Under the pieces are notes generated by a model, which was not told the DNA's origin, made no database searches, and was given only the letters and a program-made list of their open reading frames with translations. This document shows positions 1 through 64,000 of a stretch of DNA of 64,000 bases, piece by piece. The DNA is taken from the NCBI GenBank assembly GCA_014762625.1, contig JABURQ010000087.1, positions 1 through 64,000 of the forward strand, written 5' to 3'. Source of the stretch: Planctomycetaceae bacterium (lineage in GTDB: Bacteria > Planctomycetota > Planctomycetia > Planctomycetales > Planctomycetaceae). A program made the position numbers and the translations under genes. Every line of letters begins with the position of its first letter. Position 1 is the stretch's first letter.

Positions 1-391
1 CCGACCTGCAAGGGCCACACAATCATCTATCCACCAACCAAATTGTCAAAGATCAAAGGACAACGGTGTTGTCCAAAATCGCTGTGATCTCGCGAGTGAC
101 CGCGAGAAGGGAAAGCGTGTTTCCCAGCGGCTCCCCATCGGGGAAGGACAGATCTTATCGGCAGAAGGTTCGATGTCAACGCACACGGACCGGAAAAATT
201 TCCCGGTTTTTCAGACTTTTTGCGAGAGGGTGGAAAAGCGACTCCTCAGGACGCCGGTTCGAGTACCTCAAGAATTCATCTCTACGAGACGGGAATTGTG
301 GTGCATCGCCGGTCCTCCGGGATTAAGCTCTAGCTTGAAGAGCAATCGCCCGCGATGACTTCCGAACCATCTCTCCGTGAAGGTATCCAAA
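1..391. other. Upstream region without a gene
   Basis: I see no convincing gene here. The short open frames lack a plausible Shine-Dalgarno site and their translations (Arg/Ser-rich) look like noise. The last part carries the ribosome-binding region of the next gene. Confidence 0.5.
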
Positions 392-1645
392 ATGAGTGAG
401 AACGAAGAACAACAACCTGCTGAAACCCCCGCAGAGTCGTCTGCGGAGACCAGTGCTCCCCCCGCAGAGTCCAGTGCTTCCAAAGAGAAGAAAAAGCGAA
501 ACCCGGTCGAGAAGATGTTGGTCTGGGGAGTGATCGCCGTCGGTCTGATTGTGGTGGCGATCGAAGCGCGGGCCAAGCTCGGCTACGACATGACGTTGAG
601 TGGTTTGACTAAGCGGCTGGAGGAGATTGACGCCGCGGAGGGGGACAGCCTCAGTATGGATATGGATGGGGTCAAATCGTATCTCAAGTTCGGTCCGAAA
701 CTTCACGAGGTCGAAGAAGACGGCAATCTGAAGAAAGCTCGCTGGATCGAATGGTACTCTCTGGCCAAGCCGGATGCTTACCGCTTGAAGCTGATCTTTG
801 ATGAGGACGGCACCTTTCTGTTCGTCGAGACGACCGATCCTCCCGAGCCGCCCGCACCGGAACCGAGCGAAGACGACGAGGATGGCGATATCGACGGAGG
901 GATGCCGGGGGGGCCGGGCGGTGGTGGCCCGGGAGCTGGCGGACCTCCCTCCGGAGCGATGGCTGGTGGAGAAGGCGGAGGTCAGGGAGCCGAGGGAGGT
1001 CGTCGTGGCGGCGGTCGTCGTAACGGCTTGCTCGGACTGTTGGGGATTGACGAAGTGATGACGGAACTCAATCTGACCGACGATCAGATATCGAAGGTAG
1101 AGGCGTTCGCCGAGACGATTCAGGCGGAAATGTCTTCATCGGGCATGCGGGAAATCTTCGGTCAAATGCGGGAGGCGACCGACGAGGAGCGCGAGAAGCT
1201 GAGAGAGCAGATTCAATCCTTACGAAATGAGATTGAGCAGAAGGTTGCTGCCGGACTGGCCGACATGCTCGACGAAGAGCAGTTGAATCGTTTGATGCAG
1301 ATCGAATGGCAACGTCAAGGGACCGCGGCGCTGGCGACGGATGCCGTGGCCGTGAAATTGGAACTGACCGAAGAGCAGCAGAAGAAACTTGCTGAGTTGA
1401 ACGAGAGTCGGCAAAGCGAGATGCGGGAGCTGGGATTCCAAGCTTCGCCAGAAGAACGGCAGACCGTCACGGATAAGTATGATGCCGAATTTCTGGCCGT
1501 ATTGACGGACGACCAGAAAGCATTGTGGGTGGAATTGCAGGGGGCGGACTTCGATCTCCCGGAGCCACAGCGTGGCGGCGGAGGCCGAGGTGGTGACGGT
1601 GGTGGAGAGCGTCCCGAACGACCGCAACGTCCGGAAGCGGAATAA
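392..1645 (+). CDS. Membrane-anchored protein with LTxxQ-like segments and Gly-rich linker
   Basis: A 417-residue protein of unknown function and a recognisable planctomycete type. An acidic Ser/Ala/Pro-rich N-terminus and a basic patch (KEKKKR) precede one membrane helix at about residues 42-58, so the bulk should lie outside the cytoplasmic membrane. Residues 164-211 are a Gly/Arg-rich linker. Two LTxxQ-like segments follow (LNLTDDQ near 226, LELTEEQ near 323), resembling Spy/CpxP-type helical modules, with other Glu/Gln/Arg-rich helices. The tail is again Gly/Arg/Pro-rich. ATG 392 is chosen over an in-frame GTG at 377 because a GAAGGT site lies just upstream of it. Function is not inferred. 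Confidence 0.85.
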   Translation: MSENEEQQPAETPAESSAETSAPPAESSASKEKKKRNPVEKMLVWGVIAVGLIVVAIEARAKLGYDMTLSGLTKRLEEIDAAEGDSLSMDMDGVKSYLKFGPKLHEVEEDGNLKKARWIEWYSLAKPDAYRLKLIFDEDGTFLFVETTDPPEPPAPEPSEDDEDGDIDGGMPGGPGGGGPGAGGPPSGAMAGGEGGGQGAEGGRRGGGRRNGLLGLLGIDEVMTELNLTDDQISKVEAFAETIQAEMSSSGMREIFGQMREATDEEREKLREQIQSLRNEIEQKVAAGLADMLDEEQLNRLMQIEWQRQGTAALATDAVAVKLELTEEQQKKLAELNESRQSEMRELGFQASPEERQTVTDKYDAEFLAVLTDDQKALWVELQGADFDLPEPQRGGGGRGGDGGGERPERPQRPEAE

Positions 1646-1720
1646 TTCCCTCGCGTCGTCACGTCCGATGTGCGAAAACTCGTGATCTGATGCGGATCTC
1701 TTCACGTAGGCGATGAAAGA

Positions 1721-1737
1721 GCGCATGAATCATGCGC
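1721..1737. repeat. Perfect 7-bp hairpin upstream of the TerC gene
   Basis: GCGCATG, a 3-base loop AAT, then CATGCGC: a perfect inverted repeat 63 bases ahead of the TerC-family start. No T-run follows, so it is not a classical terminator. It could be an operator or an mRNA hairpin in the leader. Confidence 0.35.
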
Positions 1738-1800
1738 CGACGTTCGTTACACTAGTCGGGCCGCTTGACATCCTGACCCCGCAACGAGAGCCGCCGTCTC

Positions 1801-2562
1801 ATGGTTGAACTACTGACGAATCCCGCTAACTGGGTCGCGTTTTTGACGCTGACGAGTCTCGAAATTGTTCTCGGTATCGACAATATCGTCTTCATCTCCA
1901 TTCTGTCCGGGAAACTTCCCCAGGAACAGCAAGCGAAAGCCCGTAATCTCGGTCTGTTGTTGGCGATGGGGGCGCGCATCCTGCTGCTGTTGGCGATCAG
2001 TTGGATTATGGGACTCACCGAGGAGCTGTTTTCGGTCATGGGACACCACTTTACCGGCCAGCACCTGATTCTGCTCACGGGCGGGATCTTTCTTGTGGGG
2101 AAGGCGACAACGGAAATTCACCACAAGCTCGAAGGGGACGACCGTTCAGAGGTTAAGGGGACGGCGACTTTCTGGGGTGTGCTCGTGCAGATTATGCTGC
2201 TGGATATCGTCTTTTCGCTCGATTCGGTCATCACCGCAGTCGGTATGGTCGATGAGATCGCAGTGATGATTGGGGCTGTGATTGTTGCAGTGGGAGTCAT
2301 GCTTATATCGGCTGGACCGATTGCGGACTTTGTCGAGCGACATCCTACAGTGAAAATGCTGGCATTGAGCTTTTTATTGTTGATTGGAGTGACGCTTATT
2401 GCCGAAGGTTTTGAACAGCACATCGAAAAAGGCTACATCTATTTCGCGATGGGCTTCAGCGTCTTCGTCGAGATGCTCAATCTCAAAGTGAGAAAATCGA
2501 AGAAGAAGGCGGTCAAGTTCCACGAGTCACTGGAGACGACAGCGGAATCAGCGGAGATGTAA
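1801..2562 (+). CDS. TerC family integral membrane protein
   Basis: A 253-residue polytopic membrane protein of the TerC family (YkoY/YgdQ-like branch). It has about seven hydrophobic segments and the family's two Asp-containing helix motifs, EIVLGIDNIVFI near residues 21-32 and DIVFSLDSVITA near 137-148. Family members are linked to tellurite resistance and, in characterised cases, to metal (manganese) export; which cation this one handles cannot be read from sequence. The C-terminus is short and basic (KVRKSKKK) with no CBS or CorC domain. It appears monocistronic; the Shine-Dalgarno site is weak. Confidence 0.9.
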   Translation: MVELLTNPANWVAFLTLTSLEIVLGIDNIVFISILSGKLPQEQQAKARNLGLLLAMGARILLLLAISWIMGLTEELFSVMGHHFTGQHLILLTGGIFLVGKATTEIHHKLEGDDRSEVKGTATFWGVLVQIMLLDIVFSLDSVITAVGMVDEIAVMIGAVIVAVGVMLISAGPIADFVERHPTVKMLALSFLLLIGVTLIAEGFEQHIEKGYIYFAMGFSVFVEMLNLKVRKSKKKAVKFHESLETTAESAEM

Positions 2563-2629
2563 AATATACCATTGAAAAAACTCGATTCGGCGAGTCCCAG
2601 GGACAGAGGACTCCACAGGTTGATCAATC

Positions 2630-3868
2630 ATGACGAGAGACTCGAAGCCTGTCAAAAATTCACAGTACGGTTTTATGCTTTGGCATGGAATGACCCTGGG
2701 AGATCTGCGGCGTTTTTTCAAAAAACGCCCCGCTTTGCATTGGACGAAGATGGCCCGCCTGATGGGGCTTCCCTTCTCGGGAGCTTATAACTCGCTGCTC
2801 GGGACGTTGGACTCTCTCATTTATGATTCCCGGGTCCGCAACACACAAATCGAACAACCGCCGTTGTTTATTCTCGGTTACTGGCGAAGCGGAACGACGC
2901 TACTGCACAATCTGTTGCATCAGGATCCCAACTTTCAAAGCCTGAACACCTACCAGGCTCTCTTCCCGAGTCATTTTCTACTGACGGAAAAACTCGTCAC
3001 GCGGATCCCGCTCCTCTTTTCTTCCAGGCCGATGGATAACATGAAGGTGACGTGGACTTCCCCTCAGGAAGACGACATGGCGTTGTGTATTCAAAGCCAG
3101 ATCTCCGCTTATATGCTGCTCGCGGATCCTGTGCAACGCGACTGGTTTTGGAAATGTCTCGACTTGAGCCAACTGTCGTCGGATCAATATCAGAACTGGA
3201 AGGATTCATTCCTGGGTCTCCTCAAAAGATTGACGTATCGGGATCGTCGTCAGATTTTGATCAAGTCTCCCAGTCACACCTATCACATTCCGCAGATTCT
3301 CGAACTGTTTCCGGATGCTCGATTTGTCTATATCCATCGCAATCCGTATCACGTCTTTCGCTCGTCGGTCCATCTTCGACGCCGCGGGATCGAAGAAAAC
3401 TGTTTGGGGAAATCGGAGTTCGAATTCGAGGGACACGAAGAGGATGTGATCGCTTCCTTCAAGTACGGCTTTGAAAAGTACGAACGGGATCGTCGTTTGA
3501 TTCCCGATAATCGGTTGCACGAAGTCGCTTTCGAAGATTTGGAAGTGGATCCGCTGGCGACGATTGAATCCATTTACGAATCGCTGGAGCTGCCCGGCTT
3601 TGATGTCGTCGAGAAAGCCCTGACGCCGGAGATCGAGAAGCTGAGGGCGTATCGTAAGAATCAATTTGCGGACGATCCCGCCTGGGTCAACCGCGTCTAC
3701 GAGGAATTGCAGGCCTTCTATGAGCGGTTCGGTTACCCGGCTCCCGACACCGCCGCGCCGAGCGTTAAGCAACCTGTCTCTCAGCCGTACCTGTTGAAAA
3801 CAGACTCTCCCAGGAAGCCTTCCGCGGCGTCTGCGGAATTGGAAAAAGTGTCTGAAAAGGCCGGATAG
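2630..3868 (+). CDS. Sulfotransferase family protein
   Basis: A 412-residue PAPS-dependent sulfotransferase-like protein. The 5'-phosphosulfate-binding loop is visible as GYWRSGTTLLHNLL near residues 83-96. The 3'-phosphate-binding segment follows in the middle of the protein (FVYIHRNPYHVFRSS). Residues between them (WFWKCLDLSQL and neighbours) fit the helical acceptor-binding part of Sulfotransfer_3-type proteins. There is no signal peptide or membrane helix. The last 50 residues are Pro/Ser/Lys-rich and probably unstructured. Family members transfer sulfate from PAPS to carbohydrates, lipids or small molecules; the acceptor is unknown and no sugar-pathway gene adjoins it. Confidence 0.85.
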   Translation: MTRDSKPVKNSQYGFMLWHGMTLGDLRRFFKKRPALHWTKMARLMGLPFSGAYNSLLGTLDSLIYDSRVRNTQIEQPPLFILGYWRSGTTLLHNLLHQDPNFQSLNTYQALFPSHFLLTEKLVTRIPLLFSSRPMDNMKVTWTSPQEDDMALCIQSQISAYMLLADPVQRDWFWKCLDLSQLSSDQYQNWKDSFLGLLKRLTYRDRRQILIKSPSHTYHIPQILELFPDARFVYIHRNPYHVFRSSVHLRRRGIEENCLGKSEFEFEGHEEDVIASFKYGFEKYERDRRLIPDNRLHEVAFEDLEVDPLATIESIYESLELPGFDVVEKALTPEIEKLRAYRKNQFADDPAWVNRVYEELQAFYERFGYPAPDTAAPSVKQPVSQPYLLKTDSPRKPSAASAELEKVSEKAG

Positions 3869-3907
3869 GCTGCGAGCAGATTTCGGCTTCGATAATAGTG
3901 TGGTCCG

Positions 3908-4537
3908 ATGAAAGAACACGTGAACGAGTCGTGGCGTTTCCTGCGGACGACGGCCATCGGAGGAATTCTATTTCTTCTGCCGCTGGCGGTGATCGGTGGT
4001 ATCCTGGGTTACCTCTACTCGATGGTGATCGTGATCTACGAGCCGCTGAAGGAATGGATCCCGGTCAGTACGGCGAGCGGCGTCGCGATACTTTTTTCAA
4101 TGGCGGTGGGAATTTTAATCTGCCTTTGCTTCCTGGCAGGGATCCTGGCCCGACGCGCTCTCGCGAGGCGTTTTACCAAAACGGTCGAGCGACAGTTGAC
4201 GATGCTCTTTCCCAAATACGCCATCTATAAGGACATCCTCGCCGGCAATATCGGCGGGGAGGATGCAACTCCGTCTTTAACTCCCGTACGCGTGGAAATG
4301 CAGGATCGTATTCAGATCGGTTACGAGTCGGGACGGACTCCGGACGGATTGGTGATCGTGTATCTTCCCGGCGCTCCCGATCCCTGGAACGGGTGCGTGG
4401 CGATGGTCAAACCGGAGCAAATCTCACCTCTCGAAGTCGATTTCAACGAAACAGCCGCGATTTGCGAACGTTTAGGACGCGAATCGGAGAAGTTGTTGAC
4501 AAAGCCGGGGGGCGTCCCTCACCCTGAAGAGCCATGA
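3908..4537 (+). CDS. DUF502 family membrane protein
   Basis: A 209-residue protein matching the DUF502 family. Two membrane helices (about residues 17-40 and 59-80) are followed by a soluble domain holding the family-typical stretch around VERQLTMLFPKYAIYKDI and the segment DGLVIVYLPGAPDPWNGCVAMV. Function in the family is unknown. Its stop overlaps the start of the ABC transporter ATPase gene by four bases (ATGA), so the two are probably co-translated, but a functional link to betaine import is only an inference from that overlap. Confidence 0.85.
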   Translation: MKEHVNESWRFLRTTAIGGILFLLPLAVIGGILGYLYSMVIVIYEPLKEWIPVSTASGVAILFSMAVGILICLCFLAGILARRALARRFTKTVERQLTMLFPKYAIYKDILAGNIGGEDATPSLTPVRVEMQDRIQIGYESGRTPDGLVIVYLPGAPDPWNGCVAMVKPEQISPLEVDFNETAAICERLGRESEKLLTKPGGVPHPEEP

Positions 4538-5310
4538 TTACTCTCTCTGACATCCGGAAATCTTACGACGGCGGAAAAACTTTTGCTGTGGACGGGATTT
4601 CGCTGGAGATTGCGGACGGCGAATTTCTGGCGATCGTGGGGGAATCGGGCTGTGGTAAAACGACATTGATGAAGTCGATCAATCGACTGAATCCGATGAC
4701 GTCGGGAACCATCGAAATTGACGGCGATGATATTTCGGCTCTCGATCCCGTTTTGCTGCGACGCCGAATTGGTTACGTGTTTCAACGGATCGGCCTGTTC
4801 CCGCATTTGACGGTTGGCGAAAACGTGGCAACCGTTCCCCGGCTGCTGAAATGGGACGAGGGGGATGTTTCCCGTCGCGTGGACGAATTGCTTAATTTGG
4901 TGAATCTAGTGCCCGAAGATTATCGGGATCGTCGCAGCAAGGATCTCTCGGGGGGACAACAACAGCGGGTCGGTCTGGCCCGCGCGTTGGCCGGTCGTCC
5001 GTCCATCATGCTGATGGATGAGCCGTTCGGAGCGCTCGACCCGATGACCCGTGACCAATTACAGGAAGACTATCAACAACTGCACCGGGAATTGAGCCTG
5101 ACGACTATTATGGTCACGCACGATATGGTCGAAGCGTTGCTGATGGCGGATCGGATTGCCGTCATGTCGGCAGGGCAAGTGATGCAAGTCGGAACTCCGC
5201 AAGAATTGATGACCAATCCCCGGAATGACACAGTCGAATCATTTGTGGCCACACCGAAACGCCAGGCGGACCGCCTGGAAGCCCTGGCGAATCAGGGAGG
5301 CAGCGCATGA
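4534..5310 (+). CDS. Glycine betaine/choline-type ABC transporter ATP-binding protein
   Basis: A 258-residue ABC ATPase of the OpuCA/OsmV (quaternary amine) type. Walker A is GESGCGKTT, the Q-loop region reads GYVFQRIGLFPHLTV, the signature is LSGGQQQRVGLARAL, and Walker B is IMLMDEPFGALDP with the switch His in VTHD. The protein ends soon after the core and lacks the C-terminal CBS pair found in many OpuCA/ProV proteins, so osmotic sensing through CBS domains is not expected. It overlaps the upstream DUF502 gene and the downstream permease gene by four bases each, forming a tight operon. The substrate is assigned through the fused binding domain of the partner. Confidence 0.9.
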   Translation: MITLSDIRKSYDGGKTFAVDGISLEIADGEFLAIVGESGCGKTTLMKSINRLNPMTSGTIEIDGDDISALDPVLLRRRIGYVFQRIGLFPHLTVGENVATVPRLLKWDEGDVSRRVDELLNLVNLVPEDYRDRRSKDLSGGQQQRVGLARALAGRPSIMLMDEPFGALDPMTRDQLQEDYQQLHRELSLTTIMVTHDMVEALLMADRIAVMSAGQVMQVGTPQELMTNPRNDTVESFVATPKRQADRLEALANQGGSA

Positions 5311-6926
5311 ATTCTCTCTGGACGGAACTGGTCGATCTGCCCGCGAATCTTTCTCATCATCTCCTGATCAGCATTTTGTCGTTGCTGTTGGGGATTCTGG
5401 TCAGCCTTCCGCTGGCGCTCTTGGCGATTCGCAAAAAATCGTTTCAGGCTCCGGTGTTGACCTTCGTCAGTATTGTGCAAACCATCCCGTCGCTGGCGTT
5501 GCTGGCGCTGATGGTGCCGGTGCTGGTCGGGGTGAATTATCTGTTGACGCCGGTCACCGGTTTGTCGCTACCGGAACTCGGTTTTATTCCCACGATCGTC
5601 GCCTTAACCCTCTACAGCCTGCTGCCGATATTGCGAAACTCCGTGACCGGGTTGTTGAATGTCGATCCCGCGATCAAGGAGGCTGCCAAAGGGGTCGGCA
5701 TGACTCCCCGACAGTCTCTCTGGAAAGTGGAGTTGCCGTTGGCGTTGCCGGTGATTGTGGCGGGGATTCGGACGGCGACCGTCTGGACGGTGGGGATTGC
5801 CACGCTGGCCACGCCGGTCGGTCAGAAATGTCTGGGGAACTTCATCTTTCGGGGTTTGCAGACTCGGAACTGGACGTCGGTGCTGGTCGGTTGCGTCGCC
5901 GCGGCGTGTCTGGCGATCGTTTTGGACAGTTTGATCGGACGATTGCAGCAGGCAATCGAAGACCGAAAGACGACCACCATCAAACGAACCGGCGGCGTTC
6001 TGGCGTTCATTCTGGTGTTCGGCCTGTCGGCTCCGGCTCTCTTCGCCGCTTTCCAACAGGCGCCGGAAGGATCCTCGCCGCAAGCGATCTCCGAGACGTC
6101 TGAAACCACTCAGGCAGAACAGGAACCGATCGTCGTTGGAGCCAAAACCTTCACGGAACAATTCATCCTCGCGGAACTGATGACTCAGCGTCTCGAAGCA
6201 GCCGGGCTTCCGGTGACCAAAAAAGAATCGCTCGGATCGACGATCATTTTTGACGGTTTGACCACCGGTGAGATTGATGTCTACGTCGATTACACCGGAA
6301 CGATCTGGTCGAATCATATGCAGCGCGAAGGGACAAAAGCTCCGTGGAAGATTCTGGTGGAGATGTCGGCTTGGCTGGAAGAGGAGCACGGCATTCGCAC
6401 GCTCGGCACGCTCGGTTTCGAAAACGCTTATGCATTAGCCATGAGACGAGAAGATGCCCAACGCCTGGGGATCGAAACGATCGCCGATCTCGCCGAACAG
6501 GCTCCCGATCTGACCATCGGGGGGGACTTCGAATTCTTCGGGCGTCCGGAATGGAAAGCATTGGAACAAAGCTACGGTTTGAGCTTCGGCGAAAAGACCT
6601 CTTACGAATCGACTTTCATGTACGAAGCGATCAAGCGGGACGAAGTCGATGTGATCTCGGCGTTCTCCACCGATGGACGCATCGAGGCTTACGAATTAGT
6701 CATCCTGGACGATCCGCGTCAGGCGATCCCTCCGTACGATGCGGCCATCCTGCTTTCCGAAGATGTGGCCGACAATCAAGATGTTGTCGACGCGCTCTCG
6801 CCGTTGATCGAGGAGATCAAGCCCTTCCAGATGCGTCGCGCGAACTTACGCGTGGATCGAGAGAAGGATAAACGCACCGTCAAGGAGACGGCGGAATGGT
6901 TGTGGGACGAGATTGAGGATCGTTAG
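5307..6926 (+). CDS. Glycine betaine/choline-type ABC permease fused to substrate-binding domain
   Basis: A 539-residue fusion. Residues about 1-215 are a BPD_transp_1 permease with five to six helices and an EAA-like loop (IKEAAKGVGMTPRQSLWKVELP). A further helix near 228-248 leads into an OpuAC-type periplasmic binding domain from about 270 to the end (VGAKTFTEQFILAELM and GEIDVYVDYTGTIW are typical of OpuCC/OsmX). Such TMD-binding-protein fusions are known in quaternary-amine importers such as BusAB/OpuC relatives. Together with the upstream ATPase it makes a complete importer in two genes, probably for osmoprotectants. The exact ligand (betaine, choline, carnitine) is not determined. Confidence 0.88.
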   Translation: MNSLWTELVDLPANLSHHLLISILSLLLGILVSLPLALLAIRKKSFQAPVLTFVSIVQTIPSLALLALMVPVLVGVNYLLTPVTGLSLPELGFIPTIVALTLYSLLPILRNSVTGLLNVDPAIKEAAKGVGMTPRQSLWKVELPLALPVIVAGIRTATVWTVGIATLATPVGQKCLGNFIFRGLQTRNWTSVLVGCVAAACLAIVLDSLIGRLQQAIEDRKTTTIKRTGGVLAFILVFGLSAPALFAAFQQAPEGSSPQAISETSETTQAEQEPIVVGAKTFTEQFILAELMTQRLEAAGLPVTKKESLGSTIIFDGLTTGEIDVYVDYTGTIWSNHMQREGTKAPWKILVEMSAWLEEEHGIRTLGTLGFENAYALAMRREDAQRLGIETIADLAEQAPDLTIGGDFEFFGRPEWKALEQSYGLSFGEKTSYESTFMYEAIKRDEVDVISAFSTDGRIEAYELVILDDPRQAIPPYDAAILLSEDVADNQDVVDALSPLIEEIKPFQMRRANLRVDREKDKRTVKETAEWLWDEIEDR

Positions 6927-7187
6927 CAGCCCGTTCCCAGGAAATCCCTCTCTCTGTGATCTGATGATGGAATCTCGCGCAGGCAGTGAGTAAGCTGAGT
7001 CTCGAATCCCTGTATCCTCCTGTGGTTTTTCGGCAAGACGAACGTGCCCAACCGCCACATTTGTTTTGTGGAGTGAGAGTTAACTGAGCCGCTCGCGCAA
7101 GTGGCTCGAATGAGCAATTACCCACGAACAATAGACATCCCGCCTCGCGTCATTCATTCCCTCCCTCCCTGACACGAAAGACCTGCC

Positions 7188-8288
7188 GTGACTCAAACCA
7201 TCGTCGGTACGAACAAGTACGATCTCGACACGCCCGCCCTCTGCATCGATCTCGACATCATGGAGTCCAACATCGAGAAAATGGCCTCCTACATGACCGA
7301 ACGGGGCAAGCAATGGCGACCGCACGTCAAATGTCATAAAACCCCCGCCATCTCCTGGCAGCAGATCAAAGCGGGAGCGATCGGCGTCACCAGTGCCAAA
7401 GTCTCCGAAGCGGAAGTCTTCGCCTTCGCCGGCATCACCGACATCCTGATCGCCAACATGGTGATCGGCGAGAAGAAGCATCGTCGCATCGCGGCCCTCT
7501 GCAGAATCGCCGACCCCATCCTCGCCTGCGACCACTACGCCCAGGCCGAAATGCTCTCCCGCATCTGCGTCGAGATGGGGGTGAAATGTCGCACGATTAT
7601 CGAACTCGATATCGGCCTGGAACGGGTCGGCATCAAGCCGGGACACGATACGCTCGAACTCGCTCAGGGGATGGACAAGCTCCCCGGCATCGAACTGGTC
7701 GGCATCATGGGTTACGAAGGGCACCTGCTGCGGATCAAGGATCAGGAGGAGAAGAAGACCAAAATCGGCGCAGCGATGCAGATTCTCGCCAAAGCCAAAG
7801 ACGACTTCGAGAAGCACGGACTGAATTGCGAAATCGTTTCCGCCGGCGGGACCGGTTCGTATCAGATCACCTCAGATGTCGATTGCATCACCGAGCTACA
7901 GGCGGGAGGCGGCATCTTTGCCGAGCCGTTCTATCTGGAGGAATGCACCGTCGCGGGTCTGGAGTCCGCGGTAACGGTGCTGGCGACCGTCAACAGTCGT
8001 CCCGTTCTGGAACGGGCGATTCTCGACATCGGTCGCAAGACCATCAATCCCGACGTCTTCATGCCGCGCGTGAAGGGGATTGAGGGAGCGAACGTCGTCG
8101 CCCTCTCCGCCGAGCATTGCAAAGTGGAACTCGAAGGGCAGGCCCAGGATCTGAAGATCGGTGAGAAGGTCGAGCTTTATCCCGGCTACAACGACTTCAC
8201 GACCATCCTGCATGAGAACTTCTACGGCATACGAAATGAGAAAGTGGAGATCGTCTGGCCGACGGCGGCTCGTGGGAAGTTGCAGTGA
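7188..8288 (+). CDS. D-threonine aldolase / D-serine dehydratase-like PLP enzyme
   Basis: A 366-residue fold-type III (alanine racemase-like) PLP enzyme. The N-terminal barrel starts with LDTPALCIDLDIMESNI and has the probable PLP-lysine in RPHVKCHKTP near residues 44-53. The C-terminal domain ends in the family pattern EIVWPTAARGKL. Relatives cleave D-threonine or dehydrate D-serine using a metal bound by a His-x-Cys/Asp pair. Here the equivalent stretch reads PGYNDFTT, so the His position appears to be Tyr while the Asp is kept; activity may differ. The start is GTG at 7188. It stands alone between long intergenic regions. Confidence 0.85.
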   Translation: MTQTIVGTNKYDLDTPALCIDLDIMESNIEKMASYMTERGKQWRPHVKCHKTPAISWQQIKAGAIGVTSAKVSEAEVFAFAGITDILIANMVIGEKKHRRIAALCRIADPILACDHYAQAEMLSRICVEMGVKCRTIIELDIGLERVGIKPGHDTLELAQGMDKLPGIELVGIMGYEGHLLRIKDQEEKKTKIGAAMQILAKAKDDFEKHGLNCEIVSAGGTGSYQITSDVDCITELQAGGGIFAEPFYLEECTVAGLESAVTVLATVNSRPVLERAILDIGRKTINPDVFMPRVKGIEGANVVALSAEHCKVELEGQAQDLKIGEKVELYPGYNDFTTILHENFYGIRNEKVEIVWPTAARGKLQ

Positions 8289-8629
8289 GTGAGGTTTTAG
8301 GAGTGAGGGATTAGGATTTAGTTCTTGACGCAAAGACGCGGAGTAAAAGAGAAACGCAAAGTGTGGAACACGGACGAGACGGGGAAAACTGATTTTCACT
8401 TAGGCAGATCGTGTTTGTGTGAAGTTGACTTGATTAGAGAATTGCTGGATCAATGTGTAAGATTTCGAAGATTAGAGCCGCCGACGGGAGTCGGCAGGGG
8501 ATCGCGCAGGACAATGGCGAATAGTATTCGAGTCTGCTACCCGTTAGGCAAGAACCGTTTAGAAACCGTGGGCAAGCGGCCAACGCGATAGCGTGCGGTT
8601 TGCTAGATAATCTAATACAGAGTCTCTTC
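8289..8629. other. Intergenic region with left arm of an inverted repeat
   Basis: There is no gene. It begins with a low-complexity GTGAGTGAGG / TTAGGATTTAG tract and then the left 37-bp arm of an inverted repeat (8325-8361). The remainder is moderately AT-rich and I find no reading frame worth calling. Confidence 0.6.
8325..8361 (+). repeat. Left arm of imperfect inverted repeat around gene 8630-9079
   Basis: It starts TTGACGCAAAG and ends GAGAAACGCAAAG. The reverse complement of 9136-9172 matches it at 29 of 37 positions by my hand alignment, including both ends. The pair encloses one small hypothetical gene. Confidence 0.6.
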
Positions 8630-9079
8630 TCAGTCGACCTTTTGGATTTGTAATGACCGCACCCATTCTTCGGCTCGACCTGCTCCAATCAAACAATCAT
8701 GGTCATCAAATGCTAATAAGTAACTTGCTGATTTGTCTGTGACAAAAAACACAAAACCAAACGCTTCCGCCAGACATTCATGCAAACTCTCACCATCAGG
8801 GAAAACCCACATTAATTCGTCATCATCCCATTCTCGCAAAAATAGAATCGCTTGACCATCAGTAAGAAATTCTCTGATGCGTGACCACGCTTGAGGATCA
8901 TGCACTGACGATGTCGAAGAATTAATCATCACCCCCGGCGATTTGGAGTCAATCTCGTATTGCTTGTAAATGATCTCCCTTAATCTTTTAGCTTCAATCT
9001 TCTCTAAAGGATGCGCTGGAATCTTCAGGGATGACGTAACGTTCTCAATTTCTTCGCTGATAAAACTTCGTTTGGGCAT
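8630..9079 (-). CDS. Hypothetical protein in a repeat-bounded insert
   Basis: A 149-residue cytoplasmic protein that I do not recognise. It has no signal peptide, membrane helix or obvious catalytic motif. The N-terminal half is charged (IENVTSSLKIPAHPLEKIEAKRLREII). The second half looks like a compact alpha/beta domain with aromatic-rich strands (AILFLREWDDDELMWVF, AFGFVFFVTDKSASYLLAF, DDHDCLIGAG). An SMI1/KNR4-like or immunity-like small protein is conceivable but I cannot support it. The gene is visibly more AT-rich than its neighbours, is in the opposite orientation to the gene before it, and lies between inverted repeats at 8325-8361 and 9136-9172, which points to later acquisition. Confidence 0.75.
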   Translation of the reverse strand: MPKRSFISEEIENVTSSLKIPAHPLEKIEAKRLREIIYKQYEIDSKSPGVMINSSTSSVHDPQAWSRIREFLTDGQAILFLREWDDDELMWVFPDGESLHECLAEAFGFVFFVTDKSASYLLAFDDHDCLIGAGRAEEWVRSLQIQKVD

Positions 9080-9135
9080 AGTCTATTCGAGTTGCTGATG
9101 ATGTACGATGCAGAGGGAAATTCTACATTTACTTC

Positions 9136-9172
9136 CTTCGCGTTTCTCTGCCTCTTCGTGACTTTGCGTCAA
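9136..9172 (-). repeat. Right arm of imperfect inverted repeat around gene 8630-9079
   Basis: Read on the minus strand it begins TTGACGCAAAG and ends GAGAAACGCGAAG, matching the left arm at 8325-8361. A low-complexity CTGACTCCTG tract lies just outside it (about 9190-9226), mirrored by the GTGAGTGAGG tract outside the left arm. Confidence 0.6.
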
Positions 9173-9228
9173 ACACAACGGTCCGCTACGACTGATTCCT
9201 GACTCCTGTTTCCTGACTCCTCACAACA

Positions 9229-11313
9229 TCACCCCTGCAAATCATTATGCCGCAGTAACGGCTCAATCGACGGTTCCCGACCGCGGAAGGCTTTGAAGCT
9301 TTCCATGGGATCGCGGCTGCCGCCGACGGCCAGAATCTCGTCGCGGAATTTGCGTCCGGTTTCCATCACTTTGTCGTCGTTATCGAGGCCGACATCTTCG
9401 AAGGCCGAGAACGCATCGGCGGAAAGTACCTCGGCCCATTTGTAACTGTAATAGCCGGCGGAGTAGCCCCCCGCGAAGATGTGCGAGAACGCGCACAGGA
9501 AGCGGTTCTCGGGGAGCGGCGGCATGACGGCGGTCTGTTGGCTGATGCGGTTTTCGACGTCGAAGATCGTTTCTTCGCCGTTCGGATCGAAGCGATGATG
9601 CAGTTCCAGGTCGACGAGGCCGAACTGAATCTGTCGCAGCATTTGCGAACCGGCCCGATAGGTCCGCGCTTTGCAGATTTTCTCAAAGAGATCTTCGGGA
9701 AGCGGTTCTCCGGTTTCAAAGTGGGCCGTCATGCCGAGCAGAGTCGGTCGATGATAGCACCAATTCTCCATAAACTGGCTCGGCAGTTCCACCGCGTCCC
9801 ATTCGACGCCGTTGATGCCGGCGGCGTCCGCGAAATCGACTTTGGTCAGCATGTGATGCAGGCCGTGTCCGAATTCGTGGAACAGGGTAACCACCTCGGA
9901 GAAGGTCATCAGCGACGGCTTGTCGCCGACGGGCGGAGTGCCGTTGCAGACGAGATAGGCGATCGGGAGTTGCGAGCGTCCGTTGGTCATGCGGCGGTCG
10001 AGGCAGGTATTCATCCAGGCGCCGCCCCGTTTGTCTTCCGGGCGGGAATAGGGATCGAGGTAGAAGCCGGCGATCTGTTCTCCCGTGTTGTTGAAGACCT
10101 GGTAGAAACGGACATCCGGATTCCAGACGGGAACGTCGTTATTCGATTCCTTGATCGTCACGTCGAACAGACGGTGGATCACTTCATACAGCCCGTTGAG
10201 AACGCGGGGCAAAGGAAAGTAAGGACGCAGTTCGTCGTCGGTGTATTCAAATTTCTTTTCGCGAAGTCGTTCGGCCCAGAACGCAACGTCCCAGTGGTGC
10301 AAGTCGCCTTCGTGTCCGTTTTCCTGAGCGAGTGCCGTAATGTCGGCGAGGTCCTGTTCCCCTCCCGGCTTGGAAGCGGCGAGGAGCTGTTTTTCCATCT
10401 CCTCGATCTCGTCGACGGAGGGGGCCATCTTGGTGGCGAGAGAGAGATCGGCGTAGGTGTCGTAGCCGAGCAGGTCGGCTTTCTCTTTTCGGAGTTTGAG
10501 GATCTTCTCGATGAGCGGAGTGTTATCGAGATCGCCCTGAGAGGCGCGGCTGATGAAGGCGCGATAGACCTGCTCGCGGAGCTCGGCGTTGCGGCAGTGT
10601 TCCATAAAGGGGAGATAGCTGGGGATATCGAGCGTGATCTTCCACGGTCCATCTGCAGGAGTCGAGGGAGTCGGAGTTCCTTCGTGCGATTTATTCCACG
10701 CTTGCGAGGCGAGTTGTTTCAGGCTGTTGGGGCAACCTTCCATGTCGGCGGGATCGGTGACGATCAGTTCGAAGGCTTTGATGGAGTCGAGGACGTTGTT
10801 GGAGAAGTCGGTCGCCAGTTTGCTGAGTTCCTGAGCGATTTCGTTAAAGCGTTCCCGCTCCGCGCCCTGGAGGGCGATGCCGGAAAGCTCGACGCCGAGG
10901 ATCGCTTTGTCGAGAATGCGCTGTTGGGCGGGATCGAGCGACGGGTAGGCGTCGCTCTCGCGCAATTGTTTCATCGCTTGATAGATCGGTTCGCTTTGCG
11001 ACATCCGCAGGCTGAAGGCGACCATCGGGGCCAGCATCTCTTCGTGGGCCTGACGCAGTTCCTCCGAATTCTTCACCGACAACAGATGCCCGACCGGGTT
11101 CCAGATCTGTTCGTAGCGGATGTCGATTTCTTCCAGCCGGTCGAAGATCGATTCCCAGGTCGGCTCCAGATCGCTCTCGATCTCGGTCAGTTTCTGTTCG
11201 GCAAATTCGAGCAGCGCCTGCGCGGCGGGAACAACGTGACTCGGTTCGATACGATCGAAGCGGGGAAGGCCTGCCGTTTGCCAGAGTGGGTTTTGATCGA
11301 TGGAGTCGTTCAT
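9229..11313 (-). CDS. prlC: Oligopeptidase A, M3 family zinc metallopeptidase
   Basis: A 694-residue cytosolic thimet-type oligopeptidase, the usual length for PrlC/OpdA. The zinc site HEFGH is at residues 479-483 inside LFHEFGHGLHHMLT, preceded by the M3-typical GFYLDPYSRPEDKRGGAW region near 416-433 and followed by the conserved ELPSQFMENW segment. It degrades short peptides, including released signal peptides and proteasome-like protease products. The protein starts at ATG 11313. The gene is single, divergent from the thioredoxin gene across a 317-bp gap. A long open frame on the opposite strand is a coding shadow. Confidence 0.95.
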   Translation of the reverse strand: MNDSIDQNPLWQTAGLPRFDRIEPSHVVPAAQALLEFAEQKLTEIESDLEPTWESIFDRLEEIDIRYEQIWNPVGHLLSVKNSEELRQAHEEMLAPMVAFSLRMSQSEPIYQAMKQLRESDAYPSLDPAQQRILDKAILGVELSGIALQGAERERFNEIAQELSKLATDFSNNVLDSIKAFELIVTDPADMEGCPNSLKQLASQAWNKSHEGTPTPSTPADGPWKITLDIPSYLPFMEHCRNAELREQVYRAFISRASQGDLDNTPLIEKILKLRKEKADLLGYDTYADLSLATKMAPSVDEIEEMEKQLLAASKPGGEQDLADITALAQENGHEGDLHHWDVAFWAERLREKKFEYTDDELRPYFPLPRVLNGLYEVIHRLFDVTIKESNNDVPVWNPDVRFYQVFNNTGEQIAGFYLDPYSRPEDKRGGAWMNTCLDRRMTNGRSQLPIAYLVCNGTPPVGDKPSLMTFSEVVTLFHEFGHGLHHMLTKVDFADAAGINGVEWDAVELPSQFMENWCYHRPTLLGMTAHFETGEPLPEDLFEKICKARTYRAGSQMLRQIQFGLVDLELHHRFDPNGEETIFDVENRISQQTAVMPPLPENRFLCAFSHIFAGGYSAGYYSYKWAEVLSADAFSAFEDVGLDNDDKVMETGRKFRDEILAVGGSRDPMESFKAFRGREPSIEPLLRHNDLQG

Positions 11314-11630
11314 GGAAACCTCTGAGAATTCAGAATGTCAGTTAACCAGTGATTGGGTGGGTGGTTACATTAACGGATGTGGCGTCAAAAAAAGAGTGTG
11401 CCGACGGGAGAAGTGATCGAGTTTGTGAACTGTTTTACAGAGAAAATTTCGAAACGGCCCCAAAATATCAAGAAAATGGCGTCCGTTTTACGTAGGAATT
11501 TCGCTTTCACCTATTAGAGGGCCGCGGGACTTATCGAATTCCTCATGAGTTCAGGCGGCAATTTTGTTACGATTTACCCCTCGAACGGCGGGCTTGCTGC
11601 CGTTCCGGTTTAGAATTTAGAAAGAAGAAT
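11314..11630. other. Divergent intergenic region
   Basis: It separates prlC (minus) from the thioredoxin-like gene (plus) and must hold both promoters. I see AT-rich tracts (for example around 11390-11480) but no hexamer pair good enough to name, and no small gene. Confidence 0.4.
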
Positions 11631-12857
11631 ATGTTCTTTGAAAAACTCCAAGATCCCTTCCGTTGGCTAACGATCGCCGTACTTGCTGTGGTCGTGAGTG
11701 GTTCAGTTGGCTGGTACGCGTTTGCACAAAACGAAAAGAAGCCGTCCTCTCCCGAGTCTGCTGACGCGGACGCTGAAAACCCAGAATCAGAAACCAAGGA
11801 ACCCGCAGCCGATCCCTTCAAGATCCCCGAAGGGGCCAGTGCCAAGGAGCTGGCGGAATTTGTCCAGAAACTGCAATCGATCCCTCAACAACAGGCTTCT
11901 TCGCAAGCGGAATTCATCGCCTTGATGGAAAAGGTGGCGAAGACGACTCTCGAAGCTTCCGAGATCGGCCTGAAAATCGAAGGCATCAAGCCCGAAGAGC
12001 AATTGCCGTTCATTGTGATGAAAGTTCGCTCGCTCGTCGTCATGAGCCAACTGGGAGATGAAGAGAGTATCCAGAAGGCAATGGCGTTTGTCGAGTCTTA
12101 TCACGACAGCGAGAACCCTCAAATTTCCAGTGTCACCAAGGACATCACACAACAACTGAAGTTGACGCTCCTCCCTACAATGGACGCCAAAGAACGTCAG
12201 GCGTTGGTGGAAGAGGTGCTTGAGGAACCGGAAGCGGAAGGCCTGACGCGTTTCAACTTCCGTGCCGTGATGCGTTTGGCCGATGCTTACGAGTCTGCCG
12301 CTGAACCGGCGGACGCCGCCGCGCTATATCGAAGAATTGCCGCTCTCGCCGCCAAATCAGAGAACGAACAGATCGCCGAGCTCGCGGAAAAATTCATCGG
12401 GAAAGCGCGGATGGCTGAATTGCCCGGTAACAAGATGAAGGTGTTCGGGAAAACCCTCGAAGGGAACGAGTTCGATTGGGAGTCGTATCGAGGCAAAGTG
12501 GTGCTCGTCGATTTCTGGGCGACCTGGTGCGGACCTTGTCTGCAGGAGTTGCCGAATGTGCTTGCGAACTATGAAAAATATCACGATCGAGGATTTGAAG
12601 TGGTCGGGATTAATCTCGACAACGAAAAATCTCAGATCGAAACCTTCGTCAAAGAACGCGAAATTCCGTGGGTCAACATTTTCCCCGAGGATCCGGAATC
12701 CCGCGGTTGGAACCACCCAATGGCCACCTACTACGGCATCGAAGGGATTCCTTCGGTGATTCTGGTGGACCAAGAAGGGAAGGTCGTTTCGACGATGGCA
12801 CGAGGTCCCGAATTAGGAAAATTACTGGCCGAATTATTAGGCGACGAAGCGAAGTGA
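11631..12857 (+). CDS. TlpA-like membrane-anchored thioredoxin-fold protein
   Basis: A 408-residue protein. One N-terminal helix (about residues 13-32) exports and probably anchors it. An acidic linker follows, then a helical region of about 190 residues with no recognised family but TPR-like spacing (RAVMRLADAYESAAEPADAAALYRR), then a C-terminal TlpA/AhpC-TSA domain with the redox motif WCGPC at 299-303 and the cis-Pro region GIEGIPSVILVD. Such proteins reduce or oxidise disulfides in the periplasm. The helical insert is an addition compared with plain TlpA. A strong terminator follows the gene. Confidence 0.88.
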   Translation: MFFEKLQDPFRWLTIAVLAVVVSGSVGWYAFAQNEKKPSSPESADADAENPESETKEPAADPFKIPEGASAKELAEFVQKLQSIPQQQASSQAEFIALMEKVAKTTLEASEIGLKIEGIKPEEQLPFIVMKVRSLVVMSQLGDEESIQKAMAFVESYHDSENPQISSVTKDITQQLKLTLLPTMDAKERQALVEEVLEEPEAEGLTRFNFRAVMRLADAYESAAEPADAAALYRRIAALAAKSENEQIAELAEKFIGKARMAELPGNKMKVFGKTLEGNEFDWESYRGKVVLVDFWATWCGPCLQELPNVLANYEKYHDRGFEVVGINLDNEKSQIETFVKEREIPWVNIFPEDPESRGWNHPMATYYGIEGIPSVILVDQEGKVVSTMARGPELGKLLAELLGDEAK

Positions 12858-12877
12858 TTTCGAGCCAGAGAATCTAT

Positions 12878-12914
12878 CAACCGCTGCGTGATTTCACGGA
12901 GCGGTTGTTTTTTT
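12878..12914 (+). terminator. Rho-independent terminator after the TlpA-like gene
   Basis: An 8-bp stem CAACCGCT / AGCGGTTG is followed directly by a run of seven T. It lies 20 bases after the stop codon of the thioredoxin-like gene and before the lipase-like gene. Confidence 0.85.
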
Positions 12915-12988
12915 GATTTCTGGGACCATCAGAAGGAACGAGCGTGAGATCGATCAGCATGTTACGTCTGATGACCAAGGAGGGAAGC

Positions 12989-14068
12989 ATGGCGGAAGAG
13001 AAAAGGAAATCGAAATCCCCTCAGCGAGACGCTCGCTCTTTTTCGCGAATACGAAGCGGCAGCCTTTTGGCGCTCCTGTTATGCTGTTGGACCTCAACCA
13101 CGATCGCACAGGAAACCGTTCCGCAATTACCTGATTTGGGCTTTCGGCCCCTTGAGTTTGAGGAACCCGACATGCAAACCATGGGTGGTCGTCTGTTTTG
13201 GGGCGATGTCTATTTCTTCCATGAATGGAAAATCCAGCAGAATGTCTTCACCGGACATTATCGCCTGCTCAACGGAAAAGATGTGCGGAAAGCCTCCGGC
13301 ACCTACGGGGAATGTCTCGATGCCCTTCTGGAGATTCGCAAAGAACAGAATCTCGAACCGATGACCGGTAAGGCCGTGATTCTGGTTCACGGCATCATCC
13401 GTTCGTCCCGCTCGTTCGATAAGCTGAAAAAGCGGTTGGTCAAAGAAGGATATCAGGTCTTCGGGTTCAATTATCCGAGTACGCGGGTTCCGATCACCGA
13501 CGCCAGTCGCTATCTGGAGCGAGTGTTGACGTCATTCGACGGTATTGAGCAGATTGATTTTGTCGTTCACAGCATGGGAGGATTGGTCGTCCGCTGCTAT
13601 CTCAAAAATTGTGAGCAGGTGGACCCGCGGATCAGGCGAATGGTGATGCTGGGAGTCCCAAATCAGGGAGCCGGTATCGCCGATAAGGTGAAATCCTGGC
13701 CGGTTTACAAATTACTGTACGGTCCCGCCGGCCAACAACTCGTGACCGATTCCGAGGGACTGATCCCTCAGTTACCGGTCCCCGAATTTGAATTCGGAAT
13801 CATCGCCGGTGCGCGGGGAACGGAGAAGGGGTTCAACCCCCTGATTCCCGGCGACGACGACGGCACCGTCGAACTGGAACACACCAAACTTCCCGGTGCC
13901 GCTGACTTCATGAAAGTCTCCGCGCTGCATTCATTTCTGATGGGGCATCCTGCCGTCATCGACGCGACCGTCCGCTTTCTGGAAGAAGGAAAGTTCCGCG
14001 CGAACGAACCGGCTCAGCCCCTTCCCGCGGAGCAGAAAGAAAACTCGGAAGCCACCGTCTCAGAATGA
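12989..14068 (+). CDS. Secreted alpha/beta hydrolase, lipase-like
   Basis: A 359-residue exported hydrolase. A basic N-terminus and hydrophobic core (SLLALLLCCWTSTTIAQ) form a signal peptide. The alpha/beta fold is shown by the oxyanion-region strand AVILVHGIIRSSRSF and the nucleophile elbow DFVVHSMGGLVVR, with the likely catalytic Ser in HSMGG; a late His in SALHSFLMGHP could complete the triad. Relatives are esterases or lipases of the LipA/PGAP1-like type. Start: ATG 12989 has an almost perfect AAGGAGGG site five bases ahead, preferred to upstream GTG 12944 and ATG 12959. Substrate unknown. Confidence 0.85.
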   Translation: MAEEKRKSKSPQRDARSFSRIRSGSLLALLLCCWTSTTIAQETVPQLPDLGFRPLEFEEPDMQTMGGRLFWGDVYFFHEWKIQQNVFTGHYRLLNGKDVRKASGTYGECLDALLEIRKEQNLEPMTGKAVILVHGIIRSSRSFDKLKKRLVKEGYQVFGFNYPSTRVPITDASRYLERVLTSFDGIEQIDFVVHSMGGLVVRCYLKNCEQVDPRIRRMVMLGVPNQGAGIADKVKSWPVYKLLYGPAGQQLVTDSEGLIPQLPVPEFEFGIIAGARGTEKGFNPLIPGDDDGTVELEHTKLPGAADFMKVSALHSFLMGHPAVIDATVRFLEEGKFRANEPAQPLPAEQKENSEATVSE

Positions 14069-14269
14069 CTTACGCGAATGTGTAAGCTTGACCAGAAGAC
14101 AGATTTCCGGCGTGACTTTGCGTTTTTTAGCAAATTCCAACGTACCCTTCGCCCGCTGTGAGGAATATTATGAAGAAGCCTCTCACAAGCTCCCTTCGAG
14201 AAATCAGTGCCGTTCGGCAACGAAATAGGTGGACGTTCGATTCACCATTTCAGGAAGGAATCCACATTT

Positions 14270-15904
14270 ATGGCAACCGATCGAGCTTCCGATTCCAGGC
14301 TCGCCCGACAATCGAAATCTGACGATTCAACAAACCCTTCTTCCCGGAAGTCCGCCACTCCAGCGGACACGTCGCGCGCCTCATCCGGAACTCCCGCGAA
14401 ACCGAACTCCACGCCGCAAAGCGGGCAGCCGAAGCAGACGGTTCTCGAGCATCTCCGCCCGGAAAAAAAATCCTTGAAGGAGTATTTCTTGTCGCGAGAA
14501 GGTCGTCTCGCGGCGATCACTTATTTTATCAGCGTCGTCGTCCACGGCTTGATTCTCATGATGTTGGCGCTGGTGATTCTCAAGCCGGAACTGGCGGACG
14601 ATCTGTTCGAGATCAGTTCGTCGAAAATTGAAGAGCCGATTGATGAACTGGAGCAGGTTTTCGATTCTAAACATCAGCCGAAAGAGATCGTTAATCAGGA
14701 ATTCGAAGATCTCCCCGATCTCAACATCGCCCAGGATCTCATTGAAGAAACGCAGCCGTTGAATATCGATATCAGCGATGTTGATCCGGCGGTGGAGATC
14801 GATGAGAACTCTTTAAGTTCGCTCGCGGAACTGGCGAAGGAGGGTGAGTTCGGCGGTCGATCCGCCAAAGGCCGCCAATCGCTCGTCAAAGCCCAAGGGG
14901 GATCCGAAGGGAGCGAAGCGGCGGTGGTGCGGGGATTGAAGTGGATCGCCGATCTGCAGCAAGCGGACGGGAGCTGGAACTTCGGGGAGATTGGGGAAAG
15001 TCCGGATGAAGGCGACTTCGATCAGTGCGAGATGGGGGCGACGGGATTGTCGTTGATGGCGTTCCTGGGGGCGGGACATACCCATATGAAAGATGGCCCG
15101 TACAAAGAGAATGTCGCTGAAGGGCTCGCTTACATCATGAACAACGCCAGAATCCAACCGACCGGCGTCGACTATCGCGCACCCAGCAATCAGGGAAACA
15201 TGTACGTCCAGGGGATTTGCGTGATTGCTTTGGCGGAGGCCTTCGGAATGACGAAAGATCGTCGCCTGCTCCGCCCGGTGGAAGGTGGAGTTGCGTTTAT
15301 CATCAACGCTCAAAACGCGACCGGTGGAGGTTGGCGATACAACCCAGGGGACGAGGGAGATACGTCGGTCGTCGGATGGCAGTTGATGGCCTTGATCAGC
15401 GCGCGACACGCCGGCGTCAAGTTCCCCCGCAACGTGTTTCGAGGAGCGAGGGCATTCCTGAATCGGGTGGAGATTCAGGACGACAAGCATACCTGGTACG
15501 GGTACAACACCGCCGCCAAAAAACTCTCCACATCGGCGGTCGGGTTATTGTGTCGAATGTATCTGGGCTGGGACCGTAAAGTGAGTGGGCTCAAAAAAGG
15601 AGTCCAGCTCCTCGCCGACAAAGGTCCCTCCAAGGGAGACGACTATTACAACTACTACGCCACTCAGGTAATGCATCATTGGGGAGGCGAACCGTGGACG
15701 GCCTGGAATCACATCATGCGCGATCAACTCGTCAAGTCGCAGGTGAAAAAAGGCCCCGCGATGGGAAGCTGGAATCCGGGTACGGGGCACGGTCCCGCGC
15801 AGGGCGGACGTCTCTATACAACCTGCCTGAATCTGATGACGCTGGAGGTCTACTATCGCCATCTGCCTTTATATCAACGGAACAGTTTCTCGGCTGACTT
15901 ATGA
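14270..15904 (+). CDS. Membrane-anchored prenyltransferase/squalene-cyclase-repeat protein
   Basis: A 544-residue protein. A Ser/Thr/Pro-rich cytoplasmic N-terminus is followed by a single helix (AITYFISVVVHGLILMMLALVIL), an acidic linker, and a domain of alpha-toroid repeats resembling squalene cyclases and prenyltransferases (LKWIADLQQADGSWNF, GGVAFIINAQNATGGGWRY). The DxDD acid motif of squalene-hopene cyclase is not evident, so it is probably not a hopanoid cyclase but a binding or scaffolding member of the type common in planctomycetes. The start at 14270 has an AGGAAGG site; an upstream in-frame start (14207) lacks one. Single gene. Confidence 0.82.
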   Translation: MATDRASDSRLARQSKSDDSTNPSSRKSATPADTSRASSGTPAKPNSTPQSGQPKQTVLEHLRPEKKSLKEYFLSREGRLAAITYFISVVVHGLILMMLALVILKPELADDLFEISSSKIEEPIDELEQVFDSKHQPKEIVNQEFEDLPDLNIAQDLIEETQPLNIDISDVDPAVEIDENSLSSLAELAKEGEFGGRSAKGRQSLVKAQGGSEGSEAAVVRGLKWIADLQQADGSWNFGEIGESPDEGDFDQCEMGATGLSLMAFLGAGHTHMKDGPYKENVAEGLAYIMNNARIQPTGVDYRAPSNQGNMYVQGICVIALAEAFGMTKDRRLLRPVEGGVAFIINAQNATGGGWRYNPGDEGDTSVVGWQLMALISARHAGVKFPRNVFRGARAFLNRVEIQDDKHTWYGYNTAAKKLSTSAVGLLCRMYLGWDRKVSGLKKGVQLLADKGPSKGDDYYNYYATQVMHHWGGEPWTAWNHIMRDQLVKSQVKKGPAMGSWNPGTGHGPAQGGRLYTTCLNLMTLEVYYRHLPLYQRNSFSADL

Positions 15905-16028
15905 TCCTCTCGCGTCTTTCTTGAAGGAGAATGCCTCTCCACAGGGGACTGACTGTGGACAGTTTCCGCGCGTCTGAGTAGTCTCAAGGGATAGAGACAG
16001 AAAGAATATCACCACAGAAAGAGACCTC

Positions 16029-17435
16029 ATGACGATCTCCGTCAAGTACGACTCCACCGCCGCGAAAAAAGTCTGGGGAGACTACGACCCCTCGGCGGTG
16101 ATCGAAAAGATGCTCGCCGCGCGTACCGAACTGTTTGCCGACGTCGATTTGTTCAATTCCGGAGGTGACGTTCCGCCGAAGAAACAACCGCTCGACGCCG
16201 GGTTCATCGAATGGCCGCAGAAGCTGTTATTCGAGTATCAGGCCGATCAGGAAAACAGTCTCGTCGGGCAGATCATCGACGCTGCTGAAATGCTGCAGGA
16301 AGAAGTCGATCGCGTCGTGTTCCTCGGGATTGGGGGATCGTACATGGGAGCCCGAGCCTGTTTCGAGGCGCTGTGTCATCCGCATCATAATGAGATGCCC
16401 GCCGATTACCGCGACGGCGTCCCCCGCATCAGTTTCCAGGGACACAACGTCGATAATGATGCGACGGCGGGCGCGCTGGAAATGTTGGAGATTCTCGGGG
16501 ACGATCCCGCACAGTTTGACGATCGTTGGGCGCTGGTTCCGATCAGTAAGTCGGGAGGAACGCTGGAAACCGCCGTGGCATTCCGGCTGTTTCGCGAAGC
16601 GCTGGAAGATTTTTACGGAGAAGACTCTGACGAAGCGACTGAGTTTGTGATTCCCGTGACGGGTGAGTCCGGCAAGCTCCGCGATCTGGCGGATGAAGCG
16701 GAATACCCGGTCACCTTTCCGATCCCCGACGGCATCGGCGGACGCTTTTCGGTGTTGACCGCGGTGGGTCTGCTGCCTGCGGCGATCATGGGGCTCGATA
16801 TCGTCAAGATGCTCGAAGGCGCCGCTGCGATGACGCGGAAGTTCAAATCGGGGCAGCCGGGCGATAATCCCGTCTTCGATTACACGGTCGTCTGTAAGGC
16901 GTTCGAAGATGATTTCAACATGCCGATTCGATTGCTCTCGACCTGGGGGCTGCGGATGGAAGCGTTCGGCTTCTGGAACGACCAGTTGTTATCGGAAAGT
17001 CTCGGAAAAGATGAGCGGGGAGCGACCCCTCTGACCGTTGTGAATACCCGCGACTTGCATAGTCGAGGCCAGCAGCATCAAGAAGGACAGCGCGACAAGC
17101 TGATCACCAACCTGATCATCGAACGCCCCCAGACGGACGTCGTTCAAATCCCCGAATCCGATCGGGATCAGGACAATTTGAATCGCTTCGCCGGTAAGAC
17201 CATGAGCGAAGTGATGTCGGCAGCGATCCAGGGAACGAACCAGGCTTATGCCGATGAGAATCGACCGACGACCGACCTCATTGTTCCCGAACTCGATGAA
17301 GGAACGTTGGGAGAACTGTTTCAGTTCTTCATGCTCTCGACGGTTCTGGAAGGTCGCTATATGGGAGTGAATCCCTACGGCCAGCCGGGCGTCGAAGCGT
17401 ATAAAAATAATATGACTCGTATTCTGGAATCGTAA
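16029..17435 (+). CDS. pgi: Glucose-6-phosphate isomerase
   Basis: A 468-residue GPI with the sugar-phosphate-binding strand VFLGIGGSYMGARA, the phosphate loop SKSGGTLETAV and the C-terminal signature region DLHSRGQQHQEG. It interconverts glucose 6-phosphate and fructose 6-phosphate in the cytosol. The length is nearer the shorter bacterial form (about 450 residues) than the 550-residue E. coli type. It is followed after 30 bases by the UPF0173 gene, so the two may be co-transcribed. Confidence 0.93.
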   Translation: MTISVKYDSTAAKKVWGDYDPSAVIEKMLAARTELFADVDLFNSGGDVPPKKQPLDAGFIEWPQKLLFEYQADQENSLVGQIIDAAEMLQEEVDRVVFLGIGGSYMGARACFEALCHPHHNEMPADYRDGVPRISFQGHNVDNDATAGALEMLEILGDDPAQFDDRWALVPISKSGGTLETAVAFRLFREALEDFYGEDSDEATEFVIPVTGESGKLRDLADEAEYPVTFPIPDGIGGRFSVLTAVGLLPAAIMGLDIVKMLEGAAAMTRKFKSGQPGDNPVFDYTVVCKAFEDDFNMPIRLLSTWGLRMEAFGFWNDQLLSESLGKDERGATPLTVVNTRDLHSRGQQHQEGQRDKLITNLIIERPQTDVVQIPESDRDQDNLNRFAGKTMSEVMSAAIQGTNQAYADENRPTTDLIVPELDEGTLGELFQFFMLSTVLEGRYMGVNPYGQPGVEAYKNNMTRILES

Positions 17436-17465
17436 GTTTGTTGAAGAGAAGAGAGATGTGACCCT

Positions 17466-18146
17466 ATGACAACCCTCACCGCCCTCGGACATTCCTGTTT
17501 TCAAATCGAGACCGGCGAGCATTCGATCCTGATCGATCCCTTCCTGACCGACAATCCGCAAGCGACGGTCAAACCGGACGAGGTGAATCCCGATTTCATT
17601 GTTCTCAGCCACGGCCACGCCGATCACGTCGGGGATGCCGTCGAGATTGCGAAACGGACCGGGGCGACAGTCATCTCGAATTTTGAAATCGTCAACTGGC
17701 TGGGAAATCAGGGGGTCGAAAACACTCATCCGCAGCATCTCGGCGGAGGTTTCAACCATCCCTTCGGACATCTCAAACTGACGATCGCCCATCACGGCTC
17801 GGCTTTGCCGGACGGTTCCTACGGCGGAAACCCGGCGGGCTTATTGTTCACGATCGGCGGTCAGAAAATTTTCCACGCCGGCGACACCGGCCTGTTTTAC
17901 GACATGAAGTTGATCGGCGCGGTCGGGATCGATGTGGCGATCCTGCCGATCGGAGACAACTTCACGATGGGCCCCGAGGATTCGGTCAAAGCGACTCAAT
18001 TTCTGGAGCCCAAACAGGTTATCCCCATGCACTACAATACCTGGCCTCCCATCGAACAGGACGTCGAAGCGTGGGCAGAAGCGGTGAAGACGCACACGTC
18101 CGCCGAACCAGTGATTCTCGCCGCTAACGAATCGCTGAAGGTTTGA
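17466..18146 (+). CDS. UPF0173 metal-dependent hydrolase (MBL fold)
   Basis: A 226-residue metallo-beta-lactamase-fold protein of the UPF0173 family, full length for that family (about 225-230). The metal motif is visible as SHGHADHVGD near residues 43-52, with further ligands in IAHHGS, HAGDTGLF and the C-terminal IPMHYNTWPP. Members are predicted hydrolases of unknown substrate. Its position directly behind pgi suggests shared transcription rather than a proven glycolytic role. Confidence 0.9.
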   Translation: MTTLTALGHSCFQIETGEHSILIDPFLTDNPQATVKPDEVNPDFIVLSHGHADHVGDAVEIAKRTGATVISNFEIVNWLGNQGVENTHPQHLGGGFNHPFGHLKLTIAHHGSALPDGSYGGNPAGLLFTIGGQKIFHAGDTGLFYDMKLIGAVGIDVAILPIGDNFTMGPEDSVKATQFLEPKQVIPMHYNTWPPIEQDVEAWAEAVKTHTSAEPVILAANESLKV

Positions 18147-18691
18147 ATCAGGTTGCCGTTGGGCCGGTTCCTGCGGCCAGCAAGTCTCAGAGCGTGAATG
18201 TTTTTCAGGCCGGTCAAAACATCAAACCAGCCCTACTCTCTCTGTATTCGCGATGATATTTCAACTCCCGGCTCCGCCGCCGACCGAAGCAATTGCTCCC
18301 CTCGATCAACTCTGAATTCCATTTCCGCCGTGCGGAGGGGACCTCTGTAGGGAGGGGGGATGGAACCCGCGATGGTACCCGCGCTTGTTTAGAAACCGAA
18401 CAATTCTCGTTTCTCCGTTGTCCATATATTGCTCACAGCCTCGGTCAAGACGTTCCGGCGATACCGATTCGAGATTCTTGCTGAATTTATTTTCTATTCT
18501 GCTAAAGGTTTACGTCAATTCCGCCGACAGCGCGTGACTTCTGGCGCGTCGATTGCCTATTACGATCGCAGATTGGTCGGAGAGATCCACACGAGATGAA
18601 TATCAGGCCACGTGCTTCCAGCAGCTGATATCGATTGTCGGATTTTATCTCTCAACTCTTTTCAATCCTATCCTGCCGAAAGAGCAACATC
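18147..18691. other. Long intergenic region
   Basis: 545 bases without a convincing gene. A short GC palindrome GGCCG-7-CGGCC (18162-18178) lies just after the UPF0173 stop but has no T-run. The middle is AT-rich (around 18400-18520) and may hold the promoter of the small gene at 18692. Confidence 0.45.
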
Positions 18692-18934
18692 ATGATCGAC
18701 AACATTAAGACCAAGGACTACGAGCTCCTGGAACTGGAAGATCTCGGCCCCAACGTTGATCCCGAGGGAGTCTATTTGCCGAGTCGGGATCAAATCACCC
18801 AGGAATGCAGTGAGATCCGCGACCACTGGTCTGATCGGGAATATCGCAAACGTGCCTCTTTGCCCAAGGACGCCTCCTGGATGCCTCCCACGATTCACCT
18901 GGAACCTGAAATTCAGGTGCAACTTCCCAACTGA
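18692..18934 (+). CDS. Small acidic hypothetical protein
   Basis: An 80-residue protein with no membrane helix or recognised domain. It is acidic at the N-terminus (ELLELEDLGPNVDPEGVYLP) with a charged middle (REYRKRASLP). ATG 18692 is preferred over an upstream in-frame start because GAAAGAG lies eight bases ahead. It precedes a DksA/TraR-like gene and the persulfide-oxidation genes, so a stress-island role is possible, but nothing in the sequence shows a function. Confidence 0.55.
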   Translation: MIDNIKTKDYELLELEDLGPNVDPEGVYLPSRDQITQECSEIRDHWSDREYRKRASLPKDASWMPPTIHLEPEIQVQLPN

Positions 18935-19148
18935 CGGCCCTGTGTTCGAGGCATCCGTCTCAGCGAAGCGAATGAAGCATCGATCGACGACCGATTCTGA
19001 CATCTGAATCACAAGACCTCGAAACTTTCTTTGCCACGTTCTTTCTTTGCCACTTAACAGAGTACCGCATCCCGAGAACTCCCCGCCGATTGTCGGTCTT
19101 CGAGACTTCAGGAGGCGATCGAACAATCCCCTTTGGGAAAGGTGTCCC

Positions 19149-19508
19149 ATGAAACCGATCCAGCTCGATTATTATCGGCGACGGCTGATCCGAATGCGAA
19201 AAGTGGTGGAGCAGAATTTCCTAGTCCATCCTCCTTCCTCGGAGGACGAGCCTCGCGGCATTTTTTCGACCCGTCGAAAGTGGTCTCTGCATAACGGCCG
19301 CTCCCGACTGGAGCTGGCTCAATTGCATCTAGAACTGAGTCGCGCACTGGCACGGATCTCCAAGGGCATTTTCGGACAATGCACCATCTGCCAGCACCCA
19401 ATTCAGGAAGCGCGACTGCGACTCATTCCCTATACCTGCAAGTGCCATGCTTGCGCAGGCCAGCCGTTACCCAGAGAAGAATTGAGAAACAGACTCGAGT
19501 CTTCCTAA
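19149..19508 (+). CDS. DksA/TraR-type C4 zinc-finger protein
   Basis: A 119-residue protein. The N-terminal two thirds are predicted helical and basic (YYRRRLIRMRKVVEQNF, LELAQLHLELSRALARI), as in the coiled coil of DksA/TraR proteins. The C-terminus carries a zinc finger of exactly the family spacing: CTIC, 17 residues, CHAC, with the conserved RLRLIPYT segment between. DksA relatives bind RNA polymerase in the secondary channel and adjust transcription under stress; some small ones respond to oxidation. Whether this one acts on polymerase is inferred. ATG 19149 has an AAGGTG site. The coiled-coil acidic tip DxxDxA is not obvious. Confidence 0.75.
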   Translation: MKPIQLDYYRRRLIRMRKVVEQNFLVHPPSSEDEPRGIFSTRRKWSLHNGRSRLELAQLHLELSRALARISKGIFGQCTICQHPIQEARLRLIPYTCKCHACAGQPLPREELRNRLESS

Positions 19509-20167
19509 TATCGTCTCGAAAGAGAGCAGCGGGAAATATTCTCCTCTCAATTTCCGCCAGCGACCGGGATGAAACCGGATTCCCGTCAGGGCGTTGCCTG
19601 GGCTCACCATATTCCCAGCGACAGTTAGACTTGGCCCTGAGAGCGTGTCCAGAACTGAAGCTAATTCAAAGCCCCGCGGCGAGGTCCAAAATCATTCTGG
19701 TCCCCTCCTTGTCGCGGGTTTGTTTCTACCTCCCGCCCTACGGAGCGTCGAGGATACAGCACGAAAACAGCAACGGATCGTTCTATCCTCTGTCCAGAAG
19801 AGTCCCAACCATATAAAGGTGAAGAGAACGGCATTACTTGCTCTCAGGGAGGCTTCCAATGACTAGAAGTGGTTTTATCACTTATCAGTGTGGCTGGGGA
19901 GGACCGCAGGGAGCCCCCAGAGAGCCTTGGTTGACTGGGGGCGTCGCTTCGATCGGTTGGCCAGTCACCCTTTGTTTTGCCTTTTGAAACTACCTCTAAC
20001 CGCATTCGAACGTTCTGACAGATCGGCCATCACAAAAGCTGTCGCCTGCTCAATTCTCAATCGATCGTCGACAGTTTATTCAACCGATCGGTGCAGCCGC
20101 GTTTTCAGTCTCGATAATCGGCAACCTCTTGGCAGAAGCACAAACGACATCCTCAAAGGAGAACGAC

Positions 20168-20239
20168 ATGGAAATCACCAGAAACGGATCTCAAGCGTCT
20201 GTAGCCGGACCTTCAGTAGTACGCCGGGAACATGATTAG
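20168..20239 (+). pseudogene. N-terminal remnant of a cupin ((R)-mandelonitrile lyase-like) gene
   Basis: A GGAG site precedes ATG 20168. The 23-codon frame begins MEITRNGSQASVAGPS, which I recognise as the start of the small cupin proteins annotated as (R)-mandelonitrile lyase-like (usual start: M-x-I-T-R-N-G-S-Q-x-S-x-x-G-P, then the cupin barrel). After that the frame diverges and stops at TAG. The rest of the cupin is absent from the following bases, so this looks like a gene truncated by deletion. The identification rests on about 15 residues. Confidence 0.5.
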
Positions 20240-20261
20240 CAGTCCTTGGAACATGATTTGC
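20227..20261. repeat. Direct repeat with 21-base period
   Basis: GGAACATGATTAGC (20227-20240) and GGAACATGATTTGC (20248-20261) match at 13 of 14 bases and are 21 bases apart, two helical turns. They lie ahead of the phosphatase/persulfide dioxygenase genes and could be paired binding sites, or a scar of the cupin deletion. Confidence 0.4.
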
Positions 20262-20280
20262 GGTATATGACATCTAGGCT

Positions 20281-20305
20281 GAAGGTATTCCGTATAATTA
20301 CCTTC
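20281..20305. promoter_or_regulatory. Palindrome overlapping a TATAAT box, candidate operator
   Basis: GAAGGTA and TACCTTC are perfect inverted 7-base arms separated by 11 bases. The spacer contains TATAAT (20293-20298). The site is 85 bases ahead of the phosphatase start. A repressor bound here would cover the -10 element. No good -35 is placed at 17 bases (TATGACA near 20266 is about 20 away), so the promoter call is tentative. Confidence 0.4.
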
Positions 20306-20389
20306 CCACAAATTCACTGAGAGATTTCGAGTGCCGGATCCGGTCGGTCTGCTACCAGCCTGTTCCCTGATCGATCAAAGGAGACAATT

Positions 20390-20845
20390 ATGCCAGACAA
20401 AATGAAAATCAACGATCAAGTCACCGTCGGCCCCCAACCCTCAGAAGCAGAGATTGATCAACTTAATCAGGAGGGGGTTCAGACGGTCGTGAACTTCCGC
20501 ACTGCTGGTGAAGATGAACAGCCTTTATCACCTCAAGCTGAGGGTGAAAAAGTGAAGTCAGCGGGAATGAACTACCTTCATATTCCCATCTCGATGGAAT
20601 CGATGGGCCCCGAGCTGGTCGACCGATTCCGCAGCGAATTCCAGGATTTGCCAAAACCAGTCTTCGCACATTGCAAAAGTGGCAAACGCGCCGGAGCAAT
20701 GGTGATGATGCATATGGCGGTCGAGGAAGGCATGAGTGGAGACCAGACGCTGCAAAAAGCCAAGGAGATGGGCTTCGAGTGCGACAAAGAAGAGCTGATA
20801 TCGTTCGTCAAAAATTACGTCGATAGTCATTCCCAGTCGGCCTGA
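20390..20845 (+). CDS. DUF442-type phosphatase-like protein (beta-lactamase hydrolase-like)
   Basis: A 151-residue protein of the DSP-PTPase/DUF442 group often found next to, or fused with, persulfide dioxygenases. The active loop is FAHCKSGKRAGAM (Cys, four residues, Arg), as in the BLH-type proteins. Upstream, VTVGPQPSEAEIDQLNQEGVQTVVNFR is typical of the fold. ATG 20390 is preceded by AAAGGAGAC. It is separated by only 24 bases from the MBL-rhodanese gene, so the two form an operon. Its biochemical role in sulfide/persulfide oxidation is not established in the family. Confidence 0.85.
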   Translation: MPDKMKINDQVTVGPQPSEAEIDQLNQEGVQTVVNFRTAGEDEQPLSPQAEGEKVKSAGMNYLHIPISMESMGPELVDRFRSEFQDLPKPVFAHCKSGKRAGAMVMMHMAVEEGMSGDQTLQKAKEMGFECDKEELISFVKNYVDSHSQSA

Positions 20846-20869
20846 AGTCACTGAGGTAAGGAAAATCTT

Positions 20870-22273
20870 ATGCTGTTCCATCAACGATTTGTGCCGGGCT
20901 TAGCAATCGCTTCGTACATCGTCGGAGACGAAAAAACCGGCGACGCTGCCGTCATCGATCCGACCCGGGACGTCGCCGATTTTATCGGCTTCGCCCGGGA
21001 CAACGATTTGCACATTCGGCACATCATCGAAACCCACGTGCACGCCGACTTTGTCTGCGGTTCGAGAGAATTGAAGGCCCGTCTGGACGACGAACCGACG
21101 ATTCATTGTTCCAGTTACGGCGGAGACGACTGGACGCAACCTTATGCCGACGAGTACGTGAAGGAAGGTGACACGATTGAGATGGGGGATGTACGATTCG
21201 GTTTCCAGCCGACGCCCGGACATACCCCGGAGCACATCGGCATCACGATGTTCGATACGTCGCGCAGCAGTGAGGTGCCGTGGGTGATGTTCAGCGGAGA
21301 TTTTCTCTTCGTCGGAGACGTGGGACGTCCCGACCTGCTCGGTGAGGAACAGAAAAAAGAACTGGCTCACCAACTCTACGAGAGCGTATTTCAACGATTG
21401 AATGATTTGCCCGATATCACGGAAGTCTATCCGGCTCACGGAGCGGGTTCACTGTTCGGCAAGGCGATCGGATCCCGGCAATCGTCCACCGTCGGATACG
21501 AGCGGCGATTCAATCCGTCGCTCCAGAACAAACCGGAAGAACAGTGGGTGAAAGACCTGCTGGACGAAATGCCGCTTTCGCCTCCCTACTTCAAACGAAT
21601 GAAGCAGGTAAACCGAGACGGTCCGGCGATTATTGGTCCGGAGTTTCCTGGTGGCAAACGTTGGGGGGCGAAGCAGGTTTACGAACGCGTCTGCGAAGAT
21701 TGTCTGATCGTAGACGTGCGTTCGAAGGAATCTTTCGCCGCAGCGCACATTCCGAACGCCATCAATATTCCATTCGGCCAGAACTTGCCGACCTGGGCCG
21801 GCTGGGTGTTGCCCTACGATCGCCCTGTTTTGCTCGTGGCCGACGAACCGGCGCAAGTCGAACGCGTCGTCACACATCTGCTCCGCGTGGGCTTCGACGA
21901 TGTGCAAGGTTATCTCGAAGGGGGGATCGGTTCCTGGGAAACAGGCGGTTTGCCGCTTTCGACGCTGAACACTATGTCGGTGCATGATCTCGACAAGTTG
22001 CGCAGAGCCGAGAAGCAATTGACGATTCTCGATGTCCGGACCGAAAAAGAATGGAACGACGGCCATATTGACGGCGCGACTCACGTTCATGGAGGAACTT
22101 TACAGGAACGTGTGGATGAACTCTCCCAAGACAAGCCGGTGGCCGTGGTTTGCGGTTCCGGCTATCGAGCATCCATCGCCTCATCGTTTCTCAAAAGACA
22201 CGGCTTTGAAGACGTCACTAACGTCATCGGAGGAATGTCAGCTTGGAAAGCGGCGGAATTGCCGACAACGTGA
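20870..22273 (+). CDS. Persulfide dioxygenase-rhodanese fusion (CstB-like)
   Basis: A 467-residue protein with three domains. The N-terminal metallo-beta-lactamase domain (about 1-240) has THVHAD at 55-60, giving H56, H58 and D60, followed by Phe rather than the His of ETHE1. The first rhodanese-like domain (about 270-365) lacks an active Cys (VLLVADEP at that place). The last one (about 370-467) has the active loop CGSGYRA with C428. This order, with a dead middle and live last rhodanese, is that of staphylococcal CstB, which oxidises persulfides to thiosulfate with O2 and Fe(II). It shares an operon with the upstream phosphatase-like gene. Confidence 0.9.
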   Translation: MLFHQRFVPGLAIASYIVGDEKTGDAAVIDPTRDVADFIGFARDNDLHIRHIIETHVHADFVCGSRELKARLDDEPTIHCSSYGGDDWTQPYADEYVKEGDTIEMGDVRFGFQPTPGHTPEHIGITMFDTSRSSEVPWVMFSGDFLFVGDVGRPDLLGEEQKKELAHQLYESVFQRLNDLPDITEVYPAHGAGSLFGKAIGSRQSSTVGYERRFNPSLQNKPEEQWVKDLLDEMPLSPPYFKRMKQVNRDGPAIIGPEFPGGKRWGAKQVYERVCEDCLIVDVRSKESFAAAHIPNAINIPFGQNLPTWAGWVLPYDRPVLLVADEPAQVERVVTHLLRVGFDDVQGYLEGGIGSWETGGLPLSTLNTMSVHDLDKLRRAEKQLTILDVRTEKEWNDGHIDGATHVHGGTLQERVDELSQDKPVAVVCGSGYRASIASSFLKRHGFEDVTNVIGGMSAWKAAELPTT

Positions 22274-22375
22274 AACGGTCTGGAGCCTCCATTCCGCATG
22301 GTCACATAGAATTTGAGCGATGGAAGTTCCTCTCACAGATCGCCTTTTCATGCGGCTCCCAGTATCCTTGGAGAC

Positions 22376-23950
22376 ATGGAATTCGCGTTATTACAAGTAA
22401 TGGGGGGATTAGGTCTCTTTCTGTTCGGCATGGGCTCCATCACCAGTGCGCTTCGCGCTCTGGCAGACCAGCGGCTCCGGGAATGGATCAAGACCACCGT
22501 CAATAGCCCGTCGCGCGGAGCGGTAACTGGTGCGCTCGCCACGACCGTTCTGCAATCCTCCAGCGCGACCACGGTTGCCGCCGTCGGGTTCGTCGGGGCG
22601 GGTCTGCTCTCCTTTCCCGAATCGCTGGGGATTATTTTTGGGGCGAACATCGGCACCACGATTAAAGGCTGGATCGTGGCACTGGTCGGCTTCAAACTCG
22701 ATCTGGGAGAAATTCTGCTGCCGCTGATCCTGCTGGGAGCGATCATGCGAATGATCGGTCAAAAGACAACGCGAGAAACGGGAACGGCTCTCGCGGGATT
22801 CGGACTGATTTTTCTGGGGATCGGTTTTCTGCAAGCGGGGCTTTCGGGGTTTGAAGGCCGCATCACGCCTGAGAGCTTCCCCTCCGACACGATCACCGGA
22901 CGACTGCTGCTGGTGTTGATCGGTCTGGTAATTACCTTGATCACGCAGTCTTCCAGTGCGGGCGTCGCGACGGCTCTCACTGCCGTCCACACCGGAACCA
23001 TTTCACTCCCCCAGGCGGCGGCGATGGTCATCGGAATGGATGTGGGAACGACGGCGACCGCTGCATTGGCAACGATCGGGGGGAACTTGCATGCGCGTCG
23101 AACCGGTTACGCGCATGTGATCTATAACAGTATGACGGGGATCATGGCGTTTCTTCTCCTAACGCCCTATATGCAGGCTGTGGCCCGCTGGCTACCGACG
23201 TCGATGGAACGCGACCCCGAACTGGTACTGGTTGGGTTTCATACGTTCTTCAATACGCTGGGCGTGTTGCTGGTGCTGCCTTTCACAGGAGCGTTTGCAC
23301 GATTAATCGAACGTCTGGTGAACGAAGAAGGAAACCCGTTAACGAGGCAACTCGATCGGAATCTCTTAAAAGATCCTTCGCTGGCGGTCTCGGCAGTGAC
23401 GGGAACTTTATGGGAGGTGACGACGGCGTTGTTGAGTGAGCTGGAGAAGTTATTACGTGGCGAAGAAGTCCGATCTCCCGAACGCCGGTTGAATGAGATT
23501 ACGGAAGCGATTGTGGAATGTCGCGATTATCTGGGCGAAGTCTCGGCGAGTGGTGAGGGCGCGTTTGAATTTCACGATTATCTGGCTGACGTGCATGTCC
23601 TCGATCATCTATATCGCATTGCGGAACGGGTTCGCGAGCAACAGCGTTTGAAACGCTGCCGTGCGGACGACGAACTGATTCAGATGTCGGAAAAATTACT
23701 GGAGATGAGCGGTCTGCTGCGGGAGAGTTCGTTGCCGGTGAATCAAGCGTGCGCGGAACAGATTCATCTGGCGAATCGCGTCTTAAAAACAGGTATGCGC
23801 GACTATCGACGACTCATGATCGAACGTACGGCCAAAGGGGAAGTCGGAACCTCGGAGTCTATCCGGATGATGGATACGGCCCGGACGCTGCGTCGGTTGG
23901 GATATCACGTCTGGCGGATCGCCCATCATCTGCAGAATGAGGAAGCGTGA
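22376..23950 (+). CDS. Na/Pi cotransporter family protein with PhoU-like domain
   Basis: A 524-residue membrane protein. Two Na/Pi-cotransporter repeats are marked by QSSSATTVAAVGFVGAG and TQSSSAGVATALTAVHTG, the hallmark QSSS motifs that build the transport path. About eight hydrophobic segments are followed by a helical, charged C-terminal region (about residues 330-524) typical of the PhoU-like part. It probably carries phosphate with sodium across the inner membrane. ATG 22376 follows GGAG closely; an upstream TTG frame has no better site. It lies about 100 bases behind the persulfide dioxygenase gene, possibly in the same transcript. Confidence 0.88.
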   Translation: MEFALLQVMGGLGLFLFGMGSITSALRALADQRLREWIKTTVNSPSRGAVTGALATTVLQSSSATTVAAVGFVGAGLLSFPESLGIIFGANIGTTIKGWIVALVGFKLDLGEILLPLILLGAIMRMIGQKTTRETGTALAGFGLIFLGIGFLQAGLSGFEGRITPESFPSDTITGRLLLVLIGLVITLITQSSSAGVATALTAVHTGTISLPQAAAMVIGMDVGTTATAALATIGGNLHARRTGYAHVIYNSMTGIMAFLLLTPYMQAVARWLPTSMERDPELVLVGFHTFFNTLGVLLVLPFTGAFARLIERLVNEEGNPLTRQLDRNLLKDPSLAVSAVTGTLWEVTTALLSELEKLLRGEEVRSPERRLNEITEAIVECRDYLGEVSASGEGAFEFHDYLADVHVLDHLYRIAERVREQQRLKRCRADDELIQMSEKLLEMSGLLRESSLPVNQACAEQIHLANRVLKTGMRDYRRLMIERTAKGEVGTSESIRMMDTARTLRRLGYHVWRIAHHLQNEEA

Positions 23951-24120
23951 GAGTTCTCCGGCAGTCACCCGACCCGCTTCTCAAAATCTTGTCATTACTG
24001 CACCGTCGGGGTAGGCTCGGAAATTGGACCTCTGGAGAAATTTCATAAGTTCGAGATCCCAAACACCCTGCTCTCCGTATCGAAATCAGTCACCGACACG
24101 AAACCGATAGAGAACTCATC

Positions 24121-24600
24121 ATGAAATGCCAGAACTGTGCTGGAACGCTCACCTTCATGGAGGACCGAAACTACTTCTACTGCGAGTATTGCGGCAGCTT
24201 TCATTTCCCGGAAGAGAATGCGGAAGGTGTGGTCGTCCTGCATGAGGCGGTTGACGATCTGGAGTGTCCCGTTTGCGTGCGCCCTTTGGCGCTGGCCTCC
24301 ATTGCCGACCAGCGTGTGTTGCACTGCACGAATTGCCGCGGAGTCTACGTCCCAAACACAACCTTCCGGCAGATCGTCGACGCATTACGGGGGCAATCGC
24401 GCGGGACGGGACCAGTGAAGCCGATCAATCCTGCCGAGTACGAGCGGAAGGTGAATTGTCCCGCATGCGAGCGGCGGATGGAGACGCATCCGTATTACGG
24501 CCCTGGTGCGGTCGTGATCGACAGTTGCTCGGCGTGTCATATGATCTGGCTCGATCACGGCGAACTGGATATCGTCATCGACGCCAGCCATCGAAAGTAA
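24121..24600 (+). CDS. Zinc-ribbon protein with TFIIB-type finger
   Basis: A 159-residue protein built of three Cys pairs of zinc ribbons: MKCQNCAG with YCEYCGS, LECPVCVRPL with LHCTNCRG, and VNCPACERRM with DSCSACHMIWLDHGEL. The last matches the zf-TFIIB pattern (CPxC ... C..C...WLD.GEL). No catalytic domain is visible. It may bind nucleic acid or protein; the family has no assigned role. It converges on the following minus-strand gene, with a short hairpin covering both stop codons. Confidence 0.8.
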   Translation: MKCQNCAGTLTFMEDRNYFYCEYCGSFHFPEENAEGVVVLHEAVDDLECPVCVRPLALASIADQRVLHCTNCRGVYVPNTTFRQIVDALRGQSRGTGPVKPINPAEYERKVNCPACERRMETHPYYGPGAVVIDSCSACHMIWLDHGELDIVIDASHRK

Positions 24601-24618
24601 GCGTCTCGATGTCGCTTA
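24598..24618. other. Hairpin spanning two convergent stop codons
   Basis: TAAGCG, nine bases, CGCTTA: a 6-bp perfect inverted repeat that contains the TAA stops of both convergent genes. It has no T-run, so it is at most a weak bidirectional terminator. Confidence 0.3.
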
Positions 24619-25167
24619 TCGCTGTTTGTCGAGGATGCCCATCTCATCATCGCCGATCACACTCAAACGGGTCACTTCAATAATCTTCCATTCTCCCGCT
24701 TCCTTTCTCCAATCGACTTTCCAGCGTGTCGGTTGTCGCCCGACGTTGCCGAAGCCGACGACGGTCGCGGTAACGTTCGCCCGGAAGTGGGATTCGGCGA
24801 GCGTGTTTTCCGCTTTAGTTTTAACCCATAAGTCAGTGATGCGATAATCCTCCTCGATGTCGGCCATACTCACAGCCGCCGTCGCGACTCCGAGAAGCGT
24901 TTTATTCTGCGTCGAGAAGTGCGACAACACAGCGGGCAGGTCATCCCTTTGGAAGTCGTCGGCGAGTTCGTAGATCTGGAGCTCGACCTGTTCGGCGTCA
25001 GTGACGATCCGTTGTTCGATGGCGTAGATGGCACCGCAGGAGATGCCGAGTAGCAGGGCCACGATCATCAGTTTCATTTTCTGCTGGGCGATGGCGACAA
25101 ACGCCACGATGACCCCCAGGCCTCCAAACAGAAAAATCGGCGACCACGCATCTTCGGTGAACCACAT
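24616..25167 (-). CDS. Two-helix membrane protein with NTF2-like C-terminal domain
   Basis: A 183-residue protein of unknown function. Two N-terminal hydrophobic helices (about residues 9-27 and 33-50) are followed by a soluble domain of about 125 residues. The pattern there (ADDFQRDDLPAVLSHFS, then beta strands ending VDWRKEAGEWKIIEVTRLSV) resembles SnoaL/NTF2-like folds, in which a helix and a curved sheet form a pocket. No catalytic residues can be named. It ends tail to tail with the zinc-ribbon gene and is separated from rimK by 181 bases. Confidence 0.75.
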   Translation of the reverse strand: MWFTEDAWSPIFLFGGLGVIVAFVAIAQQKMKLMIVALLLGISCGAIYAIEQRIVTDAEQVELQIYELADDFQRDDLPAVLSHFSTQNKTLLGVATAAVSMADIEEDYRITDLWVKTKAENTLAESHFRANVTATVVGFGNVGRQPTRWKVDWRKEAGEWKIIEVTRLSVIGDDEMGILDKQR

Positions 25168-25348
25168 GAGCAGGACTTTCTATGAGAGGAGTGGGACGGG
25201 AATGAGTCGCGAATGCGAATGCCGGAACCGGCTGGCTTCATTGTAGGTATCACGGGTCAATAAAGACACAGCAACAGCCACAATCCAGCATATCCTGTTT
25301 CTTACATGGCACTTAAGTCGAACGAAAAGCCAGTTCGACGCTTGGGAG

Positions 25349-26242
25349 TCAGATCGAGCCGAACCCCTTACCGGTACTCCGTTCCACGAACTCAATGATC
25401 TCGCCGGCCACATCAACGTCGGTGGCACTTTCCACACCTTCGAGTCCCGGCGACGAATTGACTTCCATCACCAACGGTCCCCGTTTGGAAGGAAGCAGAT
25501 CGACGCCGGCGATGCTCAACCCTACCGCTTTGGTGGCGGCGAGGGCTACACGTTCCATCTCGGCGGTCAGCTTGACCGCTTCGGCCGTTCCGCCGCGATG
25601 CAGGTTGGATCGATACTCGCCCGGTTCACCGACGCGTTTCATGGCGGCAACGACGCGATCTCCCACCACAAAGCAACGAATGTCGGAGGCATCCGCTTCC
25701 TTGATGAATTCCTGAACCAGGATGTTGGCGTCGAGTACCATGAACGCCTCGATCACCGCTTCGGCGGCTTTGCGGTGTTCGGCAAGAATCACGCCGATCC
25801 CCTGGGTTCCTTCCAGTAGTTTCACGACCACCGGCGTCCCGCCGACCTGTTCGAGCAGGCCGGCGATATCTTTGGTGGAGTGGGCGAATCCGGTGACCGG
25901 CATATCAACGCCGTTGCGGGCGAGCATCTGCATCGAGCGAAGTTTGTCGCGCGAATTAGTAATCGCCTGGGCGCGACTGGTAACGAACGTGCTCATCATT
26001 TCAAACTGACGAACGACAGCGGCTCCATAAAATGTTTTCGACGCACCGATGCGCGGGATAACCGCGTCGAACTCTTCAAGCGTGCGTCCCATGAAGCGAA
26101 CCGTGGGCTTCGTAGCGGAGATATCCATCATACAGCGAAGATAGTCGATCACTTCGGGTTCGTGACCGCGTTCTTCCGCCGCCTCGACAAGACGTCGCGT
26201 CGAGTAAAGATTTTCCCCCCGAGAGAGGATAGCGATTTCCAT
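25349..26242 (-). CDS. rimK: RimK-type ATP-grasp ligase
   Basis: A 297-residue ATP-grasp ligase, the usual RimK length. It has the N-terminal [30 protein letters not shown] region, the ATP-grasp Lys/Gly-rich loop [31 protein letters not shown], and the C-terminal metal site [12 protein letters not shown]. RimK adds glutamates to the C-terminus of ribosomal protein S6 in E. coli and Pseudomonas. The rimB gene sits eight bases upstream, so it is a rimB-rimK operon; no rimA is present here. Whether S6 is the target in this organism is inferred. Confidence 0.92.
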
Positions 26243-26250
26243 ATCGATGA

Positions 26251-26784
26251 CTAACTGTCAGAGTTGAGCTTCTTGGATGATTTTTTGCGAGTCTTCTTTT
26301 TTTTCTTCTTGATCTTCACCGTCTTTTTCCTGCCTGGCCGTTCGCTTAACAAATACGTCTTTGCGGGATCGACGAGGAAGCGATTTTTCAGGCTTTGCCG
26401 CCCTAACAGCATCGGCATTCCCATGGTCTCACGATTAGCCAATGTGAGTTCAATGGCCCACACGAGCCCGCCGATGGAGGCGTGCGTCAGCACCACGGGA
26501 CGACGTGAATAATGGCCGTTGGAGCTTTTCACGCGACGATATTCGAGTAGTTCCGCTTCGACCGATTTTTCCTTGGGAGCCTGAAGCGTTCCATATTTAA
26601 CGGTGAACCGAACGAGTTGGATCCCTTTGTCTGAGAAGACTTCTTCCACTTCGGCATGGATCGCCGACGTCGTCGCTCCCGTATCGATTTTGACGTGAAC
26701 ATCCTTGATTCCCAGATCGGGTAAATCAACCTGCTCTTTCCAACCGATAATGGGTAAATCGAGATGCGGGGGTTTCTTGACCAA
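26251..26784 (-). CDS. rimB: RimB-type retropepsin-like protease, RimK partner
   Basis: A 177-residue protein of the family formerly called ATP-dependent zinc protease (PF05618). The active motif [14 protein letters not shown] near residues 31-44 has the single DTGA of retropepsin-like aspartic proteases, and [24 protein letters not shown] is the family C-terminal signature. RimB trims glutamate tails added by RimK in Pseudomonas. The last 25 residues are almost all Lys/Arg/Ser, an unusual basic tail. The start is TTG 26784, supported by AGGTGG a few bases ahead and by the absence of a better ATG. Confidence 0.88.
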
Positions 26785-26830
26785 AAATCCACCTGTTCGA
26801 AAAATGTCCCGGAACTGATCTTCGGAAATG

Positions 26831-26861
26831 ATTATACAGGAAATCGATACACAACTCGCAA
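26831..26861 (-). promoter_or_regulatory. Candidate promoter of rimB-rimK
   Basis: On the minus strand TTGCGA is followed after 19 bases by a perfect TATAAT (+ strand 26831-26836), about 47 bases ahead of the rimB TTG start. The spacer is longer than ideal, so this is tentative. Confidence 0.3.
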
Positions 26862-26973
26862 GTCTTCAGGAAAAGTCGAATCTCCGCTTCCCGAAAAATC
26901 ACATTGATTCGCGGAGCGTTTTCCCCTATTTCTGGAACCAGACATCTCTCACTCAACAAGGACGCATGCGGCT

Positions 26974-28149
26974 ATGACTCAACTCTGGAATCGACGCGAC
27001 TGGTTACAAACTGCCGGACTGCTTTCCGTTCTTCCCGCGACTTCCCTACTCACGAATCGATCCGCGTGGGGACAGATCAGTGACAAACTGCAAACCCTCA
27101 CCACCGACATTCCGAACGCGGAGCCGCACGTCGATCAACTCATCCAGAAGTGGATCACGCCGATCGAACAGTTTTACATCCGCTCGCACGCTCCCGCTCC
27201 GAAAATCGATCCCAAATCATTCAAACTGACGGTCGAAGGGCTCGTCGAGAAACCGCTGTCGATCTCTTACGCTGACTTGTTCGATCAGTTTCCGAAAGTG
27301 GAAATGACCAGCACCCTCACCTGCGCCGGGAATCGACGCACCGAACTGATGGCGATGAAACCGATCAAAGGTGTTCCCTGGGGTCCCGGCGCGATCGGAA
27401 ATGCGGAGTGGGGCGGCGTCCGACTCTCCGATGTGTTGAAGAAGGCGGGGGTGAAACCGAAGGCCAAACATATCTGGTTTGAAGGACTCGACGACATCCA
27501 ACGCGATGACGGCAACATTCCGTTCGGTGCCTCGATTCCGATTGGCAAAGCGTTCGCCGATTCCGATGCCTATCCGGGAGCCCTATTATGCAATCAGATG
27601 AACGGCGAGGATTTGACGCCCGATCACGGCTATCCGTTACGAACGGTCGTGCCGGGCTTCATCGGAGCGCGGAGCGTGAAGTGGTTGGGACGCATCACGG
27701 TCAGCGACCGCCCCTCCAGCAATCACTATGTGTCCGGCGCCTACAAACTGATCTACGACAACACCGACAAGGAATGGTCGCAAGCGCGTCCCATCTACGA
27801 ATACCTGCTGAACTCGGTGATCGCCCAACCGAAACCGGGCAGCAAGTTCGCTCCCGGCAATTACAAGGTGAAAGGATACGCCCTTCCTCCCGGACGGGAA
27901 GGTGTCGTGATTCGCGAAGTGCAAATCTCGACCGATAACGGCGTCTCCTGGATGCCGGTCCATCTCACCAGCGAACCTCGCGAATACTGCTGGCAGTTAT
28001 GGGAGTCGCCGGTGATTACGCTGGAACCACACCAGACGATTACGGTCCGTGCGTTCGATAATGCAGGAGGCACCCAGCCGCAACACATCGAATGGAACCA
28101 CAAAGGCTACCTGATGAACGACTGGCATCAGGTGACGCAGGGTGGGTGA
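26974..28149 (+). CDS. Sulfite oxidase-type molybdopterin enzyme, Tat-exported
   Basis: A 391-residue molybdenum enzyme. The N-terminus NRRDWLQTAGLLSVLPATS is a twin-arginine-like signal, so it should be folded and exported. The Moco-binding domain contains the ligand Cys117 in TLTCAGNRRTE and the downstream segment NGEDLTPDHGYPLRTVVPGFIGARSVKWL. The C-terminal part (about 270-391) is the Mo-co dimerisation domain. There is no haem domain, so electrons must go to a separate cytochrome, as in SorA/SorB. It oxidises sulfite to sulfate. It is divergent from rimB and fits with the persulfide dioxygenase elsewhere in the window, which can yield sulfite. Confidence 0.9.
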   Translation: MTQLWNRRDWLQTAGLLSVLPATSLLTNRSAWGQISDKLQTLTTDIPNAEPHVDQLIQKWITPIEQFYIRSHAPAPKIDPKSFKLTVEGLVEKPLSISYADLFDQFPKVEMTSTLTCAGNRRTELMAMKPIKGVPWGPGAIGNAEWGGVRLSDVLKKAGVKPKAKHIWFEGLDDIQRDDGNIPFGASIPIGKAFADSDAYPGALLCNQMNGEDLTPDHGYPLRTVVPGFIGARSVKWLGRITVSDRPSSNHYVSGAYKLIYDNTDKEWSQARPIYEYLLNSVIAQPKPGSKFAPGNYKVKGYALPPGREGVVIREVQISTDNGVSWMPVHLTSEPREYCWQLWESPVITLEPHQTITVRAFDNAGGTQPQHIEWNHKGYLMNDWHQVTQGG

Positions 28150-28193
28150 TTCACGCCGCGCGGTAATGCGAATCGGGAGAATTTTCTCTCAAG

Positions 28194-28211
28194 CGTGCCA
28201 TCCGTTCGAAG
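28194..28211 (+). repeat. 18-bp direct repeat, copy 1
   Basis: CGTGCCATCCGTTCGAAG, identical to 29025-29042 inside the 3' end of the GlmU-like gene. The similarity continues at lower level over 28150-28211 against 28981-29042 (about 40 of 62 positions by hand). Together they bracket the RAYT gene and its REPs. Confidence 0.6.
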
Positions 28212-28213
28212 TC

Positions 28214-28255
28214 GGGTGGCCCGGACGATCCGTCCGGGTGACGAAGTCACAAGAA
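28214..28255 (+). repeat. REP-like palindrome, left
   Basis: GGGTGGC followed by an imperfect hairpin CCGGACGATCCGTCCGG and a tail ending CACAAGAA. The reverse complement of 28880-28922 shares GGGTGGC, CGGAC, GTCCG and the CAAGAA end. GTGG-type heads before a hairpin are typical of REPs recognised by RAYT proteins. It lies just outside the 3' end of the RAYT gene. Confidence 0.65.
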
Positions 28256-28277
28256 ACCACATCCTGCGATACCCGAC

Positions 28278-28823
28278 TCATTCACTCGTAACAAAATCGT
28301 CATCGGTTTCCATGCCTGGAGGCCATTTGATCGGCACCCCCACGCTTTGCCGATTTTCGTACCAACGTGCGGAACTCCATTTGTATTCCACCATTTTGTC
28401 AACGAGACCAGCACGCACGGGATTCTCGTGAAGATAGTTTAACTTCTCTTCGATTTTTTGCCTCGACCAGACGTTAAAGTCGTAGTAACAAGGCTGCCAG
28501 ATTGTGTGAGAATGACTGAATGATTTCAGATACTCCGAGCCATTTTGCTCGAGGTATTGCTGGATGTGTTTCGCCGAATGCTCTTTCCATTGCTGCATGA
28601 AAGAACTGAGTTGATCAGTTTGTTCAAACCAGACCAAAGCGTGAACATGATCGGGCATTATTACAAATGCTGTGCAGAGTCCCTTCCGTTTAGCCAGCAA
28701 ACTTCCGAGATGACCAATGACAATTTGCTTACACCGATCTCGACTGAGAAACTTTCTGCGACGATAACAGGAAAAAGTCACGAAATGGACGTGTCTTTCA
28801 TTTTGATAAGTTCTTCGCTTCAT
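28278..28823 (-). mobile_element. REP-associated tyrosine transposase (RAYT, Y1/HUH family)
   Basis: A 181-residue protein of the IS200-like Y1 transposase superfamily, RAYT branch. The HUH metal motif is MPDHVHALVWF (H59, H61) and the catalytic Tyr is probably Y130 in LNYLHENPVRAGLV, followed by KWSSARWYE, all typical of RAYTs. These proteins cut REP single strands and are thought to spread REPs; they do not normally form classical insertion sequences. An inverted pair of REP palindromes (28214-28255, 28880-28922) flanks the gene. The coding sequence appears intact. Confidence 0.9.
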
Positions 28824-28879
28824 GAATGATCGCCGCTTAAAGAGTGGATCAAGGACAGCTCAAACCATCATGACAAGAT

Positions 28880-28922
28880 TTCTTGTCGCTGTCGCGACAC
28901 GGACCGCTGGTCCGTGCCACCC
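28880..28922 (-). repeat. REP-like palindrome, right (inverted)
   Basis: On the minus strand it reads GGGTGGC, then CACGGACCAGCGGTCCGTG as a hairpin, then a CGACAAGAA tail, matching the left REP in head, stem bases and tail. A second small palindrome, GACAAGATTTCTTGTC, overlaps its plus-strand left end (28872-28887). Confidence 0.65.
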
Positions 28923-28981
28923 ATTACGACAGCATACACAAGAGCACTACCCGAATACATCAAGAAACAAAGAGCCCACAT

Positions 28982-30277
28982 TCACGCAGCGTCGGAACGT
29001 CTCTCGTGTGGATTCATGGAATTTCGTGCCATCCGTTCGAAGGCCTGACGGCGTTCGTCTTCGGTTTGGGCATAAAGCAACCGGTACAGCATTTCCTGCG
29101 TCGAACTGAATTCCATACCGCGTCGATCCATCGCCGTGCGGGCGATGTCGAATAACTTCTCCAGCGGCCAACTCTCGAGCAGCTCGCCGCGCCAATAGCG
29201 GGAGAAACTGGGAACGTGGCGGGGAATCAAGTCTCCGTCGGGGAGAACCATCGCCATCACTCCTACCGCACTCCCCGTATCGAACAGACTGTTGACGGCC
29301 GTTTTGGTGTGATCGCCGATGAAACTGCCGACTTTTTTCCGATTCGTCTCGACGAGGTCCCCGTCCAGCGGCACGCGTACGTCGGAATAGTCGAACTTCA
29401 GATCGCTGGTTCCCGATTGTGCGCCGATGTTGACCCAGGGGCAGATGTAACTGTGTCCGAGAAAGCCAACGTGATACTTGTTCGCGTAGCCGTGCATAAT
29501 TGTGTTCTCGATCTCGCCACCGACACGGCAAACGGGACCGATCGTCGTTCCCGCGGTGAGTTGTCCGCGGAAGACGTGAGTCTCGCGACCGATATGGCAC
29601 GGTCCTTCGATGCGCGTAAATGACTTGATGCTGGCCCCTTCTTCGATGGTGATCGGACCGGAACGCGTATCGAGCACCACAAACGGTTCCACATTCGCGA
29701 GCGGTGAGACCGAGAGTTTCGACTCAGGCCCCAGTCTCTCCACACCTCGCCGTGAGAAACGTTGGGAGTAAAAGGTACTGAGCGGATAATCGTCCACCAG
29801 TTGACGCGGGTTGCGATCGACCAGATCCCACGGACGCTCCAGCAGTTGGCCGCCGGCATCGACGCGTTTCCGAATGTCGGCCAACCGGCGGATTCGATCT
29901 TTCAAATCGCCGGATTCTGTCTGACTCCATTCGTCGGCGTCTAGCCAGATCGCCACCGGCTCGTCTCCCACCCAGGCGGACTGGTGAGGCTGGCAGGGTA
30001 ACTGGGTCAACGTCGCCGGCATCCAGCGCCCATTGAGGAGAAGAATCGCTCCCTCATTGAGCCATTGTTCGTCGTTGAGACGGGCGTCGGGCTCCGCTTC
30101 GCGATAGACGGCGGTCAAATGCGGACGCAGGATCGCTCCCCATTCGGTCAATTGCCAGGCGCGCTGTATTCTCTCTCGTTGAGAAAAGCGACCGCAGACG
30201 AGCTCGAAGACCGGTCGCGACAACGTCAGCGGAGAGAATTGAGCGGAAGAATCGTCTTCCCAGAAACAGACACGCAT
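28982..30277 (-). CDS. GlmU-like sugar nucleotidyltransferase/acetyltransferase (alternative family)
   Basis: A 431-residue protein of the alternative GlmU family seen in Bacteroidetes and planctomycetes. The N-terminal half (FSPLTLSRPVFELVCGRFSQRERI) is a divergent nucleotidyltransferase; the C-terminal half has hexapeptide-repeat left-handed helix features (ARSGPITIEEGASIKSF, PCHIGRETHVFRG, GEIENTIMHGYANKYHVGFLGHSYI). Predicted roles are GlcN-1-P acetylation and UDP-GlcNAc formation for envelope synthesis. The last codons contain an 18-bp sequence repeated beyond the RAYT gene, so its 3' end was involved in a local duplication. Substrate not proven. Confidence 0.82.
   Translation of the reverse strand: MRVCFWEDDSSAQFSPLTLSRPVFELVCGRFSQRERIQRAWQLTEWGAILRPHLTAVYREAEPDARLNDEQWLNEGAILLLNGRWMPATLTQLPCQPHQSAWVGDEPVAIWLDADEWSQTESGDLKDRIRRLADIRKRVDAGGQLLERPWDLVDRNPRQLVDDYPLSTFYSQRFSRRGVERLGPESKLSVSPLANVEPFVVLDTRSGPITIEEGASIKSFTRIEGPCHIGRETHVFRGQLTAGTTIGPVCRVGGEIENTIMHGYANKYHVGFLGHSYICPWVNIGAQSGTSDLKFDYSDVRVPLDGDLVETNRKKVGSFIGDHTKTAVNSLFDTGSAVGVMAMVLPDGDLIPRHVPSFSRYWRGELLESWPLEKLFDIARTAMDRRGMEFSSTQEMLYRLLYAQTEDERRQAFERMARNSMNPHERRSDAA
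29025..29042 (+). repeat. 18-bp direct repeat, copy 2
   Basis: CGTGCCATCCGTTCGAAG, identical to 28194-28211, here within the C-terminal codons of the GlmU-like gene (minus strand). Confidence 0.6.
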
Positions 30278-30629
30278 CGGAATTCACTCAACAAAAATCG
30301 GGGGCACGAGCACAATTGAGCCGGAGTTATAGCGGAGGTTTGGTGTGGGGAATAGAGCATTCGTAGCGGACTGTGAAGATTTTAAGAATTGGAGGCATGT
30401 CGCATCCTAAAGTATGGATGTGGTTTATATATATTCCGAAACCTGGGGAGAGTCGTATTCCACGCCCCCCGCTCGCTTGAGTGTTTGCGCGACCTCGGAT
30501 AAAATTGCTTCTTCGCAACATTAAGAAATTTCTGCGGTTGGCGTACGTTCGTGATTCGCCGACCTTTCTCATCGGCTGACAAGGTCTCAGCCGCACGTAT
30601 CGGTTTCAACAAAAAGAGGAGTGCCCATC
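30278..30629. other. Intergenic leader of the GAPDH gene
   Basis: 352 bases with no gene. It lies between the divergent GlmU-like and GAPDH genes. It has an AT-rich patch (TTTATATATATT near 30424), the GAPDH promoter candidate at 30477-30505, and a leader of about 115 bases. I see no riboswitch. Confidence 0.55.
30477..30505 (+). promoter_or_regulatory. Candidate sigma-70 promoter of the GAPDH gene
   Basis: TTGAGT, a spacer of exactly 17 bases, then TAAAAT. It is 124 bases ahead of the GAPDH start and correctly oriented. Confidence 0.5.
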
Positions 30630-31649
30630 GTGGCTGTCAAAGTAGGAATCAACGGTTTTGGACGTATCGGACGTATTACTTTTCGTGCTCTGGCTGCACA
30701 GCCGGACAAGTTTGAAGTGGCCGCCATCAACGACCTCGGTTCGCCGCAGGCGTTGGCGATGCTGTTGAAGTACGACAGTATCCAGGGCAAATTCCCCGGC
30801 ACCGTCGAAGCCGCCGACGACGGCTTGGTCGTCAACGGCAAGCACATCAAAATTGTCGCCGAACGCGATCCGAGCAATCTCCCCTGGGGCGATCTCGGGG
30901 TTGATGTGGCTCTCGAATCAACGGGGATCTTCACCAAACGCGCCTCTGACGACAAACCGGGTTACGACAGTCACCTCGCCGCCGGTGCGAAGAAAGTTGT
31001 GATCTCGGCCCCCGCCAAAGACGAACCGGATCTGACCGTGGTGCAAGGGGTCAACGACGATCAATTGACCGCCGACCACAAATGCATTTCCAACGCCAGC
31101 TGCACGACGAACTGTCTTGCTCCGATGGTGAAAGTGCTCGACGAAACGTTCGGCCTCCAGTTAGGCCTGATGACGACCGTGCACGCTTACACCAACGACC
31201 AGAAAGTTTCGGACCAGATTCACTCCGATCCGCATCGTGCCCGTGCCGCTGCCGTCAACATCATCCCGACGTCCACCGGTGCCGCTAAAGCGGTCGGAAA
31301 AGTTTACCCGAAAGCGGACGGCAAACTGACCGGTATGGCGCTGCGAGTTCCGGTTCCCGTCGGATCGATCACCGACCTCGTCGCCACCACCGAAAAACCG
31401 GTGACCGCCGAAGCCGTCAACGAAGCGATGAAAGCCGCTGCCGAAGGACCGCTGAAAGGGATCATGGAATACACCACCGACCCGATCGTCTCTTCGGACA
31501 TCGTCGGCAACACCCACTCCTGCATCTTCGATGCGGAATGGACGACCGTCATCGGTGAGAACATGGTGAAGGTGCTCGGCTGGTACGACAACGAGTACGG
31601 CTACTCGAACCGCACCGCCGACCTGATCGCCAAGATCGCCAACATGTGA
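30630..31649 (+). CDS. gap: Glyceraldehyde-3-phosphate dehydrogenase, type I
   Basis: A 339-residue NAD-linked GAPDH. The Rossmann start [11 protein letters not shown] and the NAD-favouring Asp in AINDLG are clear. The catalytic Cys158 lies in [12 protein letters not shown], and the C-terminal [11 protein letters not shown] is canonical. It oxidises glyceraldehyde 3-phosphate in glycolysis. GTG 30630 is chosen because AGAGGAG lies eight bases before it; another in-frame GTG at 30621 directly abuts that site and is too close. A twin hairpin and then a strong terminator follow the gene. Confidence 0.95.
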
Positions 31650-31666
31650 TTGTTGATCAGATGTTG

Positions 31667-31707
31667 GTCAGGCTGTGCCTGACGATCTCGGCAGGGAGGC
31701 CCCTGCC
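31667..31707. repeat. Twin-hairpin, REP-like element
   Basis: Two adjacent perfect hairpins: GTCAGGC-TGT-GCCTGAC (31667-31683) and GGCAGGG with CCCTGCC (31690-31707). They lie between the GAPDH stop and its terminator. The arrangement resembles paired REP units. It differs in sequence from the REPs around the RAYT gene. Confidence 0.5.
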
Positions 31708-31724
31708 CTCCGAAGAAAAATTCC

Positions 31725-31759
31725 AAACGCCGGTCTCAATTTGAGATCGGCGTTTTTTT
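31725..31759 (+). terminator. Rho-independent terminator, copy 1
   Basis: A stem AACGCCGGTCTCAA / TTGAGATCGGCGTT with one mismatch is followed by seven T. It ends the GAPDH transcript. The 37 bases 31726-31762 are identical to 32287-32323. Confidence 0.9.
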
Positions 31760-31805
31760 GTGGAACCTTTGTTGATTGAGACTGTCTCACTCACAGAGGT
31801 AATCT

Positions 31806-32261
31806 ATGTTCGAGCTCATACTGGACCATCCTGAAGACTTGCTTTCGTTTGAGATCATTCTGTTTATAGTAGTTCTTGCCACCCTCTGCTTAATCTTGTT
31901 GATTGGTTATCTACTATCCTTGAATGCTAATGACTGTAGAGAATCGCTGAAACCGCTGACACATCGCCAAAGAAGAATCGTGGCAAACATTCGGTGGAAC
32001 CCAAGCGGTTCCATTTCCTACTTGCGTTTGCGTAGAAAATGCTTCAAACCCTGGGCTTTGAGAAAGACCGTCCAAATCGTGTCGGAATTTCCAAAGATTG
32101 AAGAGCTGTCTTTGACTGGTATCAAAATCAAAGATAGCTCGATCCCGCTTCTTGCTGAGGCTAAAAACGTTAAATGTCTACGAGTCATCGACGCTGAAAT
32201 TTCAGACGAAGGAATCGATGAACTCGAAAAGTTGATGCCACAATGTCGGATTGAACGTTAG
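31806..32261 (+). CDS. Anchored protein with short leucine-rich-repeat tail
   Basis: A 151-residue protein of unknown function. One membrane helix (about residues 16-39) is followed by a basic soluble part with a C-terminal leucine-rich-repeat-like segment (IEELSLTGIKIKDSSIPLLAE, VIDAEISDEGIDELEKLMPQC), the planctomycete type with L..L.GxxIxDxG spacing. Only one to two repeats are present, so it may be a fragment of a longer LRR protein or a small adaptor. A GAGGT site precedes the ATG. The gene is more AT-rich than its neighbours and lies between two identical terminators. Confidence 0.75.
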   Translation: MFELILDHPEDLLSFEIILFIVVLATLCLILLIGYLLSLNANDCRESLKPLTHRQRRIVANIRWNPSGSISYLRLRRKCFKPWALRKTVQIVSEFPKIEELSLTGIKIKDSSIPLLAEAKNVKCLRVIDAEISDEGIDELEKLMPQCRIER

Positions 32262-32286
32262 CAACTGGATATCATAGCCGGGCAAG

Positions 32287-32320
32287 AACGCCGGTCTCAA
32301 TTTGAGATCGGCGTTTTTTT
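32287..32320 (+). terminator. Rho-independent terminator, copy 2
   Basis: The same stem-loop and T-run as 31725-31759, 26 bases after the stop of the small LRR-like gene. The exact identity over 37 bases shows that one copy was duplicated from the other. Confidence 0.9.
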
Positions 32321-32402
32321 GTGTTGAAACAGATCTGGCTTCCTCATTTCGATCGCCACATAATGAATTTTTCTTCTCAGACAGCGATCGAAAGTCTTCG
32401 AG

Positions 32403-32702
32403 ATGGACGACTCATCCGCATCTCCAACCACCGGTTCCTCTCCTCAACAGGCAGGATGTAATGCCGTCACTGTGGCGCTGCTGATCTCGCTCGTAATCGG
32501 CGGTTACTGGGGATATTGCGCTGAATTGTTCCCCGATCGATGGGGACAGGTGCTCGGGATCGTTTTCGGTTTGATCGTGGCGATCCTCGCTACTCTACTC
32601 GTGTTTTTCCTGTTGATGGTCTTCACTCACTGCGCGATCAAACTGGAAGATTTTTTCCAGGCGGAGGATATCCAATCCCCACAACAGCCCCATGACAAGT
32701 AG
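32403..32702 (+). CDS. Small two-helix membrane protein
   Basis: A 99-residue hypothetical protein. A Ser/Pro-rich N-terminus is followed by two hydrophobic helices (about residues 21-41 and 49-75) and a short acidic tail. No family is recognised. The start is ATG 32403 with only a weak ribosome site. It follows the second terminator copy, so it needs its own promoter. Confidence 0.6.
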   Translation: MDDSSASPTTGSSPQQAGCNAVTVALLISLVIGGYWGYCAELFPDRWGQVLGIVFGLIVAILATLLVFFLLMVFTHCAIKLEDFFQAEDIQSPQQPHDK

Positions 32703-32795
32703 GCAGGTATTCTTCGAGCGGAGCGAGAATTCGCCAGCGAGGCCCTGCTTAACTTTGAGCTCCATAAGACACGGCGACTCGGTCCTCATCACACT

Positions 32796-33947
32796 TTAAT
32801 CCCAATCTCCCTCCCGATACTCGCGCCACCAGTCGGCTTCCAACATCCCGTGACAGTAGACGTCATCGTCGAGTTGTTGGGAGTGGTAGGTCACAAATTG
32901 ATCGATTTGGGGAACCTGTTCCAATCCACCGCCGCCAACGGGAGTGACCGCACTGAAACCGCCCAGCAGTTTCGGAGCGAGAAAGACATGTACCGCGTCG
33001 ATCAGCCTGCGATCGAAGAAGTCTCCCAGCAGGCTGCCGCCACCCTCGATCAGGACGTTCGTGAACTGTCTCTGTCCGAGAATTTTCAAAAGCTCTTCCA
33101 CGGCCAGATATTGCTGGCGGGTGTCGCAGAATGGAATGGAGATCAGCTCGGCTCCCATCGCGGAATAGACGCGGCCGCGTTCCTCGATCGCATCCGCACA
33201 GGTCGCAATCAACAACGGCACCTCCTGCGCTGTATTGAGGAGTTGACTGTTCATCGGCAGATCGAGATCGCGGTCGATCACAATCCGTGTCGCTGTGCGC
33301 GGTCCTGATGGTCTCGCCGTCAGCAGCGGATCGTCCAGCCGGGCGGTCGTCGCCCCAACCAGAATGGCATCCATCCGGCCGCGCAGTTCGTGAACCTTTT
33401 CACGCGACTTCTCATTCGAAATCCACTGCGAATGACGCGCCCGCGAGGCAATCTTGCCGTCGAGCGTCATCGCCCATTTCGCATGGACGAACGGCACCCC
33501 GGTTGTCAATAACTTGATGAACGGAGCCGCCAACAAGCTCGCATCCTGTTCCAGCAGCCCCGTCTCGACCTGAATCCCGGCGTCGCGGAGTTCGCGGATG
33601 CCGCCCCCGTTCACGTGTTCCGAGGGATCTCCGATCGCCACAACCACTCGCTTCAAACCGGCGTCTATTACCGCCCGACTGCACGGGGGAGTTTTACCTT
33701 CATGACAGCACGGTTCCAGCGTCACGAACAACGTCGCTCTGCGCGCCTTGTCGCCCGCCTGCTCCAGAGCGTGAATCTCGGCGTGCGGTCCGCCGAACTG
33801 TTGGTGATATCCTTCTCCGAGGAGATTGAGATCGTCGTCGACGATGACCGCTCCGACGGGGGGGTTCGGTTCGACGGCCCCGAGCCCCTGACGGGCCAGT
33901 TCAATGGCTCGTCGCATCACGGCGTTATCGTCGGGGAATTGGGGCAT
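32796..33947 (-). CDS. ribD: Bifunctional riboflavin biosynthesis deaminase/reductase RibD
   Basis: A 383-residue two-domain enzyme. The N-terminal deaminase has the zinc site H55-A-E57 with C80 and C89 in PCCHEGKTPPC. The C-terminal reductase (about 150-370) carries VHAKWAMTLDGKIASR and the NADPH-binding VLIEGGGSLLGDFF. It performs the second and third steps of riboflavin synthesis from GTP. No other rib gene or FMN riboswitch is seen nearby, so the pathway genes are scattered. It starts at ATG 33947. Confidence 0.93.
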   Translation of the reverse strand: MPQFPDDNAVMRRAIELARQGLGAVEPNPPVGAVIVDDDLNLLGEGYHQQFGGPHAEIHALEQAGDKARRATLFVTLEPCCHEGKTPPCSRAVIDAGLKRVVVAIGDPSEHVNGGGIRELRDAGIQVETGLLEQDASLLAAPFIKLLTTGVPFVHAKWAMTLDGKIASRARHSQWISNEKSREKVHELRGRMDAILVGATTARLDDPLLTARPSGPRTATRIVIDRDLDLPMNSQLLNTAQEVPLLIATCADAIEERGRVYSAMGAELISIPFCDTRQQYLAVEELLKILGQRQFTNVLIEGGGSLLGDFFDRRLIDAVHVFLAPKLLGGFSAVTPVGGGGLEQVPQIDQFVTYHSQQLDDDVYCHGMLEADWWREYREGDWD

Positions 33948-33952
33948 GGCGT

Positions 33953-34114
33953 TAGAAATTAGAAACTGGAAACCAGGAAATAGGATTTAGTAATGATGGA
34001 GCACACTGTATTTCGTGTCGAGGCAAGACCAAACCAATCTTCAACAACATCAAAGATGGCATCCGAGCGACTGAGAGCTTTCAGGCAATGGAGCAGCTAA
34101 TTACTAATTTCTAA
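33953..34114. repeat. Inverted TTAGAAATTAG arms with no gene between
   Basis: TTAGAAATTAG (33953-33963) is matched by CTAATTTCTAA (34104-34114). Around the left arm lies ATAGGATTTAGT, similar to TTAGGATTTAGT at about 8310 near the other inverted pair. The 140 bases between hold no reading frame. It may be an empty or decayed version of the same kind of element. Confidence 0.4.
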
Positions 34115-34128
34115 TTGCTAAAATCTCA

Positions 34129-36273
34129 TCACTGTCCCGGTAACCACAGTTTTTTCTCGCCGCCTGATTCGTCCGACTCGTCCCCCGTAAAGAGGCCGCC
34201 CGCATCGCTCTGGCCCGAATCCGCAGTGATGATGCCGGTCTTCTTCTTGACGGGTAAGTCGTACGCCTCGGCGAGCATCGAAAGATGCTGCCGCAACTCG
34301 GGAAGTTTCTTGCCGTACTTGTCCCACAATTCATCGAATAATGGAGGCAGCTCGGCGTCTTCGGGATCCTCGACGCGTAAGGTGAGTGCCCGCATCTTCC
34401 ATTGGAGTTCGAGTTCGAAAGCGTTCTGCTGTTTTTTCGACCAAACGAGCCCCTTCTCGATCCATTCGAAGGCGGCTTCGCGGTCGTACTTCTGAACGCA
34501 GAGATCCACCAACGCCAGAAAGACCTGACTGAGATCGACCCGTTTCTCGCATTCGGGACGTTCCAGAATTTCCTGCAATACTTCGTACAGGAACGCGCCG
34601 TGACGCAGCATCATCGCCCGATTGGTGACGTAGATCAGTTGATCGTCGGCGAGCGACTTCACGTCGATCCGTTTCAATTGCAGCGACGTGAAATGGGCGA
34701 TCGGCGTCTCTTCATCGACACTGATTTTTTCCGGCACGTCGAGATTCAAACTCTCACACAGCTTGGGGAAATCGAGCACGTACTGATTGCGGCTGCAATA
34801 CGCGTCGAAGACGTACGCCGCAGCCAACAGAGGAATCGATTGATCGCCGGCTTCCGCCGCTTCTTTCGGAGTTTTGCCTCCCAGGCCTTGCAGTGGGGTG
34901 TTCGGCCAGACCTCATTGACCAGTTTGTTCCACTGGCGTTGCTCAAGTTGGCGCCGCACAATCACGGGGGTATTGGGGGGATTGTGCCAGCGCCAGAACA
35001 GAGCGTATTCCTCAGCGGCGACCGATTCCTCGAATCCGGATTCCGTATCGGGGGCTTCCGACACCAACGTCTCCCCGAGTACCTCTCGCAGCACGTCGAA
35101 CGACGCCGCCAATTCCTGACTCGGAAAACCGGTCACATAGGCGCGACTGGGAAGATCTTCCGCGTCCGAACGGTCGTAAAACGCGATGTGTCCGACGACG
35201 CGCGGGACTTCGTCAAGATCGGAGTCGGCGGTCAGAGTGATTCCTTCGGGACTGCGATCGAGAATCTGGAAAAACTCGGTCGGAGCACCGGGGGATTGTT
35301 TGTCTTCATCGCTCAACGGGACTTTGACGAAACGATCCTGGTCGGTCATTTTGTCCAGAGCTTGAGAGACCGACGTCAACTCCAGCTTCGTCGCGCCGAC
35401 TTCCACGCGGTCTTCTGTTTCCTGGAGATCGAGCAATTGCGCGATGACTTCACACTCCAACGCCGTGAAGGAATCCTCACCCAACTCGCCCGCTTTGTGG
35501 AGCGCTTCCGACGCTCCCGCATGATCGCCTTCCCAAGCCAGAGAGAGTCCGAGGTTCTGGAACAAATCGGCTGATTCGGGATGCGATTCCGTCAGTTCTC
35601 GAAACTTTTTGGCGGCCGGACCGTAACATCCGATTTCCGTGAGTCGTTTGGCTTTATCGAGAGTTTTCTGATCATCCCCGTCGAGTTCGACCTCGACCAG
35701 TTCGTGAACGCTACGGAGCTGGTAGGGGATCTGGATGTCGCTGTCGAGTTCGTGAAGTCTGACGAACACATCCTGACGGCTCTCTTCCGAGACACTTTTG
35801 AGTGCAAACACGAGATATTGTCTCGCCGCCATGATTTTCTGACTCGACGCCATCTCCAGCGCGATGCTCACCGCGAGATAGCCGACCATATCGGGGACGA
35901 CGCTGAGACATTTCTGGAAGCAACGGTGAATGGCGGATTTGGATTTTTCAAACCCGTCAGTATCGAAGGCCGCCATCGCGTACAACATCAATCCCTGGGG
36001 ATGGTCGGGATTATTCTGTAACAGTTCGCGCAACTCTTCCTTCGCCTGGGGAGCTTCGTTGAGCCCAATCAGGACGGAGGCCCGGGACGTCACCACCCAG
36101 AGATTCTCGGGATGCTTCTCGTACAATTCGGCCAGTTTTTTGCTGCAAGCCTCCATCTGCCCCGATTGTTGCAACCGGGTGACTTTCTCCATCTCGTCCA
36201 CGATGTTGCTACAGCAGAACTTCAGTTTCTTGCCACTACCGCAAGGGCAGAGAGCGTAAGGATCGGGCGCCAT
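34129..36273 (-). CDS. SEC-C motif protein with TPR-like repeats
   Basis: A 714-residue cytoplasmic protein. The N-terminus has a SEC-C zinc motif, LCPCGSGKKLKFCC, of the kind found at the end of SecA. The next 280 residues are helical with TPR-like spacing (GYLAVSIALEMASSQKIMAARQYLVFAL; DLFQNLGLSLAWEGDHAGASEALHKAGELGE). The remainder is acidic, with no recognised catalytic domain. Planctomycetes carry related large proteins of unknown role; chaperone or secretion links are guesses based on SEC-C alone. ATG 36273 is preferred to a TTG two codons earlier. It is divergent from the DMT transporter gene. Confidence 0.8.
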   Translation of the reverse strand: MAPDPYALCPCGSGKKLKFCCSNIVDEMEKVTRLQQSGQMEACSKKLAELYEKHPENLWVVTSRASVLIGLNEAPQAKEELRELLQNNPDHPQGLMLYAMAAFDTDGFEKSKSAIHRCFQKCLSVVPDMVGYLAVSIALEMASSQKIMAARQYLVFALKSVSEESRQDVFVRLHELDSDIQIPYQLRSVHELVEVELDGDDQKTLDKAKRLTEIGCYGPAAKKFRELTESHPESADLFQNLGLSLAWEGDHAGASEALHKAGELGEDSFTALECEVIAQLLDLQETEDRVEVGATKLELTSVSQALDKMTDQDRFVKVPLSDEDKQSPGAPTEFFQILDRSPEGITLTADSDLDEVPRVVGHIAFYDRSDAEDLPSRAYVTGFPSQELAASFDVLREVLGETLVSEAPDTESGFEESVAAEEYALFWRWHNPPNTPVIVRRQLEQRQWNKLVNEVWPNTPLQGLGGKTPKEAAEAGDQSIPLLAAAYVFDAYCSRNQYVLDFPKLCESLNLDVPEKISVDEETPIAHFTSLQLKRIDVKSLADDQLIYVTNRAMMLRHGAFLYEVLQEILERPECEKRVDLSQVFLALVDLCVQKYDREAAFEWIEKGLVWSKKQQNAFELELQWKMRALTLRVEDPEDAELPPLFDELWDKYGKKLPELRQHLSMLAEAYDLPVKKKTGIITADSGQSDAGGLFTGDESDESGGEKKLWLPGQ

Positions 36274-36511
36274 TCTCAACCTGACTCTTCAAATATTTCT
36301 GGATGGGTAGACCGTATAAATTCTGAATCGATTGTAACTGGAGAGTGGCTGCTTTCGTACGCTACCGGGGAAAAAACCGCCTTCCGGGAGAGATCAATCA
36401 TCGCGAACCGCTCCCTCCCTTCCCTCGGAGCGGGAAATCGACACAATAGAACGCATCGACACCACATTTCGGGCAGGAGGCTCGAAGTTTGCCCACATCA
36501 GGATAGCACTT

Positions 36512-37555
36512 GTGAATTCCCAGCCGCGCCAATCAACCCCCGCGTCCCCCGCTCCCGCCGATCTGGCAGCGACTTACGATCCCATGATTCGGGGAACGAT
36601 TCTGGGTTTGATCTCGGCGTTAGCCTATACTGCAGCCAACATCGCACTCCGCAATCTCTCGGGGACGGATGGATTGGTCTGGGCCTGCTGGGTGGCCGGC
36701 GTGAAGGCAATCCCTTGCTTCGTACTCTCCGTCGTACTCGTCAGTTTCCGCTGGATGACCGGCAAACAGGCCTTTCCTCCCCGGCATACCGTGCTGATGC
36801 TGTTTGCGGCCGCCATAATGATGCAGTACGGCGGCAACGCCTGCTTCAATTGGGCGTTGAACAAGGTCGGTCTGATCCTGACGGTTCCGATCGTCTTCTC
36901 GACGTTGATTTCCGGGAGCGCGATTCTGGGACGTCTGTTTCTCGGCGAACCGATCAACGCGCGGACTCTCGCTTCGATGGGATTGTTGCTGATGTCGATT
37001 ATCTGCCTGTCGCTGGCGGCGGACGGGACATTCCCCGACGCCTCCGCGTTCACCATCGGAACGGGAATGCTTCTCGCCGGGACCTCGGGAATGTCGTACG
37101 GTGCCAACAGCATCGTGATCCGTCGATTTCTCGGCGGACAATATTCGGTCTCCTCGATTCTGCTGATCATGAGTACGAGCGGTATCGTTTTGCTGGGTGT
37201 CCCGGCATTTTTCATGATGGGGACCGAGCGCATCGGAGAGATCACCTGGTCCCAATGGAATTCGATGTTCTGGGCGGGCGTCAGCAACGCGATTGCGTTT
37301 TACGCAGTCTCGTCCGCATTGAAATACATTCCTGCGGTGAGGGCCAATTTATTGAACGCCTCGCAAACCGCGATGTGCGCCTTGGCGGGGATACTGATTT
37401 TCAACGAACGAATGACACCTCTGACCGCGGTGGGGATCGGACTGACGATTGCCGGTCTGACGCTGTTAGGCGCGCGACGCAAGAAAACGCTTCGTCGCGA
37501 ACTGGAAACTCAAACCGAGATATCACCGGAAGAAGCAACGTCAATTCGCGAGTAA
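36512..37555 (+). CDS. DMT (EamA) family transporter
   Basis: A 347-residue membrane protein with ten hydrophobic segments in two EamA repeats. The first starts near residue 25 (IRGTILGLISALAYTAANIALRNLSG), and the second near 180 (FTIGTGMLLAGTSGMSYGANSIVIRRFLGG). Family members export amino acids, nucleosides or other small metabolites; the substrate is unknown. The start is GTG 36512 with AGGA about ten bases ahead. Its 3' end overlaps the convergent FHA gene by 15 bases. Confidence 0.85.
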   Translation: MNSQPRQSTPASPAPADLAATYDPMIRGTILGLISALAYTAANIALRNLSGTDGLVWACWVAGVKAIPCFVLSVVLVSFRWMTGKQAFPPRHTVLMLFAAAIMMQYGGNACFNWALNKVGLILTVPIVFSTLISGSAILGRLFLGEPINARTLASMGLLLMSIICLSLAADGTFPDASAFTIGTGMLLAGTSGMSYGANSIVIRRFLGGQYSVSSILLIMSTSGIVLLGVPAFFMMGTERIGEITWSQWNSMFWAGVSNAIAFYAVSSALKYIPAVRANLLNASQTAMCALAGILIFNERMTPLTAVGIGLTIAGLTLLGARRKKTLRRELETQTEISPEEATSIRE

Positions 37556-38539
37556 AATCGAAAGCAGATCGCGAAGTTTCTGATCCTGTTCGCGGGAATC
37601 GGTCAGACGAATCAGGCCCTGGTTGTCTTCCGAAATCAGCATTTTCAAGACGCGACGATAATAATCCTTCTCTTCTCCGGTCTCTCCGCGGGAATGGGCC
37701 AAGGCCGCTTCTCGCAGCAGAATCTGATAGTCCTCGAGTTCGTCATCTTCGCCGCCGTAGAACTGGCGAATCTCGATTCTGGCAGTTGATTGATCGACCG
37801 ACGATCGTCCACCCGGCTCGGGAGCCATCACCATCAACAACACGGAAGAAATCAAACTGAGTCCCAACACCACTCCCAGCAACAGCGGATTTCCTCCCGA
37901 ACTCTGTTTCTTCTCGGAGGATTTTTTCTCTTTGCCGCCTCCCTCGATTTCCGCCAGATGAAGCTCGGGTAAGTGTCCGTCCTCGCCGAGTTGGACGAGC
38001 GGATCTCCGACCTGATCCGTGATGAATTTCGCGACGTTTCTTTGACGGGCGGTGGCCGATTTTGACTTTTTCTCTTTCGGGCTTTCTTTCGAACCGGAAG
38101 CTTCCGACGCCGGCGTTTTTTTCATTTTCGCGGGAGCGGGCATTCCTTTGACTTGTAACGGCTTGCCCTCTTTGGCCGACGCGGTTTTCGACTTCGAGGC
38201 TTTCGTGCCGGAGGGGTTTTGCACGCGAAACTCCAGCTCGGTCTCTTCGCCGATCTTGATCAGAGCTTCTTCGGGGAGCCAGACCCATTTTTCACCGGGG
38301 AGCAAATTGCCTTCCACCGTCACCATGCCGCCGCGCGCCGCGTAAATCGCATACCGCTCGTTCCGCAACACGATGCTCAATTCGTAATCCTGGAGATCTT
38401 TGGCTTTCAATCGACAATCGGATTCCGGTCCCCGTCCGAAATGGACGAGATCCTCGCGCAGCTCGAAGGTCCGCCCTTTTTCGGGACCTTTGAGAAATTT
38501 CAGAACGGCCAGGAAGGATGTCGTTTTTGCTTCCGACAA
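37541..38539 (-). CDS. Membrane-anchored FHA-domain protein of the pilus cluster
   Basis: A 332-residue protein. An FHA domain occupies about residues 12-106 (KGRTFELREDLVHFGRGPESDC is its start), which should bind phosphothreonine peptides. A long Lys/Ser/Ala-rich linker (110-215) leads to one membrane helix at 217-239. About 90 residues, acidic and helical, lie on the far side. The start is TTG 38539 with GGAG six bases ahead; the nearest upstream ATG runs into a stop. It is the last gene of the Tad-type cluster, 35 bases behind tadC, and probably links kinase signalling to the pilus platform. No counterpart of this protein is known to me in classical tad loci. Confidence 0.8.
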   Translation of the reverse strand: MSEAKTTSFLAVLKFLKGPEKGRTFELREDLVHFGRGPESDCRLKAKDLQDYELSIVLRNERYAIYAARGGMVTVEGNLLPGEKWVWLPEEALIKIGEETELEFRVQNPSGTKASKSKTASAKEGKPLQVKGMPAPAKMKKTPASEASGSKESPKEKKSKSATARQRNVAKFITDQVGDPLVQLGEDGHLPELHLAEIEGGGKEKKSSEKKQSSGGNPLLLGVVLGLSLISSVLLMVMAPEPGGRSSVDQSTARIEIRQFYGGEDDELEDYQILLREAALAHSRGETGEEKDYYRRVLKMLISEDNQGLIRLTDSREQDQKLRDLLSILLAN

Positions 38540-38574
38540 AAGTCACTCCAACATGAAACAGACAGGCTACGGAA

Positions 38575-39531
38575 TTACAACGAAAAACTATCCAACAGAA
38601 AATTCAACACGAACGGCCCCAGAATCACGATCACAGTCGATAACATCACCAGCACGGCCGGCAGTAACATCTTCACGCCCGCCTCGTTCGCCAGAGTCTC
38701 CGCACGCTGAGATCGCTTTAATCGTAACACATCCGCCTGAGAGCGGAAAATTGTCGCCAGCGGGGTTCCCAGTTCCTCTCCCTGAATAATCGAGCCGAGG
38801 AGACTGGTGATTTCGTCGTCCTGCAAGCGATCGCGCATCGCCTGAAAGGCGGCGGTTCGATTTTTTCCCATCCTCATCTCCGTCAGCACCCGGGAAAATT
38901 CCACTCCCACCGGATGATCGGAGAATTCCCGAACCGCCTGTTCCATCGCCTGCATGAACGCGGATCCGGCCTCCATCAGCAACGTAATCAAGTCGAGAAA
39001 ATAGGGCAATCGGCGTTTGATTCTGAGAAGACGATACGCAGAATTGTGGGACAGTCGGCGACGCAGGACAACTCCCGTCAACAGAGTCATCACTAACGCC
39101 AGAAACCAGCCCGCCGTTCCCATCATCGTCATATTCACATAAAAGTAAACGGGAAACATCAACACACTGATCACGACATTGCGGGCCAGATATTCTTCCG
39201 CAATCCAGAACCGACACTCGCCCGACGTTTGAATTTCCCGATTCACCTCCGGCAATCCGTCTCGAAACAGGTTCCGACAAGGGGTCGCCAGTAATTGAAT
39301 GAGCGGTTGAAAGACTCGGTAAAACGTACTCGCGCGACGCAACTCGTTGATGCGGGAGACGTCGTAACGCCAGTCGTCATCCTGCTGGAGATCATCGCTC
39401 GCCATCGCCACGAGCAAGGTCCGCACGAGGAAGCACGCTCCCAAGCCCATCAACGCGCATCCCACCAGCAGGATCATCTGATCCGTGGAAGTTGCCGCCA
39501 GCGTTTCAAAATGCAGGGATATTGGAGTCAT
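38575..39531 (-). CDS. tadC: Type II/IV secretion platform protein, TadC-like
   Basis: A 318-residue inner-membrane protein of the T2SSF family. Hydrophobic helices lie near residues 18-38 and 112-150, with a final one near 290-312. The cytoplasmic T2SSF domain between them contains LPYFLDLITLLMEAGSAFMQAME and MGKNRTAAFQAMRDRLQDDE, typical of TadC. With TadB it forms the platform that couples the CpaF ATPase to pilin assembly. It is the second-to-last gene of the cluster, 42 bases after tadB. Confidence 0.87.
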   Translation of the reverse strand: MTPISLHFETLAATSTDQMILLVGCALMGLGACFLVRTLLVAMASDDLQQDDDWRYDVSRINELRRASTFYRVFQPLIQLLATPCRNLFRDGLPEVNREIQTSGECRFWIAEEYLARNVVISVLMFPVYFYVNMTMMGTAGWFLALVMTLLTGVVLRRRLSHNSAYRLLRIKRRLPYFLDLITLLMEAGSAFMQAMEQAVREFSDHPVGVEFSRVLTEMRMGKNRTAAFQAMRDRLQDDEITSLLGSIIQGEELGTPLATIFRSQADVLRLKRSQRAETLANEAGVKMLLPAVLVMLSTVIVILGPFVLNFLLDSFSL

Positions 39532-39573
39532 ATCAGGAGATCGAGGATGAAGTAGGAGTGAGTTTCAAAAGTA

Positions 39574-40425
39574 TCAAATGTCGGGGTTGAGGATCTTGCG
39601 CGCCCAGAGGTACGCCATCACATCGAGGATCAACGACATGCTGAGCATAAACTGGCCCGGAATTGTCGTAAAAAGTCGCATCGTACTCACGGGATCCACG
39701 AAAAAGTAATACATCGCCAGAATCATAAACGGCGCTAACGCCATATAGACGGAAGAGGAGCGGGCCTGAGCCGTTTCGGCTTGAATCTTCCGTTCGAGTC
39801 GCTGCATCTCCCGAATGGACCGGGCGATTCGCTCGATCACGTCGTTGAGGCGACCGCCGCTCGCACGACTCGCCTGCATGGCGGCGGAGAATAACGCGAA
39901 GTTTTCACTCTTCAACCGGTCTTTGGTTTCTTCCAGCACTTCGTCGAGGGTTTTTCCCAACTTGTATTCCGTCATCATCTGCTGGAATTCCTGGGAAATG
40001 GGACGCGGTGATTGATCGGCGAGAATCTCCAGCGACTGCGGCAACGAGAGCCCCGCCTTGATCGCGCTGGCTAACGAGACCATCGAATCTGCCAGTTGAT
40101 CTTCGATTTTCTCTTTGCGGCGTCTGGCCATTCGTCGCACGAGATACCACGGCACACAAAACAGGATGACAGCCGCCACGAACCCCAACACGGGCATCGC
40201 GAGAGCAATCCACATAAAGACAAAAAACGCTCCCACCGCGCCGAGCCAGGCCAGAATGATAGCCCGCAATCGCTTCACACGCACGCGCAGACGGCGAAAC
40301 TTTTCCGTAAAGTCGCGTTCGAGAAAATCGAGCCCGACATCCCAGGTATCGGCACCGGCCCAGGCCAGCAAGCTGATCCCCGCTCCTACAAAGCCGGAGC
40401 CCAGTATCATTTCGAGGGGAATCAT
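39574..40425 (-). CDS. tadB: Type II/IV secretion platform protein, TadB-like
   Basis: A 283-residue T2SSF-family membrane protein. Two helices near residues 60-100 (IILAWLGAVGAFFVFMW, LGFVAAVILFCVPWYLV) precede the cytoplasmic domain (QLADSMVSLASAIKAGLSLPQSLEILA, ASGGRLNDVIERIARSIREM), and a last pair lies at the C-terminus. It is somewhat shorter than proteobacterial TadB. Its start overlaps the stop of the FHA-CpaF gene by four bases, so translation is coupled. Confidence 0.87.
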   Translation of the reverse strand: MIPLEMILGSGFVGAGISLLAWAGADTWDVGLDFLERDFTEKFRRLRVRVKRLRAIILAWLGAVGAFFVFMWIALAMPVLGFVAAVILFCVPWYLVRRMARRRKEKIEDQLADSMVSLASAIKAGLSLPQSLEILADQSPRPISQEFQQMMTEYKLGKTLDEVLEETKDRLKSENFALFSAAMQASRASGGRLNDVIERIARSIREMQRLERKIQAETAQARSSSVYMALAPFMILAMYYFFVDPVSTMRLFTTIPGQFMLSMSLILDVMAYLWARKILNPDI

Positions 40426-42377
40426 GATTTCGCCCTCCCGTTCGTAGTCGAGGCTTTCCGGGGACTCCCCGCTCGATCGGCGTCACCCGCCACTTCATCG
40501 CCGTACAGAAACTCCAGTTTCAACAACTCCCGATCCATCAGTTCATCGATGAATGTCGGCAAATACCCGGTGGGACGCAGACTCACGCCGTCGCGGAAAT
40601 TGAAGATATCGATCACCGTCAGTTCCTGGCGATCGGAGTCATAGCCGACCACTTCGGAAATCTGGGTGACCGAGCGTTTCCCTCCCGGCAAACGGGTAAT
40701 CTGAACCACGAGATCGATCGCCGAGGCGATCTGTCTTTGGATGGAGGAGACCGGAAGATCGACCGCCATCAACACGAGCACTTCCAGTCGTTTGAGCACA
40801 TCGTCGGTGCTGTTGGCGTGAATGGTGGTCATCGACCCGTCGTGACCGGTATTCATCGCCTGCAACATATCCAGCGCTTCGCCGCCGCGACATTCCCCCA
40901 CGATCACACGGTCGGGCCGCATCCGCAACGCGTTTTTCACCAGATCGCGAATCGTGTACTCGCCGGTCCCTTCCACGTTCGCCGGCTTCGTTTCCAGCGT
41001 GACGACGTGTTCCTGATGGAGTTGTAGTTCGGTCGTGTCTTCGATGGTGATGATTCGATCGCGATGCGGAATGAAACTCGACAGCACATTCAGCATCGTG
41101 GTTTTACCGGTTCCCGTCCCCCCGCTGACCAGCAGATTCCGACGGTTAATCACACAGGCTCTGAGAAACATCGCCGCGGCGGACGAAATGCTGTCCAACT
41201 CAATCAGATCGTCCATCGAAAACCGATGCACGGGAAACTTTCGAATCGTGAGCGTCGGACCGCGAACCGCCAGGGGCGGGATGATCGCATTCACGCGCGA
41301 GCCGTCCGCCAGTCGCGCATCGACGAGCGGCTGTGATTTATCGATGCGTCGCCCCACCTGAGCCACGATGCGTTCGATGATCGATTCGGTCACTTTGTCC
41401 GAAATAAATCGACGACCCGACAGTTCAATCACGCCGTCTCGTTCGACGTAAATCTGATCGCTTTGCACGACCATGATTTCCGAGATGGTGGGAGCCCGCA
41501 ACAAGTCCTGCAAAGGTCCGTACCCGAAGACGGTATCTTTCAAATCTTTTTTTAAGGTTCGTAAGACGATGTAGCGTTTGAGTTCCTGATGCAGATGCGG
41601 ACGCAGGAAAGGAAACGTCTGGTTGAATTTGTCCTCCACGCGATTGATTTGCGAGGAGAGGTCCGGCTGGGCGTCGAGTTCCATCCGCTCGCGGGCAAAC
41701 ATCAGCAGATTCGCGAGTTCCGTTTCCCGTTCCGGAACCAGCGTCGCCGGGACGTCGAATTCGTTGTACGTCAGTCCGGCGACCGACTTCGTCTCCTCAC
41801 GATCGCTCTCCAGAATCATTTGATTGATGACCAGATCGCGCAGGACCAGCCCGATCACTTCTTCGAGCAACGCCTCGTTCTCTTCATCGAAGACCTTCAT
41901 CTCGCGGCAAACATCCTCGATGTTTCGTTCGAGCATTAAAATGCTCTCGTCGTCCCCCATGCGGCTCGCATCGAGTTCGTAAACGTCGAACCGTTCGAGC
42001 AACTTGCGATGCACGCGCAATTCCAAATCGGCCATCACCGACCGCAGATGAGCCTCCATCTCGGTCCGGGAAATGGGAGCCGCCTGTTCCGTCTCCAGCG
42101 TCAACGTATAAGGCCAGATGCGCAGCGTCTCTCCCGCCGGGAATTCGGTCGATTCTCCCCCCATCAATTCCCGGTCCCCGACCATGCAACTATTGAGGCC
42201 GACATTTTCGATCGAGAGTTTGTCTTCTTTCTCACGAATGATGGCCTGACGCTTGGCGACGAGCGGACTTTTGAGAATCAGCAGATTGGACGGATCGCGT
42301 CCGATGTGGACGACGGTTTCCTCCGTCTCCAGCAACGCGCGCCGACTTTCGTGAATTTTGTTGTACCAGATTTTCAT
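40422..42377 (-). CDS. cpaF: CpaF/TadA-type pilus ATPase with N-terminal FHA domain
   Basis: A 651-residue ATPase, about 200 residues longer than usual CpaF. Residues about 10-98 form an FHA-like domain ([23 protein letters not shown], with the Gly-Arg and the later Asn-rich turn [14 protein letters not shown]). The rest is a complete secretion ATPase: the N-terminal domain, [21 protein letters not shown], Walker [10 protein letters not shown] at 419-427, the Asp box [13 protein letters not shown], and Walker [20 protein letters not shown]. It powers pilin assembly or disassembly. The FHA module suggests control by Thr phosphorylation. It overlaps cpaB upstream and tadB downstream by four bases each. 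Confidence 0.9.
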
Positions 42378-43114
42378 CGGATCGGTTCGTTCTCCAGTTC
42401 AGCCGAATGCAACAACACCTGCGGCGGATTCGTATTGTTGCCGAGCATCTGGAACAACTTCTCCGCTTCCGCTTCGAGTTTCCCGTCGGTCACTTTCACA
42501 CTGATCCCGATGAGGTGTTCCTGACCGCCGGAACGTGAGTAGGCTTGTCGGGGGTCGCGATCTCCCGTTCGTGCTCCCAGCGAAAGAATTCGAAACGGAC
42601 CTACGATCGTCGATCCGGCGGTTTGGACCACCGGATTGCTGGAATTCCCGACGGCGGATTGGGACATGGTACGGGGAAAGATAAACGAAATCAGGTTGCC
42701 CGGGCTGACCCGTTCGGGAATGAAGGTACTGTTATCGACGGGGACCCAGCGCGCGACCTCGTTTTTCGCCAACAGATGACTGAAATCCCGTACGCTGGGA
42801 GTACGCAAATCCTGCCACAGCAGAATTTCGTTTCCTCGATAGGCTTTGGTCGCCGCCATCCCGGTGACCGACGCTTTGTCTTTCCAGAAGATACCGACCT
42901 CATTCAGGTTCCCCAGGTGGTCGCGGGGGAGATCGACTTTCGTCAGATGCTCGTCCCGAAAGCGATCTCCCAGATTCAGTTGCGCGTCGCCCCGTAGCGC
43001 CACAAAAGAAACCTTCTCCATGCGGGAGGCCTGCCGCGCCAGATAGGCCCAGTTGCAGATCGCTCCAATGATGCCGAGGGCCACGGCAATGATCAAACCC
43101 GGTAAACCTCTCAT
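42374..43114 (-). CDS. cpaB: Flp pilus assembly protein CpaB/RcpC-like
   Basis: A 246-residue protein with one N-terminal helix (LPGLIIAVALGIIGAICNWAYLA). An SAF-like domain follows (AQLNLGDRFRDEHLTKVDLP; NEVARWVPVDNSTFIPERVSPGNLISFIFPRT), as in CpaB/RcpC, which sits in the periplasm at the secretin and binds peptidoglycan. The start ATG 43114 has GAGGAG ahead and overlaps the stop of the preceding gene by four bases; a longer upstream frame has no ribosome site. The usual partner secretin CpaC is not next to it. Confidence 0.83.
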   Translation of the reverse strand: MRGLPGLIIAVALGIIGAICNWAYLARQASRMEKVSFVALRGDAQLNLGDRFRDEHLTKVDLPRDHLGNLNEVGIFWKDKASVTGMAATKAYRGNEILLWQDLRTPSVRDFSHLLAKNEVARWVPVDNSTFIPERVSPGNLISFIFPRTMSQSAVGNSSNPVVQTAGSTIVGPFRILSLGARTGDRDPRQAYSRSGGQEHLIGISVKVTDGKLEAEAEKLFQMLGNNTNPPQVLLHSAELENEPIR

Positions 43115-44073
43115 GGGGACTCCTCGCGTAACCGGGTGACGTTGAGAATTCCTCGCAACCGGTCCTGAGATTCTATTTGGATGTGTATTGTTAGTGATTG
43201 GGAAGCGGAGTCGGTCCTCCGCAGGAATTCCGCCGAACTCGACGGACCGTTTGCGGACCAATCCTCCACCAATATGAATTGATGTCGGGAAAGATGATTT
43301 TCAAATTCCGTTCGCCATTGCGGTAACGTTCCCGTTCCCGAAAAGCTCAGAAAGTTCTGATCGCTTGCGGTCTGAAATCCCAGATCGCAAACCGCTCCTT
43401 CCGGCAGAATCGTTTTCCAGTCAAACGACTCCCGAGAATCGCTACGACCTTGCGGTGAAAAGACCCACCCCGTCCAACGAGACTCTCCCTCCGGAACGAC
43501 GAAGCCCCAGCTTACCACACGAGCCTCCTGATTTTGACTCCGATTTTCAGAGGCCTCGGAATTCCCGTCCACCGCCACGAACGCCGCCAGCGGAGCATCC
43601 TGAAAATAGATTTCGACGCCTGAAGCAGTCGTCCGCACCGGTTTCTGATCGCGAATCGCTTTCAGAAGTGACCGTTCGCTCTCCGTCGGCTCCTGCGTCG
43701 GAACGCGGACGTTTTTCGCGCTGTCGGAGAGTCGGTCCGCCATCTGCTCGCCGACCTCTTCTGTGGTTCCGGTGAGCGCGAATCGTTCGAAACCGACGTC
43801 GAAGAAACCGGATTCGATCCGGACTGAATCTTCCGCGAGAAAATCGGGCGGCCCCAGATCGTCCGCCAGTCGGTTCTTATCGAGAGAGACCGCTTCCTCG
43901 GGCGAGGTATTCCACCAGTCGAGGACGGATTCCCCCATCGTCAGCCCGGCGAAGAGGACGATGCAAATCGCGATCAGATCGTTGGTCCGCGAGAAGATCT
44001 TCTGCGCACGTGTTTTCCCTTGAGGAGCGGATTCCGGAAGATCCGTAGACATCTGATTCTCGGTGAGCGACAT
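43111..44073 (-). CDS. Single-pass membrane protein of unknown function in the pilus cluster
   Basis: A 320-residue protein that I do not recognise. The N-terminus is cytoplasmic and polar. One helix (about residues 32-49, DLIAICIVLFAGLTMGE) is followed by some 265 periplasmic residues: an acidic segment, a beta-rich middle (ARVVSWGFVVPEGESRWTGWVFSP) and a Ser/Arg-rich end. It has no lipobox and no secretin repeats. It lies between the third TadE/G-like gene and cpaB, where a secretin or its pilotin might be expected, and overlaps cpaB by four bases, so it is very probably part of the machine. A second start at 44052 is possible. Confidence 0.75.
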   Translation of the reverse strand: MSLTENQMSTDLPESAPQGKTRAQKIFSRTNDLIAICIVLFAGLTMGESVLDWWNTSPEEAVSLDKNRLADDLGPPDFLAEDSVRIESGFFDVGFERFALTGTTEEVGEQMADRLSDSAKNVRVPTQEPTESERSLLKAIRDQKPVRTTASGVEIYFQDAPLAAFVAVDGNSEASENRSQNQEARVVSWGFVVPEGESRWTGWVFSPQGRSDSRESFDWKTILPEGAVCDLGFQTASDQNFLSFSGTGTLPQWRTEFENHLSRHQFILVEDWSANGPSSSAEFLRRTDSASQSLTIHIQIESQDRLRGILNVTRLREESP

Positions 44074-44083
44074 GAGGTTTCAA

Positions 44084-45154
44084 TCAGTATCCCGGAGGCA
44101 AACTTTGCAGAAAGAAATCGTGATCGCGAATCTTCTGTTCCAGTTCGGCATCCGAGTAGGGACCGAGAGGAATATACCCCACAATCGTTTGACGATTGCG
44201 GAGTTCCCGGTCATAAACGTCGCGCCAGGTGGTCGCCATCCGACGGGGGACCCGCTGAATCCGTCGAAGAAAATTCCGGAGCTGCCCCGAGTCGCGATAT
44301 TCTTCAAACGAATCCACACAGCCGGAAGGGTGGGGATGAAAATTGGGAGGCCAGGAGGAATGGTAATCGAGCCATTCCCAATCGGCGTCCAATGCATCCA
44401 GGTCGTCCACATTCCGTGATGTGGTATCATTTTTGTTAGTCAGTGCCTGCAGGTTTGCCAGCGCCCTCTTTAAGGCCAGAAAGTTATCGAGATTCTGGGC
44501 TCCAACTTCCTGCGGCATCAAACTGATATCGTACAACGTATTCGCACGCCATTGATCCGTCCGGACATTGCCACTGTACGGCTGATTGGCGACATGACCG
44601 ATGTTTCCATAATCCCAGTCGCCTTGCAGATAGTCGTACTCGTGATTGACGCGATAGTTTCCATCGTCGGAAAGAATTCGCTGCAACATCGGAAACTGTC
44701 GGGTGCGTCGCACTCGTCCGCGACGCATGCCGTTTTCCATCACAAACTTGCGATTGACTCGCAGGCTCTTTCCGAACACCGGTTCCTGCAAATTCCCCTG
44801 CAGAGCGTTCGAGCGTCCCTGGGTATTGGTGTTGGGAACATTCCAGGTCTGTGGCAGATTCTGGAGTCGCCCGCCCTCTTCCCCCTGAATCGTTCCCGGT
44901 TCGGGCCAATCGTCGGGTTGCGGGTTGATATTTGTCGCCGACAACGCGTAGTTCGAATTGCGCAGACTTTCGGTTTGCGTCGCCGCATAGTGGGCGGCGG
45001 TCTGTGCGCGAATTTTGAAGAGCGACGCATCCGAAAAACAGATCATCAGCGCCCCCATCAACAGCAGAAACGGCGCGAACAGAACCAGTTCCAACGGCGC
45101 TAAACCGGCGCGGGGATGCGAGGGAACGGATTTTGAATGGCGTTTTTTCATCAT
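44084..45154 (-). CDS. TadE/TadG-like pseudopilin, large
   Basis: A 356-residue protein. A basic N-terminus is followed by the TadE-like segment RAGLAPLELVLFAPFLLLMGALMICFSDASLFKIRAQTAAHYAA: the Glu five residues or so into the hydrophobic stretch and the helix ending in an A-rich region are typical of minor pseudopilins. About 300 residues of periplasmic, Asn/Arg/Trp-rich sequence follow with no recognised domain. TadE/F/G pseudopilins are processed and needed for Flp pilus biogenesis; this one is longer than TadE. It is the third of three such genes in a row. Confidence 0.78.
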   Translation of the reverse strand: MMKKRHSKSVPSHPRAGLAPLELVLFAPFLLLMGALMICFSDASLFKIRAQTAAHYAATQTESLRNSNYALSATNINPQPDDWPEPGTIQGEEGGRLQNLPQTWNVPNTNTQGRSNALQGNLQEPVFGKSLRVNRKFVMENGMRRGRVRRTRQFPMLQRILSDDGNYRVNHEYDYLQGDWDYGNIGHVANQPYSGNVRTDQWRANTLYDISLMPQEVGAQNLDNFLALKRALANLQALTNKNDTTSRNVDDLDALDADWEWLDYHSSWPPNFHPHPSGCVDSFEEYRDSGQLRNFLRRIQRVPRRMATTWRDVYDRELRNRQTIVGYIPLGPYSDAELEQKIRDHDFFLQSLPPGY

Positions 45155-45179
45155 TCTGTTCGGATTGTAAGTTCCTGTA

Positions 45180-46919
45180 TCAGTGGGGACTGATCTGGCG
45201 GATATTCGACGCAGAGAAACCCGTCAGATTCGGCGGCGCAACGGGCCCTCCATTCCAAACCTGGGAGTTCAGGATGTCGACCAATTGATCTGAGGTCGCC
45301 GGGACCATTTTGGTACGCCAGTTTTGAGTCATCATCGACCAGTCGTTCCGGCTGGAAGGCCAGTTATTGCCGTTGGCATGCATCCCCTGCAAACCGAAAT
45401 AATCGGAGCTCGATTGCTCGATCCAGGGATAGCGGAGCATCCTGCGGGGGAGGTAGATTTTCGACTGGGCGTAGGTCATCGTCATTTGTTCGCGAAATGG
45501 ATTATCGAACACCTTATGAGCGAACTGACGAATCGGCACCCAACCGATCGCACCGACAAACTGATAATCTTCTCGCATCGCTCGCGCATCGGGCAGGGGC
45601 TTGTAGTAAACGTTGTTGTAGAACGATGAGAGAGGTTGTCCCCGGCGCTTGGGATCGACGACATGCCAGTCTTCAACTTCTCCGCGAAGAATAAACGGCA
45701 GATTGCTACACGCGAATTCCTCGTGCAGCATCCGATTCAGTTCGGGACAATTGAAGATTCTCCAGAAATTCGACAACTGCGACAAACTCGCGCGGTCGCG
45801 ACCGAAGAATCCCGGCGTGGTACGGTTTGAGGTTCGTTCCCGGGCATACACATCGACCCAGTGAAATATCAGTTCGTCCAGATATCGCCTGGCTAACGCC
45901 GTTCGTGTGTCGTACGAATATTTCAGAACGAGTTGGTCGGGCGGTAATGCGGCTGGATCGGCTGGCTGTTGTGGATCGAAGACATTCGCCACCGGAGCGG
46001 GACCACCTGAGTTCGTGGGGGTTCCCTGTGAATCGACAAAGACACATTGAACGTTGACGACAATATCCTGGTAATACGGATTGGCCGGAGTCGGATCGAT
46101 TACCGGTAGCGTCCGATCTCTGGCCATCGTTTCGAATGATTGAGCTTCCTGCATCGTCCTACCGTCGCGCGCACGAAACAGATAGAAGGTCGGCTCGAAA
46201 CCGAAATGTTTTTCGGCTTGCCCTTCGGTATGACGGCGGACCACTTCTTCGGCCACCGATTGTGCGAGCAGCGGAGTATTCATCATCACCGAACGCTGAA
46301 ACTCGGTGATCAATCCGCCTTGTGGGGGAATGCCGACATAAGGATCTTTCCCGCTGGCGTAATAGTCGATCACGCCATCGCCGCGAAGCAGATACTCGAA
46401 CACCTCCAACGTCTGCCAGGCATGACCGCGGATGAATTCGTCGTACCGTGTGACGACTTCTTCTTCCAACGGAATCTTCCGCTGGATCGCCTGCCCCAAC
46501 GCTTCCAGCTTTTTGATGTTCGCCGCTCCTCCTCTGCGTTCGAGCACCTCCGCCACTTCCTGCCATTTCTTCAAGGCTTCGCGAGCGGCTTGCGCCGATT
46601 CCAGCGGCTGCCCTTCTTCGATGTCGTCGTTGATGATCCGCATGTAGGCGGTTATCGCAAACACCTCGCACAAGAGATGATTAGAATACGCAATCGCGTT
46701 CATTCCGCGCGTCAACGTGCGTGTACCGCTATAAGTCGCCGCATCGGCGGCGTTCTGCATCCGCAGCTTTTCATCGATCTGCTTCCCCATGTTGAAAATC
46801 ATGCCCAGCAATAAAGTCAGCATGAAAATCGTGATCACGCCCATGGCGCTCAACACACCACGTTCGTCGCGGTGCAAGCGGGTGGCGAGGGTAACGGGAT
46901 GGAATCGATCAATATTCAT
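45180..46919 (-). CDS. TadG-like protein with von Willebrand-free periplasmic domain
   Basis: A 579-residue protein. DERGVLSAMGVITIFMLTLLLGMIFNMGKQIDEKLRMQNAADAATYSG fits the TadE/TadG N-terminus (Tad domain: one helix, then NAADAAA-like). The rest is a large soluble domain with many Arg, Tyr and Asn residues and no Cys-rich or vWA motif that I can see. The start ATG 46919 lies in a GGAGG-bearing region inside the end of the preceding gene, overlapping it by 11 bases; an upstream frame to 46955 lacks such a site. Probably periplasmic and tied to pilus assembly. Confidence 0.75.
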   Translation of the reverse strand: MNIDRFHPVTLATRLHRDERGVLSAMGVITIFMLTLLLGMIFNMGKQIDEKLRMQNAADAATYSGTRTLTRGMNAIAYSNHLLCEVFAITAYMRIINDDIEEGQPLESAQAAREALKKWQEVAEVLERRGGAANIKKLEALGQAIQRKIPLEEEVVTRYDEFIRGHAWQTLEVFEYLLRGDGVIDYYASGKDPYVGIPPQGGLITEFQRSVMMNTPLLAQSVAEEVVRRHTEGQAEKHFGFEPTFYLFRARDGRTMQEAQSFETMARDRTLPVIDPTPANPYYQDIVVNVQCVFVDSQGTPTNSGGPAPVANVFDPQQPADPAALPPDQLVLKYSYDTRTALARRYLDELIFHWVDVYARERTSNRTTPGFFGRDRASLSQLSNFWRIFNCPELNRMLHEEFACSNLPFILRGEVEDWHVVDPKRRGQPLSSFYNNVYYKPLPDARAMREDYQFVGAIGWVPIRQFAHKVFDNPFREQMTMTYAQSKIYLPRRMLRYPWIEQSSSDYFGLQGMHANGNNWPSSRNDWSMMTQNWRTKMVPATSDQLVDILNSQVWNGGPVAPPNLTGFSASNIRQISPH

Positions 46920-48108
46920 AGACCGCCTCCCCATAGATCGGTAGCAGCCCGTCATTGTTCATCGTCGCCGTCGCATGAATCACAAACACTCCCGGATTCG
47001 CGCGAGCCGCTCGATTTTGTTCCTGAGTCCCCAACTCGGCTCCCTGCGTCATGAATTCCTCCCAGGCATAGGGATCGACTAACGTCGAATGATTATGACG
47101 CCGCGAAGAAGACCATTGACGTTCGACATACTGAAAGAGTGCGCCGAAACCGGGCATCAGACCAAAGCGATGGTAGACATGCACATTGATCGGGTCCTGC
47201 CAACCTACTTCGTAAGGTTCGTGAGGTTCATAATTATTGGAGTCCGGCGGATAATCGGCGGGATTGTAGGTCAAACCTTCCATCACCAGAAACTGATCTC
47301 CGGTGGCTCGTTTCGCTCGCCGCCATTCCAGAAACACCATCGTGTTTTCTTCCGCCCAGCGGAGTTTGCGTCCGACGCGTTGACGAAGGACATTCTCATT
47401 CAGGCCGGGTTGCTGGTTCATCCAATAGCCCTGAACAATCTCATTAATGGTCTCCATGCTCGGATGAACCACTCCGGGAATCTGCTCATCGACATCTTGC
47501 TGAATTGTCGAGGGACAAAACGGAGCCAATGCCAGCACCGAAGCGGTCCAGACTTTACGATACTTGGGACTGTAATTGATCGAAGTGGGACCGAGAATTC
47601 CATAAATCTGCATTTCGTTCGGCACACCGGATGCCCGTAAGCCCGCAAAATAGTTAGCTGCCCCAGCGGGATCTTTCGGAATCTCGGAAACCTGTTGCCC
47701 CAGTTGGGAGACATGGAGAAATGCGGAGACATTGTTGATGTAGGGATTGTCCGCATCGTAGAGAACGTGATTGGGAGTCTCGCGGAGACTGTCGTAAGAC
47801 GAAAAGGTATAAGTCGGCAACCAGACCGCTGCCGCTCGCGCCCCTGCATAGGCGGAGTAATGGACGCCCATCGTCGCCATCAGAACCTGACTCAACTGGA
47901 TGATCATGCAGATCAACGCCATAAAGACAGGCAACGTCACCACGAGCGCCAACGATTGAACGCCCCCCTCCTGATCGCGGTGCAATTGCTTGAGACGCCG
48001 CCAGTCCCACGAGGCTCGGCTCAAACGGATCATCAGACCCAACACCCCGAACGCCACGATCATCAAGATCGCAAATGGCAGACAGGCTTCGAGTATCTGA
48101 CGATGCAT
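46909..48108 (-). CDS. TadE/TadG-like protein
   Basis: A 399-residue protein with two N-terminal hydrophobic segments: residues about 10-28 (FAILMIVAFGVLGLMIRL) and a TadE-like one at 46-75 (DQEGGVQSLALVVTLPVFMALICMIIQLSQVLMA), followed by YSAYAGARAAAVWLP, the usual Ala-rich end of the pseudopilin helix. A Pro/Tyr/Asn-rich periplasmic domain of about 300 residues has no recognised family. It is the first of the three large TadE/G-like genes, 36 bases behind the prepilin peptidase gene. Confidence 0.75.
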   Translation of the reverse strand: MHRQILEACLPFAILMIVAFGVLGLMIRLSRASWDWRRLKQLHRDQEGGVQSLALVVTLPVFMALICMIIQLSQVLMATMGVHYSAYAGARAAAVWLPTYTFSSYDSLRETPNHVLYDADNPYINNVSAFLHVSQLGQQVSEIPKDPAGAANYFAGLRASGVPNEMQIYGILGPTSINYSPKYRKVWTASVLALAPFCPSTIQQDVDEQIPGVVHPSMETINEIVQGYWMNQQPGLNENVLRQRVGRKLRWAEENTMVFLEWRRAKRATGDQFLVMEGLTYNPADYPPDSNNYEPHEPYEVGWQDPINVHVYHRFGLMPGFGALFQYVERQWSSSRRHNHSTLVDPYAWEEFMTQGAELGTQEQNRAARANPGVFVIHATATMNNDGLLPIYGEAVYEY

Positions 48109-48144
48109 GCGTAAAACTCTCTGAGTCGAAAAACCTTCCTGCGG

Positions 48145-48690
48145 TTAGTAAATGATTCCCTGTTGTGCCAGCCACGACTTGGAAATCACAATCAACGTGG
48201 CCGCCAATGCGGCGGGTGCCAGGAACAACCAGCGTTGTAACGGCTCCCGTTCGTCGGGTGTCGGGTTGATCCAACCTCTGGCTTTCATCATCAACCAGAC
48301 GTGATGGGTACTTTTTCTGATCAAATGAATCACGCCGAATTTCCAAATCAGGATCACCATTCCCATCACGCTTCCCAGAATAAACGTCCACAGCATCGCT
48401 TCGATGCCGTCCATGATTCCCAAAAACGCGCCCATCATGGCGATCAGCTTGACGTCCCCTCCTCCAATATCAAACAGGGCAAAACAAACCACCATCGAGA
48501 CGCCGCAGATCAGAAAACCGACCAGCGAGGCCTGAAATCCTTCCCAGCCCTGTAAAGCGATCGACAGTCCGAAAGCCAGCAGGATGCCGGGATAGGTGGT
48601 CCAGTTGTAAATTTTGTGTTGTTTAAGATCCGTGATCGTGGCCACGATCAGCAGCCCCAGCAGACAGATCGTTCGCGGGGACAATTCCAT
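48145..48690 (-). CDS. cpaA: Prepilin peptidase, CpaA/TadV-like (A24 family)
   Basis: A 181-residue polytopic membrane aspartic protease. The two catalytic Asp are visible as D21 in ATITDLKQHKIYNW and D79 in DIGGGDVKLIAMMGA, the family signature. It lacks the N-terminal methylase domain of PilD, as expected for TadV/CpaA. It should cut the leader from the two small pilins encoded immediately upstream and perhaps from the TadE/G-like proteins. Confidence 0.9.
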   Translation of the reverse strand: MELSPRTICLLGLLIVATITDLKQHKIYNWTTYPGILLAFGLSIALQGWEGFQASLVGFLICGVSMVVCFALFDIGGGDVKLIAMMGAFLGIMDGIEAMLWTFILGSVMGMVILIWKFGVIHLIRKSTHHVWLMMKARGWINPTPDEREPLQRWLFLAPAALAATLIVISKSWLAQQGIIY

Positions 48691-48728
48691 TAGTCAATAA
48701 TTTCAATCGTCTGAATACAAATTCAGGA

Positions 48729-48950
48729 TCAGTTAATTTGATCGTTCGCCATACCACGCCCGTCCAGATCGAGGTCGCTCATGTTCGAATTAAAGCTCTT
48801 CTTCAACCGAGGCATGACAAAATTGACGATGAAAATCAAAATCGGAATCGCCACCGCCGCAACAATCAGGACCGTTTCAATTGAGACGGCCCCGCGTTCA
48901 TCGTTGTGGATGCGCTTTAACAGACTTCGAATGGGACGCAAGTTTGACAT
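48729..48950 (-). CDS. Flp-like small pilin (second copy)
   Basis: A 73-residue class IVb-type pilin precursor. The basic leader (RPIRSLLKRIHNDERG) precedes the processing site G/AVSIET, with the key Glu at +5 and a hydrophobic helix ETVLIVAAVAIPILIFIVNFVM. The Tyr that normally follows the Glu in Flp pilins is Thr here. The C-terminal 25 residues are short, polar and acidic, as in Flp. ATG 48950 has GAGGAG about nine bases ahead; a longer upstream frame has no ribosome site. Confidence 0.82.
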   Translation of the reverse strand: MSNLRPIRSLLKRIHNDERGAVSIETVLIVAAVAIPILIFIVNFVMPRLKKSFNSNMSDLDLDGRGMANDQIN

Positions 48951-49021
48951 GGTTTCAATACTCCTCTGTGACGTGAAGCTCCGACTTTCGACGTCGGAGA
49001 AAATATTTCCAGTGATATCAA

Positions 49022-49213
49022 TTACAGAAATGGCCAGGCCACCCAGCCCGAGATCAGTTCGTAAACGGCATTCAGCAAATCTCGCGTCCAGATCAACAGC
49101 GTCGCGGAAATGGCAATCATCGTACTGAGAGCCAAAACGTACTCCGCTGAACTGACTCCGCGACGCGATGAACCCGCGTTGCCGTGACATGTTCGCTGCT
49201 GTCCACGCATCAT
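49022..49213 (-). CDS. flp: Flp-type small pilin (first copy)
   Basis: A 63-residue class IVb pilin precursor. The leader ends SSRRG and the mature part begins VSSAEYVLALS, with the diagnostic Glu-Tyr pair of Flp pilins. A hydrophobic helix follows (MIAISATLLIWTRDLLNAVYELI). Start at tandem ATG codons 49213/49210 with AGGA nearby. It is the first small gene after the upstream CpaF ATPase and 72 bases ahead of the second pilin. Confidence 0.82.
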   Translation of the reverse strand: MMRGQQRTCHGNAGSSRRGVSSAEYVLALSTMIAISATLLIWTRDLLNAVYELISGWVAWPFL

Positions 49214-49418
49214 GATCCTGATTCCTGCCGACCCGCAATCTCTACTATAAACACTACATCGACGTTTGCAGACCAAAAATCCCCTTTTGGGTGTGTTTTT
49301 GAATCTCTCCATGGTTTCCAGAGAATTCCGTAAACTATTTACTTTAATAACCTTACGAGGTTTTTTCGACTTCTGGGACGATTCGATTTTGACGGTTAAT
49401 CGGGGGTGAATTCTACAT

Positions 49419-50543
49419 CTAGTCCCACATGTCGCGCGTTTTATCGATCAGATGATCCAAACCGTGCCCCTTCGCTTCGCCGGCAAAAGAGGGCTTTTCG
49501 CCAGTCGGCTCGAGGCTCATCTTGAGGTTCCCGTCCGCGTCGCGTCCCAGCATACGGTTTTCATACAAATCGTGAAACGTGTATTGTTCGTCGGTATCGA
49601 GCCCCATCACTTCGGTAATTTTCGTCACGCGACGGGAACCATCCTCCGAAAATCGCGTGATCTGCACGACGAGATGAATCGCCGAGGCGACCTGGGCCCG
49701 CGCGACGTAGACCGGCAATTGCACGTCCGACATCAGCGACAAAGTTTCGAGTCGAATCAGGGAATCGTGAGGCGAGTTGGCGTGGACCGTCGTCAAGCTT
49801 CCCGCGTGACCGCTGATCATCGATTGGACCATATCGAGCGCTTCGCCGCTCCGCACTTCCCCCACCACGATCCGGTCGGGTCGCATTCGCAATGACGCTT
49901 TGAACAATTGCCGAATTGTTAACTCCCCGCGCCCGGAGGAATCCTTCTGCTGCGATTCGAGATAGAGAGTATGCGGCTGTCCCAGTTTCAGTTCGGAACT
50001 GTCTTCGATCACCACCAAACGTTCTTCGGGAGGAATGCATTTCGAAATCGCGTTCAGCAATGTCGTCTTTCCCGTCCCGGTACCGCCCGATATGAGAATG
50101 TTCTTTTTCAGTTTGATGCAGATGTCGAGAAACTCCGCCGCCGACTCCGACAGACTCCCCAACCGCAGATAGTCCGCCAACCCCAGGATGTCCCTTTTGA
50201 ACTTGCGAATCGTGAGGTAGGTACCGCCGCGGGCGGAAGGAGGAATCACCGCATGCACGCGCGATCCGTCCGGCAAACGGGCGTCGAGAATAGGGCGATC
50301 GCGATCGATTTCGCGTCCGACATACTGGGCCACATTATGAACGGCGGTTTGCAACGCGTCCTCGCTCAGGAAGGCGGCGTCGGTTTCGTAGAGCTTCCCT
50401 TTCTTCTCGACGTAGATTTCCCGGGGCCCGTTCACCATGATTTCCGTGACGTCATCGTCAGCCAGAAATTCACTGATCGGGGCCAGGAAGTAATCGAGAC
50501 TCGCTTCAAAAATGGACTGTCGTGCCATGATGGTCTGTTTCAC
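49419..50543 (-). CDS. cpaF: CpaF/TadA-type pilus ATPase (no FHA domain)
   Basis: A 374-residue secretion ATPase, shorter than usual CpaF at the N-terminus. It has DDDVTEIMVNGPREIYVEKKGKL, the DARLPDGSRVHAVIPP segment, Walker [10 protein letters not shown] at 153-161, the Asp box RLVVIEDSSELKLGQ and Walker B RPDRIVVGEVRSGEALDM, then the His box in AGSLTTVHANS. It is paralogous to the FHA-CpaF at 40422-42377, giving the cluster two ATPases. The start may be GTG 50543 or ATG 50528; neither has a strong site. It opens the minus-strand pilus cluster and is divergent from the DUF1080 gene. Confidence 0.9.
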   Translation of the reverse strand: MKQTIMARQSIFEASLDYFLAPISEFLADDDVTEIMVNGPREIYVEKKGKLYETDAAFLSEDALQTAVHNVAQYVGREIDRDRPILDARLPDGSRVHAVIPPSARGGTYLTIRKFKRDILGLADYLRLGSLSESAAEFLDICIKLKKNILISGGTGTGKTTLLNAISKCIPPEERLVVIEDSSELKLGQPHTLYLESQQKDSSGRGELTIRQLFKASLRMRPDRIVVGEVRSGEALDMVQSMISGHAGSLTTVHANSPHDSLIRLETLSLMSDVQLPVYVARAQVASAIHLVVQITRFSEDGSRRVTKITEVMGLDTDEQYTFHDLYENRMLGRDADGNLKMSLEPTGEKPSFAGEAKGHGLDHLIDKTRDMWD

Positions 50544-50727
50544 GATGAAAAAATACGATCTGTGCAGTATGTCTCAGTCGACATCGCAACTCAATGCGGA
50601 ATTGAGAGAGAGTCCTTCGCGACCAACATTTCTCAAAAAAGTGAGGATCCGGGAATGCGGTTCCTTTATGATCGGAGCTCCTCGATGTGACCTTCCCAAA
50701 TTTTGATTCCTACCAGAAGAGAATGAA

Positions 50728-51438
50728 ATGATGCGAGTTATGAAACCCCGGTTCTGTCTCCTGGCTGTTGCCGGCACGCTCTGCCTGATGACCTACTCGG
50801 CTTCCGCCGACGAAAAACTGAACGTCCCTCCAAAAGGCTTTAAAGCTTTATTCAACGGCAAGGATCTGACCAACTGGAAAGGACTGGTCGGGAATCCGAA
50901 AACCCGCGCCATGATGTCCGCCGAAGAACTGAAGGAAAAACAGAAAGTCGCCGACGAGGAGATGCGGGCGCATTGGTCGGTTCAAGACGGCATCCTCGTT
51001 TACGATGGCAAAGGCAAAAGCCTCTGTACCGCCAAAGATTACCGCAACTTCGAAATGTATGTCGATTGGAAAATTCTCAAGGACGGCGACAGCGGCATTT
51101 ACGTCCGCGGAACGCCGCAAATCCAAATCTGGGATCCCAACCACTGGAAGATCGGTTCGGGCGGACTCTACAACAACAAACAACATCCCAGCCAACCGAC
51201 TAAAATCGCCGACAACCCGATCGGAGAATGGAACACGTTCCACATCAAAATGGTGGATGAAAAAGTGTGGGTCTGGCTGAACAAAGAACTGGTCGTAGAC
51301 GGCGTGGTGCTGGAAAACTTCTGGGAACGCGACAAGCCGATCTACAAAACCGGGCAGATCGAACTCCAGCACCACGGTAACACGCTCAACTTCCGGAACA
51401 TCTACATCCGGGAACTGGATGAAGAGGGCAAGCCGTAA
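50728..51438 (+). CDS. Secreted 3-keto-disaccharide hydrolase-like (DUF1080) protein
   Basis: A 236-residue exported protein. The signal peptide is residues about 1-26 (FCLLAVAGTLCLMTYSASA). The mature part is a DUF1080/LamG-like jelly roll: GFKALFNGKDLTNWKGL near the start, NFEMYVDWKILKDGDSGIYVRGTPQIQIWD in the middle, GQIELQHHGNTLNFRNIYIREL at the end, all family hallmarks. Members hydrolyse 3-keto-glucosides or bind sugars; planctomycetes have many copies. Tandem ATG codons at the start; either may be used. Confidence 0.9.
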   Translation: MMRVMKPRFCLLAVAGTLCLMTYSASADEKLNVPPKGFKALFNGKDLTNWKGLVGNPKTRAMMSAEELKEKQKVADEEMRAHWSVQDGILVYDGKGKSLCTAKDYRNFEMYVDWKILKDGDSGIYVRGTPQIQIWDPNHWKIGSGGLYNNKQHPSQPTKIADNPIGEWNTFHIKMVDEKVWVWLNKELVVDGVVLENFWERDKPIYKTGQIELQHHGNTLNFRNIYIRELDEEGKP

Positions 51439-51543
51439 GGGGAGTCACTGAAGTTTCCTCGCGTCGGCGAGATCAGAAACCGAAGGCGATCGTGAGAAAG
51501 ATCAGAGAAGGGGTATCTCTCGATTGTTTTCGGTGACGGTCTA

Positions 51544-51774
51544 CTAGAAGAACGTCCTCAGAAGAGAAATGATCGGCTCGTAGATTCCTCCCAGGAATCC
51601 GTGAATCCCCACATCGCGACACAAATCTTCCACACGGTGCGTTTTCCAAATCGTGTGTTCCACCGCGGCGAGGATCAGCGGCAGAAACAGCAGCAACGGT
51701 AAGCCGATCATAAGAAAGGCGATCACGCTTCCCCACGAGCGATCCTGATTTCGACCGGACTCCGTCTCCGACAT
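51544..51774 (-). CDS. Small membrane protein
   Basis: A 76-residue hypothetical protein with one long hydrophobic stretch (VIAFLMIGLPLLLFLPLILAAV) after a polar N-terminus and a second weakly hydrophobic C-terminal part. ATG 51774 has GGAG ahead at a rather long spacing; the frame continues upstream without a better start. It follows the LamG-like gene by 20 bases and is probably co-transcribed with it. No family recognised. Confidence 0.55.
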   Translation of the reverse strand: MSETESGRNQDRSWGSVIAFLMIGLPLLLFLPLILAAVEHTIWKTHRVEDLCRDVGIHGFLGGIYEPIISLLRTFF

Positions 51775-51794
51775 AATATTTACTCCATAGAGAC

Positions 51795-52475
51795 TTACGG
51801 TTTCCGGACTTTCGTCCCTCTCAACTGGACCACCTCGAAATCGCCCGTATCGTCGAACGACCCGATCCCGACCTGTCCCCAGGTGAAGGTCTTGTCGGTC
51901 GCCGTCATCACGGGTGTTTGCATATCGTCGAAATAGACCTTGATCTCTCCCGACTCGACCGAGCGTTCGATACGGGCGTGGTGCCACTCGTCATCCCAAT
52001 CCGTTCCGGGAGTCGTTTTGGTAGAGATTTTCGTCCGCGGTTTCTCGTTGACGATGAAAATCTGATTGGCGTGATCGTCGGTCTTCTTGCCGAAATGGAC
52101 GTAATAGAAATGCGACTCGTCCTGGTAACCGAAGAAGAGACACAAATCGCGGTGATTGTAATCGGGGATCGTCGAGCGAAAGGTGACGTCCATCACAAAA
52201 TCGGACACGACCACCTCCTTCAGGATCGCCCGATTATAGGGAGATCGGACCGGCGGTTCGTAGTCGCTTCGTTTCTTGATGAGGGAATAGAAATGCTTCC
52301 CCCCCTCGCTCTTCATCACCCAGGCTTCCGGGTCGGTAGGCGTCCATCGCGCCGCCCCGTCGGAAAAGTTTTCCTCGACAATCTGCGGCAGTTTCGCGTT
52401 TTCGTGCGTCTCCCCGGTCTCGATGAAGAGCGAGAGAAGCAGCACAAAGCAAGTCATCATGTGTTTCAACGGCAT
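51795..52475 (-). CDS. Exported concanavalin-like (LamG-type) protein
   Basis: A 226-residue protein with a probable signal peptide (MTCFVLLLSLFIETGETH). The mature part looks like a beta-sandwich of the concanavalin A/DUF1080-related kind: NFSDGAARWTPTDPEAWVM, FVMDVTFRSTIPDYNHRDLCLFFGYQD, HHARIERSVESGEIKVYFDDMQTPVM and GQVGIGSFDDTGDFEVVQLRG. It probably binds or processes carbohydrate outside the cytoplasm. Catalytic residues cannot be named. It heads a two-gene group with the small membrane protein. Confidence 0.8.
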   Translation of the reverse strand: MPLKHMMTCFVLLLSLFIETGETHENAKLPQIVEENFSDGAARWTPTDPEAWVMKSEGGKHFYSLIKKRSDYEPPVRSPYNRAILKEVVVSDFVMDVTFRSTIPDYNHRDLCLFFGYQDESHFYYVHFGKKTDDHANQIFIVNEKPRTKISTKTTPGTDWDDEWHHARIERSVESGEIKVYFDDMQTPVMTATDKTFTWGQVGIGSFDDTGDFEVVQLRGTKVRKP

Positions 52476-52539
52476 CGATTCAGACCTTTTCGAGAACGAA
52501 GCACTTCCGGGTGAGAACTCGGGGCAATCTTGACGGTAT

Positions 52540-53322
52540 TCAACGGAGCCTCATTCGTAAAGACTTAATTCCAATAGTTCGCGGTCCGTACGCGGGACTG
52601 TAAGTCCCGATTGCAACGTGACCTTCCTGATAATTGGGAAGCGGAACGTCGCGAACGAGATAAGCACCCGCCACCTGTAACGACAGTTTCTTATCATCGA
52701 CGCGCAAACGAAACGCGCCTTCTCCGGAAACATCGCGATTGACGAGTTGTTTATCCTCTTTCGTGACGGGCTGACCGTCTTTGAACTCAATCAGAAACCA
52801 CGGTCCTCCCTGGACCAACTGTGTTTGATAGATCGCGTAACCGGAACGACTTTTGATATCCCACCCCACCAGAATCAGGAACCCCCCTTTGTCTTTGAGA
52901 GCGATGATTCCTTCGAGATCAAAATCCTCGGCGGGCGGCAGGTGCAGCAATGCACTGTTACCGAATTCACGAACGAGATAACCATCCCGGACAATAAATT
53001 CTCCATCGACCTTGTAGTTCCCCAGTCGATGCTGGTCGATTTTGGTTCCCGTAAACGTATATTCTTTGGGATAATTCCAAACCGGGAACTCTTCGGGAAT
53101 TGGGGCTTCTCCCTGCTGAACTCGGGGAAAATAGACTAGATTGGTCCATTTACGATTCGAGAGTCGAACGTCTTCGCGTTCTTCTTTCTCCTCTTGAGCG
53201 GAAGCGGGAACCGCGTTGATCAGGAGACTGCAAAACACCAAACCGGCAATGAATTTGTACGTCCAAAAACGAAAGCGGGAAAAGTGACCGTCGTCAATCG
53301 TGAATATATCTCTCTGAAGCAT
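52540..53322 (-). CDS. Exported beta-sandwich protein, DUF1080-like
   Basis: A 260-residue protein. A hydrophobic segment at about residues 22-43 ending ASAQ acts as a signal sequence after an unusually long polar N-terminus, so an internal start is possible. The body has the layout of DUF1080/LamG-like domains: YKVDGEFIVRDGYLVREFGNSALLHL, DFDLEGIIALKDKGGFLILVGWDIKSRSGYAIYQ, GAFRLRVDDKKLSLQVAGAYL and a closing GHVAIGTYSPAYGPRTIGIKSLRMR. Carbohydrate binding or hydrolysis is inferred. It is a single gene on the minus strand. Confidence 0.78.
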   Translation of the reverse strand: MLQRDIFTIDDGHFSRFRFWTYKFIAGLVFCSLLINAVPASAQEEKEEREDVRLSNRKWTNLVYFPRVQQGEAPIPEEFPVWNYPKEYTFTGTKIDQHRLGNYKVDGEFIVRDGYLVREFGNSALLHLPPAEDFDLEGIIALKDKGGFLILVGWDIKSRSGYAIYQTQLVQGGPWFLIEFKDGQPVTKEDKQLVNRDVSGEGAFRLRVDDKKLSLQVAGAYLVRDVPLPNYQEGHVAIGTYSPAYGPRTIGIKSLRMRLR

Positions 53323-53449
53323 AACTTGCCCTCCTGAAACGGACCTGTGTCAACAGGCCTACCATAGAGGGGAACAGATAGTCAGTCAAGAAAATTACGA
53401 CAACCATCTCAGCAGAGCCGCAACAAACCTCACCCGATCAATCCGAGAC

Positions 53450-54658
53450 TCAGTCTGTGGGCGGAGAAGAAGTAGAGTCCTGTTCGCGTCGTTCCCGAAA
53501 TCTTTCGAAACGGTTGCGCGGCGAATCATCGTCAGACGATTCCTCTCCCTCCGGTGGACGACGTTCGAAATCACGTCCCCGCGGACCTCTCCCCGGACCG
53601 CGTCCTCCGGGTCCGCGATCGTCGTCGCGAGACCGTCTAGCCCACATACTTTTTCTGAGATCATCGAACTCGTCTTTGAATTGGGACAACGCTTGAGAGA
53701 GAGGTGTCGGATTCGTCTCGCGGTACATCCTGATCAAATCGAGATACATCCACGCCGGCTCTTTTTGCATCAGCTCTTTCCGAACTTCGGTCTCCCGAGT
53801 TTCCAGAAACTTCTGCAGCTCGGCCGTCCCCGGAACTTCTTTCATATATTCCCGCATCAACGACCGTTCGGAGAGCATCATCAGGGCAAAGACCCGTCTT
53901 TCGGGCTCGGGAATCTTCCGCAGGTTAGATTGAATTTTGTCGTTACCGAGCGCCGACAGGACCTCTTCGAGAACCTCCTCTGGAATCACGACGCGTTCCA
54001 CGCCCGTCGCTCGCTCGCCCCAGGTCTTGAGCACCGCCGTCAGGGTTAACGCATAACGAGCGGCCCCTTGCTGCTGATCGATCTGGAGTCGCTGTTTGAT
54101 CTCCTTCGGTAATTTCGACAACAGAACATCACTGAGGGCGTCCATTTCGTTGGAGGTGAGGACTTCATCCCACCCGTGTCGTCCGAGGTTCTGTTGAAAG
54201 GAAGTCCTCCGTTCATCCAGATCCGCCAGACCGAGTTCGAGTTGTTGTTGCCGATATTCCCGTTCTTTCCGGATTCGATCGACGGCGCGAACCCGTTCGC
54301 GTTTTGTGGTTTGACGCTCGATTTCGGCGCGCTCAATCGGATTCAGGGAGGTCAGAAAAGCCTGATAATCGCTCAACGTCGATTTGAGAGAAAGTTCCTC
54401 GCCATTCAGCCGTGCGTGCATCTGTCGGTAATGATCTTGTTCTTCGGGGGTTAGCTTCTCAAACTTCTCGAATTGATGCTGTACCCGTAACCGTTCGCTT
54501 CGGGTCATCTGCTCCAGTTCGCGCAAGCGATCCGCGCGCTCGCCGGTTCGACTCACCGCCGCGTGCAGAAGCGGAACCAGGACCACGCAGAAGATCGCCG
54601 AGTAGAACATCAACCACGGTGGCGATAGAAAGCGTCTTTTGGATGTCAGATTATTCAT
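53450..54658 (-). CDS. Helical single-pass membrane protein, third gene of the ECF operon
   Basis: A 402-residue protein of unknown function. One N-terminal helix (about residues 13-34, WLMFYSAIFCVVLVPLLHAAV) precedes a long, mainly helical, Arg/Glu/Leu-rich region (LRELEQMTRSERLRVQHQFEKFEKLTPEEQDHYRQMH, similar in style to DUF3106 proteins). The C-terminal 60 residues are Arg/Gly/Pro-rich and probably disordered. ATG 54658 lies inside the end of the anti-sigma gene (8-base overlap), which fixes the start and shows co-translation. Such third genes are common in planctomycete ECF operons. Confidence 0.75.
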   Translation of the reverse strand: MNNLTSKRRFLSPPWLMFYSAIFCVVLVPLLHAAVSRTGERADRLRELEQMTRSERLRVQHQFEKFEKLTPEEQDHYRQMHARLNGEELSLKSTLSDYQAFLTSLNPIERAEIERQTTKRERVRAVDRIRKEREYRQQQLELGLADLDERRTSFQQNLGRHGWDEVLTSNEMDALSDVLLSKLPKEIKQRLQIDQQQGAARYALTLTAVLKTWGERATGVERVVIPEEVLEEVLSALGNDKIQSNLRKIPEPERRVFALMMLSERSLMREYMKEVPGTAELQKFLETRETEVRKELMQKEPAWMYLDLIRMYRETNPTPLSQALSQFKDEFDDLRKSMWARRSRDDDRGPGGRGPGRGPRGRDFERRPPEGEESSDDDSPRNRFERFRERREQDSTSSPPTD

Positions 54659-55154
54659 TGAGCGCCCCCGTTCGTTCCAGTTCTTTGAGGAAATCGATTC
54701 CGTCGCCGTCATCAATTTCGAGGGACTGGTACAGTTCCAGATTCTGAATCACGGGCAGATCGTCAACCAACTGATCCGTCGGGTTGACGACCCATTGATT
54801 GGCGATGGTGAATCCCAGCCAGGAGGAAAGTGAGACACACAACAACCAGACGACAGCCATCAACGCCAGGCGTACCTGCGGCGCGAATCGTTGTACGTCC
54901 AGTTTCGTCCCGGACGATTCCTCGAGACGAATGGTCTGCATGGTGGTTTGCGTGAATGTTTCGGGAGCTTTCTCCTGCGGCAACAGATCCAGCATTTCCC
55001 ACGTCCGGGTGAGCATTTCCACTTCGTGACGTGCAACGGGACTTTCTCCCAACGCCCGATCGATCGCCTGCGTCTTCTCCGACTCCAACTCTCCGTCCAG
55101 ATAAGCGACGAGGTCTTCGCGTTGTTCGGGTTTTAAGCGTGTGATTTTTTCCAT
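54651..55154 (-). CDS. Anti-sigma factor, non-zinc type
   Basis: A 167-residue protein. The N-terminal 80 residues are the sigma-binding helical bundle with the pattern EDLVAYLDGELESEKTQAIDRAL and VEMLTRTWEMLDLLP, as in planctomycete anti-sigma factors that lack the zinc HxxxCxxC motif. One membrane helix follows (about 97-118), with about 50 periplasmic residues. It should hold the adjacent ECF sigma factor at the membrane. ATG 55154 is chosen for the GGTGG five bases ahead. It is 29 bases after the sigma gene and overlaps the next gene by eight bases. Confidence 0.83.
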   Translation of the reverse strand: MEKITRLKPEQREDLVAYLDGELESEKTQAIDRALGESPVARHEVEMLTRTWEMLDLLPQEKAPETFTQTTMQTIRLEESSGTKLDVQRFAPQVRLALMAVVWLLCVSLSSWLGFTIANQWVVNPTDQLVDDLPVIQNLELYQSLEIDDGDGIDFLKELERTGALNE

Positions 55155-55183
55155 GTCGCCCACCAGCCTTCACTGGGGTTTCG

Positions 55184-55813
55184 TTATTTGACGTAGGATT
55201 CCAATTTCCCGCGCAACGTCTCACGGGCTCGAGACAACAGGGATTTCACCGCCGCCGGCGTCATTTCCATCGTTTCGGCGATATCCGCGTAGCTCATTCC
55301 CTCGAACTTGTTGAGTAAGACCGCCATTTGCTGTCGCTCGTTCAATTCGGTCAACGCCTCCTGAACGATTTTCTGTAATTCGGCTTTGTCGACTTGCCGT
55401 GTCGGCATCAATGACGATTTATCTTTCAGAATCTGTTCTTCCGGTCGGGCTCCCATCGGGCCGGAATCGGAAGGATTCAGTTTCACTTCTTTTCGGCGTC
55501 CTCGATCGCGCCGTTTGTTGCTGGCCAAATTGTGGGCAATATGAAACAACCAGGTCGAAAACTTCGCACGCGGTTCGTACCCCAGTCGGGCACGATAGAC
55601 TCTCAAAAATGTCTCCTGAGCCAGATCCTCGGCGACCGCCCGGTCCCGCACCAGATGAAAAAACAGGCCGATCAGGCGATCCTGATAAGAGGTCACCAAC
55701 CGGCTGAAGGCTTCGTCGTCTCCCGCTTTCACGCGCAGCATCAGCGCAACATCCGGATCGCGGAGGTACGCGGGCTGACTGGCCTTGAGTTCGCTGGTTG
55801 CCACTATGACCAC
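55184..55813 (-). CDS. ECF-type RNA polymerase sigma factor
   Basis: A 209-residue sigma factor. Region 2 shows DDEAFSRLVTSYQDRLIGLFFHLVRDRAVAEDLAQETFLRVYRA with the -10-binding WLFHIAHNLASNKRRD part. Region 4 is ELNERQQMAVLLNKFEGMSYADIAETMEMTPAAVKSLLSRARETL, a complete helix-turn-helix. The start is GTG 55813. It heads the operon with its anti-sigma factor and the helical membrane protein, and is divergent from the eboE gene. Its target genes cannot be read here; autoregulation is likely for such operons. Confidence 0.92.
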   Translation of the reverse strand: MVIVATSELKASQPAYLRDPDVALMLRVKAGDDEAFSRLVTSYQDRLIGLFFHLVRDRAVAEDLAQETFLRVYRARLGYEPRAKFSTWLFHIAHNLASNKRRDRGRRKEVKLNPSDSGPMGARPEEQILKDKSSLMPTRQVDKAELQKIVQEALTELNERQQMAVLLNKFEGMSYADIAETMEMTPAAVKSLLSRARETLRGKLESYVK

Positions 55814-56022
55814 ATTTCTGAGGTAAATCTGACTGAAAGATCAAACCCCGAGCCCTGTAAAAAGTTTCGGGGAAAATCCATCACTCGGTATGGACTGCTG
55901 GTGCCGATCCGGCAGACGCGCTAAACTGGAATACAGCAAGTCTCTATTCTTCCTTCAGAATAGATTCCCTCCCCAGCAAACACAATGATCCTTTCCCGCA
56001 TCCCCATCCCACCGGAGTTGCC

Positions 56023-57192
56023 ATGACACTCAGCACTCTCCCGCTCAGCTATTGCACCAACGTCCACCCTGGCCTGACCGTGGATGAAGTCTGTCAGGGA
56101 CTGGTCGACTATGCGGGCCCCATTCAAAAAAATCTCGAACAACCGCTGGCCGCCGGCCTCTGGCTGGCGGAGCCGGTGATCGATGAACTTCGTTCCGACG
56201 CCAGAAAACTGGGCGAGCTGAAACAAACACTCTCGGAACAAAACCTGGTCTGCTACACGCTGAACGCGTTTCCGTACGGCAATTTTCACTCGGAGCGCGT
56301 CAAAGAGCAGGTGTATGTACCGGATTGGAGCGAAGAAGACCGCCTGACTTACACCCACGAATGCGCCAAAATTCTGGCGGAATTGATGGACGACTTTGAC
56401 GAAGGGAGCATCTCGACCGTTCCGCTCGGCTTCAAACAACTCGTCAGCGGATCCGAGTTTCGTGAGAATTGCATCGACAACCTCCTCCAACTCGCGATGC
56501 TCCTCGATCAATTGTACCAGGATACCGGCAAACGAATCCGGCTCGCCATCGAGCCCGAACCGCTTTGCATCCTGGAAACGACGGCGGAAACGATCGATTT
56601 TTTCCAGGAACTCAAAGCAGTCGCCATCGAACGGGATCAGGCGCAACTCGCGCGAGAGTATCTCGGCGTCTGTTACGACGTCTGCCATCAGGCGGTCGAA
56701 TTCGAGGACGTCGCGGAGTCTCTGAAATCACTCGACGCGGTCGGCATTCGGATCAATAAAGTCCACATCACCTGCGCCATCAATCTCGATGATCCCGGCA
56801 ACAATCCCGCCGGTCGCAAACTGCTCGCTGAGTTCGTCGAACCGCGCTATCTGCATCAGACGTTTGCCCTCTTCGACGATGGCAACATCCGCACGATCAC
56901 CGATCTCTCAGAAGACCTCTGCCACAATCCACCGCCTCATATGGCGGAAGCGATCAAATGGCGGATTCACTTCCACGTTCCGGTCGACGCCGACGATCTC
57001 GGACCGCTCGGCACGACGCGCGACGATTTGAAAATCGCTCTGCAAACGGTCGCCCAACTCGATCAAACGCCGCACCTCGAAGTCGAGACCTATACCTGGT
57101 CGGTGATGCCGGGTGAAGAACATCCCTCACTGGTGGACGGTTTCACCGCCGAGTTGAAAGCGACGCTGGCTCTCCTCCAATCCTCAACATGA
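56023..57192 (+). CDS. eboE: EboE-like metabolite traffic protein (TIM barrel)
   Basis: A 389-residue protein of the xylose-isomerase-like TIM-barrel type matching EboE: LSYCTNVHPGLTVDEV at the start, VCYTLNAFPYGNFHSERVKEQVYVPDW, LAIEPEPLCILETTAETIDFF, LGVCYDVCHQAVEFED and VPVDADDLGPLGTT. In ebo clusters this protein accompanies EboA, B, C, D and F and is tied to moving precursors such as those of scytonemin to the periplasm. Here none of those partners is present. GGAG precedes ATG 56023. It overlaps the next gene by four bases. Confidence 0.83.
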   Translation: MTLSTLPLSYCTNVHPGLTVDEVCQGLVDYAGPIQKNLEQPLAAGLWLAEPVIDELRSDARKLGELKQTLSEQNLVCYTLNAFPYGNFHSERVKEQVYVPDWSEEDRLTYTHECAKILAELMDDFDEGSISTVPLGFKQLVSGSEFRENCIDNLLQLAMLLDQLYQDTGKRIRLAIEPEPLCILETTAETIDFFQELKAVAIERDQAQLAREYLGVCYDVCHQAVEFEDVAESLKSLDAVGIRINKVHITCAINLDDPGNNPAGRKLLAEFVEPRYLHQTFALFDDGNIRTITDLSEDLCHNPPPHMAEAIKWRIHFHVPVDADDLGPLGTTRDDLKIALQTVAQLDQTPHLEVETYTWSVMPGEEHPSLVDGFTAELKATLALLQSST

Positions 57193-58709
57193 ATTCCCCT
57201 TCCACAAGGAACAGAAAGATGCCCCGATTTTTCCTCGCCTTGATCACAATTGTCATTAGCAGTTCCCCTCTTTTTGCGCAGACGAATCCGGACTCTCCCA
57301 TCGTCGCGGAAAATCAGAAAACCGGAGCGCTCGACTGGCAACTGACGCGCGTTCGCGCTGACAAAGATGGCTTTCGTTCACCGTGGATCGAAGGGTACTG
57401 TTCTCGACAATCGGTCTCCGCCGGAGAAACGATCGACATCATGGTCTCAACTAATCCCGCGCGCGACTTTCAACTGGAAATCTTCCGCATGGGCTATTAC
57501 GGCGGACGGGGTGCGCGTCTGATGAAAACCTACGATCGTCTCCAAGGCATCACCCAGCCGACACCCGAACCGGGAGAAAAGAATCTGCACGAATGCCGGT
57601 GGAAACCGAGTCTCTCTCTGACCGTTCCGGAAGACTGGATCAGCGGCGTGTATCTCGGACGCCTGACGACGATTCCCGCAGGACAGGAGGCGTATTGGCA
57701 AAGTTACGTCGTCTTCATCGTCACCGACGACCGCCCCGCCGACATTCTGTTCCAATGCTCCGATAATACCTGGCAAGCGTATAACCGCTGGCCCAACAAT
57801 TACTCAATCTACACCCACCCCAAAGGGAATCAGGGTCCGTGGGCCGATGTCTCTTTCGATCGCCCGTACGGACGCGAAGCCCAGTTCACCGGCGTCGTGA
57901 ACGATCCTCTCACCGTCGGCTCGGGAGAATTCCTGCCCTTCGAATTCCCGCTGGCTTACTGGTTGGAGAAACACGGCTACGACGTCACCTATTGCTCGAA
58001 CAGCGACATGATCGCTCCCGATCACGGCCTGAAGTGCAAAGTCTTTATCTCCGTCGGACACGACGAATATTGGGACATTCGCCAGTACGGAAGTGTTACA
58101 AAAATGCGAGACGCCGGCGTCGATCTGATGTTTCTCTCGGGAAACAGCGTCTGCTGGGTCACGCCGTTCCGTAAAAGTTCCACCGGCGTTCCCAATCGCA
58201 TCATCTTCCGCGGTGGCCCCTACGGCGGCGACAACGAATACGCCGTCAATCGCGAAAAAAATCACGGCCCCTTCCCTCACCGCGGCCCCGATGAGGGACT
58301 CTTGATGGGAGCCCGCAATGTCGAGCCGGTGAACGGCGGAGGCGACTGGATCATCACCAAGCCCAACCACTGGATGTTCGCGGGGACCGGCGTCAAACAA
58401 GGAGATAAAATCCCGGGGCTAATCGGCTGGGAATATCACGGGGAGCCCGCCGACATCGACGGCCTGGAGGTCGTCGCGGGAGGAACCGCCTGGCAAGGAG
58501 GCGTGAATCCACAGCAATGGACCGCCACGATTTATCCGGGACCGAAAGGCAATTTCGTCTTCAATGCGGCGACGATCTTCTGGGCTCAGGGGCTCAGTTC
58601 ACCCCCCGGTCACGTGTTACCGTGGTCTCACTGGAGCCGACCCCACGGCCCGGACGAACGTGTGCAGAAAATCACGGAGAATTTGTTGAAAAAAGCGTTG
58701 TCGAATTAG
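57189..58709 (+). CDS. Exported N,N-dimethylformamidase large-subunit-like protein
   Basis: A 506-residue protein with a signal peptide (FFLALITIVISSSPLFAQ). The mature part matches the DMFA2_C (dimethylformamidase beta subunit-like) domain: DFQLEIFRMGYYGGRGARLM, ILFQCSDNTWQAYNRWPNN, VSFDRPY, FISVGHDEYWDIRQYG and FLSGNSVCWVTPF. Dimethylformamidase hydrolyses DMF using a mononuclear iron in this subunit; its relatives probably act on other amides. The small alpha subunit is not visible. It overlaps eboE by four bases, so the two are made together. Confidence 0.82.
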   Translation: MNSPSTRNRKMPRFFLALITIVISSSPLFAQTNPDSPIVAENQKTGALDWQLTRVRADKDGFRSPWIEGYCSRQSVSAGETIDIMVSTNPARDFQLEIFRMGYYGGRGARLMKTYDRLQGITQPTPEPGEKNLHECRWKPSLSLTVPEDWISGVYLGRLTTIPAGQEAYWQSYVVFIVTDDRPADILFQCSDNTWQAYNRWPNNYSIYTHPKGNQGPWADVSFDRPYGREAQFTGVVNDPLTVGSGEFLPFEFPLAYWLEKHGYDVTYCSNSDMIAPDHGLKCKVFISVGHDEYWDIRQYGSVTKMRDAGVDLMFLSGNSVCWVTPFRKSSTGVPNRIIFRGGPYGGDNEYAVNREKNHGPFPHRGPDEGLLMGARNVEPVNGGGDWIITKPNHWMFAGTGVKQGDKIPGLIGWEYHGEPADIDGLEVVAGGTAWQGGVNPQQWTATIYPGPKGNFVFNAATIFWAQGLSSPPGHVLPWSHWSRPHGPDERVQKITENLLKKALSN

Positions 58710-58717
58710 CGTTTCCA

Positions 58718-59932
58718 TCACTCGACGAACGGCGGGCGCTCGCGGGTCATGGAAACCTCTTCCGCGAACGGCGGGCGATCGCGCTGAGCGACGGGGAGGT
58801 CTTCGGCAAACGGCGGACGCTCCGCATCCTCTTTCGACACGTCGGAAGACCGTCGCTGGATCGCTTCTTCCCGACTCAACGGTTCCCACCCACTTTGGAG
58901 AACCTCGCGGCGTCCCCTGAGTCGAATTTCCGCATCGCTCAGGAACGGTGTTTTCTCTTCGGCGTCCGCTAACTCCGTCGATTCCGCCGGGTCTGCGACT
59001 TGGATCCCTTGTTCAGAATCAGATTGAGCGCCGGGATTTTCGGACCGATTCTCGGCCACCGAACCCAACGTGGACTCTTCGGAATCCTCTTCCGGCGACT
59101 GGCCACGATAGAATTCCGGCTCAGGAGATTTCCTGTCGTCCGCCGCCAGCAGATGTCCGTCCGGGAGATTGAGTCGCGGCGATCCCGCCATCACCCAGTT
59201 GTCCCATTTCCCTTCGAGATGTTCGATACTTTTGAGTTTGTAGTGTTTGCGGAGTGCATTATCCCAGCCGTGTTGATGGGCCGTTTGCAGAAACTCGAGA
59301 AAGTTCTCGCGGCCCTTCTTTTGAATCAGATAGTCGGAGAGTGAGTAACCTTGCGCGTAGAGGGTCAGCACGCGTTGCATGCTGCTGGGATATTCCTTGA
59401 TCGACATCAATTGTCGGAGCGAGTAGCGGGTGCCGTTATTATTCACCTGCTTGAGCATTTGCATCTGACGCATCCGCTCGGATTCGTGCTCGATGATGGT
59501 CGCGGCCCCTTCATCGGCCCACCGCGGAAGAGGACGACGAAAATGAGTCGCAAAAATCATGTGACTCACTTCGTGCGGGATCACTGAATCGAGGATGCGT
59601 TCCTCGGTCCCTTGCACGTTCATCTTCCAGCCAAACACTTCACCTTTGTCAAACTGAAATGATGTCGCCCCTCCGGCTCCGATCTGTCCCACCCGGACAG
59701 AAATCGGACAGGGGCGATACCAATTCTTCGGCAGTTGCTTTCCTAACCACTTCACAGCCAAATCTTTCCTATAAAATTCGGCTGCCTTTCCTACCTGTTC
59801 GGCGAATTCCTTCGTCGGCGCTGTGACCACGAAATTCGGCGTCCGGTAAACGGCCGCTTCGGAAGTTCCGATGACGGCCAACATCATCATCGCCGCTACC
59901 CCAGCGGCGAATCGATTCTTGCGAGCATCCAT
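58718..59932 (-). CDS. Exported HExxH metallopeptidase-like protein with PPFAE repeats
   Basis: A 404-residue protein. A signal peptide (about 1-27, ending SEA-A) precedes a gluzincin-like domain: YRTPNFVVTAPTKEFAEQVGKAAEFYRKDLA as in DUF1570/MA-type peptidases, HEVSH at 120-124 and a downstream third-ligand candidate E141 in RWADEGAA. After about residue 250 the protein is acidic and low-complexity, and it ends in three (D/E)RPPFAE-like repeats separated by about eleven residues. The repeats could be a binding or anchoring tail. Substrate unknown. It converges on the dimethylformamidase-like gene. Confidence 0.8.
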   Translation of the reverse strand: MDARKNRFAAGVAAMMMLAVIGTSEAAVYRTPNFVVTAPTKEFAEQVGKAAEFYRKDLAVKWLGKQLPKNWYRPCPISVRVGQIGAGGATSFQFDKGEVFGWKMNVQGTEERILDSVIPHEVSHMIFATHFRRPLPRWADEGAATIIEHESERMRQMQMLKQVNNNGTRYSLRQLMSIKEYPSSMQRVLTLYAQGYSLSDYLIQKKGRENFLEFLQTAHQHGWDNALRKHYKLKSIEHLEGKWDNWVMAGSPRLNLPDGHLLAADDRKSPEPEFYRGQSPEEDSEESTLGSVAENRSENPGAQSDSEQGIQVADPAESTELADAEEKTPFLSDAEIRLRGRREVLQSGWEPLSREEAIQRRSSDVSKEDAERPPFAEDLPVAQRDRPPFAEEVSMTRERPPFVE

Positions 59933-60083
59933 GCTCTTCTTTCCTCGGGTTGCGGGAGAATCTCCGGGTCGTTCGGTGGTTAAGCATGCGGTGTGCCAAT
60001 CCGGAGATCAACACAACCACTTTTCATAACCTACGACACAGCCGCCGTTTACAAGCATCCTGCCTGATCCGGGCGAGTCGTAA

Positions 60084-60115
60084 GATTTACAAAAGGTAGG
60101 CCTGGATTGTAAATC
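60084..60115. repeat. Inverted repeat GATTTACA-16-TGTAAATC
   Basis: Perfect 8-base arms with a 16-base spacer, about 150 bases ahead of the HExxH gene and 170 ahead of the ACT gene. It is a possible dimeric regulator site; nothing else supports this. Confidence 0.35.
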
Positions 60116-60193
60116 CTGCAAGACCAATCTGTCATTTCCACAATTCATGCTCCACGATGTCACCGGCGTTTTCCCCGGACGCCGATCTTATCA

Positions 60194-60223
60194 TTGACGT
60201 CGGAGCGACTCTGCCGCGATAAT
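60194..60223 (+). promoter_or_regulatory. Candidate sigma-70 promoter of the ACT-domain gene
   Basis: TTGACG, 18 bases, GATAAT, ending 59 bases before ATG 60283. Both hexamers are close to consensus and the orientation is right. Confidence 0.55.
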
Positions 60224-60282
60224 GCCTCCACGCCTACTCACACGAACGCAAGACCGCCAACTTTTCAACACATGGATGTTCT

Positions 60283-60810
60283 ATGGCTGATCAATTCGAT
60301 GACGACTCACATGACTTTGAAGATGGAGAGACCACTCTCCCTTCGACGATGAGAGGTCGCGACTGGCCCGCTCTGCGGCAGTTCGGCGTCTTCTTCGAAA
60401 ATCGAGTCGGCCAGTTAGCGGAACTTCTCCGCTCTCTCGAAGCGGAGGATTTACGAATCGTGGGGATGTCGGTTGCCGACTCCATCGATTACGCCGTCAC
60501 GCGACTGATTCTCGATGATTACGAACGCGCCGTCGAAATCATGGAACAATCCCCCTTCAAAACGTTCGAGACCGACATCATCGGCGTAGAGCTTCCCGAT
60601 TCCGACCAGCCGTTTCTGGAAATCTGCACCGCGTTGCTGCGAGGAGAGGTCAATTTGCAGTACGCTTATCCGCTCCTCTATCACCGCGGCGGACGCAAAG
60701 CAATCGCCATTTACGTCGACGACATCGATCAGGGGATCCAGGTATTGCAGGATCGCGATATCACGCTGTTAACCGAGGGAGACCTCGATGAAGACGGCGA
60801 ATTCTTCTGA
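60283..60810 (+). CDS. Double ACT-domain protein
   Basis: A 175-residue cytoplasmic protein with two ACT-like units. The first, ALRQFGVFFENRVGQLAELLRSLEAEDLRIVGMSV, has the beta-alpha start and loop Asn/Arg that bind small ligands. The second lies around FLEICTALLRGEVNLQYAYPLLYHRGGRKAIAIYVDDIDQGIQVL. The N-terminus and C-terminus are acidic. ACT pairs without an enzyme domain usually act as amino-acid sensors; the ligand and partner are unknown. A near-consensus promoter lies ahead. Confidence 0.85.
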   Translation: MADQFDDDSHDFEDGETTLPSTMRGRDWPALRQFGVFFENRVGQLAELLRSLEAEDLRIVGMSVADSIDYAVTRLILDDYERAVEIMEQSPFKTFETDIIGVELPDSDQPFLEICTALLRGEVNLQYAYPLLYHRGGRKAIAIYVDDIDQGIQVLQDRDITLLTEGDLDEDGEFF

Positions 60811-60845
60811 AGTCGTCGTGAGCGCACTAAACGCGAATCTCGGCT

Positions 60846-61094
60846 CTATTTCTTTCCGCTGAAATAATTGACCAGCCACAGAAACAGCAACGCTCCCAGG
60901 ACGGAAATGATGAGATTCCCGAGTGTGCCGGTCGCGTGAATCGATAACAGACTGGCGGCGAAGCTCCCCAAGACGCTCCCCACGATCCCCACAATCAAAT
61001 TCCCCAACAGGCCGAATCCGCCCCCTTTCCAGAATTGTCCCGCCAGCCAACCGGCCAGCATTCCCAACAATATGGCCCAGATAATTCCCATCAT
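60846..61094 (-). CDS. GlsB/YeaQ/YmgE family membrane protein
   Basis: An 82-residue protein with three hydrophobic segments and the family pattern GMLAGWLAGQFWKGGGFGLLGNLIVGIVGSVLGSFAASLL. Members are small inner-membrane proteins induced by stress, role unclear. It converges on the ACT gene and lies 44 bases from the end of the beta-helix gene upstream, so it may be read with it. Tandem ATG codons at the start. Confidence 0.88.
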   Translation of the reverse strand: MMGIIWAILLGMLAGWLAGQFWKGGGFGLLGNLIVGIVGSVLGSFAASLLSIHATGTLGNLIISVLGALLFLWLVNYFSGKK

Positions 61095-61138
61095 GAATGT
61101 GTCCCCTGAAACGATGTTTCCTGTGGTGCGCTGGTCGT

Positions 61139-62542
61139 TCAGTCTCCGATGAGATGCGGCTTGACCAGACTCTCATCATCGGCTTCGATGTCGGTCTGCG
61201 TGCCTCTTCCGATCCGACAGGCGGCAATTAGATTACCCGTTCCGACACCTTTCCAGCGAATCGAAGCGCGCGTCTGTTTGGGGGAGCGTTGATCGAGAAT
61301 CGTACATCCCGTCAGCACAGTATCCTCGCAGTCTTCGAGATAAAGACTGTACGGTTCTCCTTCCAGAATCTGCACGCCGTTCAACGTCATCCCCTGACAG
61401 TCGACGATCTCGACAAGACCGTCGCGCACGATGGGGACGGTGTCGGGGACGGTATGCTTGCCGGCTTGTGAATCCTGGATCAACGTCCCCTGCAGAATGC
61501 AGTTCTTCGAGTTTTCAAAACGGACACCGGTCGCCAATTCGTTCTTCCGGTAATCGGGATTGTGGCCGATCACATTGCTTCCGACGACGATATTCCGCGA
61601 ATCGCGAACCCACAGGTTGCGATGATGTCCGGAATAGATGTAATTGCCGGTCAACGTGATTCCCCGCACCGACTCCAGCAGGACGTTGGTTTCCTGACTC
61701 CCGATCAGATTCCCCGTGATGCAGGTCATTCCCATTTTGTGGTCGATGCCCCCTCCGGTGCCGATGAGATGAATGTTGGCCCCGTTGGGAGAGTAGGTCG
61801 CCTGAATCGTATTACTGGCGATGGTCGCTTCCCGCACGCTCCCCTCGCCTACGTGGATGTAGATTTCCGCAGTGGGAATCGAATCCGCATCGGGAACCTG
61901 AAACGCGCGGTTGTTGTTGTATTCGATGTCGTTGCCGGTGATCTGCAGATTCCGGATTTCGCTGTTCTCGATGCGGATCCCTCCGAGTCGATTGTAGCTG
62001 ATGTGATTGCCGGTGATGTTACACTGATGCATATTCAGGCCATCCATATGAACCCCGACACCGGTATTATGATAAAAATGGCAATGATCGATGATGAGGT
62101 TTCGGTTGCGGCTCGTCAGATGAACCGCCGTATGCACCTGCCGAATCAACACACCCCGTAACGTCGGCTGCATCACGCCTTCGATCCGGATCCCGTCCGC
62201 TTCGGGATGATCGCCGGTGATTTCGATACCGGTGACCATCGGCATCCGTTCCAGTTCCCATTCTTCGGGGCGAAAACCGTTCGGATCGGCGGTCTTGGCG
62301 TGTGTTCCCTGAAAGAAGAATGCCGGACCGGAGCCCGCCATGATGATCTTGGCGACGCCGTCCGAACCGGTGATCGACGTCCGACCGTGTTTGGAGAGAT
62401 CGATCTTGATGGTCCGCGTAATCCTGTAATTTCCGCGTCCGAACTCGACGATCCCCTCCCCTGTTTCAATGGCGTGTTGAATGGCCTCGGAGTCATCCGT
62501 CTTACCATCTCCGACCGCTCCGAAATCCTTGACATGAGCCAT
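61139..62542 (-). CDS. Right-handed parallel beta-helix protein
   Basis: A 467-residue protein. It opens with the pectate-lyase-3-like start VKDFGAVGDGKTDDSEAIQHAIE and then has more than ten parallel beta-helix coils rich in N-x-I and G-N-x-I turns (NLIIDHCHFYHNTGVGVHMDGL, ITGNHISYNRLGGIRIENSEI, GNYIYSGHHRNLWVRDSRNIVVGSNVIG). Such proteins are polysaccharide lyases, epimerases or tail-spike-like adhesins. No signal peptide is present from ATG 62542, which has AAAGGA ahead, so it may be cytoplasmic or exported otherwise. A longer upstream frame has no ribosome site. Confidence 0.85.
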   Translation of the reverse strand: MAHVKDFGAVGDGKTDDSEAIQHAIETGEGIVEFGRGNYRITRTIKIDLSKHGRTSITGSDGVAKIIMAGSGPAFFFQGTHAKTADPNGFRPEEWELERMPMVTGIEITGDHPEADGIRIEGVMQPTLRGVLIRQVHTAVHLTSRNRNLIIDHCHFYHNTGVGVHMDGLNMHQCNITGNHISYNRLGGIRIENSEIRNLQITGNDIEYNNNRAFQVPDADSIPTAEIYIHVGEGSVREATIASNTIQATYSPNGANIHLIGTGGGIDHKMGMTCITGNLIGSQETNVLLESVRGITLTGNYIYSGHHRNLWVRDSRNIVVGSNVIGHNPDYRKNELATGVRFENSKNCILQGTLIQDSQAGKHTVPDTVPIVRDGLVEIVDCQGMTLNGVQILEGEPYSLYLEDCEDTVLTGCTILDQRSPKQTRASIRWKGVGTGNLIAACRIGRGTQTDIEADDESLVKPHLIGD

Positions 62543-62684
62543 GTTGCATCCTTTTGATCCAGATCTGATTGAGAGTCTATCTTCTATATTGTGAGCTTCG
62601 GGACGGAGAGAAGCAAAACGTTTCCCTGTCTTTCCGACTTCACTGCGAAACCATTTTTTTAACGTTTCAACCTCGTCGGAAACC

Positions 62685-63767
62685 ATGTCTTCATTTACAC
62701 TTGGGAAGACTGACCACACAAGCCGTACACCCTACTCCCCGTCAATGGATGACTTCCTTATGCTGCAAAAGCAGGACAACTACCCGAAAGTCTCGCTCTC
62801 GGAGACGGATAAACCACTTCCTAAATACTTTTCCAACGGCTTTACCCGCTACGCCACCTTCAAACCGATGGCCAAAGGGGGCAAAGCCGAGCTCTACAGC
62901 TGTCTGGATAAAAACCTGGGGAGACAGGTCGCCTTCAAAACGCTTCATCGTTCGATTTCCGATGATGAATACGAACGACGACGGTTTATTCGCGAAGCGC
63001 GGGTGACGGCTCAACTGCAACACCCGAACACCGTCCCCGTGTACGATATCGGAGTCGATGTCGAAGGGAAGTTGTACTTCACCATGAAAAAGGTGGAAGG
63101 CGAGACACTCCGCGACGTCATCAACCAGCTTCAGCAAAACGACGAGGAAGCCGCCGCCACCTACACGCTGGAACGGATTCTCGGTGTCCTGATTCAGGTC
63201 TGCAACGCGCTCTCCTACGCGCACGCTCACGGCGTCGTGCATCGAGACGTCAAACCGGCCAACATTCTGGTCGGTTTTTTCGGGGAAGTGGTACTGCTCG
63301 ACTGGGGAGTCGCCAAAGTTTGGGATATTCCCAAAGCGGAAGAAGAACGTATCACCAAAGAACAATCCATCCCCAGCAGTTCCTCCGACCAGGAACTGGA
63401 TCGCCTGACCGGGACCGGGAAAAGGCCGGGCACGCCGCTCTATATGTCCCCCGAACAGGTCGAAGGGACGGAGATCGACGAACGGACCGACGTCTACAGC
63501 ATGGGCGTTGTGCTGTATGAATTACTCACCCTGCAGGATGCCTCCCGCGGGAAAACAGTTAAGGATACCTTCCACAACATCGTTAACGTCGTTCCTCCGA
63601 ACGCCCGGGAAGCGGCTCCCGAACGGGACATCCCGCAGCCGCTCGAAGAAATCTGCATGAAAGCACTGCAGAAGAAAAAAGAAGACCGTTATCAGTCGAT
63701 GCTGGAATTCATCGATGCCATTCGCAGTCTGCGACGCAAAGCGCTCGAATCCGCCTTCACCGTTTAG
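62685..63767 (+). CDS. Serine/threonine protein kinase (DWG-type)
   Basis: A 360-residue cytoplasmic Hanks-type kinase. The Gly loop is AKGGKAELYSC, the ATP-binding Lys is K85 in VAFKTL, the catalytic loop is VVHRDVKPANIL (HRD at 186-188), and the metal motif reads DWG at 206-208 where most kinases have DFG; DWG is common in planctomycete kinases. The activation segment and GTPLYMSPEQVEG follow. It ends without a membrane helix or sensor domain. Phosphothreonine made by such a kinase could be read by the FHA proteins of the pilus cluster, which is only an inference. Its stop overlaps the convergent partial gene by three bases. Confidence 0.9.
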   Translation: MSSFTLGKTDHTSRTPYSPSMDDFLMLQKQDNYPKVSLSETDKPLPKYFSNGFTRYATFKPMAKGGKAELYSCLDKNLGRQVAFKTLHRSISDDEYERRRFIREARVTAQLQHPNTVPVYDIGVDVEGKLYFTMKKVEGETLRDVINQLQQNDEEAAATYTLERILGVLIQVCNALSYAHAHGVVHRDVKPANILVGFFGEVVLLDWGVAKVWDIPKAEEERITKEQSIPSSSSDQELDRLTGTGKRPGTPLYMSPEQVEGTEIDERTDVYSMGVVLYELLTLQDASRGKTVKDTFHNIVNVVPPNAREAAPERDIPQPLEEICMKALQKKKEDRYQSMLEFIDAIRSLRRKALESAFTV

Positions 63768-64000
63768 AAAACATTTCGATTCTGTTCCAGAGTCGCTTGC
63801 AGACGCTCTGAAACATCGTCGGGCAACTGATCACAGTCGACCGCGGCAACGACCGCATCACCAACCTGCCCCCAATTCGGAAACAGTAACCAGGGCTCGC
63901 TCTCGGCGTCACCGTAGAGCGCGGCCAACTGGCCGAACTTCTCGCAGAGCGACCCGGTTTGCTCGGGGGAGATATTCAGCACGAAACAGCTTTCTTCGGT
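63764..64000 (-). CDS. Partial hypothetical protein, 5' part beyond the window
   Basis: The last 78 codons of a minus-strand gene whose frame stays open to the window edge, so the true start lies outside. The visible part (TEESCFVLNISPEQ, LCEKFGQLAALYGDAESEPWLLFP, NWGQVGDAVVAAVDCDQLPDDVSERLQATLEQ) is acidic, soluble and probably helical. No family can be named from this fragment. It ends tail to tail with the kinase gene. Confidence 0.6.
   Translation of the reverse strand, partial: TEESCFVLNISPEQTGSLCEKFGQLAALYGDAESEPWLLFPNWGQVGDAVVAAVDCDQLPDDVSERLQATLEQNRNVF

Follow-up and report, generated by a model that had tools for sequence, protein, structure and literature searches.

The window analysed here, 64,000 nucleotides from a Planctomycetaceae bacterium, carries a Tad-type core cluster of 13 minus-strand genes (37541-50528), all of them present, with two CpaF ATPases and no secretin. 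The core set comprises two CpaF ATPases, both intact, a pair of Flp pilins, a prepilin peptidase, CpaB, TadB, TadC and three TadE/G-like proteins, and the remaining two genes encode a periplasmic protein with a single transmembrane (TM) helix and an FHA-TM protein. The whole is best explained, with a confidence only a little above even, as a distinct and conserved Tad (type IVc) subtype that has two motors, is controlled through FHA domains and has dropped the secretin module.

Gene content of the cluster

A preliminary description, made from the sequence, had reported a 13-gene minus-strand Tad-type cluster with two cpaF genes and two pilins, and this was borne out by Pfam, TIGRFAM and fold matches. 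The cluster is real, but the limits given for it (37541-50543) were shortened, as the start of cpaF2 was moved to about 50528. With the corrected gene limits, cpaF2 and flp2 are spaced by approximately 205 bp; neighbouring genes are separated by short gaps or overlap by 4 bp. The two genes left unnamed in that description are the one-TM periplasmic protein (43111-44073), here X320, and the FHA-TM protein (37541-38539). The genes are as follows:

49419..50528, minus strand: CpaF2, second Tad ATPase (Pfam T2SSE 8e-55; PDB CpaF 8rkd/9e24; motifs; Myxococcota clade)
49022..49213, minus strand: Flp2 pilin, cleavage RRG/VSSAEY, Glu+5 (sequence and orthologue alignment; no Pfam match)
48729..48950, minus strand: Flp1 pilin, cleavage ERG/AVSIE, Glu+5 (Pfam Flp_Fap 1.7e-4, below cut-off)
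48145..48690, minus strand: CpaA prepilin peptidase (Pfam Peptidase_A24 6e-14)
46909..48108, minus strand: TadE1, TadE-like minor pilin without Glu+5 (Pfam TadE 1.1e-6)
45180..46919 (start uncertain, 46919-46955), minus strand: TadG-like protein (Pfam Tad/TadG 6e-6)
44084..45154, minus strand: TadE2, prepilin-like N-terminus AG/LAPLELVLFAPF and large exported domain (no Pfam match; N-terminal motif conserved across orthologues)
43111..44073, minus strand: X320, one TM helix and two alpha/beta periplasmic domains (AF2 model, pLDDT 74; orthologues)
42374..43114, minus strand: CpaB/RcpC, TM+D1+D2 (TIGR03177 1.7e-8, below cut-off; fold match RcpC 9gzr, E 2e-7)
40422..42377, minus strand: CpaF1, N-terminal FHA domain, alpha region and CpaF motor (Pfam FHA 3e-6, T2SSE 4e-59; PDB CpaF 1e-96)
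39574..40425, minus strand: TadB inner-membrane platform (Pfam T2SSF 9e-23)
38575..39531, minus strand: TadC inner-membrane platform (Pfam T2SSF 9e-17)
37541..38539, minus strand: FHA-TM protein, cytoplasmic FHA-like domain, TM at 219-237 (Pfam Yop-YscD_cpl 9e-6, below cut-off)

Among the components of Tad (type IVc) systems, CpaF/TadA was found twice (PDB CpaF matches 1e-96 and 2e-82), together with separate TadB and TadC (T2SSF twice), pilin plus A24 peptidase (Peptidase_A24 6e-14; Flp_Fap 1.7e-4, below cut-off, with a cleavage motif) and TadE/F/G minor pilin-like proteins, two of the three above Pfam cut-offs. A CpaB/RcpC alignment protein was recognised by fold (E 2e-7) and is missing its C-terminal docking tail. 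No secretin (CpaC/RcpA) was found on the contig or in conserved neighbourhoods, and the only TadZ/CpaE of the genome was found at C146, in another system. Given the lack of a secretin, the cluster was classed as a Tad-core variant rather than a canonical diderm Tad system.

Matches to the TadG-like protein were found in 25 of the 59 genomes of the relatives set. The proteins at the position of the FHA-TM gene in relatives match FHA above cut-off, and the position of the X320 gene, between tadE2 and cpaB, is conserved. A scan for sigma-70 promoters yielded fewer sites than were obtained in shuffled sequence.

Secretin, TadZ and the CpaB docking tail

Neither a secretin nor a TadZ relative was found on contig C36 (67,888 bp), CpaD (PF09476) was absent from the whole genome, and Pfam detected no TPR protein among the 13 cluster genes; the preliminary report of a cluster with no secretin or TadZ, and of no CpaD, therefore stands. 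Secretin and TadZ were likewise absent from 27 loci across Planctomycetota, spanning the pilin-side genes to cpaF1.

The CpaB of the cluster ends 10 residues past domain D2 and has neither the L3 linker nor the secretin-docking beta-hairpin at its C-terminus. Its fold is RcpC-like (9gzr), its sequence evidence is weak (TIGR03177, as listed above), and a PDB sequence search returned no match. CpaB tails measured 4-10 residues in 16 core Planctomycetia clusters, whereas the 26 secretin-linked clusters had a median of 57 (Mann-Whitney p 7e-8, relatedness ignored). In Pseudomonas, Tad function depends on the hairpin of RcpC, and secretin binding requires the L3 region (PMC12307814); the cluster CpaB has lost the part that docks the secretin there. 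A short tail does not strictly equate to the lack of a secretin, since one Phycisphaerae locus of the same subtype has a secretin and a CpaB tail of 15 residues.

The preliminary description had also proposed that the outer-membrane parts might lie elsewhere, or that the machine crosses the envelope differently. A whole-genome search did recover two secretins of Tad type and a single TadZ. They belong to two other Tad systems, one on C84 with its own secretin and one split over C32 and C146, and the evidence is against their use here. The relative G010 (96% complete) has the cluster as its sole CpaF system; it lacks cpaF2 and TadZ, as well as any Tad-type secretin. Use of a secretin from other systems is disfavoured because G010 keeps the cluster under these circumstances and because CpaB is without its docking tail. 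The same two observations favour a different crossing; the putative pilus of the cluster probably reaches the cell surface, if at all, by a non-standard route.

A rather unlikely alternative is a periplasmic pseudopilus, a piston or envelope linker that never leaves the cell, with a GspD-like giant secretin possibly forming an exit for cargo. The lack of secretin and docking tail would suit such a structure, as would the short length of T2SS pseudopili, and the genomes examined closely, G010 among them, contain the GspD-like giant secretin, which could serve the cluster. However, a dynamic pilus is suggested by the two Flp-type pilins with Glu+5 and by the possible retraction motor, and the secretin of the closest relatives in Myxococcota implies that the ancestor had a surface filament.

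It is unlikely that the cluster encodes a normal Tad machine that borrows its secretin and TadZ from the C146 or C84 systems. The genome does encode these proteins, and the Kil genes, too, occupy two separate loci (PMC8460266), but the secretin-bearing systems of this genome carry their own CpaF and CpaB, and both G010 and the missing docking tail count against supply in trans.

Several candidate secretins were rejected. A 1444-residue C33-type secretin-like protein occurred in 58 of 59 relatives, irrespective of whether they had the cluster. A truncated secretin-like protein next to the unlinked cpaF2 of G003 (L180:9667-10803) was exclusive to G003, and its other matches were for the most part regular secretins or shared just a short tail. 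X320 had no secretin match, and its AF2 model, which leaves room for other folds, shows one TM helix and no barrel; its best fold neighbour was DcrB (Z 8.9 over 94 residues), and its domains resemble DcrB/PsbP with middling Z scores. The genes upstream of cpaB in L205, L209 and L211 were considered as divergent secretins, but none of them matched Secretin.

Two CpaF ATPases and conservation of the locus

CpaF2 consists of NTD2 and CTD only, with no NTD0 or NTD1, and its alignment begins at residue 149 of the 9e24 chain. Its Walker A, Walker B (RMRPDRIVVGE) and His box (TTVHANS) are present, and all three are also kept in CpaF1. An inactive cpaF, which the preliminary description had named as grounds for discarding its reading, is thus not indicated by the motifs. 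Among 59 relatives, cpaF2 was found in 23 of the 25 genomes with cpaF1 and in none of the 34 without it. In the complete genomes G003 and G045 it lies more than 1 Mb from the cluster, and no recurrent neighbour of the unlinked cpaF2 was found. CpaF2 and its Myxococcota counterparts form one clade (SH-aLRT 100), and CpaF1 groups with Myxococcota FHA-CpaFs at moderate support (SH-aLRT 89). Judged by this tree, CpaF2 is an ancient subfamily common to Planctomycetota and Myxococcota.

The earlier suggestion that the ATPases serve extension and retraction is plausible, given that CpaF2 has intact motifs and co-occurs with CpaF1 though unlinked, but it is unproven. A single CpaF performs both tasks in Caulobacter, so two motors need not mean extension plus retraction. 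Loss of NTD0 impairs retraction by Caulobacter CpaF (PMC11300603), and CpaF2, without NTD0, could therefore equally be a poor retractor. A more specific version, in which CpaF2 is a dedicated retraction ATPase and the filament exits without a secretin via a planctomycete-specific structure such as the crateriform pits, is considered improbable; in Planctopirus, pili-like fibres have been seen attached to these pits (PMC5394234).

The pairing of two ATPases with two pilins in a single cluster had also suggested one ATPase for each pilin. This is very unlikely, as G010 retains both pilins without cpaF2, and Flp1 and Flp2 remain adjacent where cpaF2 has moved away. The lack of cpaF2 in G010 may mean that the second motor is dispensable, that G010 is decaying or that its assembly has a gap.

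Two congeners keep the gene order of the window, as do the single-contig genomes G003 and G045 except that cpaF2 has moved; this excludes the misassembly that the preliminary description had allowed for. Although the genome is in 208 contigs and cpaF1 is separate from the other cluster genes in genus g28, an assembly gap or decaying cluster has a negligible chance of explaining the missing genes, because the ORFs are intact and conserved and the secretin-free arrangement recurs in the congeners and in complete, single-contig genomes.

Proposed mechanism and known systems

The gene content and its conservation, the co-occurrence of the ATPases, their intact motifs and the shortened CpaB are observed. 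As to phospho-control, the separate tasks of the motors and the way through the outer membrane, we infer the following scheme for a secretin-free, two-motor Tad subtype. CpaF1 would power assembly of processed Flp pilins via the TadB/TadC platform, and its FHA domain, together with the FHA-TM protein, would couple assembly to Ser/Thr phosphorylation, replacing TadZ. The minimal motor CpaF2, which lacks the N-terminal domains of CpaF, would act as a dispensable second motor on the same platform, most likely for retraction by analogy with PilT and PilB. CpaB/RcpC would form a periplasmic collar, and with the tail for docking a Tad secretin lost, the filament would either take a non-Tad route across the outer membrane or work within the periplasm.

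In many Planctomycetia relatives the FHA gene has kinase genes next to it, and many Phycisphaerae-type loci contain kinase genes within the cluster; none was found next to the cluster in the window's own genus. This FHA/kinase association links the cluster to the contact-triggered Kil system of Myxococcus xanthus, which is FHA-rich, has an ATPase with an N-terminal FHA domain and is without RcpB and TadD (PMC8460266). CpaF1 resembles KilF in its N-terminal FHA domain (3e-6), and Myxococcota FHA-CpaFs other than KilF group with it in the CpaF tree (SH-aLRT 89). Kil has one ATPase, an essential short secretin (KilC) and no TadG, whereas the cluster encodes a pair of ATPases as well as a TadG-like protein, with no such secretin on the contig or in conserved neighbourhoods.

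The dual-CpaF, FHA-type Tad clusters of Myxococcota (L086, L087 and L105) share both CpaF subfamilies, CpaA, TadE/G, CpaB, TadB and TadC, and no TadZ relative was found in these loci. They differ in encoding a short secretin between cpaB and cpaF1, and CpaB tails in L086 and L087 are 41-42 residues long. Canonical diderm Tad systems (Caulobacter cpa, Pseudomonas rcp/tad) have in common with the cluster CpaF, TadB/TadC, Flp, prepilin peptidase, an RcpC-fold CpaB and TadE/G, but the cluster lacks secretin, TadZ and CpaD and has a second ATPase, FHA domains and a truncated CpaB. PilB/PilT type IVa pili likewise have one extended motor and one minimal, often unlinked motor; both motors of the cluster are, however, of the CpaF family rather than PilB or PilT, and its retraction is putative.

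Monoderm Tad pili also lack a secretin, and several of the monoderm CpaBs compared have short tails (4-36 residues). They differ in that the host phylum of the cluster is diderm, in the two motors and in the TadZ of at least one monoderm cluster (L098). Tad machines are thought to run on one bidirectional motor, and the second CpaF, retained beside the first from a time that precedes the split between the versions of Planctomycetota and Myxococcota, makes a two-motor Tad testable. Loss of the Tad secretin has been described as a mark of monoderm adaptation (PMC6668835); a conserved secretin-free Tad in a diderm phylum, together with the loss of the docking part of CpaB, would amount to a natural experiment on the passage of type IV filaments through an outer membrane, or on their ability to do without it.

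Composition of the cluster and other Tad systems in the genome

The contig is 67,888 bp long, of which the window takes in bases 1-64000, and belongs to a genome of 6.23 Mb in 208 contigs. The Tad cluster and the other window genes discussed here are as follows:

50528 to 37541, minus strand: thirteen genes forming the Tad cluster
First half, in order: cpaF2, flp2, flp1, cpaA, tadE1, tadG, tadE2
Second half, in order: X320 (one-TM periplasmic protein), cpaB, cpaF1, tadB, tadC, FHA-TM gene
55184-55813: ECF-type sigma factor, ~4.7 kb upstream of the cluster
62685-63767: nearest Ser/Thr kinase gene found within the window

From flp2 onward, gaps between genes were ≤71 bp, with 4-bp overlaps at X320/cpaB, cpaB/cpaF1 and cpaF1/tadB; ~205 bp separated cpaF2 from the rest. 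In domain searches, both ATPases, both platform proteins, the prepilin peptidase, TadE and TadG scored above curated cut-offs, Flp1 and CpaB fell below cut-off, and Flp2, TadE2 and X320 had no significant match. The predicted structure of CpaB matched RcpC (E 2e-7). CpaF1 has an N-terminal FHA domain, and in the last gene product a single TM segment follows an FHA-like domain.

No secretin was found on this contig and no CpaD in the genome, and the make-up given in the preliminary description holds. Its suggestion that the outer-membrane parts lie elsewhere was borne out in that a genome-wide search found them, but each belongs to its own machine. Two of the genome's secretins are of Tad type. 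One lies on contig C146 with cpaA, cpaB and the sole TadZ relative found (L021:7378-12711), forming one half of a split system matched by a cpaF-tadB-tadC set on C32 (L020:6685-9984). The other is part of a self-contained second cluster on C84 (L019:5129-18336), which has its own CpaB with a hairpin-like tail, no TadZ match and an internal sigma-54-type regulator gene. Contig C33 encodes a protein of 1444 residues whose C-terminus is secretin-like (L025:11841-16175); it was present in 58/59 relatives.

Conservation in relatives

All thirteen genes, in identical order and with the same bounding neighbours, were found in two congeners (L059, L060). In the single-contig genomes G003 and G045 the flp-to-FHA part of the cluster is present, with neither secretin nor TadZ. 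The secretin-free arrangement is therefore not an artefact of misassembly.

Of the 292 planctomycete genomes drawn, 27 gave a match that passed the set threshold; most of these matches were full-length cpaF1 orthologues. Counting only loci that span the pilin-side genes to cpaF1, 27 lack secretin and TadZ. One further locus of this span, from Phycisphaerae (L084:5968-9011, also fetched as L210:7926-10969), is the sole cluster of the subtype with a secretin, which is GspD-like and lies with a TPR lipoprotein before cpaB; its genome (G124) also holds another copy of the cluster, without a secretin (L204). G025 (L062) has a Tad-type secretin upstream of its pilin genes, at a distance of ~4 kb; an S_185-like gene adjoins this secretin, a pairing shared with the C84 system. 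The cluster's layout without a secretin recurs in L083, from a MAG labelled Deltaproteobacteria. Ankyrin-repeat and lipase-like proteins precede cpaB in one Phycisphaerae-type cluster (L211:8367-10989), and the cluster is dispersed in the genus of G148 (L215) and G029 (L075), with cpaF1 alone in a single-contig genome.

Two motor ATPases

Of 25 genomes that encode CpaF1, counting that of the window, 23 also have a CpaF2 orthologue; among 34 genomes without CpaF1, none does. The two CpaF1 genomes without CpaF2 were G010 and the 88%-complete G017. The genes are often far apart (5.46 vs 1.32 Mb in G003, 2.32 vs 1.24 Mb in G045). In G003, a gene next to the unlinked cpaF2 encodes a short secretin-like protein (L180:9667-10803) that was not found elsewhere. 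A 100-protein CpaF tree placed all CpaF2 in one clade with three Myxococcota proteins, from loci that have two CpaF genes (SH-aLRT 100), and CpaF1 in another with the CpaF1-type proteins of these three loci (SH-aLRT 89).

Both ATPases retain Walker A, Walker B and the His box. CpaF2 starts where NTD2 starts in Caulobacter CpaF, and thus lacks NTD0 and NTD1. Of the two roles first proposed, extension and retraction is plausible: CpaF2, as a minimal, unlinked, dispensable second motor, may by analogy be PilT-like. The single Caulobacter CpaF performs both extension and retraction, however, and loss of NTD0 lowers retraction (PMC11300603), a result that may also speak against a retraction role for CpaF2. 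One motor per pilin is spoken against by G010, which retains both pilins with a single motor.

CpaB tail, regulation and the outer membrane

G010, a 4.9-Mb genome in 80 contigs that is 96% complete, bears on whether the cluster uses a secretin borrowed from another system. It retains the flp2-to-FHA part of the cluster, and genome searches found no other CpaF (E 1e-80) and no TadZ (1e-25). Its secretins are one GspD-like protein of 1457 residues and a shortened representative of a secretin-like family that is nearly universal. In Pseudomonas, Tad function requires the C-terminal hairpin of RcpC, and the L3 linker is required to engage the secretin RcpA and for oligomerisation (PMC12307814). 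The window's CpaB ends just ten residues after its last D2 strand. This tail measured 4-10 residues in 16 core Planctomycetia clusters against a median of 57 in 26 secretin-linked clusters, a comparison that ignores kinship; L084 is the exception, with a secretin and a tail of only 15 residues. A docking role has been published for the part that CpaB lacks.

In many Planctomycetia relatives the FHA gene has Ser/Thr kinase genes next to it, and many Phycisphaerae-type loci carry such genes between tadE and tadG; in the window's genus, no kinase gene adjoins the cluster. The Kil system of Myxococcus xanthus has an FHA-fused ATPase, as here, and many FHA proteins, and assembles upon prey contact (PMC8460266). 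Unlike the cluster, Kil has a single ATPase and a secretin, and the cluster was therefore not assigned to it.

No description of this arrangement was found in the open-access literature, and the loss of Tad secretins has been associated with monoderms (PMC6668835). Since a short secretin gene sits between cpaB and cpaF1 in the Myxococcota relatives, the simplest history would be that the planctomycete branch lost the secretin along with the CpaB tail, a direction and timing that we infer. Crateriform outer-membrane structures of Planctopirus touch the inner membrane and bear attached pili-like fibres (PMC5394234), which hints at a possible link between such structures and the filament predicted for the cluster.
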